Positions 1 through 34,888 of a DNA stretch of 34,888 nt are shown in pieces. The position numbers and the translations under genes are program-made. Within the stretch, counting starts at the first letter, position 1. Each line of letters begins with the position of its first letter. The DNA comes from Butyrivibrio sp. (lineage in GTDB: Bacteria; Bacillota; Clostridia; Lachnospirales; Lachnospiraceae): contig JAFSQI010000020.1 in assembly GCA_017446685.1 (NCBI GenBank), forward strand, positions 1-34,888, given 5' to 3'. The notes beneath the pieces were generated by a model. That model ran no database searches. It was not told the DNA's origin and saw nothing but the letters and a program-made list of their open reading frames with translations.

Positions 1-46
1 AATCAGTCATGTACTTGAAGGGACTGAAGGGAGGGTAAGAGTAGAG

Positions 47-223
47 ATGTCAACAGTAGTAGTAAAAGAAAACGAGACTTTGGATAGCGCACTGCGTCGT
101 TTTAAGAGAAGTTGCGCAAAGGCTGGTATCCAGCAGGAGATTCGTAAGAGAGAGCACTACGAGAAGCCTAGCGTAAGACGCAAGAAGAAGTCTGAAGCAG
201 CAAGAAAGCGCAAATATAACTAA
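47..223 (+). CDS. rpsU: 30S ribosomal protein bS21
   Basis: This encodes a 58-residue small-subunit ribosomal protein that joins the 30S platform near the anti-Shine-Dalgarno end of 16S rRNA. The translation begins [20 protein letters not shown] and ends in the very basic tail [15 protein letters not shown], both hallmarks of bS21, and the length matches the family. A GGAGGG ribosome binding site at 30-36 lies about ten bases before the ATG. The gene is followed at once by a strong terminator, so it is transcribed apart from the downstream phosphoesterase. Its promoter is outside the window or in the first 30 bases and cannot be judged. Confidence 0.97.
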
Positions 224-235
224 ATCAAATTTATG

Positions 236-267
236 AAAAGTCCTCAGGTTGCTCTGGGGACTTTTTT
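236..267 (+). terminator. Rho-independent terminator of rpsU
   Basis: The stem AAAAGTCCTCAG pairs with CTGGGGACTTTT (one G-T wobble) around a short loop, and the descending arm runs into TTTTTT. It lies 13 bases after the rpsU stop codon. Confidence 0.9.
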
Positions 268-370
268 CGTTTGCACATTTCAAAAAAGCTACAACGTGTC
301 CAAACTTTATGTTACAATAGCATTTGCTGGAAAAATGTTTAATCTGGAATGTTTGATTTGTGAGCGTTTT

Positions 371-1231
371 ATGTGGATTTATGTTCTTATTTTTTTACTC
401 ATATTTATATTGGCATGTGTGGGGGTAATATATCATGACACCCACAATTTTGTTGTGAGATACTATGATGTCACTACAGATAAACTTGATAAGGACTTCA
501 CATTTGTACTTCTTTCTGATCTTCATGGATACGTATTTGGACAGGATAATGACAGACTTATAAAGGCAATAAATGATATATCTCCGGATGCTGTTCTTTG
601 TGCAGGTGACATGTTTACAGCTCACCCCATCGATGGAGAGATACGCTATCAGGCAGGACTTAATGTGTTGACTTCACTGGCGGCAAAGTTTCCGGTTTAC
701 GCAGGAAATGGCAATCATGAACATAAGATAAAGACTTTTACCGGTGAATTTGGAAATCTTTTTGACAGATACAGATCCAAGCTCAATAAGGCTGGTGTTA
801 TTACACTTGAAGATGAGTCTGTGGTTATTCCAAATACTAATATTAGAATTACGGGACTTGACCTTGAACATGATTATTTTCGCAAAGTGGTAAAAAAAGA
901 AATGGATGACGATTGTATACCAAGGCATGTGGGGCATAGTGACAGTAATTACTTTCAAGTTCTGATTGCACACAATCCTCAGTATTTTCCGAATTATGCC
1001 AAATGGGGCGCAGATCTTACTGTATCAGGGCATGTTCATGGCGGCATAATAAGACTTCCAATACTTGGAGGAGTTATTTCTCCGGCTATAGCTCTTTTTC
1101 CAAAATATGATGGCGGAAAATTTGTGATAGGCAACAAAACGATGATTCTTTCCAGAGGGCTTGGCACACATAGTATTCATGTCAGAATGTTTAATCCCGG
1201 AGAAGTGGTTGTCATAAAAGTTCATGCTTGA
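371..1231 (+). CDS. Membrane-anchored metallophosphoesterase
   Basis: This is a calcineurin-like (YkuE/YaeI-type) metallophosphoesterase of about 286 residues. All signature blocks are visible in order: LLSDLHG, AGDMFTA, GNGNHEH and SGHVHGG, which supply the two-metal site. The N-terminus MWIYVLIFLLIFILACVGVIY is a single membrane segment, so the catalytic domain is probably outside the membrane, as in the YkuE/YaeI group. The substrate cannot be told from sequence. The open frame extends back to 233, but that would run through the rpsU terminator. ATG 371 is preferred because it places the membrane segment at the N-terminus. ATG 335 is an alternative; neither has a strong ribosome binding site. 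The next gene, scpA, follows after 59 bases. Confidence 0.85.
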   Translation: MWIYVLIFLLIFILACVGVIYHDTHNFVVRYYDVTTDKLDKDFTFVLLSDLHGYVFGQDNDRLIKAINDISPDAVLCAGDMFTAHPIDGEIRYQAGLNVLTSLAAKFPVYAGNGNHEHKIKTFTGEFGNLFDRYRSKLNKAGVITLEDESVVIPNTNIRITGLDLEHDYFRKVVKKEMDDDCIPRHVGHSDSNYFQVLIAHNPQYFPNYAKWGADLTVSGHVHGGIIRLPILGGVISPAIALFPKYDGGKFVIGNKTMILSRGLGTHSIHVRMFNPGEVVVIKVHA

Positions 1232-1290
1232 TTCAATTACACAAATGCATATATTTTATAGTTTTGTAAAATGATAAATAGAGGTGCAAG

Positions 1291-2040
1291 ATGTCATTGG
1301 AAGTTAAACTTCAGGTGTTTGAAGGTCCGCTTGATCTTTTACTTCATCTGATAGATAAAAACCAAATAGATATTTATGATATTCCGATTGTTACCATTAC
1401 TGAGCAGTATATGGCATATATTAATGCCATGCAAAGAGATGATATGGAAGTTACCAGTGAGTTTCTTGTAATGGCAGCAACTTTAATAGATATTAAATGT
1501 AAGATGCTTCTTCCTAAAGAAGTTAATGAAGAGGGGGAAGAGGAGGATCCAAGAGCTGAACTTGTTGAAAAGCTTCTTGAATATAAGATGTACAAATATA
1601 TGGCATATGAGCTCAAAGACAGGCAGATGGATGCCGGACTTTCATGGTACAGGCAAAAGAGAATTCCAAAGGAAGTCAGTGATTATGAGGCCCCTGTAGA
1701 TATTTCTGAGCTTATAGGAGATGCAACACTTACAAAGCTTAATGAGATTTTTCAAGATCTTTTGAAACGCCAGGAAGATAAGGTCGATCCAATTCGTAGT
1801 AAATTTGGAAACATCGAAAAAGAAGAGGTTGATATGGATGCCAAAACGTTGTATATCAAGGCATACATTAGAGAACATTCCAGGTTCAGTTTTAGACAGC
1901 TTTTAGAAAAACAGCATAATAAAACCGAAATTATTGTGACATTTTTGGTTATGCTTGAGGAAATGAAACTTGGAGAAATAGAGATTGAACAGGAAACTAC
2001 GTTTGGAGATATAATCATAACATCGAGAAAGGTAAGCTGA
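1291..2040 (+). CDS. scpA: Segregation and condensation protein A
   Basis: This 249-residue protein is the kleisin subunit of the bacterial SMC condensin complex, which bridges the SMC heads and compacts and segregates the chromosome. The N-terminal signature VKLQVFEGPLDLLLHLI and the following helix KNQIDIYDIPIVTITEQYM are diagnostic of ScpA. An acidic linker (EEGEEEDPRAELVEKLLEYK) and a C-terminal winged-helix region (FSFRQLLEKQHNKTEIIVTFLVMLEEMKLG) follow in the usual order. Length is normal. GAGGTG at 1281-1286 serves ATG 1291. It is translationally adjacent to scpB, with only one base between the TGA stop and the next ATG, which is the common Firmicutes arrangement. Confidence 0.96.
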   Translation: MSLEVKLQVFEGPLDLLLHLIDKNQIDIYDIPIVTITEQYMAYINAMQRDDMEVTSEFLVMAATLIDIKCKMLLPKEVNEEGEEEDPRAELVEKLLEYKMYKYMAYELKDRQMDAGLSWYRQKRIPKEVSDYEAPVDISELIGDATLTKLNEIFQDLLKRQEDKVDPIRSKFGNIEKEEVDMDAKTLYIKAYIREHSRFSFRQLLEKQHNKTEIIVTFLVMLEEMKLGEIEIEQETTFGDIIITSRKVS

Positions 2041-2041
2041 T

Positions 2042-2611
2042 ATGACCAAGGCAGAGGGAGCAGCCGTAGTAGAGGCTATTCTTTTTACTATGGGTGATTC
2101 GGTTGAAATAAGTGCACTAGCTAAGGCAATGGAAACTGAACCCAGGGAAATAAAAAAATATATAGAATATCTTAAAGAAAAATATGAGAACAAAGATAGC
2201 GGAATAGGATTACTTGAACTTGATAAATCAGTTCAGCTCTGCACAAAAAAAGAAATGTATGAGTATCTGGTGAAAATTGCCAAAGCTCCTAAAAAAGCTG
2301 TTCTAACCGATTCGCTTATGGAGACTTTGTCAATAATTGCTTATAAACAGCCAATAACAAGGCTTGAAGTTGAAAAGATAAGAGGTGTTAACAGCGATCA
2401 TGCGGTGAACAGACTTGTTGAATTTGGACTTGTTCAGGAGCTTGGAAGACTTGATGCCCCCGGTAGGCCGCTTCTTTTTGGCACCACAGAAGAATTTTTG
2501 CGCAGCTTTGGGGTAAAATCATTAGATGAACTTCCATCCATTGGTGCGGTGCAGGTTGAAGAATTTAAAGCTCAGGCCGAAGAAGAAATAAATGTAAAAT
2601 TAGATATCTAA
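2042..2611 (+). CDS. scpB: Segregation and condensation protein B
   Basis: This 189-residue protein is the winged-helix partner that dimerises on the ScpA linker in the SMC-ScpAB complex. Diagnostic sequence includes VVEAILFTMGDSVEISALAKA at the start and ETLSIIAYKQPITRLEVEKIRGVNSD in the second winged helix, followed by GRLDAPGRPLLFGTTEEFL. The start ATG lies one base after the scpA stop, with AAAGG just upstream inside scpA, so the two genes are almost certainly coupled. No convincing terminator hairpin is visible in the A/T-rich sequence after the stop. Confidence 0.96.
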   Translation: MTKAEGAAVVEAILFTMGDSVEISALAKAMETEPREIKKYIEYLKEKYENKDSGIGLLELDKSVQLCTKKEMYEYLVKIAKAPKKAVLTDSLMETLSIIAYKQPITRLEVEKIRGVNSDHAVNRLVEFGLVQELGRLDAPGRPLLFGTTEEFLRSFGVKSLDELPSIGAVQVEEFKAQAEEEINVKLDI

Positions 2612-2700
2612 ATTATTCAATTGCCGATTTTTAGTTTTTTTGATTGGAAATTGTGTCAGTATAGGGAAAATTGCGTAACTTTTTATGCTTTTTTCCTTTT

Positions 2701-2729
2701 TTTTACGATGTTTTATGATATACTATAAT
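2701..2729 (+). promoter_or_regulatory. Putative sigma-A promoter of the decarboxylase operon
   Basis: A -35-like TTTTAC (2701-2706) is separated by 17 bases from a perfect TATAAT (2724-2729). This would start a leader of roughly 100 bases before the first gene at 2835. The -10 is good and the -35 is weak; no start-site data are available. Confidence 0.5.
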
Positions 2730-2739
2730 CTGACTTAAG

Positions 2740-2793
2740 TTGCGATAATAGCGTAGCTATGTGCAATTCAGTTACTATTCACGTATGTGAGTA
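2740..2793 (+). promoter_or_regulatory. Two leader hairpins upstream of the decarboxylase operon
   Basis: Hairpin one (2740-2766) pairs TTGC with GCAA outside and ATAGC with GCTAT inside. Hairpin two (2776-2793) pairs TATTCAC with GTGAGTA around GTAT, with one G-T wobble. They lie between the putative promoter and the ribosome binding site at 2823-2827. No known riboswitch class is recognised and no T-run follows, so these may only shape mRNA stability. Confidence 0.35.
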
Positions 2794-2834
2794 TCTATAC
2801 AAGCATAATGATAAAAATTCTCGGAGGTAAAGAA

Positions 2835-4265
2835 ATGAGTAGTTCTTCACAAGCGAGACAAAGAATTAATGCTTTGCTCGATGAAAACAGTTTCGTTGAA
2901 ATTGGTGCTCTTGTGACAGCCAGAAACACAGATTTCAATCTGAAACAGGAAGAAACACCATCTGATGGCGTAGTGACCGGATATGGTGTTATCGACGGTA
3001 ATCTGGTTTATGTTTACAGCCAGGATGCGTCAGTTCTTGGCGGATCAGTTGGTGAGATGCATGCCAGAAAGATTGTTCGCCTGTATGATTTGGCAATCAA
3101 GACCGGTGCGCCTGTAATCGGACTTATCGATTCTACAGGACTTCGTCTGCAGGAAGCTACAGATGCACTTAACGCCTTTGGCGAAATTTATCTTAAAAAG
3201 GTGGAGGCTTCCGGAGTTGTTCCACAGATCACAGCAATTTTTGGTGCCTGCGGCGGCGGACTTGCCCTGATCCCTTCACTTACTGATTTCACATTTATGG
3301 AATCAACAAAGGCAAAATTATTTGTTAATTCACCTAATGCCATTGATGGCAACAACAAAGAAAAATGTGATACTTCATCTGCTAAGTGGCAGAGCAGTGA
3401 GACAGGAAATGTGGACGTTGTAGCTGATGAAGCTACTGTTTATGCTCAGGTTAGAGAGCTTGTTTCACTTCTTCCTTCTAATAATGAGGATGGAGATTCT
3501 TATCAGGAATGCTCAGATGATCTTAACAGAGCATGTGAGAATCTTGATGGAGCTACTGCAGATCCATCTCTTATTGCAAGACAGATTTCCGATAATGGTG
3601 TGTTCTTTGAGACAAAGAGAGAGTACGCCAAGGAAATGGTTACAGGATTTATCAGACTTAACGGTGCTACAGTAGGTCTTGTAGGAAACCGTACAGCCAT
3701 CTTTGATGAGAACGGCAAAGAAACTGAGAAGTTTGCTGATAAGCTTACAGCACATGCATGCGAGAAGGCTGCAGAATTTATTGCTTTCTGTGATGCTTTT
3801 GATCTTCCGGTTCTTACACTTACAAATGCTACAGGATTCGGAGCAACCAAGTGTGATGAGAAACACGTTGCAAAGGCTGCAGGAAGATTGGTATATGCAC
3901 TTGCTAATGCTACTGTACCTAAGGTTAACCTTGTTACAGGTAAGGCTTTTGGAAGTGCATATGTAGTTATGAATTCAAAGGCAATCGGTGCAGATGTTAC
4001 AATTAGCTGGCCTGATGCACAGATTGGCACAATGGATGCAAGTCTTGCTGCCAAGATTATGTGTGATGGCAAGGATGCAGAGACAGTTTCAAAGGCAGCT
4101 TCTGAATATGCTGAGCTTCAGAATAATGTTAAGAGTGCAGCAGGCAGAGGTTATGTTGATGAGATTATTGAGCCTGCAGATACAAGAAAGTATGTAATAG
4201 GCGCATTCGAGATGCTTTTTACAAAAAGAGATGAGCGTCCTGCAAAGAAACACGGCACAGTTTAA
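2835..4265 (+). CDS. Acyl-CoA-type carboxyltransferase subunit (MmdA/12S-like)
   Basis: This 476-residue protein belongs to the carboxyltransferase family of methylmalonyl-CoA decarboxylase alpha, propionyl-CoA carboxylase beta and the 12S subunit of Propionibacterium transcarboxylase. Two crotonase-fold halves are visible: the first with SDGVVTGYGVIDGNLVYVYS and FGACGGGLALIP, the second with VGLVGNRTAIF, LTNATGFGA and GKAFGSAYVVMNSKAIGAD. It ends KKHGTV, like family members that close near KKHGN. It is expected to exchange CO2 between a CoA thioester and biotin. Which CoA ester is used (methylmalonyl, malonyl or glutaconyl) cannot be decided. ATG 2835 is chosen over the upstream in-frame ATG at 2787 because GGAGG at 2823-2827 is ideally placed. 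It overlaps the frame of the next gene by one base if that gene used ATG 4265. Confidence 0.88.
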   Translation: MSSSSQARQRINALLDENSFVEIGALVTARNTDFNLKQEETPSDGVVTGYGVIDGNLVYVYSQDASVLGGSVGEMHARKIVRLYDLAIKTGAPVIGLIDSTGLRLQEATDALNAFGEIYLKKVEASGVVPQITAIFGACGGGLALIPSLTDFTFMESTKAKLFVNSPNAIDGNNKEKCDTSSAKWQSSETGNVDVVADEATVYAQVRELVSLLPSNNEDGDSYQECSDDLNRACENLDGATADPSLIARQISDNGVFFETKREYAKEMVTGFIRLNGATVGLVGNRTAIFDENGKETEKFADKLTAHACEKAAEFIAFCDAFDLPVLTLTNATGFGATKCDEKHVAKAAGRLVYALANATVPKVNLVTGKAFGSAYVVMNSKAIGADVTISWPDAQIGTMDASLAAKIMCDGKDAETVSKAASEYAELQNNVKSAAGRGYVDEIIEPADTRKYVIGAFEMLFTKRDERPAKKHGTV

Positions 4266-4282
4266 TGAAGGGAGCACTCAAA

Positions 4283-5110
4283 ATGAAACGAAAAATGCTG
4301 GTTTTGGGCGTAATGGCTAGCTGCCTTCTTGGACTTACAGCTTGTGGCAAAGAAGCTACATTGAATTCTGTAGAAGGAAGCAGATACTCGTCCGATATAT
4401 TTACAGCTGATAATTTGAGAAGCTATGCCGAGAGTATTGAGGATAACAATTTTGAAATGTGGTATCTTCAGGGTATTACTCCTGATAACTTTGAGAGTCA
4501 GTTGTATTTTGACATAGCACTTAATACATCCGATGAGAGATATGAAGTGCTTGCAAATGGTTATGACAGTTGGTATAAAGCAGTTGAAGATCTTGGATAC
4601 AACAGTTTCGAGACATTACAGAATGATATCTCAGTAAAAGATATTTCATATTATGTTAATGATGATGGTGAACTTGTTGTTGATGCAGTGATTCAGGGAA
4701 CTGATCATTCTGCTGATATGGAGATTTATCTCTCCAACAGAGGTGAGCCTACAGATATCGGTGTGACAATCAATAAGACAACAGGAGAGAAGCTTGAGAA
4801 TGCCGGACTTAATACTCTTCTTGGAATGGGTATGGCTTTCGCAATTCTGATTATTATCTCTCTTATTATTTCTTTGTTCCCTGTCCTTATTGGCGGAGAT
4901 AAAAAGAAAAAGAAAGAAGAAGTACAGATAGCTGAGAAAGCGATGGATAACACCATCAATCAGATTGCTGAACAGGAAGAACTTGTAGGTGATGCAGAGC
5001 TTGTTGCAGTAATAGCAGCAGCTATAGCAGCTTATGAAGGCAGTGGCGGCACTGACGGATTCCGTGTAAGATCAATCAGAAAAGTTAACAAAAATTGGAA
5101 AAAACATTAA
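4283..5110 (+). CDS. OadG-family decarboxylase subunit with lipoprotein N-terminus
   Basis: This 275-residue protein corresponds to the small gamma/delta subunit that helps assemble sodium-pump decarboxylases. The C-terminal part shows it: one membrane segment at about 177-204 (LLGMGMAFAILIIISLIISLF), a lysine-rich stretch, then QEELVGDAELVAVIAAAIAAY, the OadG hallmark. It is about three times longer than the classic subunit. Residues 1-21 form a lipoprotein signal with LTAC (Cys21), and roughly 150 residues of acidic unrecognised sequence follow, predicted to be extracellular. ATG 4283 is preferred to ATG 4265 because GGGAG lies about nine bases upstream. This large lipoprotein version is, from memory, seen in other Clostridia, but I could not check this. 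Confidence 0.8.
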   Translation: MKRKMLVLGVMASCLLGLTACGKEATLNSVEGSRYSSDIFTADNLRSYAESIEDNNFEMWYLQGITPDNFESQLYFDIALNTSDERYEVLANGYDSWYKAVEDLGYNSFETLQNDISVKDISYYVNDDGELVVDAVIQGTDHSADMEIYLSNRGEPTDIGVTINKTTGEKLENAGLNTLLGMGMAFAILIIISLIISLFPVLIGGDKKKKKEEVQIAEKAMDNTINQIAEQEELVGDAELVAVIAAAIAAYEGSGGTDGFRVRSIRKVNKNWKKH

Positions 5111-5119
5111 ATATGCCAC

Positions 5120-5141
5120 GAGCAGAAGAAGAACTCTGCTC
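5120..5141 (+). other. Small intercistronic hairpin before the biotin carrier gene
   Basis: GAGCAGA pairs perfectly with TCTGCTC around an eight-base loop, ending five bases before the AAAGGAG ribosome binding site of the biotin carrier gene. There is no T-run, so it is not a terminator. It could act as an mRNA processing or stability element that sets subunit ratios; this is inference. Confidence 0.4.
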
Positions 5142-5157
5142 ATTGAAAGGAGATACA

Positions 5158-5517
5158 ATGAAGAACTATACAATAACCGTAAACGGAAACGTATATGATG
5201 TAACAGTAGAAGAGGGTGCCGGAACAGGAGCTGCTCCTGTAGCATCTGCACCAGTTGTTAAGGCACCTGTTGCACCTGCAAAGAAGGCAAGTGCCGGCGC
5301 AGGAAGCATCAAGGTTGAGGCAGGAGCTGCTGGTAAGGTATTAAAGATCAATGCAAATGTTGGTCAGGCTGTAAAGAAGGGCGATACAGTAGTAACTATC
5401 GAGTCAATGAAGATGGAAATCCCTATGGTTGCACCTTCAGATGGAACAGTTGCAAGCATTGATGTTGCTGCAGGTGATTCTGTTGAGGCTGGAACATGCC
5501 TTGCTACTCTTAACTAA
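5158..5517 (+). CDS. Biotin carboxyl carrier protein of the decarboxylase complex
   Basis: This 119-residue protein is the swinging-arm subunit that carries CO2 on biotin between the carboxyltransferase and the membrane decarboxylase. A short N-terminal domain (MKNYTITVNGNVYDVTVEE) leads into an Ala/Pro/Val/Lys-rich flexible linker at about 21-50. The biotinyl domain follows with the motif ESMKMEIP, in which Lys85 is the biotin attachment site. Length and layout match the 1.3S/MmdC/GcdC type. ATG 5158 is chosen over the upstream in-frame ATG at 5095 because AAAGGAG lies just before it and the longer form would overlap the previous gene. Confidence 0.95.
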   Translation: MKNYTITVNGNVYDVTVEEGAGTGAAPVASAPVVKAPVAPAKKASAGAGSIKVEAGAAGKVLKINANVGQAVKKGDTVVTIESMKMEIPMVAPSDGTVASIDVAAGDSVEAGTCLATLN

Positions 5518-5581
5518 TTTGAAGTCAGAGAAACATTTATAAATTTTAGTGGAATCTTTATAACAGAAATGAGGATAAAAC

Positions 5582-6724
5582 ATGGATTACATAGCTAATA
5601 CATTGTCTAATCTCTGGCATCAGACTGCATTTACTACAATGTCACCCGGCAATTATGTCATGATAGTTGTAGCACTTGTGTTTTTATATCTTGCAATTGC
5701 CAAGGGATTTGAGCCTTTGCTTTTGGTACCAATTTCATTTGGTATGCTTCTTGTAAATATTTATCCGGATATTATGGCTGAACCTGTAGGTGATGCTGCC
5801 GGTGGACTTTTACATTATTTCTATATTTTGGATGAATGGGCAATTCTTCCTTCACTTATTTTCATGGGTGTAGGTGCTATGACTGACTTTGGTCCGTTGA
5901 TTGCCAATCCTATCAGCTTCCTTATGGGAGCAGCAGCTCAGTTTGGTATTTTCGCAGCTTACTTTATCGCTATTGCCCTTGGTTTCAATGATCAGGCTGC
6001 AGCAGCTATTTCAATCATCGGAGGAGCAGATGGTCCTACATCTATCTTCCTTGCAAGTAAGCTTCACCAGACTTCAATTCTTGGACCTATTGCCGTTGCT
6101 GCATATTCATACATGGCTTTGGTTCCTATGATTCAGCCTCCTATTATGAAGGCACTTACTACTCAGAAGGAGAGAACAATCAGAATGCAGCAGCTTAGAG
6201 AAGTATCTAAGCTTGAAAAGATTCTTTTCCCTGTAATTGTTACAATAGTAGTAAGTATGATACTTCCTACAACAGCACCTCTTATTGGTATGCTTATGTT
6301 AGGTAACCTTTTCAGAGAGTCTGGTGTTGTTCGTCAGCTTCAGGAGACAGCTTCAAATGCACTTATGTACATCGTAGTTATCCTTCTTGGTACATCCGTT
6401 GGCGCAACTACAAGTGCTGAGGCATTCCTTAACGTAACAACCATCAAGATCGTAATACTTGGTCTTTGTGCATTTGCAATCGGTACTGCTGCAGGATGTC
6501 TTCTTGGTAAGCTATTATGCCTTATTACAGGAGGAAAGATCAATCCTCTTATTGGTTCTGCCGGAGTATCTGCAGTTCCTATGGCAGCCCGTGTTTCTCA
6601 GAAGGTTGGTGCTGAGTACGATCCGTCAAACTTCCTGTTGATGCATGCTATGGGACCTAACGTTGCCGGAGTTATAGGAACAGCGGTTGTTGCCGGAACA
6701 TTCATGGCAGTATTCGGAGTATAA
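5582..6724 (+). CDS. Sodium-translocating decarboxylase beta subunit (OadB/MmdB/GcdB family)
   Basis: This 380-residue integral membrane protein decarboxylates carboxybiotin and couples it to sodium export. It has many hydrophobic segments. The conserved [17 protein letters not shown] holds the essential Asp (D150 here) of the sodium/proton site, and the conserved C-terminal block [19 protein letters not shown] continues to [18 protein letters not shown]. Length is normal for the family. The family does not distinguish oxaloacetate, methylmalonyl-CoA, malonate or glutaconyl-CoA systems by this subunit. GAGG at 5571-5574 serves ATG 5582. It is 64 bases from the biotin carrier gene and 80 from the next gene, in the same operon. 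Confidence 0.93.
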
Positions 6725-6804
6725 AAGAATTAAAAGTCATTAGGAAATCTTCCATATGACTATATAGACTATTTGAATTAAAATTCGAAAGGAAGAATAA
6801 AGAT

Positions 6805-8217
6805 ATGGCAGAATTACAGAAAAAGCCGGTTCGTATTAATGAGACTGTTCTGCGTGATGCTCATCAGTCACTTATCGCAACAAGAATGCCTACAGAAGTT
6901 ATGTTGCCAATCATTGATACAATGGATCAGGTTGGATATAATGCAGTAGAGTGCTGGGGCGGTGCTACATTTGATGCCTGCATGAGATTCCTTAAGGAAG
7001 ATCCTTGGGAGAGACTTCGTAAATTAAGAGCAGGCTTCAAGAAAACAAAGCTTCAGATGCTTCTTCGTGGACAGAATATTCTTGGATATAAGCACTATCC
7101 TGATGATGTTGTAGAGTACTTTGTTCAGAAGTCAATCGCAAATGGTATTGATATTATCAGAATTTTTGACTGTCTTAATGACCTTAGAAACCTTGAGGCT
7201 TCAGTTAAAGCCTGCAAAAAAGAGGGTGGTCATGCACAGATAGCCCTTGCCTATACTCTTGGTGATGCATATACAGAAGAGTATTGGATGAGCATTGCAA
7301 AGGATATTGAGTCAATGGGTGCAGATTCTATCTGTATCAAGGATATGGCAGGACTTCTTCTTCCTTATGAGGCTGAGAAGCTTGTCAAGGCACTTAAGAG
7401 CGCTACAAGTCTTCCTATTGACCTTCATACACACTACACTTCAGGTGTTGCCAGCATGACTTACATGAAGGCAGCTGAAGCAGGTGTTGATATCATTGAC
7501 TGTGCTATTTCTCCATTCGCTCTTGGAACTTCACAGCCTGCAACAGAAGTTATGGTTGAAGCTTTCAAGGGACAGCCTTTTGAGACTGGTCTTGATCAGA
7601 AACTTCTCGCTAAGATTGCTGACCACTTCAGACCATATAGAGAAGAGTGCCTTGCAAACGGACTTATGGATCCTAAGGTTCTTGGTGTTAATATCAAGAC
7701 TCTTATGTATCAGGTTCCTGGAGGTATGCTTTCTAACATGGTTAGCCAGCTTAAAGAGCAGAATGCTAGTGACAAGTACGATACAGTGCTTGAGGAAATC
7801 CCACAGGTTCGTAAGGACTTCGGTGAGCCTCCGCTTGTAACACCTTCTTCACAGATTGTTGGTACACAGGCTGTTATGAATGTACTTATGGGTGAGAGAT
7901 ATAAGGTTGCTACTGACCAGACCAAGGATCTTCTTGCCGGCGAGTATGGTAAGACAATTAAGCCTTTCAATCCTGAAGTTCAGAAAAAGATTATTGGTGA
8001 CAGAGAAGTTATTACATGCAGACCTGCTGATAAGCTTGAGCCCGGACTTGCTAAGTTTGAGAAGGAAGTTGCTCAGTGGAAGAAGCAGGATGAGGATACA
8101 CTTTCATATGCATTATTCCCACAGGTTGCTACAGACTTCTTTAAGTATCGTCTTGCTCAGGAAACAAAGGTTGATGTTTCTGCAGCAGATACAAAGAATA
8201 ACGCTTATCCTGTTTGA
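6805..8217 (+). CDS. Pyruvate/oxaloacetate-type carboxyltransferase (OadA/PycB/5S-like) lacking a biotin domain
   Basis: This 470-residue protein is a TIM-barrel carboxyltransferase of the oxaloacetate decarboxylase alpha, pyruvate carboxylase C-terminal and transcarboxylase 5S family. It moves CO2 between oxaloacetate/pyruvate and biotin. Visible catalytic features are the RDAHQSL metal block (Asp18), the conserved Lys in SICIKDMAG (Lys179) and the metal-binding DLHTHYTSG (His208, His210). The conserved PYC/OadA domain (about 290-450) follows, with VPGGMLSNM. It stops at KNNAYPV without a fused biotinyl domain, so it must use the separate carrier at 5158-5517. AAAGGAAG at 6788-6795 serves ATG 6805. 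A strong terminator follows, making this the last gene of the operon. Confidence 0.93.
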   Translation: MAELQKKPVRINETVLRDAHQSLIATRMPTEVMLPIIDTMDQVGYNAVECWGGATFDACMRFLKEDPWERLRKLRAGFKKTKLQMLLRGQNILGYKHYPDDVVEYFVQKSIANGIDIIRIFDCLNDLRNLEASVKACKKEGGHAQIALAYTLGDAYTEEYWMSIAKDIESMGADSICIKDMAGLLLPYEAEKLVKALKSATSLPIDLHTHYTSGVASMTYMKAAEAGVDIIDCAISPFALGTSQPATEVMVEAFKGQPFETGLDQKLLAKIADHFRPYREECLANGLMDPKVLGVNIKTLMYQVPGGMLSNMVSQLKEQNASDKYDTVLEEIPQVRKDFGEPPLVTPSSQIVGTQAVMNVLMGERYKVATDQTKDLLAGEYGKTIKPFNPEVQKKIIGDREVITCRPADKLEPGLAKFEKEVAQWKKQDEDTLSYALFPQVATDFFKYRLAQETKVDVSAADTKNNAYPV

Positions 8218-8288
8218 TAAAGTGCTGATTATTGAACGCATTTCCTTTTTTGCTGTTCATTAAGTTAAATATTGAAAAATTAAATTTT

Positions 8289-8341
8289 AAAAAAGAGATG
8301 ATTTTTATCAAATTTTCATGAAAAAAATCATCTCTTTTTTG
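8289..8341 (+). terminator. Terminator of the decarboxylase operon
   Basis: A long stem of AAAAAAGAGATGATTTTT against AAAAATCATCTCTTTTTT encloses a loop of about 15 bases and ends in a T-run. The flanking A and T runs make it potentially bidirectional. Confidence 0.92.
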
Positions 8342-8342
8342 T

Positions 8343-8380
8343 TTGATTCTGCTCTTTTTTTAGTATAACTGTGTTAAAAT
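8343..8380 (+). promoter_or_regulatory. Putative promoter of the debranching enzyme gene
   Basis: TAAAAT at 8375-8380 is preceded by TGT, an extended -10 element. TTGATT at 8343-8348 lies 26 bases upstream of it, which is too far, but it sits 15 bases from an alternative -10 TATAAC (8364-8369). With the extended -10, transcription would start around 8387, right at the first ATG. Confidence 0.45.
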
Positions 8381-8386
8381 TAGTAT

Positions 8387-10567
8387 ATGGGCGAGTATAG
8401 AAGACATAGAATGAACAGAAAACCTATAGAGCTTGGCGAGCATCAGGGCGTGGAATTACGAAAAGGTGATCTTAACAGGCAGATGCTGGCATTAGATGAA
8501 GTCGGTGGATTTAGAATAAGACCCGGCTTATATGGCGTGAACGGAGCCACAATGCTGACAGATGGAGTTAACTTTACCGTTTATTCCAACGGTGCTACAG
8601 CGATTACTTTGCTCCTATTTCATCGGGGGGAGAATCAACCCTTTGGTCAGATTCCTTTTCCGGACAGTTATAGGATAGGCAAGGTTTATTCAATGATAGT
8701 TTTCGGACTTGACATTGAAAATCTGGAATATTGCTATAGCGTAGATGGCCCTTGGGATCCTGAAAAGGGACTATTGTTCGACAAGAATCATCTTTTGCTT
8801 GATCCTTTTGCAAAGGCTGTCTCCGGACAGAGAATCTGGGGACAAAGTCCCAACAGAAACGGACAGTACAGAGCAAGGGTGGTAAGGGATAATTTTGAGT
8901 GGAATGCCACAAACAGTTTGGGCATTCCTATGTGTGATTCAGTAATTTATGAAATGCACGTCAGAGGCTTCACAATGGATGAGTCTTCAGGTGTAAGATG
9001 TAGAGGCACTTTTGAAGGCATCAAAGAAAAAGTTGAATATCTAAAAAGACTTGGTGTTACAGCGGTAGAGCTGATGCCAATATTTGAATTTGATGAGACC
9101 AGGGATAAGAGAGAAGTAAATGGAAAAGTTCTTTTGGATTACTGGGGATATAATACCATAAGCTTTTTTGCACCCAATACAAGTTATGCATCAGAGAGTG
9201 AGTATAACAAGGAGGGTGTTGAGCTTAAAAACATGATTAAGACACTTAAGGATAACGGTATAGAGGTTATTCTTGATGTAGTATTCAATCATACTGCTGA
9301 AGGTAATGAGAATGGACCGTTTATATCCTTTAAGGGTTTTGATAATAATATTTATTATCTTCTGACTCCGTATGGACAGTATTATAACTTCAGTGGATGC
9401 GGCAATACTATGAACTGTAATCATCCTATGGTTCAGGAGCTTATAGTAGAGTGCTTAAGATACTGGGTTGAACAGTATAGAGTAGACGGTTTTAGATTTG
9501 ATCTTGCAAGTATTCTTGGAAGAGATCAGGACGGCTCTCCTATGGACAGACCGCCGCTTATTCAGCGACTTGCTTATGATCCGATTCTTGGAAATGTTAA
9601 ACTGATAGCGGAAGCCTGGGATGCAGGAGGAATGTATCAGGTAGGTAATTTCCCTGCATGGAAGCGATGGGCCGAGTGGAATGGCAAATACAGAGATGAT
9701 ATCAGATCTTTCCTTAAGGGAGATATCTGGGCAGCGCCTGAGGCAGTAAAGCGTATTACAGGTTCTATGGATTTATATGGTGGTTCGTATCTTGGCTATG
9801 ATTCCTCTGTGAATTTTATAACCTGTCACGATGGATTTACGCTTTATGACTTATTCTCTTATAACGGTAAACATAACGAAGATAATGGTTGGAACAATAC
9901 TGACGGAGCCAATGACAACAGAAGCTGGAACTGTGGCGCCGAGGGTGAAACAGATGATCCGGCAGTATTGGATCTTAGATACAGAATGATGAGAAATGCT
10001 ATTGCTGTTCTTATGTGCAGCAGAGGAACTCCTATGATTTATGCGGGAGATGAATTCTGTAACACTCAGTTTGGCAATAATAATGCATATTGTCAGGATA
10101 ATGAGATTTCATGGCTTAACTGGAATTTACTGGACAAGAATAAAAACTATTTTGATTTTTACAGACACATGATTCAGTTCAGGAGAAAGCATCCGGCTAT
10201 AAGAAAAGATCTTATTCCTGCAAAATGCGGATATCCGAATATTTCTGTTCATACAGAAAATCCTGACAACGGGAACATAACTAAGGATTCCAAAGTTGTA
10301 TGTGTCAGATATTCCGGATTTATTAATAGAAAAGGGCATGATGACATTGTATATCTTGCCATAAATGTATATTGGGAAGATGTTCAGATCATGCTTCCGA
10401 ATCCGCCGGAAGGAGCTTATTGGGCACTTTGTGTCGATACAGGTGATGATGAGGGCAAATATTTCTTTAACAGACCAAAGCCTCTTACCTGGAGAAATAA
10501 GACTTTGAAGGCGAGAAGTGTAAGTGTATTCATTGCATCTTTTGGAGCTGAATATGGCAACGGATGA
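8387..10567 (+). CDS. Glycogen debranching enzyme / isoamylase-type GH13 (GlgX-like)
   Basis: This 726-residue cytoplasmic alpha-1,6-glucosidase is expected to trim branch points from glycogen or imported alpha-glucan. An N-terminal CBM48-like region (GLYGVNGATMLTDGVNFTVYS) is followed by the GH13 barrel. Catalytic residues are Asp372 in DGFRFDLAS (nucleophile), Glu409 in IAEAWDAGG (acid/base) and the His481-Asp482 pair in ITCHDGFTLYD. The GlgX-typical stretch SWNCGAEGETDDPAVLDLR is also present. Start choice is uncertain: ATG 8387 has no ribosome binding site and may be leaderless, and ATG 8411 (MNRKPIELG) has only a weak one. There is no signal peptide. The last 14 bases overlap the next gene. 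Confidence 0.9.
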   Translation: MGEYRRHRMNRKPIELGEHQGVELRKGDLNRQMLALDEVGGFRIRPGLYGVNGATMLTDGVNFTVYSNGATAITLLLFHRGENQPFGQIPFPDSYRIGKVYSMIVFGLDIENLEYCYSVDGPWDPEKGLLFDKNHLLLDPFAKAVSGQRIWGQSPNRNGQYRARVVRDNFEWNATNSLGIPMCDSVIYEMHVRGFTMDESSGVRCRGTFEGIKEKVEYLKRLGVTAVELMPIFEFDETRDKREVNGKVLLDYWGYNTISFFAPNTSYASESEYNKEGVELKNMIKTLKDNGIEVILDVVFNHTAEGNENGPFISFKGFDNNIYYLLTPYGQYYNFSGCGNTMNCNHPMVQELIVECLRYWVEQYRVDGFRFDLASILGRDQDGSPMDRPPLIQRLAYDPILGNVKLIAEAWDAGGMYQVGNFPAWKRWAEWNGKYRDDIRSFLKGDIWAAPEAVKRITGSMDLYGGSYLGYDSSVNFITCHDGFTLYDLFSYNGKHNEDNGWNNTDGANDNRSWNCGAEGETDDPAVLDLRYRMMRNAIAVLMCSRGTPMIYAGDEFCNTQFGNNNAYCQDNEISWLNWNLLDKNKNYFDFYRHMIQFRRKHPAIRKDLIPAKCGYPNISVHTENPDNGNITKDSKVVCVRYSGFINRKGHDDIVYLAINVYWEDVQIMLPNPPEGAYWALCVDTGDDEGKYFFNRPKPLTWRNKTLKARSVSVFIASFGAEYGNG

Positions 10568-11156
10568 CAAAAATACAGTAAGTAATTTAATAGTGGGCGG
10601 TTATCATTTTATTTCGCAGGAAGATGCTGCTAAAGCCCAAACGGACATCTCAAAGATAAAGATGCTAAGGACCAGGGTTAAGGCAGATAAACCTGCTGAG
10701 ATTAAAATGCTTTATGAGAAAGCTATTGAGAATAAGATTTTCAGGACTCCCATTGGATGGGGGTATCTTATGGATCTTAAGAGAAAGCTAATTGCCGGTG
10801 GTTACAAGGAAGAAGATATTATTCCGATTCCTGTTGACATATCTTTTACGAGACATTCAGCTATTGAGAACATTAATGTCAAGCAGCGAATAAAACCGGA
10901 AAAGAAAGAAGAAAAAATCAATTATTTTAAGATAATCTCTTTGGCTCTCAATGTCGTGCTTGCAATTTTGGTTGTTCTAATGTTTGTGATTGCGTCAACC
11001 AGTGATAATGACAACATAATAAATTATAAAAGTAATATCACAAACAGATATGCTTCATGGGAACAGGATCTTAAGGAAAGAGAAAAAACTGTTCGTCAGG
11101 CAGAAAAAAAGCTTGGCATTGAGGACACATCAAGTTATTATGATGGTACGGAATAA
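10554..11156 (+). CDS. Hypothetical single-pass membrane protein with C-terminal coiled coil
   Basis: I do not recognise this 200-residue protein. The N-terminal ~110 residues are soluble and charged, with FISQEDAAKAQTDISKIKML and TPIGWGYLMDLKRKLIAGGY as the most distinctive parts. A basic patch (KQRIKPEKKEEKINYFK) precedes one membrane helix at about 124-146 (LALNVVLAILVVLMFVIA). The tail RYASWEQDLKEREKTVRQAEKKLG looks like a short coiled coil. The pattern suggests a cytoplasmic N-terminus and an external coiled coil. GGAG at 10544-10547 serves ATG 10554, inside the end of the debranching gene, so translation is probably coupled. An in-frame ATG at 10524 has no ribosome binding site and is rejected. 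Confidence 0.75.
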   Translation: MATDDKNTVSNLIVGGYHFISQEDAAKAQTDISKIKMLRTRVKADKPAEIKMLYEKAIENKIFRTPIGWGYLMDLKRKLIAGGYKEEDIIPIPVDISFTRHSAIENINVKQRIKPEKKEEKINYFKIISLALNVVLAILVVLMFVIASTSDNDNIINYKSNITNRYASWEQDLKEREKTVRQAEKKLGIEDTSSYYDGTE

Positions 11157-11157
11157 A

Positions 11158-11190
11158 ATTTGTGCGGTGCAGGACACCTTTTGCGCAAAT
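11158..11190 (+). promoter_or_regulatory. Two-part hairpin in the leader of the response regulator gene
   Basis: ATTTGTGC pairs with GCGCAAAT (one wobble) outside, and GGTG with CACC inside, with a TTTT bulge. It starts two bases after the upstream stop codon and ends ten bases before AGGAGG. No T-run follows, so it is more likely an mRNA structure than a terminator. Confidence 0.4.
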
Positions 11191-11215
11191 AATTAGGCCA
11201 AGGAGGAATGACATA

Positions 11216-11890
11216 ATGGAAGATTTAAAAATATTGGTAGTTGATGACGAGAGTAGAATGCGTAAGCTCGTCAAAGACTTTTTGGTAAAGGAAGGATATC
11301 TTGTAGTTGAAGCTGAAGATGGACAGCAGGCTCTTGATATTTTTTATGAGGATAAAGATATTGCGCTAATAATACTTGATGTAATGATGCCTAAGAGAGA
11401 CGGATGGGAAGTCTGCAGAGAAATCAGAACAGAATCAAAGGTTCCGATTATCATGCTGACAGCCAAGTCTGAAGAAAGAGATGAACTTCTTGGATTTGAG
11501 CTTGGGGTTGATGAGTATATTTCAAAGCCTTTCAGTCCAAAGATTCTGGCGGCAAGAGTTAACGCCATACTTCGCAGAACTAATCAGTCAGCGAATAACC
11601 AGATTATGGAAATTGGAGGAATCGTAGTAAATAAAGTGGCTCACAGTGTTACCGTTGATGGTAAGGAAATTGAGCTTAGTTACAAGGAATTTGAACTTCT
11701 TTCGTTTTTCTTTGAAAATAAGGGCGTTGCACTTTCAAGAGAAAAGATACTGAACAATGTTTGGAATTATGATTATTTTGGTGATGCCAGAACAATTGAT
11801 ACTCATGTAAAAAAACTCCGTGGAAAGCTTGGAGACAAAGGCGATATGATTAAGACTATCTGGGGCATGGGCTACAAATTTGAGGCTTAA
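11216..11890 (+). CDS. OmpR/PhoB-family response regulator
   Basis: This 224-residue DNA-binding regulator has a receiver domain at about 1-118: LVVDDESRMRKL acidic pocket, Asp55 in LDVMMPKRDGW as phosphorylation site, Thr in MLTAKSE, and Lys in YISKPF. A winged-helix output domain follows at about 128-222 (ELSYKEFELLSFFFEN, then VWNYDYFGDARTIDTHVKKLRGKLG and WGMGYKFE), typical of OmpR-class proteins. AGGAGG at 11201-11206 is ideally placed for ATG 11216; the longer GTG-started frame from 11162 is rejected. Its cognate kinase is almost certainly the next gene. Confidence 0.95.
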   Translation: MEDLKILVVDDESRMRKLVKDFLVKEGYLVVEAEDGQQALDIFYEDKDIALIILDVMMPKRDGWEVCREIRTESKVPIIMLTAKSEERDELLGFELGVDEYISKPFSPKILAARVNAILRRTNQSANNQIMEIGGIVVNKVAHSVTVDGKEIELSYKEFELLSFFFENKGVALSREKILNNVWNYDYFGDARTIDTHVKKLRGKLGDKGDMIKTIWGMGYKFEA

Positions 11891-11901
11891 AGTTCCTTCG
11901 C

Positions 11902-11935
11902 AGGTCTTCCGAAAAATGGCGGAAGACCTAATATT
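11902..11935 (+). terminator. Intercistronic hairpin, possible attenuating terminator
   Basis: AGGTCTTCCG pairs perfectly with CGGAAGACCT around an eight-base loop. It is followed by AATATTTTTAA, an imperfect T-run. It lies between the regulator and its kinase, so it probably lowers kinase expression rather than ending the operon. Confidence 0.6.
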
Positions 11936-11955
11936 TTTAAAGGAAAAATAAGAGA

Positions 11956-13476
11956 TTGAGTACATCATCAAAAAAAATAAAAAAAACAGGAAAGACACAT
12001 TCCATAAGATTTGAAATAAGCCTTGCATTTATTCTTATAATGGTGGGAACCTTTGGCTTTTGCTTCATCATTAATATGGTTTTCATGGAGAGCTTTTACA
12101 TTCAGAATAAAAAAGAGGCAATAATAGAGTCCTACAGGAGTATAGATACGGCAATTAGTAGTGGAGATATCACTTCTGACGAGTTTGATCAGGAACTTGG
12201 CCGTATATGTGAGAGATACAATATTGAAATGATAGTTCTTGACGGTGATTCAAAGACAGTCAAGGCATCCGCCAATAACGCAGAACTTCTTGCTAAAGTT
12301 TTGTGGGAAAATATGATAAGTCCCACAAACAGCTTTCTTATAAATAATATTACAGTTTTGGAGGTTGGCGAGAATTATACTCTTCAGATAGATGAGGATA
12401 AGTCAACCGGCAGAAAGTACCTTGAAATGTGGGGAGTTGTCGGTAATGGGAACTTAGTGCTCGTCAGATCGACAATGGAGAGTATCAAAGATAATGTAAT
12501 TATTTCCAATACTTTCATGGTATATGTCGGAATAATTGCTATAGTGATTGGTTCGGTTGTTATTTTGTACATTGCCAGAAGAATTACAGAGCCTATCATG
12601 CGTCTTTATCTAATTTCAGATGACATGAAAAAGCTTAACTTTGAAGCAAAATATGAGTCAAAAGGATACTACCACAGTGAAATTGACGCTCTTGGCAGTA
12701 ATATGAACGAAGTTTCCGAGACTCTTGAAAAAACTATCAAAGAACTCAAAAATGCAAATATTTCATTGAAGCAGGATATTGCTCAAAAAGAAGAAATTGA
12801 TGAGATGCGAAAGGAATTTCTTTCTAATGTATCTCATGAATTAAAAACTCCTATTGCTCTTATCCAGGGCTATGCTGAGGGACTTAAGGAAGGCATAAAC
12901 GATGATGAAGAGAGCAGGAATTTTTACTGTGAAGTTATAATGGATGAAGCCAGTAAGATGAACATCATGGTAAAAAAGCTTCTTACTCTCAATCAGCTTG
13001 AATTTGGCAATGAAAGTGCAAATATGGAGCGCTTTGATATAGTTGATATGATAACCAACTATCTAAAGTCTGCTGAGCTTTTGGCTAAGCAAAAGGATGT
13101 AACATTAAAGTTTGAGAAATACGACCCGATATTTGTATGGGGAGACGAATTTAAGATTGAAGAAGTGCTGATGAATTATTACAGTAACGCACTTAATCAT
13201 ATTGACGGCGAAAAAATAATTGAAGTCAAACTTGTTCAGAAAGATAACCATGTAAGGGTATCAGTATTTAATACAGGAAAACCAATACCGGAGGATAGTA
13301 TAGGACATATTTGGGAGAAGTTTTATAAAGTTGACAAGGCAAGAACTAGAGAATACGGAGGAAGTGGCGTAGGTCTTTCAATTGTCAAGGCTATTATGGA
13401 GGGAATGCATCAGGATTACGGTGTTATCAATTATGATAACGGTGTTGAATTTTATTTTGAACTGGAAACAAAATAA
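11956..13476 (+). CDS. HAMP-domain sensor histidine kinase
   Basis: This 506-residue kinase has two membrane helices (about 19-42 and 189-211) flanking an extracellular sensor domain of about 145 residues. A HAMP linker follows (RRITEPIMRLYLISDDMKKL), then a HisKA dimerisation domain with EFLSNVSHELKTPIALIQGY, in which His294 is the phosphoacceptor. The ATPase domain shows the N box (NYYSNALNHI) and the G boxes (VFNTGKPIPED, GGSGVGLSIVK). It should phosphorylate the OmpR-type regulator upstream. The start is taken as TTG 11956 (MSTSSKK), because no ATG gives a complete first helix. GGA at 11941-11943 is a weak ribosome binding site, so expression may be low. Confidence 0.9.
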   Translation: MSTSSKKIKKTGKTHSIRFEISLAFILIMVGTFGFCFIINMVFMESFYIQNKKEAIIESYRSIDTAISSGDITSDEFDQELGRICERYNIEMIVLDGDSKTVKASANNAELLAKVLWENMISPTNSFLINNITVLEVGENYTLQIDEDKSTGRKYLEMWGVVGNGNLVLVRSTMESIKDNVIISNTFMVYVGIIAIVIGSVVILYIARRITEPIMRLYLISDDMKKLNFEAKYESKGYYHSEIDALGSNMNEVSETLEKTIKELKNANISLKQDIAQKEEIDEMRKEFLSNVSHELKTPIALIQGYAEGLKEGINDDEESRNFYCEVIMDEASKMNIMVKKLLTLNQLEFGNESANMERFDIVDMITNYLKSAELLAKQKDVTLKFEKYDPIFVWGDEFKIEEVLMNYYSNALNHIDGEKIIEVKLVQKDNHVRVSVFNTGKPIPEDSIGHIWEKFYKVDKARTREYGGSGVGLSIVKAIMEGMHQDYGVINYDNGVEFYFELETK

Positions 13477-13490
13477 GAGAGGAACAGAAT

Positions 13491-14234
13491 ATGAATGGAA
13501 GAAAGTATCTTATAACAGCTCTTTTGACCGGTATAGTTCTTTCGGTTTCAGGATGTGGCGAGCCTTTTCCTGAAATGACTGAGGAAGAATATAACAATAC
13601 TGTCGAGTTTGCGGTGGGACTTTTGATGAAATATTCCAATAACAGTCAGGAAAAACTTACTTATGTTGATGCCAAGGCTGTTACTAAGCAGAGAGAGAGG
13701 GAAGCTGAGGAACTGGAAAAAGAAAAGCTTGAAAATGCAGCTTCTTTGACTACACCAAGTACCGATACAGCAACTCAGGCTGTTACGGATGTATCAGGAA
13801 ATGCAACTTCTGATACTATTCCATTATTCGAAACCATGGAAATTGCTGATGGTGTTTTTTTGGCCTATGATGGATATTCTGTTTTGAGTACATATCCTGA
13901 AAGCTCGAAAGGCTATGTTATAAATGCAGATAAAGGAAAGGTGCTCCTTGTCCTAAACTTTGATCTTTATAATTCATCAGATTCAGAAAAAGAGGTCAGC
14001 ATGCTTGATCAACATGCAACCTTCCAGATTAAATTAAATGGAAAGAATATCGGTTATTCCTCTGTTACTGTTTTGCCAAATGATATGTCCTCATATGAGG
14101 GATCATTAGATGCAGATGCACATGAGAGTCTGGTATTACTTTCCGAAATAGATGAGGAAACATCATCGGATATTACTTCGGTTGGGCTTATAATGTCTTT
14201 TAACGGTGAGGAACAGGAAGTGAGACTTGATTAA
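13491..14234 (+). CDS. Predicted lipoprotein of unknown function
   Basis: This 247-residue protein starts with a lipoprotein signal peptide (MNGRKYLITALLTGIVLSVSGC, abbreviated lipobox VSGC, Cys22). Residues 25-70 include an acidic helix beginning PEMTEEEYNNTVEFA. A charged and then Ser/Thr-rich linker runs to about 107. The C-terminal domain (about 110-247) is beta-rich, with GKVLLVLNFDLYN and SVGLIMSFNGEEQEVRL, reminiscent of the DUF4352/DUF5067 immunoglobulin-like folds; I am not sure of the family. GAGAGGAA lies just before ATG 13491, 14 bases after the kinase stop. Its position suggests an envelope accessory or target of the two-component system. Confidence 0.8.
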   Translation: MNGRKYLITALLTGIVLSVSGCGEPFPEMTEEEYNNTVEFAVGLLMKYSNNSQEKLTYVDAKAVTKQREREAEELEKEKLENAASLTTPSTDTATQAVTDVSGNATSDTIPLFETMEIADGVFLAYDGYSVLSTYPESSKGYVINADKGKVLLVLNFDLYNSSDSEKEVSMLDQHATFQIKLNGKNIGYSSVTVLPNDMSSYEGSLDADAHESLVLLSEIDEETSSDITSVGLIMSFNGEEQEVRLD

Positions 14235-14258
14235 GGGCCTTTTTGCTGAGGAATAAGT

Positions 14259-17200
14259 ATGGTTCAGAAAAACTATAATGTTTATGGCTATGAAGATCTA
14301 CTCTTAAAAATATCAGAAATAAAAAAAGAGCTGTATGCTTATAAATATGTGGACGGAGTTATAGGTATGGGAGTTGGAAATGTAGCTGAAAGTGAAGTAA
14401 AAAAAATAACTTTGCTTTTAAAAAACGAATTTCCTCAGCTTAAGATTACAGGTATTTCATCCGGCAGCCTTTCAGCTTTTTATGCAATTTACACTAATAA
14501 TGAAGTTAAGCAAATAGTTACACTAAGTTTTAAGCTTTTTTTAGATTCTTCTATAAAACTTTTTTTCAGACCATTTGACAGGGAAAATAAGAATCTGGAG
14601 AGTGAAGTAAAAAATTACGCGTTGGAACTTCGGAATGAGCTTTTAGCTATGCATGACTTAAAGTGTGTTGAGCTTTGTTTTGCGTGGATAAAAGCATCAG
14701 CTTCGATGTTTATTGACGAACTATCAAAAGGGCTTGAAGATATTCCGATTTATGGTGCAATTGCCAATGCTAACAGAGCAGAACTTGTGAACGGATATAT
14801 TGCAACAGACAATGAAGATACCGTTGTTATGGCAGATGAATTTGTAGGAACAGGAATTTCGGTAATTGCTTACTGCGGAAGTAATCTGTATGTATATATG
14901 GATTATCTTTTTGGTTGGGAGCCCATAGGGCGTTTTCTTGATGTTACAACCTGTGAAACACAAAGACAGGGTTCCGTCCTTGTTTGTACTATTGATGGCG
15001 AAAAGCCTGTCGATATCTATAAAAAATATCTTGGAGTCAGTCCAAATTCTTTTTTTGTCTCAAATATCAGTGAATTTCCACTTATTATTGAAAGAAATGG
15101 AATGTATATAGGGCGTACTCCGTCAGGGTATAATGAAAAAGGAGAAGTATACCTTGAAGGAAATCTTCTGCCTGGGGAAAAAGTAAGGTTCTCCTATGGT
15201 GAGTATGATGAAATTCTTGAGCATACGCAGAATTCTGCAAGCAGAATGAGGGCTTTCGGGGCAGAGGCATTAAGTCTTGTTATCTGCGGCAACAGATTTA
15301 ACTTTCTGCAAAAAGATTTTCATCTTGAGATTGATTATTTCACTGATGGAAGAGAAGAGGAGCCGGAGCTTATTCTTGGAATGGGTGAAATATACAGATA
15401 CCACAACAAAGGGGGAGTGTTAAACAGTGCCCTTGTTGCAGTGGGAATGCGAGAGGGGCTCGGCAATGAGACAAGTAGCAAACTTGTTGAAATTGTAAAA
15501 AAACATGAACATGAAGGCAATGTACCTTTGGCGGAGAGGCTATCGCATTTCCTTAAGGCTATGACAGGAGAGCTTATTGATGCAGTGGAACTTGCTAATT
15601 CTGCCAATAATGCCAAAAGCGCTTTTTTGTCAAATATGTCGCATGAGATAAGAACGCCGATAAATGCTGTACTTGGTATGGACGAGATGATTCTTAGAGA
15701 GAGTTCTGAGGATCAGATACTAAAGTATGCGGCTAATATAAAATCATCAGGAAATACACTCCTTAGTCTGATAAATGACATACTTGATTTTTCGAAAATA
15801 GAAGCGGGAAAAATGGATATTATCCCGGTAGAATATGATCTGTCTTCTGTCATAAATGATCTTGTGAATATGATTAAGCCAAGGGCTGATGAAAAGAACC
15901 TTGAACTTATAATCGACATTGATGAGTCTATTCCGGGTGAGCTTTATGGCGATGAAATCAGAATTAAACAGATTATTACAAATATTCTTACCAATGCGGT
16001 AAAGTATACTAAAGAAGGTTCGATAACGCTTGTCATCAGTTACACAGTGATTGGTGAGGACAGGATAAAAGTTTATATTAGTGTAAAAGATACAGGAATT
16101 GGGATAAGAAAAGAAGACCTTTCAAAACTATATGAAGCTTTTCAAAGAGTCGACGAGGAACGAAACAGGACTGTTGAAGGAACAGGTCTTGGGCTTAATA
16201 TCACTAGAAAGCTTGTACAACTAATGGGTGGCAACCTTGAAGTTCAAAGCGAGTATGGAAAAGGCAGTGAATTTTCTTTTGAAATAGAGCAGAGAGTAAA
16301 AAAATGGAATCCTATCGGTAACTATCTCGAAGAATACAGAAAAGCAAATGAACTGCAAAACAGTTATAAAGAAAAATTTAAAGCACCTAATGCAGTAGTC
16401 CTTGTTGTAGACGATACACCGATAAATATCACTGTTTTTGAAGGATTATTAAAGCGGACACTTGTTCAAATTGATGAAGCTACAAGCGGAATAGAATGTC
16501 TGGAAAAGACCAGGCAAAAGAAATATGACATTATTTTTCTTGATCACAGAATGCCGGGAATGGATGGCATTGACACTTTAAAAGCTCTTAAAGCTGAAAA
16601 AGATAATCCTAACAACAATACACCTGCAATTTCACTTACTGCCAATGCGGTGTCCGGAGCCAGAGAGCAGTATATGGAAGCAGGCTTTGATGATTATCTG
16701 ACCAAACCGATTTTGTCCGAAAAACTGGAAGAATTGATGATAAACTATCTGCCTAAGGAAAAGGTTAAATTTGAAGAGGTTTTAGCAGAAGAAGCGCAGC
16801 AAACATATGAACCTGATTTTGATTGGGCAAAGAATATAACGGCAATTGATATAAAAGCAGGAATTACTAATTGCGGATCAGCAGATGTATATATGGACGC
16901 AGTCAATTCTTTTGCAGAAAATTTTGATGATAATTACGCTGACATAAGAAGATTTTTTGAGGCTGAAGATATAGCGGCTTTTACTATAAAAGTTCATGCA
17001 CTTAAGAGTTCAGCAAGAATTATCGGCGCCCTTGAACTTTCCAGGATGGCAGCAGAACTTGAAAAAGCAGGAGATTCGGGAAATATTGCATTCATTAAGG
17101 ATAGTACACCAAGACTTCTTCATTCATACAAAGAGCTGTTTAAAGCAATTGAAAAAGAGATAGAAAAAACTCAAGGGGATGATAATAGTCTTCCCGAAAT

Positions 17201-17408
17201 TGAAAAGGGAGTTTTGACTGAGGCACTTGGAAGTTTAAAGGAGCTGGCTCAGAGCTACGATTATGACAGCATTAAGTTTATCATGAGTTCTTTATCCGGA
17301 TACAAAATGCCTTTAAATTTCAGAAAAAAGATAGATAACCTTAAAAAAGCCGTAAAAAACGCAGATTGGGAAAAGATAAAAAAGATTCTTGATGAGAGGG
17401 ACAAATAG
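14259..17408 (+). CDS. FIST-domain hybrid histidine kinase with receiver and HPt domains
   Basis: This 1049-residue multidomain sensor has no membrane segment. Residues about 1-400 match FIST and FIST-C sensory domains (GAIANANRAELVNGYIATD, YKKYLGVSP, GYNEKGEVYLEGNLLPGE, ELILGMGEIYRY), which are thought to bind small ligands such as amino acids. Then come HisKA (His462 in NMSHEIRTPINAVLGM), an ATPase domain (DTGIGIRKEDLSKLYEAF, GTGLGLNITRKLVQLMGG), a receiver (VVDDTPIN, Asp762 in LDHRMPGMDG, KPILSEKL) and an HPt domain (His913 in VHALKSSARIIGA). A helical tail of about 80 residues follows. A full internal phosphorelay (His-Asp-His) is therefore encoded in one chain, and the last His may pass phosphate to the receiver protein encoded next. 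GAGGAA serves ATG 14259. Confidence 0.92.
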   Translation: MVQKNYNVYGYEDLLLKISEIKKELYAYKYVDGVIGMGVGNVAESEVKKITLLLKNEFPQLKITGISSGSLSAFYAIYTNNEVKQIVTLSFKLFLDSSIKLFFRPFDRENKNLESEVKNYALELRNELLAMHDLKCVELCFAWIKASASMFIDELSKGLEDIPIYGAIANANRAELVNGYIATDNEDTVVMADEFVGTGISVIAYCGSNLYVYMDYLFGWEPIGRFLDVTTCETQRQGSVLVCTIDGEKPVDIYKKYLGVSPNSFFVSNISEFPLIIERNGMYIGRTPSGYNEKGEVYLEGNLLPGEKVRFSYGEYDEILEHTQNSASRMRAFGAEALSLVICGNRFNFLQKDFHLEIDYFTDGREEEPELILGMGEIYRYHNKGGVLNSALVAVGMREGLGNETSSKLVEIVKKHEHEGNVPLAERLSHFLKAMTGELIDAVELANSANNAKSAFLSNMSHEIRTPINAVLGMDEMILRESSEDQILKYAANIKSSGNTLLSLINDILDFSKIEAGKMDIIPVEYDLSSVINDLVNMIKPRADEKNLELIIDIDESIPGELYGDEIRIKQIITNILTNAVKYTKEGSITLVISYTVIGEDRIKVYISVKDTGIGIRKEDLSKLYEAFQRVDEERNRTVEGTGLGLNITRKLVQLMGGNLEVQSEYGKGSEFSFEIEQRVKKWNPIGNYLEEYRKANELQNSYKEKFKAPNAVVLVVDDTPINITVFEGLLKRTLVQIDEATSGIECLEKTRQKKYDIIFLDHRMPGMDGIDTLKALKAEKDNPNNNTPAISLTANAVSGAREQYMEAGFDDYLTKPILSEKLEELMINYLPKEKVKFEEVLAEEAQQTYEPDFDWAKNITAIDIKAGITNCGSADVYMDAVNSFAENFDDNYADIRRFFEAEDIAAFTIKVHALKSSARIIGALELSRMAAELEKAGDSGNIAFIKDSTPRLLHSYKELFKAIEKEIEKTQGDDNSLPEIEKGVLTEALGSLKELAQSYDYDSIKFIMSSLSGYKMPLNFRKKIDNLKKAVKNADWEKIKKILDERDK

Positions 17409-17409
17409 A

Positions 17410-18174
17410 ATGAAAGATAACAAACTACTTCTTATAAGCAGCGGTTCTACTTTTATGGTCGATGCCTTATCTAACGGCCTTAAAGAAGTAGGCATCACTG
17501 TCGAAAAATGTGAACCAAAGATAAAGGAGCTTGAAAAATATAAAGAAAGTCCCAATGTAATTCTTTTTTATCTTGGAAGCTATATTGATGAGATCGCTGA
17601 TGTACTTGTATATCTTAAGGATATGTGTCTTGAACAGGAAAAAATCCTTTGTACCATAGGCGACAACTCAGAGTACAATGTGCTCACAAAGGTTATTCCG
17701 GAGGATTTCATTAAAGAGAATTTCTTAAGACCATTGAATATTAAAAATGTTGCGGAGAAAATGCAGCTTATTTTGTCAGTAAATGATGAAATGCAAAGAA
17801 GAAAGAGAATTCTTCTGGTGGATGATGATCCTACTTTTTTGACGCTTGTAAAAAAATGGCTTGACGAAGAATACAGAGTAACTATAGTAAATTCCGGAAT
17901 GCAGGCAATAACTTTTTTGGCTACTAATGAGCCTGATCTTATACTTCTTGATTATGAGATGCCAGTGACCACAGGACCGCAGGTTTTGGAAATGATACGA
18001 AGCGAAGTTAAGACGGAGCGGGTTCCGGTCATTTTCCTTACCGGAAAGGGAGACAGGGAGAGCGTAATGAAGGTGCTAAGCCTAAAACCAAACGGATATC
18101 TTTTAAAAACAATGAGTAAGGAAGATATTTTAAAGAGTATCAGAGATTTCTTTGAAGCAAATAAAGGAAAGTAA
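17410..18174 (+). CDS. Pseudo-receiver/receiver protein without output domain
   Basis: This 254-residue protein has two receiver-like halves. Residues 1-125 (LLLISSGSTFMVDALSNGLK ... VILFYLGSYID) have the alpha/beta pattern but lack the phospho-acceptor Asp and the acidic pocket, so this half is probably a pseudo-receiver. Residues 133-252 form a complete receiver: LLVDDDPTFL, Asp181 in LLDYEMPVTTGP, FLTGKGDRE, and a Lys in GYLLKTMS in place of the usual Lys-Pro. There is no DNA-binding or enzymatic output domain. It starts one base after the hybrid kinase stop, with GAGAGGGA upstream, so it is a likely phosphorelay partner of that kinase's HPt domain. Confidence 0.87.
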   Translation: MKDNKLLLISSGSTFMVDALSNGLKEVGITVEKCEPKIKELEKYKESPNVILFYLGSYIDEIADVLVYLKDMCLEQEKILCTIGDNSEYNVLTKVIPEDFIKENFLRPLNIKNVAEKMQLILSVNDEMQRRKRILLVDDDPTFLTLVKKWLDEEYRVTIVNSGMQAITFLATNEPDLILLDYEMPVTTGPQVLEMIRSEVKTERVPVIFLTGKGDRESVMKVLSLKPNGYLLKTMSKEDILKSIRDFFEANKGK

Positions 18175-18204
18175 AAAACCGATTATGACTTATAAATGAC
18201 AGTT

Positions 18205-18234
18205 GGCGCTCTTTTGTTCAGGAGCGCCTTTTTT
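18205..18234 (+). terminator. Terminator of the signalling gene run
   Basis: GGCGCTC pairs with GAGCGCC around a ten-base loop and is followed by TTTTTT. It closes the run of genes from 11216 to 18174. Confidence 0.93.
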
Positions 18235-18262
18235 GTTGTATCATAAATAAGTAAATTATTAT
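18233..18262 (+). promoter_or_regulatory. Possible promoter of the GH2 gene
   Basis: TTGTTG (18233-18238) and TATTAT (18257-18262) are 18 bases apart, giving a leader of about 20 bases to ATG 18287. The -35 overlaps the terminator T-run by two bases. Moderate match only. Confidence 0.35.
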
Positions 18263-18286
18263 ATTTTTTCAGAAAAGGGGTAATAA

Positions 18287-20713
18287 ATGCAAAAAATTGA
18301 TTTTAATAAAAATTGGACTTATAAAAAAACAGATGTACCAGATATCGAGAAAAAGGTGGATTTACCTCATGATGCCATGCTCTGCGAAAAGCGGGATGAA
18401 GCAAATCCCGGGATTCATAATTTGGGATACTTTGAGGGCCATGATTATGAGTATAAAAAAACATTTACTATTCCAAAAGAGTATGCGGATAAAGATGTGA
18501 TCTTTGAATTTGAGGGAGTATATCACGATCCCGAGGTCTATATAAACGGTGTAAAAAAAGGAGGCTGCAATTATGGCTATACAGGTTTTACCGTTATTGC
18601 AGATAATCTTTTTACAGAAAAAGAAAATGAGATAAAAGTTATTTCAAAAAATGCCGATCAGCCGAATAGCCGCTGGTATTCGGGCTCAGGAATTTACAGA
18701 CCTGTCTGGATGTATGTTGGTGATAAGGACAGGATAACATTTGACGGTGTGAAAGTAAGAACCATTTTTACAAATTCTTACGGTGATGATCATTTTTTTG
18801 GAAGTGCAACAATTGGCGTTACTGTTGATGTTACCAGTGCAGAGACATCGGATGAAGAGTTCGAATATACTATTGTTTCCGCTAAAGGTGAGGAAGTTGC
18901 TTCCGGAAAAGCTCCGGTACATAACGAAAAAGAGATTTCTTTTGACAAGATTGAACTTTGGAGCGCCAGACATCCTTCACTTTATAAGTTATGTGTAAAA
19001 TATAAAAATGACGAAGAAACAGTTACTTTCGGTATCAGAACACTTACATGGGACAGACAAAAGGGACTTCGCGTAAACGGGAAAAGAATTCTTTTAAGGG
19101 GCGCATGTATACATTCCGATAATCAGCTTTTGGGAGCAGTGACAGATCCTGATGCGGAGGAAAGAAGAGTAAAGCTTTTAAAAAGATGTGGCTACAACGC
19201 TATAAGAAGTGCGCATAATCCATGTTCTAAATATCTTTTGGAGGCATGTGACAAATATGGAATGTACATGATGGATGAGTATGTGGATATGTGGTATATA
19301 CATAAAACAAAGTATGACTATGCGCTTCATATGACAAAAAATTATGAATATGATCTAAAAGCAATGGTTGAAAAAGACTACAATCATCCGTCAGTAATCA
19401 TGTATTCAACAGGTAATGAAGTTGCAGAAACCGGTCAAAAAAAAGGAATTGACCTTACAGGGAAAATGACTGCTTATCTTCATAAGCTTGATAGTTCAAG
19501 ACCTGTTACTTGCGGCGTCAACATATTTTTTAACCTGCTGTTTTCTATGGGATTTGGTATATACAGCGATGAAAAAGCAGAAAAAGATGCCAAAGAAGCA
19601 GGAAAAAAGAAGAAAGCTGTCGGAAGTGAGTTTTACAATCAGATGGCAGGAATTTTTGGCGATACCTTCATGAAAATGGGTGCTGCAACTTACCCCTGTG
19701 ATTTAAAGACTAAAGATGCTTTTGCAAACATGGATATTGCAGGGTACAACTATGGAATCCTGCGATATAGAAAAGATCTGAACAAGTATAAGGAAAGACT
19801 TATAGTTGGCAGTGAGACTTTCTGCAAGGATGCTTATAAATTCTATGAATTTGCAAAGACACATCCGGGACTTATAGGAGATTTTGTCTGGGCAGGAATG
19901 GACTATATAGGCGAAGCAGGAATCGGTTCCTGGGAGCATGAGGACTATGCACCTAAGAATGCGGATAAGGCCGGTTGGCTCACGGCGGGAAGCGGAAGAC
20001 TTGACATTACAGGTAAACCTATTGGAGAAGCCTATTATACAAGAGTGGCATTTGATAGGGAGAAAGGTCCGATAATTGCAGTAGAGCCTGTATATCAGAC
20101 AGGTAAACATACTCCTTCTGCATGGAAAATGTCAGAGGCAATAAGAAGCTGGTCCTACAGAGGATGCGAAGGATATGAAGCAAGGGTTGAAGTTTACGCA
20201 AGGGCTGAAGAAGTGGAGCTTTTTATTAATGGAATAAGCGTTGGAAGAAAGAAATCCGCCAATGATTGTATTTTCAAATTTAAGACAAAATATACAAGCG
20301 GCACAATTAAAGCTGTTGCCTATGACAGAAACGGAGAAGTCATCGGAAAAGATGAATTAAAGACTGCAGGAAGTGAAACAAGACTATCGATTATCCCGGA
20401 AAAAGCCACTGCTAAGACAGGACATCTTTTATATGTAAGGCTTTCATTTACCGATCAGGAAGGAATATGGAAACCTATGGAAAAACACACAGTAAAGGTT
20501 GGCGTTACAGGTGGAAAACTTGTAGCTTTTGGAAACGCATGTCCTTATAATCCTGACGGATATCTTCGTGATGAGACTTTTACTTATTACGGAGAAGCTC
20601 TTGCAATTGTAAGAGTAGAAGATGAGCACATTGTAAAAGTATCAGCTGATTATGAAGGACATTCTGCTAATCTGAGTATTCCGGTTGAAAATAAAGAAAA
20701 TATTCAGGTCTGA
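18287..20713 (+). CDS. Glycoside hydrolase family 2 protein (beta-galactosidase-like)
   Basis: This 808-residue retaining glycosidase has no signal peptide and is expected to act in the cytoplasm on imported oligosaccharides. The GH2 order is clear: sugar-binding domain (YFEGHDYEYKKTFTIP, GVYHDPEVYINGV, SRWYSGSGIYRPVWM), an immunoglobulin-like domain (about 150-262), then the catalytic barrel (GIRTLTWD, NGKRILLRGACIHSDN, RSAHNPCSKYLLEACD). Glu378 in STGNEVAETG is the acid/base and Glu510 in VGSETFCKDAY the nucleophile. C-terminal immunoglobulin-like domains follow. A lysine-rich insert (EKAEKDAKEAGKKKKAVG) lies between the two catalytic glutamates. Substrate is probably a beta-galactoside or related glycoside of pectin side chains, judging by neighbours. 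AGGGG serves ATG 18287. Confidence 0.9.
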   Translation: MQKIDFNKNWTYKKTDVPDIEKKVDLPHDAMLCEKRDEANPGIHNLGYFEGHDYEYKKTFTIPKEYADKDVIFEFEGVYHDPEVYINGVKKGGCNYGYTGFTVIADNLFTEKENEIKVISKNADQPNSRWYSGSGIYRPVWMYVGDKDRITFDGVKVRTIFTNSYGDDHFFGSATIGVTVDVTSAETSDEEFEYTIVSAKGEEVASGKAPVHNEKEISFDKIELWSARHPSLYKLCVKYKNDEETVTFGIRTLTWDRQKGLRVNGKRILLRGACIHSDNQLLGAVTDPDAEERRVKLLKRCGYNAIRSAHNPCSKYLLEACDKYGMYMMDEYVDMWYIHKTKYDYALHMTKNYEYDLKAMVEKDYNHPSVIMYSTGNEVAETGQKKGIDLTGKMTAYLHKLDSSRPVTCGVNIFFNLLFSMGFGIYSDEKAEKDAKEAGKKKKAVGSEFYNQMAGIFGDTFMKMGAATYPCDLKTKDAFANMDIAGYNYGILRYRKDLNKYKERLIVGSETFCKDAYKFYEFAKTHPGLIGDFVWAGMDYIGEAGIGSWEHEDYAPKNADKAGWLTAGSGRLDITGKPIGEAYYTRVAFDREKGPIIAVEPVYQTGKHTPSAWKMSEAIRSWSYRGCEGYEARVEVYARAEEVELFINGISVGRKKSANDCIFKFKTKYTSGTIKAVAYDRNGEVIGKDELKTAGSETRLSIIPEKATAKTGHLLYVRLSFTDQEGIWKPMEKHTVKVGVTGGKLVAFGNACPYNPDGYLRDETFTYYGEALAIVRVEDEHIVKVSADYEGHSANLSIPVENKENIQV

Positions 20714-20758
20714 GGTTTGGGAATATGAAAAGAGTAAAAACATATGGCAGATAATATT

Positions 20759-20800
20759 TTGCACATCTGTTTCTATAGATTCAGATGTGCAATTATTTTT
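20759..20800 (+). terminator. Terminator after the GH2 gene
   Basis: TTGCACATCTG pairs perfectly with CAGATGTGCAA around a 12-base loop, followed by TTATTTTTA. The downstream 150 bases before the next gene hold only weak promoter-like sequence (for example TTGTCA at 20884-20889). Confidence 0.85.
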
Positions 20801-20954
20801 AAATGATTGAAAAAGCTAAGAAAGTAAAGTTTTATGACAGAAAAATATTCATGAGGTAATCTATACTTAATTTAACAGATGAGTTGTCATACGTTTACTT
20901 CGCTGTGTAAATAGCTTTTGTCGGTCAATTCATTATATTAAGGTGGGGAAAAAT

Positions 20955-23666
20955 ATGAAGGTACATTTACTTAAAGGTAGAACCCAAAGTGGTTATGTTA
21001 CATTCGGAAGCGTTTATAAGCCCGGAGAAATAGTTGCTTCAAAATCAGAATTTTCCTTGAAAAAATCATCAGGAGAAATAATTCCTGTTCAAAGCAGGGT
21101 AACTGCAATCTGGCCGGATGGAAGCGTTAAGTGGGCATCACATACCGCAAATGCTGAACTTATAGGCGATGGTGCAGAAATAGAATGCGTTTCTAAGGAT
21201 GCTCAGACAGAAGATATTTTTTCCGTCAGCAGTAATCTGAACCTATTAAAAAATGAAGAAGATGTCAACGATATTGAAAAAATAGTTGTTACCGGTAACG
21301 AAGATACACTAAAAGTAAATACCGGAAAAATTACAATTTCTGTCCCAAATAATAACCATGACAATAGAAAAGAGCTATTTGTTATTTCTGATCAAAATGG
21401 CAATGAAACAGTCGGCACTTCAGTTTTGAAGCTTGAGGAAAGAGAAAAAACACAAGATGATGTTCAGCGCATAATTATAAAAGACTATGTGGGAAAAGCA
21501 GAAAAAATACAGCTTTTGGAAAAAGGACCTCTTCAGGCGGTTATTCGTTTTGATGGAATTCACGAAAGTAAAGACGGTAAAAAAGATATAATCCCTTTTA
21601 GAATTTATATGTACTGTTTTGCAGGCAGCAGTGACATAAAGTTCACTTATACATTTTTTTACGATGGGGATGCAAACAAGGATTTTCTAAAGGGCTATGG
21701 TATAAAACTAACCTCCGGGATAAAAGGAAATGCCGCTGAGAGATTTATTTTTGCAGGAACAGATAAAGGGAATTTCAAAGAGGCTTCCGCTCTAATGTTT
21801 TCAAGTCATCCAAAGCTTCCTGAAAACTACTATTCAGACCAGCTTACCAAGGGAATTGTTGGAAACGTTGATGAAAATGAAGATGCAAAATATGTTCTTT
21901 CAAATGTACCAATATGGAATGACTTTAGCGTTGTTCAGGACAGTTCCTATCATTACAGAATTACAAAAAGAACAAGAGAAGGTTTCTGCTATTTGAATTC
22001 AAGAGAGGGAAGTAAAGTATCCGGGAATATTTGTATTAGTGGAACAAACGGAGGTGTTCATGCCGGAATCAGGGATATGTGGAAAAAATATCCTGCAGAG
22101 CTTGAAGTTTACGGACTTTCAAAGGAAAAGACCGATGTATATCTCTGGTTTTATTCTCCTAAGGCTGAAAGTTATGATTTCAGACATTATGATGACAGAA
22201 GTTATGTGGACACTTTATATGAAGGATTTAAGCATCAGGATCCGAGCCCTGTAGGGATAGCTGTTACAAGTGAAGGCAGATTGCAATTTTTTGAAGAAAA
22301 GTTTCCTAAAGAAAAAGCACTGTCGGATTTTGAAAAAACATTAAATAATCCTCCTGTATATGTTCTTAGTCCCGAGGATTATCATGATAAAAAGGCTTTC
22401 GGACATTACAGTTTGCCGTCAAAAGATACTGAAGTAATGGAGCTTATTGAAAACCAGCTTCAAAAAGAAATAGATTTTTATAAAGAAGAGATTTCTTCAA
22501 GAGACTGGTATGGACTTTTTGACTATGGAGATGTCATGCACAAGTATGATACTGTTCGTCATACCTGGCGCTATGATATGGGCGGCTTTGCCTGGCAGAA
22601 TACTGAGCTTATTCCTACTTATCTTTTGTGGCTTAGTTTTCTTAGAACAGGAGATAGCGAGATATTTACAATGGCAGAAGCCATGTCAAGACACTGCTCA
22701 GAAGTTGATATGTATCATTTTGGCGAGAAAAAAGGAATTGGTACAAGGCATAATGTAAGACACTGGGGATGTCCATGTAAGGAGCCGAGAGTTTCCATGG
22801 CCGGGCATCATAGATTTTATTATTACCTTACCGGAGACTACAGAATAGGTGAAGTAATGCGTGATAGTGTAGATGCTGATAAATCTATGGTGAATGTACC
22901 ATATTTTAAAACAGAAAAATCTGCAAGTGACGGAAAAGAGAAACTTTGCATCAGATGCGGCCCTGACTGGACCAGTCTTTTAGCTAACTGGATGACAGAA
23001 TATGAACGTACCGGAAATAAATACTATCTTGAAAAAATCCAGGCGGGAGTAGACGATATCTATAAGACTCCGTTTGGACTCGCATCAGGTCCTGAGTATC
23101 TTCTTGACCTTGATAACGGTCATCTTGAGTATACAGGTGAACATGATGAATCCACAAATATGCATTTGCAGGTTTGCCAGGGCGGTACAGAAATCTGGAT
23201 TGAGCTTGTAGATGTTTTGGGATGTACAGAAAATGGCTCTGATAAGCTAAAAAAGCTCCTTGCTGATTACGGTTCGTTTTATATGCTGACCAAAGAAGAA
23301 AAAGAAAAATTCACAGAAGGAAAGATATCGAAAAGGCCTTTTTCATTTCCATATTTTGCATCAGCAATGTCAGCTTTTTCTGCTTCGGTAAATGATGATG
23401 AAAAGCTTGCAGGAACTGTAGTTGAAAAAATATTTACAGCAATATTCGGAGAAAGTGATATGACAGGCTTTGAGACAGTGCCTTACGGTGCGGATATATA
23501 CGGAAATGAGCTCAAGGAAATTCCATGGATCAGCACTAACTTTGCTTCGCAGTGGGGAGTGAACATGATAGTCGCACTTGACTTCATAAAGGAATACTTC
23601 CCTGAAACTATAGAGGAGCTGAAAGAAAAATATGTAAAGGGCAGAGAAAACTTTCATCTTGCGTAG
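20955..23666 (+). CDS. PcRGLX/YetA-like protein, probable exo-rhamnogalacturonan lyase (PL26 type)
   Basis: This 903-residue protein matches the three-domain layout of the PcRGLX/YetA family. An N-terminal RIFT-barrel (GYVTFGSVYKPGEI, VTAIWPDGSVKWASHTA) is followed by a beta-rich middle domain (about 250-480) and a C-terminal alpha/alpha barrel (FAWQNTELIPTYLLWLSFLR, RHNVRHWGCPCKEPRVSMAG, TGEHDESTNMHLQ). PcRGLX is an exo-acting unsaturated rhamnogalacturonan lyase assigned to PL26. Activity here is inferred from fold and neighbours. No signal peptide is present, so it acts inside the cell. AGGTGGGG serves ATG 20955; the in-frame GTG at 20943 lies within that binding site and is rejected. The next gene starts 37 bases after its stop. 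Confidence 0.8.
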   Translation: MKVHLLKGRTQSGYVTFGSVYKPGEIVASKSEFSLKKSSGEIIPVQSRVTAIWPDGSVKWASHTANAELIGDGAEIECVSKDAQTEDIFSVSSNLNLLKNEEDVNDIEKIVVTGNEDTLKVNTGKITISVPNNNHDNRKELFVISDQNGNETVGTSVLKLEEREKTQDDVQRIIIKDYVGKAEKIQLLEKGPLQAVIRFDGIHESKDGKKDIIPFRIYMYCFAGSSDIKFTYTFFYDGDANKDFLKGYGIKLTSGIKGNAAERFIFAGTDKGNFKEASALMFSSHPKLPENYYSDQLTKGIVGNVDENEDAKYVLSNVPIWNDFSVVQDSSYHYRITKRTREGFCYLNSREGSKVSGNICISGTNGGVHAGIRDMWKKYPAELEVYGLSKEKTDVYLWFYSPKAESYDFRHYDDRSYVDTLYEGFKHQDPSPVGIAVTSEGRLQFFEEKFPKEKALSDFEKTLNNPPVYVLSPEDYHDKKAFGHYSLPSKDTEVMELIENQLQKEIDFYKEEISSRDWYGLFDYGDVMHKYDTVRHTWRYDMGGFAWQNTELIPTYLLWLSFLRTGDSEIFTMAEAMSRHCSEVDMYHFGEKKGIGTRHNVRHWGCPCKEPRVSMAGHHRFYYYLTGDYRIGEVMRDSVDADKSMVNVPYFKTEKSASDGKEKLCIRCGPDWTSLLANWMTEYERTGNKYYLEKIQAGVDDIYKTPFGLASGPEYLLDLDNGHLEYTGEHDESTNMHLQVCQGGTEIWIELVDVLGCTENGSDKLKKLLADYGSFYMLTKEEKEKFTEGKISKRPFSFPYFASAMSAFSASVNDDEKLAGTVVEKIFTAIFGESDMTGFETVPYGADIYGNELKEIPWISTNFASQWGVNMIVALDFIKEYFPETIEELKEKYVKGRENFHLA

Positions 23667-23703
23667 GGCTTTTGGCTTTACATCATGTTTATGGGGGAAA
23701 GAA

Positions 23704-25605
23704 ATGGGAAGTAATTTATTAGCTGATAAAATGAACAGTCCTATGGATGAGTTTACTCCGATTCCGTTCTGGTTTTGGAATGATGAACTCTCTGAAAAAG
23801 AGATTGAACGTCAGATGGAAGAGATGAAGGCAAAGGGAGTATGCGGCTTTGTTATACATCCAAGAAAAGGACTGCCAAGGTCCATCGGATATCTTTCAGA
23901 TGATTATTTCAGATTTGTAAAGTTCGCAGTTAAAAAAGCTGAAGAACTCGATATGAAAGTGGTCTTATATGATGAAGCAATGTATCCGTCAGGGTCATGC
24001 CATGGAGAGGTAGTAAAAAGAAATCCGGAGTTTGCATCCAAAGGTCTTAAGCTTGTTGTGATGAACAAAGACAGTGACTCTGAGTGTGATACTGAGGGAC
24101 AACTTATTACCGAGTACGCATGTGAGGACAAAATCTACAGATACTACCTGGTTCCAAGCGGTGGTACTATTCGCGGTGTGCATGAAAATGAGGATGACGG
24201 AGAGGCGGATGTTCCCAAAAGCGCCGACCTTTTAAATCCGGAAGCAGTAGCTTCATTTATAAACCTTACCCATGATAAGTATTTCAGTGAGCTCTCTGAC
24301 TATTTTGGAAATACCATAACTGCATTTTTTACGGATGAGCCAAATATACTTGGACGAAATGCCAAAGAAGATATTATTCCATGGAGCGAAGGAATTCTTG
24401 AAGAATTCAGAGCTGCCGGAGGATTAGACGAAAATCTCAGATATCTTTTTGACAAAAAAGATGCTCTTTCTTCCGATGGAAATATTGATGAAGAAAAAGC
24501 TGCAAAGAATATTTATAAAAATGTAATCTATAACCGCCTTTCAAACAGCTACTATAGACAACTGTCTGACTGGTGCATTTCACATGGAATTTCACTTACA
24601 GGTCATCCGGAAAAAAGTACGGATATAGGTTTCCTTAAATACTTTCAGGTTCCATGCCAGGATGTGGTGTGGAGATTTGTTGAGCCTGAGGATGGACACG
24701 CAATAGAGGGCGAGCACTCTGCCATGGGAAAATGCTCTTCAGATAGTGCAAGGCACAGGAAAAAGCCAAGAAACGGCAACGAATGCTTTGGCTGCTGCAG
24801 AAGAAGGCAGGACCCCAAGCTCTTTACGGAAAAAGATATGAGATGGTATCTTAACTGGCTGTTTGTGAGGGGAGTAAATCTTGTCTATCCTCATGCCTTC
24901 TACTATTCAGTCAGAGAAGACAGAGGGGATGAGCGTCCGCCGGAGGTGGGCATGCACAATCCTTACTGGCCTGAATATGCGAAAATGAGCAGCTTTATAA
25001 AGCGCATGTGTTATCTTAATACAGGTAGCTGCAATCTGGCTCAGGTGGCAGTTATATGTGAAGAACAGGAAATGTCCTGGAAGCTTGCAAAACCTCTTTA
25101 TACAAATCAGATTGATTTTAATTACCTGGAAAGAGAACTGCTTATAGAGTGCGGGATTGTTTCTAATGGTTCTAAAGAGGGTGCAGTACTGAAAATAGCT
25201 GACTACGAGTACTCTGTGCTTATTGCAGATAAGAAAACCTATGAACAGACAGAAAAAGCCCGGAGAGACATTATTGACTCATTCAAAAACAGCGGCGGAA
25301 AAGTTATTATTCTTGATGAAAATAATTTTGACGAAAAAAAGTATGTTGATGACATATCTGAATGTATAGAAAGAAAGGTTGTTTTTGAAGGGGATATATA
25401 TGACCTTAGAAGCACTGTTCTGAAAAAGGATGATAATGAATTGTTCCTTATGAGCAATGAGGGAATGGAGACTATTACCGTTAAGCCGATAGTAAATGAC
25501 AAAGTTTCCGTTACACTTTATAATCCCTACACATGCAGGACGATTGAAAATTTCACTGGGGAAATCTCAATCGAGCCTTGCGATATGTGGATTGCATTTA
25601 TGTGA
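23704..25605 (+). CDS. GH106-like glycosyl hydrolase (alpha-L-rhamnosidase related)
   Basis: This 633-residue protein begins with the block TPIPFWFWNDELSEKEIERQ and GVCGFVIHPRKGL, typical of the GH106 alpha-L-rhamnosidase superfamily. Further family-like blocks are VVLYDEAMYPSGSCHGEV, ITAFFTDEPNILG, HAIEGEHSAMGKCSSDSARH and MRWYLNWLFVRGVNLVYPH. It is shorter than the roughly 800-1100 residues usual for GH106 and has no signal peptide, so it may be a minimal cytoplasmic form. Rhamnose release from rhamnogalacturonan oligosaccharides would fit the adjacent lyase-like gene. GGGGGAAAG lies just before ATG 23704; the longer frame from 23659 overlaps the upstream gene and is rejected. The 3' end overlaps the convergent HD gene by eight bases. 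Confidence 0.75.
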   Translation: MGSNLLADKMNSPMDEFTPIPFWFWNDELSEKEIERQMEEMKAKGVCGFVIHPRKGLPRSIGYLSDDYFRFVKFAVKKAEELDMKVVLYDEAMYPSGSCHGEVVKRNPEFASKGLKLVVMNKDSDSECDTEGQLITEYACEDKIYRYYLVPSGGTIRGVHENEDDGEADVPKSADLLNPEAVASFINLTHDKYFSELSDYFGNTITAFFTDEPNILGRNAKEDIIPWSEGILEEFRAAGGLDENLRYLFDKKDALSSDGNIDEEKAAKNIYKNVIYNRLSNSYYRQLSDWCISHGISLTGHPEKSTDIGFLKYFQVPCQDVVWRFVEPEDGHAIEGEHSAMGKCSSDSARHRKKPRNGNECFGCCRRRQDPKLFTEKDMRWYLNWLFVRGVNLVYPHAFYYSVREDRGDERPPEVGMHNPYWPEYAKMSSFIKRMCYLNTGSCNLAQVAVICEEQEMSWKLAKPLYTNQIDFNYLERELLIECGIVSNGSKEGAVLKIADYEYSVLIADKKTYEQTEKARRDIIDSFKNSGGKVIILDENNFDEKKYVDDISECIERKVVFEGDIYDLRSTVLKKDDNELFLMSNEGMETITVKPIVNDKVSVTLYNPYTCRTIENFTGEISIEPCDMWIAFM

Positions 25606-26185
25606 GAGACGGAACCTTTCTTAAACGCTTTAAAAGAGTAAGCTCATAATAAGTGCTCAATTTATCGCCTTTTATAAGCAGATACCCTGTCATTGAAAAA
25701 GGCGGTATCGGCATTGAAGGAAACATGTGTCTTGCAATTGCTGTCCGCACAACAACAGGAAGGTCAGGGATGAGCTGTTGAGCTATAACTACAGAATGTA
25801 TAGGATGAAGATAGCAGCACACTATATCATTTTTAAATTTTTCATGTCTTCCAATTATTCCAAGATCGTGGCAAAGACAAGCCAAAACTACATTGCTAAT
25901 GTTGATGTGATAACCGCGTTCCATCATGCGATATGCAGATTCCAATGCAAACAGTGCAACATGGAGTGTATGTTCACCAACAGTAGTAATGTAGTGATGC
26001 TGCTGATAAAATGAACTTCTGAATATATCAGACTGAATAACTCTTTTTCCATAAATATATATATCTTTAAAAGCTCTGTTTGTTGTCTCTATATTGACAT
26101 TTTTTAAATCCTGCCAGGCAAGCAGATTTTCTTTTATCTTTGGCTCAGGGCAGCAATACCCTATAAAGTCACTTCTTAATTCCAT
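25598..26185 (-). CDS. HD-domain phosphohydrolase-like protein
   Basis: This 195-residue protein has an HD-superfamily metal site: His72 (GEHTLHVALFA), His106-Asp107 (LACLCHDLGIIG), His127/His130 (YLHPIHSVVIAQQ) and His153 (AIARHMFP). This spacing is typical of small stand-alone HD hydrolases. The N-terminal part (KNVNIETTNRAFKDIYIYGK) is short and the substrate is unknown; nucleotides or their derivatives are usual for the superfamily. On the - strand GGAG lies about seven bases before the ATG. It is the only minus-strand gene in the window and is divergent from the cardiolipin synthase gene across a 265-base A/T-rich spacer. Confidence 0.85.
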   Translation of the reverse strand: MELRSDFIGYCCPEPKIKENLLAWQDLKNVNIETTNRAFKDIYIYGKRVIQSDIFRSSFYQQHHYITTVGEHTLHVALFALESAYRMMERGYHINISNVVLACLCHDLGIIGRHEKFKNDIVCCYLHPIHSVVIAQQLIPDLPVVVRTAIARHMFPSMPIPPFSMTGYLLIKGDKLSTYYELTLLKRLRKVPSLT

Positions 26186-26450
26186 ATTTTCTCCAATTCA
26201 ATATATAAAGAGCTGCTGTTCATTTCCTTACATTGCTGACTGAACAGTAACTGTAAAGACATCTTATTGTACCGAAAAAATATACATTATACAAATATTT
26301 TATTTTGGATATTTTACATCCGGAGAATAAATATATTCTTAAAATAATCAAAAATATAAAATAAAAATTGTTCAAAATGTAATATAATTTCATTTATAAT
26401 AAAGTATACATGTTTATTTTACATCGCAAAAAATTTCCCGGGAGATGAAA
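26186..26450. promoter_or_regulatory. Divergent A/T-rich spacer with promoter-like boxes
   Basis: The spacer between the divergent HD and cardiolipin synthase genes must hold both promoters. On the + strand TATAAT occurs at 26395-26400 with a poor -35 (TTCAAA, 18 bases upstream); another TATAAT is at 26383-26388. No clear operator is seen. Confidence 0.4.
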
Positions 26451-28019
26451 ATGAGTAAAACTTCAAAATATACAGTTGAGAAAAAGGCAGCAGTCAAAAA
26501 CGGCGTATACAGAATGGGCTTTGCTGTACTGTCGATTATTATTAATAGCATCATACTTGTGTCGGTGGTTGTGTGGCTTGGAAATAGCTGGCCTGCATTT
26601 CATATGCTTCTTTCACTTTTCAGCGCTTTCATAGTGCTTGGAATCTATTCACAGCACAGAACAGTTTCCATGAAGATGCCTTGGATAATGCTGATACTTC
26701 TTTTGCCTGTTGCGGGGCTTGTCTTTTATCTCATGGTAGGTCTTAACAGCAGTACAAAGAAAATGAGAAAAAGATATGAAGACATTGATGCTGTACTTCT
26801 TCCTCTTTTGCCTGAAAATGCAGATATTTTGGATGAACTGGAAAATAAATATCCTTTTGTTGGGAATATAGCCTATTATCTTAAGAAGCATGCGGGATAT
26901 CCTGTATATAAGAACACAGATGTTGCCTACTATGATGATGCCGCAAAAGGGATAGAAGCACAGAAAGAAGAGCTAAAAAAAGCACAGCATTTTATTTTCA
27001 TGGAATATCATGCAATTGAAGATGCACAGAGCTGGCATGAAATCCAGGATATTCTCGAAGAAAAGGTAAAAGAAGGTGTTGAAGTAAGAGTTTTTTATGA
27101 TGATATGGGAAGCATAGGCTTTGTAAATACAGATTTTGTAAAAAGGCTTCGTGCCAAAGGAATCAGGGCAAGAGTTTTTAACCCCTTTGCGCCGGGACTC
27201 AATCTTTTCCTTAATAACAGAGATCACAGAAAAATAACTGTCATAGACGGAAAAGTCGGCTTCACGGGCGGCTACAATATTGCAAATGAGTATTTTCATT
27301 TGTGTGAGCCCTATGGCTTTTGGAAGGATACAGGAATAAAGCTTGAAGGAGATGCTGTAAGGTCTCTGACAATAACTTTTCTTGAAATGTGGAATGCCAT
27401 AAAAGGAAACGATATTGATGACGTTTCGTTTGAAAAGTATCTTGTAAACAATGAATATAAATCACATGAAGATGGTTTTGTTATTCCCTATGCCGACAGC
27501 CCTATGGATGATGTACAGGTTGGTGAAGACGTTTATATGAGTATGGCAGAAATGGCAAAGGACTATGTCTGGTTTATTACACCGTATCTTATCATCACTG
27601 ACGAAATGATAAATGTACTTTCTTTGGCTGCAAGACGAGGAGTAGATGTCAGAATAATAACTCCCGGAATCCCTGATAAAAAAATAATCTATAGCGTAAC
27701 AAGATCCTACTACAATATCCTTGCTAGAAATGGGGTGAAAATTTATGAATTTACGCCCGGCTTTTGTCATGCAAAAATGAGCATTTGCGATGATATAGCA
27801 GCGACCTGCGGTACAATTAATCTCGATTACAGAAGCCTATATCATCATTTTGAAAATGGATGCCTGTATTCAGATTGTAAAGCAGTAGCTGAGACAAAGG
27901 CAGATTTTCTTAAGATCTTTGATCAGTCAAAAGACGTAACTGATTATTATGTAAATAGCAGAGGTTCATTCCTGCGCTTTGGACAGATGATACTAAGGCT
28001 CTTTGCGCCGCTTATGTAA
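26451..28019 (+). CDS. cls: Cardiolipin synthase (phospholipase D family)
   Basis: This 522-residue membrane enzyme condenses two phosphatidylglycerol molecules into cardiolipin and glycerol. The N-terminus holds membrane segments (FAVLSIIINSIILVSVVVWL, HMLLSLFSAFIVLGIY, WIMLILLLPVAGLVFYLMVG). Two complete HxKxxxxD catalytic motifs follow: HRKITVID with His259, then GFTGGYNIANEY, and HAKMSICD with His440, then TCGTINLDYRSL. The length is slightly above the usual 480-510. ATG 26451 is preferred over ATG 26445 because GGGAG at 26440-26444 would touch the earlier codon. Downstream lies a nested inverted repeat that probably serves as its terminator. Confidence 0.94.
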   Translation: MSKTSKYTVEKKAAVKNGVYRMGFAVLSIIINSIILVSVVVWLGNSWPAFHMLLSLFSAFIVLGIYSQHRTVSMKMPWIMLILLLPVAGLVFYLMVGLNSSTKKMRKRYEDIDAVLLPLLPENADILDELENKYPFVGNIAYYLKKHAGYPVYKNTDVAYYDDAAKGIEAQKEELKKAQHFIFMEYHAIEDAQSWHEIQDILEEKVKEGVEVRVFYDDMGSIGFVNTDFVKRLRAKGIRARVFNPFAPGLNLFLNNRDHRKITVIDGKVGFTGGYNIANEYFHLCEPYGFWKDTGIKLEGDAVRSLTITFLEMWNAIKGNDIDDVSFEKYLVNNEYKSHEDGFVIPYADSPMDDVQVGEDVYMSMAEMAKDYVWFITPYLIITDEMINVLSLAARRGVDVRIITPGIPDKKIIYSVTRSYYNILARNGVKIYEFTPGFCHAKMSICDDIAATCGTINLDYRSLYHHFENGCLYSDCKAVAETKADFLKIFDQSKDVTDYYVNSRGSFLRFGQMILRLFAPLM

Positions 28020-28056
28020 GTTACAATAGTTACTGCGTATGAACGTTACCATTCAG

Positions 28057-28162
28057 GTTACAATTCAGTTGTCAGCCAGATGGGCACATTAATAAAGCCG
28101 ATGTGAGTGCATGATCACATCGGCTTTATTCGTGAACCACTGGCTAACAACTGAATTGTAAC
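28057..28162. repeat. Nested inverted repeat with internal terminator-like hairpin
   Basis: The outer arms (28057-28079 and 28140-28162) are 23 bases each and complementary at 22 positions, starting GTTACAATTCAGTTGT on the left. Inside is a perfect 16-bp stem (28091-28106 with 28115-28130) ending in CGGCTTTATT. The left-flank sequence GTTACAAT occurs again at 28020-28027. The inner hairpin could terminate cardiolipin synthase transcription. The overall form resembles a small non-autonomous inverted-repeat element, but no target duplication is evident. Confidence 0.85.
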
Positions 28163-28232
28163 TATAAATCAAGAAAGGAATCCAGAGCTAAGGGAAGCGC
28201 TCGAGGATCTTGATGAGTTTTTATTCGGATAA
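28158..28232 (+). pseudogene. Probable 3' remnant of a lost gene
   Basis: Reading from the end of the inverted repeat, one frame gives VTINQER followed by NPELREALEDLDEFLFG and a TAA stop at 28230-28232. It is an acidic amphipathic tail that looks like a protein C-terminus. An in-frame stop (28152-28154) lies within the repeat arm. A hairpin follows five bases later, as expected after a real gene. No start codon or ribosome binding site is present. The parent protein is not recognised. Confidence 0.4.
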
Positions 28233-28236
28233 AAAT

Positions 28237-28279
28237 AAGCCCTACTGAGTTGCTTGCCGAAAGCATTTCAGCAGGGCTT
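28237..28279 (+). terminator. Terminator-like hairpin after the gene remnant
   Basis: AAGCCCT and CTGA pair with TCAG and AGGGCTT (one A-C mismatch), with an inner TGCTT/AAGCA stem. It is followed by the interrupted T-run TTTGATTTTG. Confidence 0.65.
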
Positions 28280-28487
28280 TGATTTTGAGTGGTAAAATGA
28301 CTGGAAGTTAAGATTAACGTTTTGTGTATGGCCCGGCATTGTTGGAAATATTACCACTATTTAAAAGAAAATTACTGCGGAGCAGAACAAAAATGATAAT
28401 TAATTCCAAGTTAATTCAAAATTAATATATATTTAATCGTTATTTTGTATCATATTAATGTGACTGTTTTTTAGATAATAAAACTAA

Positions 28488-28510
28488 ACATTGGGGTCAG
28501 ACCTCTTTAC
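28488..28510. repeat. 23-bp direct repeat, left copy
   Basis: This copy has the core TTGGGGTCAGACCTCTTTAC preceded by ACA and is identical over 23 bases to 34565-34587. It contains the small palindrome GGTC-A-GACC. Here it is followed by CCCC, extending a GGGGT...ACCCC symmetry. The two copies bracket the four-gene signalling cassette. Confidence 0.93.
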
Positions 28511-28556
28511 CCCGAAGGCGGATTTTGAGAAGACTTAAAATGTGAGGACATTTGTG

Positions 28557-29390
28557 ATGCCAAATGATACTTCAAGTAAACTGCAAAAAGGAGAACTGAG
28601 ATTTACGATACTGGGTACCCGGGGATCAATGACGACGGCTTCGCCTGAAATGATGCGTTACGGCGGCAATACGACCAGCTATCTGTTTGAGACGGAAGAA
28701 GAGGCGATTATCATTGATGCGGGCACCGGAATCATGAACCTGCCGGACGTTGGAGAAAAGCGCCTTTCGCTTATCATAACTCATACGCATATCGATCATA
28801 TCCTGGGATTGCCGATGCTTTTGGGATCTCTGAGGAATAGAAACATCACTGTGTACGGCGAGATCAGGGGAGGATATACTATACGGCAGCAGTTGGAGAG
28901 ATATCTGTCGATTCCTCTTTGGCCTGTGAGCATTGATGACTATGATGTGACAGTAGATTTTGTAAACATAGCTGAAGGTGTTAGCTTCAGTATAGGAGGT
29001 GTCAGGATTGATACAATGCCGTCCAATCATCCCGGAGGCTCTACCATTTTTAAGCTCCTGTATGGCGGCAAAGTGGTGATTGTTGCAACAGACTTTGAGC
29101 ATTCGCCGGAAGCGTCGGAAGGCCTTATATCTTTTGCCCGGGGCTCTGATATGATGCTGTACGACGCTCAGTATACTCCGGATGAGTACGAACAGTGCAG
29201 GGGCTTTGGGCATTCAACCTATGAGCAGGCTGTGATTATTCAACAGAAGGCGGATATTAAGGAGATGCTCCTGGTTCATCATGCCCCCGGTCATACGGAT
29301 GCTTTTCTGGATGACCTTCAGTGCAGGCTTGAGGCAGAGGGCTGCAAGAATATTTCTTTTGCCAGAGAGGGATTTAAGACTGTTATTTAG
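28557..29390 (+). CDS. MBL-fold metallohydrolase (cyclic-phosphodiesterase-like)
   Basis: This 277-residue cytoplasmic protein is a metallo-beta-lactamase-fold hydrolase. It begins with the block FTILGTRGSMTTASPEMMRY and GGNTTSYLFE, the version found in PhnP/RNase Z-like phosphodiesterases. The metal site THTHIDH supplies His76, His78, Asp80 and His81, and further ligands are in MPSNHPGG, ATDFEHSPE and HHAPGHTD. The substrate is not proven; next to a nucleotide cyclase a cyclic-nucleotide phosphodiesterase role is attractive but inferred. ATG 28557 is used because AGG at 28545-28547 is well spaced; the upstream in-frame GTG 28542 is unlikely. It is the first of four co-directional genes with short spacers. 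Confidence 0.82.
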   Translation: MPNDTSSKLQKGELRFTILGTRGSMTTASPEMMRYGGNTTSYLFETEEEAIIIDAGTGIMNLPDVGEKRLSLIITHTHIDHILGLPMLLGSLRNRNITVYGEIRGGYTIRQQLERYLSIPLWPVSIDDYDVTVDFVNIAEGVSFSIGGVRIDTMPSNHPGGSTIFKLLYGGKVVIVATDFEHSPEASEGLISFARGSDMMLYDAQYTPDEYEQCRGFGHSTYEQAVIIQQKADIKEMLLVHHAPGHTDAFLDDLQCRLEAEGCKNISFAREGFKTVI

Positions 29391-29410
29391 GCAATAGCGG
29401 GAGGCTTTTT

Positions 29411-30865
29411 ATGGATATTTCGACTAACTATTCCGTGGATAACCTCATTCGCATAGCGATAGCACTTTCTGCGGAAAAAGATACATCTAAAGTTCTGGAT
29501 ATGATCCTTCAGGTCGCAATGAGGATCAGTCATTGTGATGCCGGAACTGTCTATGTTGTGGAAGATGACCATCTGAACTTTCACAACTCATATACCTATG
29601 CAAAAGGTTTTTTAAACGAATTCACAGCCAAAAAGAATACCATGCCTCCGGTGCCTATCAGCAGGGAGTACGTCAGCGCCTGCGCTGTTATTGATAAAAA
29701 AGAGATCAATATTGCGGACGTTTACGCCTCGGATCAGTACGATTTTTCAGGCGCAAAAAAATACGACAAGATGAGCGGCTATAGGACCAGGTCCATGATG
29801 GTTATCCCAATGGAGAATGATCGTGGGGAAGTGATAGGCGTTCTGCAGCTTATTAATGCGCAGGATGAGTCGGGGAATATCGTTGCATTTCCGGAGAAGG
29901 ATGAGGACATAATCAAAGCCCTGGCTTCCCTGGGAGCGGTTATCCTTACTAATAGGAGGCTGTCTGAGCAGGTTTCTGAGACTCTCCACTCTCTGGTGAG
30001 GGTTATGGTAGAGGCAATTGAAACACGAAGCTCCTATAATGCCAATCACACCAAAAACATGGCTTTCTATGCAGACCGTTTTTTGACCTACATAGGTGAG
30101 AACGGCGATGAGCGAAAACTAGAAGAGGAGGAGAGGGACGCATTTCTGATGAGCGTCTGGCTTCATGACATTGGGAAACTTGTTATTCCGCTGGAAATCA
30201 TGGATAAACCAACGAGACTTGGCGCTCTGGAAGATAAGGTAAAGAACAGGGTTACGATCGCATGTCTCATGGAGGAGATAACAGGCTACAGGGAACCTGA
30301 AAGGCGCAAGGAATGCGAAGAAAAGATAAGAATAATAAAGGACGCTCTTGCCCTGATCCTGGATTCAAATACCAAAGGCTTTTTGCCTGATGAGACCATT
30401 GAAGAGCTTGAGAAAGCAGCAGAAATTGGTTGTCTTACCGAAGATGGACGGGAGGTTCCGCTTCTTGCAAAGGATGAACTTACGGCCATAACGGTTCGCA
30501 AGGGTACCCTCACGGATGAAGAGCGCAGCATCATGCAGAGTCATGTTACCTACACACTAAGGATGCTTAAAAAGATGCATTTTGAGGGCTATTACAAGAA
30601 CGTACCAAAGTGGGCGGCCGGACACCATGAATTTCTTGACGGGACAGGATACCCTGATCATCTTAAGGCCGAGGATATATCTAAAGAGGTCAGACTACTG
30701 ACAATTATTGATGTTTACGATGCCCTGACGGCGGAGGATCGTCCCTATAAGCCTCCGATGCCTCCGGAAAAAGCCTTTTCCATATTGGACAGCATGTCCG
30801 ACGAGGGCAAGATTGACAAAAAAATCCTGCAGATGTTTAAGGATAGCGGCGCGTGGAAGAAGTAA
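29411..30865 (+). CDS. GAF domain plus HD-GYP phosphodiesterase-like protein
   Basis: This 484-residue soluble protein has an N-terminal GAF domain (about 10-180). It is of the type seen in phosphodiesterases and cyclases (ISHCDAGTVYVVEDDHL, INIADVYASD, SMMVIPMENDRGEVIGVLQL). The end INAQ...F...DED loosely follows the NKxnFxnDE signature. The HD-GYP domain has His252-Asp253 in HDIGK, His378, His405-His406 in GHHEFLDGTGYP (GTGYP at 411-415) and VDVYDA-like IIDVYDALTAEDRPYK. HD-GYP proteins cleave cyclic dinucleotides such as c-di-GMP. The gap between HDIGK and the next metal His is about 126 residues instead of roughly 30, so there is an unusual helical insertion. GGGAGG serves ATG 29411. Confidence 0.88.
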   Translation: MDISTNYSVDNLIRIAIALSAEKDTSKVLDMILQVAMRISHCDAGTVYVVEDDHLNFHNSYTYAKGFLNEFTAKKNTMPPVPISREYVSACAVIDKKEINIADVYASDQYDFSGAKKYDKMSGYRTRSMMVIPMENDRGEVIGVLQLINAQDESGNIVAFPEKDEDIIKALASLGAVILTNRRLSEQVSETLHSLVRVMVEAIETRSSYNANHTKNMAFYADRFLTYIGENGDERKLEEEERDAFLMSVWLHDIGKLVIPLEIMDKPTRLGALEDKVKNRVTIACLMEEITGYREPERRKECEEKIRIIKDALALILDSNTKGFLPDETIEELEKAAEIGCLTEDGREVPLLAKDELTAITVRKGTLTDEERSIMQSHVTYTLRMLKKMHFEGYYKNVPKWAAGHHEFLDGTGYPDHLKAEDISKEVRLLTIIDVYDALTAEDRPYKPPMPPEKAFSILDSMSDEGKIDKKILQMFKDSGAWKK

Positions 30866-30886
30866 TACAGCAAAGGAGATTGTGGA

Positions 30887-32509
30887 ATGGATAGTAAGAA
30901 AAAGAAAATTCTGGTTGCAGCTCTGGTGACAGCGGTTGTTATTATCGGGATTATCATAGCCGTATTCATTTCAAATAACCGCCTTACTGCCAGTACAATG
31001 AGATTTCTGAGAAGGGAAGGTATTGTCAGACTCTTTGAAAAGGAAAAAGAGAAGACGATATCTGATAATCTGCGTCTTAATGCCGGCAATATTCTTAATA
31101 CCGAGTCGGCCTCTCTTGCAGGCATTGCCCTTGATGACACTAAGATCGTCACTGTGAATGAGCTAAGCCGTGCACAGTTCGACCAGAAGGGCAAAAAACT
31201 TGATATTAACCTGACGGAAGGAAGTCTCTTTTTCGAGATCACCAAGAAGCTTGCTGCGGATGAGAGCTTTGATATCAGGACCTCCACCATGGTTGTTGGT
31301 ATCAGGGGCACTTCTGGCTACGTTTCCGTGGATGAGGACGGGCATGAAGTCGTTTACATAACTGAGGGAAGCGTTGAGATCATAGGAACCAATCCCAGAA
31401 CCAAGGAAAAGAAGACTATCACTGTTTCCGCAGGGCAGCGGGTAAAGACATATCTGTATTACGACAGGACCGTGGACAGCATAATGTTTGAGCTGGAAGA
31501 TGTCACGGAAGATGATCTGAACGAATTTATAGTTGCAAGGCTTGCTGAAAATGAGTCTTTGATCGATCTGGTCTGCTCAGCAACAGGATGGGATAAGAAA
31601 AAGATACTGGGCATAGAGGATGAAGATACCATGCTGGCTTCAGCTGAGGATGTCACTGATCAGCAGTCCTCCGGAGGTGGAGGCGGTTCGGACAGCAATC
31701 AGTCTCAAACGGGGAATGATTCATCCGCTAATACATTAGGCAGCACAACCGGAAACGCAATCGGAAGCACAACAGGAAACACAACCGGAAGCACAACCGG
31801 AAACTCAGCAAATAGTAAGAAATTAACGACTGCAGTGACCACAACAGGAGAGTCTTCCGGTGGTGTTTCTGAAAGCGCGTCCACAGCAGTATCTACTCAG
31901 AAAACCAATGCTCAGGAGGAGTATCAAAAGTTCTATGATGCTATAAAGCAGGCAGAAGCTGAGGAAGCTGAACAGGCCAGAAACAAGGGACAGGGCTCAA
32001 CCGGCAGCAGCAATAGCTTGGATAATTCCGACAGCCGGGAAGCTGATCAGCAGTCTGGGGATAATGCCTCTGCCGCAGATGATGGTAATACGGATAGCGG
32101 AACCGGAGGTAACGAAGGCAACGCTGACACCAACACAGACACCAACACAGATACCAATGCAGACACCAACACAGACACCAACACAGATACCAACACCGAC
32201 ACCAATACGGATACAAACACAGATACAAACACAGATACCAACACCGACACCAACACCAACACCAACACAGATACCAATGCAGACACCAACACAGATACCA
32301 ACACCGACACCAATACGGATACAAACACAGATACAAACACAGATACCAACACAGATATCAATACCGACACCAACACAGATACCAATACCGACACCAACAC
32401 AGATACGGACACTAATACCGATACAGATACCGGCACGGATACTGATACCGGTACCGATACAAATACAGATAGTGGAACTGAGGAATCGGCGAAATATGAC
32501 GGGCCTTAA
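30887..32509 (+). CDS. FecR-domain membrane protein with Thr-Asp-Thr-Asn repeat tail
   Basis: This 540-residue protein has one N-terminal membrane helix (about 8-28) and an extracellular FecR domain (about 60-175) with STMVVGIRGTSGYVSVDEDG and VYITEGSVEIIG. A helical segment with VARLAENESLIDLVCSATGW follows. From about residue 260 it is low-complexity: a Gly/Ser stretch, a run of TTGN-type repeats, and from about 414 to 531 a long alternation of Thr, Asp and Asn. FecR domains usually sense or relay signals at the envelope; the tail may span the cell wall. AAGGAG serves ATG 30887. The frame ends at TAA 32507-32509, but protein-like sequence continues in the same frame to 32659, so this copy may be truncated. 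Confidence 0.85.
   Translation: MDSKKKKILVAALVTAVVIIGIIIAVFISNNRLTASTMRFLRREGIVRLFEKEKEKTISDNLRLNAGNILNTESASLAGIALDDTKIVTVNELSRAQFDQKGKKLDINLTEGSLFFEITKKLAADESFDIRTSTMVVGIRGTSGYVSVDEDGHEVVYITEGSVEIIGTNPRTKEKKTITVSAGQRVKTYLYYDRTVDSIMFELEDVTEDDLNEFIVARLAENESLIDLVCSATGWDKKKILGIEDEDTMLASAEDVTDQQSSGGGGGSDSNQSQTGNDSSANTLGSTTGNAIGSTTGNTTGSTTGNSANSKKLTTAVTTTGESSGGVSESASTAVSTQKTNAQEEYQKFYDAIKQAEAEEAEQARNKGQGSTGSSNSLDNSDSREADQQSGDNASAADDGNTDSGTGGNEGNADTNTDTNTDTNADTNTDTNTDTNTDTNTDTNTDTNTDTNTDTNTNTNTDTNADTNTDTNTDTNTDTNTDTNTDTNTDINTDTNTDTNTDTNTDTDTNTDTDTGTDTDTGTDTNTDSGTEESAKYDGP
32126..32468 (+). repeat. Tandem 12-bp repeat array coding Thr-Asp-Thr-Asn
   Basis: The array is built from degenerate 12-base units of the form ACAGATACCAAC/ACCGACACCAAC, each coding four residues. 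A longer period is also visible: the block ATACCAATGCAGACACCAAC occurs at 32151-32170 and exactly 120 bases later at 32271-32290. The second copy then lacks about one 12-base unit, a sign of slippage or segmental duplication. Confidence 0.92.
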
Positions 32510-32659
32510 TATAACGCTGATTCTGCAGCTAATGATGGTTGGGAAGATTTGGGACGAGGCCTGTATGAAAATGATGGTTACTATTATAATTCTGAGTCGG
32601 GAAAATATACTGATTCCAATGGCAACGTATATGATTCTGACGGAAACCTGAAAACATGA
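32510..32659 (+). other. In-frame continuation of the FecR gene beyond its TAA
   Basis: Directly after the TAA the same frame runs 49 codons to TGA 32657-32659. It codes YNADSAANDGWEDLGRGLYE followed by NDGYYYNSESGKYTDSNGN and a short tail. The Tyr/Asn/Asp/Gly-rich, near-repetitive content is like a cell-surface protein end, and there is no start codon or ribosome binding site of its own. With this extension the gap to the cyclase gene is 39 bases, in line with the 20-21 base gaps elsewhere in the cassette; without it the gap is 189. Confidence 0.6.
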
Positions 32660-32698
32660 TGGAATGGATATAATCATTCACTTTTCCCAGCGAGGATA

Positions 32699-34522
32699 AT
32701 GCCATTGGTAAAAAAAACCTATCAGAAAGCCCTGATAATTCTTGCTATAGCACTTCTTTATACGCTGGCAGCTTATCTGGGAACGTTTAACAGAATAGAC
32801 AAGTGGATGCAGGATTCTGTGTTCCAGAGAACCAGGGCGGTTTCCGGGGATGTGGTAGTGATAGGTATAGATGACGAGTCCCTTGAGGAACTTGGGGCTT
32901 ATAATACCTGGGACCGCAACAACATGGCAGATGCACTGCGGCAACTGGCGGCTGACCCAGACAACATGCCTGCAGTGGTTGCCATAGACACCCTGTATAC
33001 CGGCACCACAAGCCGGGAGGCGGATGATAATCTGGTAAATGCCGTAAAGAACCTTCCAAAAGTTATTACGGCATCCACCGGCGTGTTTGGCTCGGAGTAT
33101 GTTCAAAACGAAACCGGTTCTTTTGACCTTCTTGAGCACAGCGTCGTCAATTACGAAGAGCCCTTTGATGAGCTGAAGAATGCTTCCGTCCAAGGGCATA
33201 TCAATGCCATGTATGATCTGGACGGAGTGCTCCGCCATGCGCTTCTGTATTTTGATGTCAAAAGAGATGACGGCAGCACCGGGAGGGTATATTCCATGGC
33301 CTACGAGGCTACAAGGGCCTTTCTGGATCAGAAGGGAGAGACTGTCGTTCCTCCCGATACCGATGAAAGAGGCCACTATTATCTCTCATATTCCGCTGTG
33401 CCGGGAACCTATGATGACGGCTATAACATTGCGGATCTGATAAAGGGAGAAGTCCCTGCGGATTATTATGCCGGGAAGATCGTGCTGATAGGCCCCTATT
33501 CTGTGGGGCTTCAGGACGAGTATTTTACCACCATTGACAGGGCTAAGAAGATGTATGGCGTGGAGGTTCAGGCCAACGCCATCGAGGCGTTCCTTAGGCA
33601 GGATTACAAATCGGAGATGTCCGAAGTCTTGCAGGCGCTTATTGTTCTGATACTGTGCGCTACATTGTTATCTCTTTTCCTGAGGATAAAACTTGTGCCC
33701 GGCGGCATCATCATGACGGCGATAGGAGTTGCTACGCTGGTCGGGGCATATCTGTTCTATGAAGGTGGTATCATTGCCCATCCGCTGTGGTTTCCCATCG
33801 GATCACTGGTCATGTACGTTGTGGCTGTGGGTATAAAGTATTTCCGCTCCGCCATTGAGAAGATGAAGATCACCAGAACCTTTGAGCGATATGTGGCACC
33901 GGAGATCGTTGATGAGATTCTGAAAACCGGCGTTGACAATTTGGCCCTTGGGGGCAGAACCTGTGATATTGCTGTTTTGTTCGTTGACGTAAGAGGGTTT
34001 ACGACCATGTCGGAGAACATGTCTCCTGAAACGGTGGTTCACGTTCTTAATAAATATCTGACCATGGCCAGCGACTGTGTCGAGAGAAATAAAGGCACCC
34101 TGGATAAATTCGTGGGTGACGCCATGATGGCTTTCTGGGGAGCGCCGCTTCCCCAAGAGGATGCAGTATATAATGCGGTAAAAACAGCCATGGAGATAAT
34201 TGAGGGGGCGGCAAGGGTTTCAGATGAACTGCAAGAAGAGATAGGTCAGGACCTCAAGGTGGGAATCGGTGTAAACTATGGGCCAGCCGTAGTAGGAAAT
34301 ATGGGAGCTGAGAAGCATATGGATTATACTGCCATCGGTGATACGGTCAATACGGCTTCCAGACTGGAGTCCAATGCTCCGGGCGGAACCCTGTATATAA
34401 GCCGCTCTGTGGCAGACCATCTGGAGGGCCGCATTCGATACACCTCTCTTGGGGCAAGCATAAAACTCAAGGGAAAAGCTGAGGGCTTTGAGGTTCTTAA
34501 AGTCGAGGAACTACTGGACTGA
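32699..34522 (+). CDS. CHASE2-domain class III nucleotide cyclase (probable adenylate cyclase)
   Basis: This 607-residue membrane receptor cyclase has an N-terminal helix (about 9-25), a large extracellular CHASE2 domain (about 30-300; VVVIGIDDESLEELGAYNTW, IVLIGPYSVGLQDEYFTTID, YGVEVQANAIEAFL) and three membrane helices (about 308-384). A C-terminal class III cyclase domain follows. Catalytic residues are intact: metal Asp430 (LFVDVRGFT) and Asp474 (KFVGDAMMAF), Asn551 and Arg555 (NTASRLE). Purine-specifying positions are Lys470 and Thr544 (DYTAIGDTVN), the pair typical of bacterial ATP-using class IIIb enzymes, so cAMP is the predicted product. GAGG at 32692-32695 is close to ATG 32699, a short spacing. 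It ends the cassette. Confidence 0.93.
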   Translation: MPLVKKTYQKALIILAIALLYTLAAYLGTFNRIDKWMQDSVFQRTRAVSGDVVVIGIDDESLEELGAYNTWDRNNMADALRQLAADPDNMPAVVAIDTLYTGTTSREADDNLVNAVKNLPKVITASTGVFGSEYVQNETGSFDLLEHSVVNYEEPFDELKNASVQGHINAMYDLDGVLRHALLYFDVKRDDGSTGRVYSMAYEATRAFLDQKGETVVPPDTDERGHYYLSYSAVPGTYDDGYNIADLIKGEVPADYYAGKIVLIGPYSVGLQDEYFTTIDRAKKMYGVEVQANAIEAFLRQDYKSEMSEVLQALIVLILCATLLSLFLRIKLVPGGIIMTAIGVATLVGAYLFYEGGIIAHPLWFPIGSLVMYVVAVGIKYFRSAIEKMKITRTFERYVAPEIVDEILKTGVDNLALGGRTCDIAVLFVDVRGFTTMSENMSPETVVHVLNKYLTMASDCVERNKGTLDKFVGDAMMAFWGAPLPQEDAVYNAVKTAMEIIEGAARVSDELQEEIGQDLKVGIGVNYGPAVVGNMGAEKHMDYTAIGDTVNTASRLESNAPGGTLYISRSVADHLEGRIRYTSLGASIKLKGKAEGFEVLKVEELLD

Positions 34523-34564
34523 TATTCGGGATATGCTGTTGTCGGGTCAGAAGCCAATATACGC

Positions 34565-34587
34565 ACATTGGGGTCAGACCTCTTTAC
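34565..34587. repeat. 23-bp direct repeat, right copy
   Basis: This is an exact second copy of the 23 bases at 28488-28510, in the same orientation, 42 bases after the cyclase stop. The distance between copies is 6077 bases. The flanking bases on both sides differ from the left copy. Confidence 0.93.
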
Positions 34588-34888
34588 GATCCACACATGT
34601 TTATAGCCTTTCGGAATTTAAGGGCATTTAGACCATAAATAGAGGGGATTTGCCCCTAATGAACATTGTAAAGTAAATACTATCCCCAAAAGAAAGATGA
34701 AAGCGATGATTCTGTTATATATATCCTAAAAAAGTAATAAAAAAAGTTATATAAAAAAATAAAAAAAGTTGTGTCAAGCATTTTTGAAAATGTCTCAAAA
34801 AATCTTTAACATTAGCCCTGGCTTTTATGCCGGGGCTTTGCTTTATCATAGCCTTAACTCCGCTCTTGGAGACTGCCCTTTGAGAAGG
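34588..34888. other. A/T-rich intergenic end of the window
   Basis: No gene is visible here. There is a weak hairpin at 34643-34657 (AGGGG with CCCCT), a very A-rich stretch at 34726-34800 and a terminator-like hairpin at 34814-34843. The last 40 bases do not show a recognisable coding start. Confidence 0.6.
34814..34843 (+). terminator. Terminator-like hairpin near the window end
   Basis: AGCCCTGGC pairs with GCCGGGGCT (one wobble) around a six-base loop, followed by the weak T-run TTGCTTT. It might end transcription from the cassette or from a gene on the far side. Confidence 0.6.

Follow-up and report, generated by a model that had tools for sequence, protein, structure and literature searches.

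Four co-directional genes, lying between two exact copies of a 23-bp sequence, were found towards the right-hand end of the window (i.e. the whole analysed stretch of 34,888 nt), and the evidence moderately favours their being a horizontally acquired operon that would form a self-contained cAMP module wired to c-di-GMP. As for the parts of this reading, the segment is very probably foreign, and the four genes probably make up a module that includes a cAMP writer (the cyclase) and a cAMP eraser (the MBL-fold phosphodiesterase). The features of the segment and of its flanks are listed in Table 1.

Table 1. Features of the bordered segment and its flanks, with positions in the window
Feature	Position	Strand	Remarks
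MITE-like 106-bp near-palindromic element, left of the segment	28057..28162		Inverted repeat I2, 23-nt arms 96% complementary
IS1634-family insertion sequence, right-hand remnant	28163..28318	+	DNA identity of 97% to G012 and 99% to G065
Left 23-bp direct repeat	28488..28510	+	Exact copy of right repeat
MBL-fold phosphodiesterase gene, candidate cAMP eraser	28542..29390	+	PF12706, E 5.8e-17; GTG start, ATG at 28557
GAF-HD-GYP gene, candidate cAMP-controlled cyclic-dinucleotide phosphodiesterase	29411..30865	+	Pfam GAF and HD_5
FecR-domain surface protein gene, long DTNT-repeat tail	30887..32509	+	PF04773; hydrophobic N-terminus by eye
CHASE2 class III adenylate cyclase gene, candidate cAMP writer	32699..34522	+	PF05226, E 3.2e-39; PF00211, E 4.1e-27
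Right 23-bp direct repeat	34565..34587	+	Exact copy of left repeat
Another dispersed repeat, truncated end	34603..34734		96-97% identical in G011 (2 places), G020 and G008
Multicopy repeat holding the contig end	34726..34888		94-99% identical stretches at ends of other G000 contigs

The two copies of the direct repeat (ACATTGGGGTCAGACCTCTTTAC) are identical, as the sequence-only reading had it, and the match stops at 23 bp on both sides, the chance expectation for an exact 23-mer pair in a window of this length being 2e-5. In the source assembly (G000; 3.24 Mb, 137 contigs, 88.75% complete), of which the window is one entire contig, the repeat core GGGGTCAGACC has only two sites, which are those of the two 23-bp copies; the repeat is thus not common across the genome. 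With up to three mismatches, the 16-base right part of the repeat gave 20 matches vs. 24 for its control (the two exact copies included), i.e. it is not commoner. The gene identities proposed from the sequence were confirmed by Pfam, Guanylate_cyc being the second domain of the CHASE2 protein, and the four genes, all on the same strand, are separated by 20, 21 and 189 bases. A promoter and terminator scan was uninformative, with 10 promoter-like sites vs. 11.9 expected and none on the + strand directly before the first gene.

The G+C content reaches 0.473 between the repeats vs. 0.381 for positions 1-28487, and six lines that had been counted by hand proved correct (0.55, 0.517, 0.517 and 0.40 inside, 0.25 and 0.417 outside). 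At the third codon positions (GC3), the four cassette genes range from 0.487 to 0.545, vs. a mean of 0.324 and a maximum of 0.376 for the 17 other window ORFs of at least 200 aa, and a mean of 0.325 (sd 0.035) and a maximum of 0.417 for 91 ORFs from nine other stretches of the assembly. None of these 91 ORFs reaches the lowest cassette value and the cassette lies 4.6 to 6.3 sd above this genome sample, so that it is compositionally foreign.

The earlier statement that no transposase is present holds inside the segment, but both flanks carry mobile-element remnants, 96-99% identical to DNA of other species in the genus. On the left, partial copies (about 70 bp) of the MITE-like element were found with 88-100% identity in three other genomes (G012, G014 and G008), and the G012 counterpart of the IS1634-family remnant has an IS1634 transposase upstream of it (NF033559, 220.8 bits, cut-off 100). 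On the right, the likeness of the dispersed repeat to G011, G020 and G008 continues past the end of the window's copy, and the multicopy repeat recurs at or near the ends of four other contigs of the assembly (C102, C117, C46 and C71). Concerning a composite transposon, the left remnant is of IS1634 type, the right remnants match different repeats, and the contig ends 301 bp past the right repeat. This short right flank, closed by a multicopy repeat, the compositional shifts at the repeats and the status of the window as an entire contig of a fragmented, incomplete assembly are what would be seen if a stretch of another organism had been joined chimerically at a shared 23-mer. Such a chimera requires two joins at one short word, however, and both the inside genes and the flank repeats have their nearest relatives, among those found, in the same genus; it is very unlikely.

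No empty site retaining one 23-bp copy was found among 29 other cls loci or in 79 genus genomes. The comparison of the window's two flanks with these cls loci (30 including the window's own, each with 1.5 kb flanks) gave no contiguous empty site and, besides the cls end, short weak matches alone, and the joined-flank search of the genus genomes returned pieces of mobile repeats and a 23-mer of G075. Plasmid records searched by megablast gave no match, and among phage records 11 carry distant cyclases, with a query coverage below 80% in each case. Of the portable cAMP-type circuit proposed by the sequence-only reading, the bounded foreign cassette with its candidate writer, eraser, cytoplasmic and envelope sensors was retained, but no empty site was seen; the word portable is kept because of the composition, the flanking mobile-element debris and the patchy presence of the genes.

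As for the occurrence of the gene set elsewhere, 343 related cyclase loci were found in the species-genome collection, of which 80, nearly all titled Clostridia of some kind, were kept; the wider lineage is therefore not naive to cAMP signalling, contrary to what had been supposed. The order MBL-GAFHD-FecR-CYC (in which GAFHD is the GAF-HD-GYP gene and CYC the cyclase gene) is conserved in 13 of the 80 kept loci, and recurs in G004, of the same genus, with identities of 57, 78, 58 and 80%, respectively, and also in G052, of another family. Lachnospiraceae bacterium AC2028 (L147) likewise has the four genes in this order. The cassette represents an operon type of many gut Clostridia. Fifty of the kept loci extend 4.5 kb or more upstream; in these, FecR lies upstream on the same strand in 43, MBL in 21, GAFHD in 17 and all three in 11, while both MBL and GAFHD are present anywhere in the locus in 21. 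No paper on this gene set in gut Clostridia was found in the open-access PMC literature. A CHASE2 cluster of Campylobacterota, inferred to have been transferred horizontally, similarly groups a CHASE2 cyclase with a FecR-domain protein and a cAMP phosphodiesterase, whereas it belongs to a different phylum and includes a TPR protein, and the available part of its description names no GAF-HD-GYP and mentions no border repeat (PMC9239204). No TPR domain was found in the four cassette proteins (Pfam, E 0.001), and the candidate GAF/HD-GYP reader makes the cassette a variant beyond this published kind of cluster.

A clear cyclase relative (E ≤ 1e-80, our own count) was found in 12 of the 37 genus genomes searched (of 79). 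Cyclase identity roughly follows species distance, with 80% vs. 90% for scpA in G004, 70 vs. 86% in G006, 67 vs. 87% in G022, 58 vs. 87% in G002, and 44-47% vs. 71-80% in seven other genus genomes. Mainly vertical inheritance with many losses, in which the G+C step and the repeat would result from a local rearrangement and not from an arrival from another species, would fit these identity ranks, and loss can also give such a patchy presence. The GC3 excess of the cassette over the genome sample speaks against it; a high GC3 is no inherent property of these genes, since the 80%-identical copy of G004 has a GC3 of 0.33-0.40, and the 20-kb stretch around that copy was matched by none of the 15 further window genes searched against it. 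The same genes at the same locus, with matching codon usage, were thus not found in all close relatives, and this vertical history appears decidedly unlikely. Transfer is argued from composition, borders and flanks, the cyclase identity ranks being roughly those that a mainly vertical history plus loss would give. The segment looks recently acquired; it would have originated in a higher-G+C genome and would now lie between mobile-element remnants, marked by the 23-bp direct repeat.

In the cyclase, residues D430 and D474, K470 and T544, and N551 and R555, which we take to be the two metal Asp, the Lys/Thr specificity pair, and the transition-state Asn and Arg, respectively, are conserved in 81 of 81 rows (the window and the 80 kept loci). 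Its cyclase domain matches the PycC models of PADLOC (best E 1.4e-31), which brings to mind a Pycsar-like anti-phage system, but these models have the general class III domain in common. For the three remaining cassette proteins (FecR by its N-terminal part) PADLOC gave no match, hence no Pycsar effector (PycTIR or PycTM) was seen, and the CHASE2 sensor, FecR partner and own eraser fit ordinary signalling better, so that an anti-phage function is highly improbable.

Concerning the candidate eraser, the MBL motif HxHxDH (H75, H77, D79 and H80) is invariant in 30 of 30 alignment rows, and the structure model (pLDDT 95.7) has YhfI as its best Foldseek match; in the profile search YhfI came second, after 1zkp. 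The score against the cyclic-nucleotide phosphodiesterase model NF041851 (67.4 bits) is below the curated cut-off of 400 bits, and the protein is therefore proposed to work like this equivalog without being a member of it; ranked by E-value, RNase Z models lead its NCBIfam matches, again with scores well under their cut-offs. With the class II MBL phosphodiesterases YhfI, Rv1339 and Apyc1 it has in common the MBL fold, HxHxDH and PF12706 (PMC9117128, PMC9293780). Reportedly, cAMP and cGMP are the preferred substrates of YhfI (PMC9117128), whereas the window protein, with about 17% identity to YhfI in the fold alignment, has a predicted substrate.

The GAF-HD-GYP protein carries HDIGK and HHEFLDGTGYP, in agreement with the HD-GYP motifs HDxGK and HHExxDGxGYP, the motif D being replaced by N in many relatives. 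Its model is moderate (pLDDT 81.6, pTM 0.61) and its best single structural match is the GAF-HD-GYP structure 4mcw, ahead of cNMP-binding GAFs. The GAF profile (A3) retrieved 24 PDB sequences at E ≤ 0.001, namely HD-GYP proteins and the GAFs of PDE5, PDE2, PDE6, PDE10 and cyanobacterial cyclases, and the best 15 Foldseek rows for the GAF domain comprise 4mcw and cyclic-nucleotide GAFs, including the cAMP-bound Lcd1. NKFDE is the signature of cyclic-nucleotide-binding GAF domains; it is incomplete here, with N149 and F160 invariant, A, S or C in place of K, and D-E conserved in the nearest relatives only. By profile and fold comparison, the GAF domain is related to cyclic-nucleotide-binding GAFs.

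The HD-GYP domain had been proposed as a cAMP-degrading part; it is more likely a c-di-GMP output and probably not a second cAMP eraser, because the GAF domain would read cAMP and set the hydrolysis of c-di-GMP by HD-GYP, a coupling whose chances we put slightly above even. The source genome has 38 GGDEF matches, 36 of them over the cut-off, and a c-di-GMP network is therefore available for HD-GYP to act on. Tlr0485 of Thermosynechococcus is a cAMP-responsive GAF-HD-GYP phosphodiesterase (PMC8846402), whose expression and disruption are dealt with in PMC5871770; the available parts of these papers mention no operon with a cyclase, an eraser and a FecR protein, and the activity of the window counterpart is predicted. 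In Bd1971 of Bdellovibrio, cAMP directly controls a c-di-GMP phosphodiesterase, as in the relay predicted here, but through cNMP_binding and EAL domains vs. GAF and HD-GYP in the window protein (PMC6717892).

Alternatively, the FecR-CHASE2 cyclase and the MBL protein could form a writer and eraser module alone, with cAMP read by a Crp-type regulator elsewhere and the GAF-HD-GYP protein answering another ligand. The cyclase does not need the GAF-HD-GYP reader, since 33 of the 50 kept loci with room for GAFHD have no same-strand copy of it upstream, and 27 of the 80 kept loci (some shortened by contig ends) have FecR-CYC without MBL or GAFHD. Another cAMP reader could exist, as the only cNMP_binding gene detected in G000 is cut by the end of its contig. 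By eye, however, this gene lacks the Arg-Ser/Thr motif of canonical cAMP pockets, GAFHD, MBL and CYC occur in one operon in several families, and the GAF domain is akin to cyclic-nucleotide GAFs; this alternative is accordingly regarded as unlikely.

As for the FecR-domain protein, PF04773 was detected (E 1.6e-11) in the N-terminal 258 aa after removal of the low-complexity tail, the full-length protein giving no Pfam match, and is present in 25 of 25 aligned homologues. The tail region contains 12-bp tandem repeats (32059-32514). A broken gene end, with 49 in-frame codons after the stop, was considered and rejected: a GP or NP ending, as in the window's tail, is present in five of seven FecR tails (two of the seven being from one genome), and a tblastn search with the tail gave nothing better than E 1.7, so that the stop is taken as native. 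ClfA/Sdr models obtained from NCBIfam were discounted as low-complexity matches, and the best match, Lsa33 (48.9 bits, below the cut-off of 420), covers the FecR region. Pfam showed no ECF sigma factor, as in a FecI-FecR anti-sigma pair, in the three remaining cassette genes or in the two neighbours on the left. The Burkholderia BiofilmReg operon also has a FecR-domain envelope protein adjoining a CHASE2 sensor, with a histidine kinase rather than a cyclase as output (PMC5192318), and in Sinorhizobium a FecR-domain gene is controlled by a cAMP-dependent regulator (PMC5498481).

In the preferred reading, an envelope or wall condition would be registered by the FecR-domain surface protein and by the extracellular CHASE2 domain, and the cyclase, which has the expected domains and catalytic residues, would produce cAMP. 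This cAMP would bind the GAF domain and thereby alter the protein's hydrolysis of a cyclic dinucleotide, c-di-GMP or a related one, as kinship and motifs suggest, while the MBL class II phosphodiesterase, with its fold and metal ligands, would hydrolyse cAMP and reset the module. If this is right, one transferable operon would provide writer, eraser and reader of cAMP, the reader acting directly on c-di-GMP; gut Clostridia would then have a compact relay of second messengers that dispenses with a transcription factor, and the question of the role of cAMP in these bacteria becomes one of assays on single proteins. The module may also influence motility and attachment on plant fibre.

With T or C allowed at position 17 and up to three mismatches, the 23-mer was found in 3 of the 79 genus genomes, namely the source genome, G075 and G071, the last with three mismatches, which is chance level by our estimate. 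The sole other near-identical copy in the 79 genomes is that of G075 (no mismatch, C for T), which flanks a Thoeris defence operon. Allowing up to two mismatches, a 22-base version was found in 1 of 392 order genomes, i.e. the source genome (the sample being without G075), and a 21-base version gave no match in viral contigs. A search for exact repeat pairs at other cassettes covered the kept loci that offered enough flank and an upstream partner gene and, within 1 kb of the ends of the cassettes, yielded a single pair of at least 13 bp (13 bp, L138). The resemblance of the repeat core to REP/RAYT-linked motifs was not supported: none of 22 Y1_Tnp matches, present in 7 of the 9 genus genomes searched, has the 9-base core on either strand (GGTCAGACC or GGTCTGACC) within the available flank (up to 1.5 kb each side, several loci being shortened by contig ends).

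The 11-base core alone occurs in 20 of 61 genus genomes, mostly in 1-2 copies, and a reversed control is about equally frequent except in G082. The latter has 35 copies of the core, of which eight inspected pairs mark the two ends of MITE-like elements about 120 bp long; these are not equated with the window's repeat because the sequence beyond the core differs. The 23-bp element itself consists of a G-rich hairpin followed by TTTAC. It would be a long shot to see in it the mark at the border of a cargo system that lacks a transposase and that, in Butyrivibrio-type bacteria, moves whole operons in trans, perhaps via a single-strand (HUH-type) enzyme, with the cAMP-to-c-di-GMP relay of G000 and the Thoeris operon of G075 as its two cargoes.

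Both copies of the 23-bp direct repeat are exact and, as the sequence-only reading proposed, they bracket the cassette; their core is found nowhere else in the assembly of this genome (G000). Any exact 23-mer pair would be expected by chance about 2e-5 times in the window. The left copy lies 31 bases before the GTG start of the first gene (MBL), and 42 bases separate the stop of the last gene (CYC, the cyclase) from the right copy. The window is the entire contig C104 of an assembly of 3.24 Mb (137 contigs, 88.75% complete).

Features of the cassette, its flanks and the Thoeris locus of G075
Feature	Position	Remark
Palindromic element, 106 bp	28057-28162	left flank
Right end of IS1634-type element	28163-28318	left flank; 97-99% DNA identity to genomes G012, G065
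AT-rich DNA, 169 bases	between IS1634-type end and left repeat	
23-bp repeat, left copy	28488-28510	
MBL	28542-29390	+ strand
GAFHD (GAF-HD-GYP)	29411-30865	+ strand
FecR	30887-32509	+ strand
CYC (CHASE2 cyclase)	32699-34522	+ strand
23-bp repeat, right copy	34565-34587	
Truncated repeat end	34603-34734	starts 15 bases beyond right 23-bp copy
Multicopy repeat	34726-34888	contig terminates in it
Thoeris operon (ThsA/ThsB)	L114:440-4554 (G075:C46)	near-identical 23-bp copy is right border

Since both flanks carry element remnants, the segment sits amid mobile-element debris; no recombinase remains within it, in agreement with the earlier remark that no transposase is present. The cls protein of G065 is just 76% identical, versus 97-99% for the DNA of the IS1634-type end. 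The terminal multicopy repeat recurs at or near the ends of contigs C102, C117, C46 and C71 of the same genome; it is probably the edge of an assembly-breaking element and probably explains the contig end. A chimeric assembly join of the segment with its flanks is improbable.

Concerning composition, the higher G+C previously estimated by hand held for the whole segment (0.473 between the repeats vs. 0.381 outside) and for third codon positions. The GC3 of the cassette genes is 0.487-0.545. For comparison, nine other stretches of G000 (138.6 kb in total) supplied 91 ORFs of 200 aa or more; their mean is 0.325 and their maximum 0.417, and none reached 0.486. In G004, the GC3 of the copy with 80% identity is just 0.33-0.40. 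In G006 and G022 the measured cyclase, FecR and GAFHD regions reach 0.53-0.56, with lower values for the whole FecR-region ORFs (0.45-0.46) and flanks anywhere between 0.28 and 0.69. A high GC3 is therefore not intrinsic to these genes, and the simplest source of the segment would be a donor of higher G+C, inside or close to the genus.

Among 79 genus genomes, the sole other copy of the 23-bp sequence with fewer than three mismatches is in G075, differing at one position. It begins 12 bases after the stop of ThsB (PADLOC E 5.1e-74; neighbouring ThsA, 2.6e-189) and continues in frame into an IS1634 transposase missing about its first half (5'-truncated). In both genomes, the sequence thus lies directly behind the last gene of an accessory-type operon, near IS1634 remnants; two settings are too few for a rule. 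An IS1634-type end also lies left of the Thoeris operon (L114 155-310). Folded as a single strand, the copy from G075 is weakly structured (-4.3 kcal/mol; 11/200 shuffles equally good) and that of the window does not stand out from its shuffles (104/200), which disfavours a hairpin-recognising enzyme for the window copies.

Other repeats were also seen. G082, a member of the genus, holds 35 copies of GGGGTCAGACC over many contigs (L041-L056; reversed control, 0), and eight inspected pairs make up MITE-like elements, about 120 bp long, whose two ends each carry the palindrome GGGGTCAGACCCC. Longer Y1 transposases of the genus (L210, L214, L220; 252-285 aa, RAYT-like by length) are flanked on both sides by GGGGACGG and CCGTCCCC, a repeat different from the 23-bp one.

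In a collection with a single genome for each species, 12/37 genus genomes and 6 of the 24 other-order genomes examined had a clear relative of the cyclase (E <= 1e-80). The gene order of the cassette recurs: G004 and a member of another family, G052, also have MBL-GAFHD-FecR-CYC, and in G053 and G048 MBL-GAFHD-CYC occurs, FecR giving no match. Scanning species genomes yielded 343 related loci. Among the best 80, which were retained, exactly the complete order is seen in 13, FecR-CYC without the other two in 27 and a lone cyclase in 15; many of these loci end at contig borders. Where at least 4.5 kb upstream was available (n=50), FecR was found in 43, MBL in 21, GAFHD in 17 and all three in 11. 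From these counts, FecR and the cyclase form the core, and MBL and GAFHD a frequent extension. As recorded, the best 80 belong to Lachnospiraceae, Butyrivibrio, Clostridiales/Clostridia, Saccharofermentans and Ruminococcaceae/Oscillospiraceae, plus one Bacillota and one 'Dehalococcoidales' record; the animal source, where recorded, is mostly ruminant gut, and horse faeces once. Six loci (L172, L174, L180, L193, L196, L198) show three consecutive FecR-domain matches ahead of the cyclase and no MBL or GAFHD match. G006 and G022 carry a second MBL relative (45-47% identity; L066:7689-8534, L067:4911-5813), which lies on the strand opposite the cyclase, 3-4 kb downstream of it.

The cyclase combines CHASE2 and class III catalytic domains (Pfam). 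Six positions, which we take to be catalytic, are invariant in 81/81 sequences, and the K470/T544 pair presumably marks an adenylate rather than a guanylate cyclase. PF04773 (FecR) is present in 25/25 FecR homologues; the window protein is hydrophobic at its N-terminus and carries a long DTNT tail, and by eye that of G004 has a Cys resembling a lipobox. After the FecR stop, 49 in-frame codons (32510-32659) are rich in Y, N, D and G, with no good tblastn match in the relatives.

The MBL protein matches PF12706, atypical class II phosphodiesterases according to PMC9293780, and HxHxDH is invariant across its relatives. With its very good model (pLDDT 95.7), Foldseek placed YhfI and 1zkp on top, then RNase Z, and lower down PhnP-type proteins, Apyc1 and yeast PDE1 (row 50); profiles ranked 1zkp first and YhfI second. 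YhfI strongly prefers cAMP/cGMP over cCMP/cUMP (PMC9117128). Against a cAMP eraser, MBL falls below the cut-off of the NCBIfam cyclic-nucleotide PDE model, and its best NCBIfam E-values are to RNase Z models, also far under their cut-offs.

As for GAFHD (motifs HDIGK and HHEFLDGTGYP), a profile of 25 relatives searched against all PDB chains matched 24 sequences at E <= 0.001, all of them HD-GYP proteins or cyclic-nucleotide GAFs (PDE5, PDE2, PDE6, PDE10 and the GAF pair 1ykd of a cyanobacterial adenylate cyclase). The top match was the GAF-HD-GYP structure 4mcw (65.0 bits for the GAF-side stretch; PDE5 GAF, 56.5 bits). The predicted structure (pLDDT 81.6, pTM 0.61) retrieved 4mcw, then 1ykd, PDE5, PDE2 and cAMP-bound Lcd1; since GAFs of other kinds appear from row 16 onward, this kinship is a preference and not exclusivity. 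G000 has 38 GGDEF matches (36 above cut-off), which makes c-di-GMP a plausible target.

By analogy with Tlr0485 and Bd1971, the cassette would relay cAMP to c-di-GMP, and it brings a predicted cyclase and a candidate eraser of its own; Tlr0485, a GAF joined to HD-GYP, is cAMP-responsive according to a review (PMC8846402). By gene content, the nearest in print among the literature examined is the CHASE2-cyclase/PDE/FecR/TPR cluster of Campylobacterota, for which PMC9239204 infers horizontal transfer too. Compared with that cluster, the cassette has GAF-HD-GYP in addition and no TPR member.
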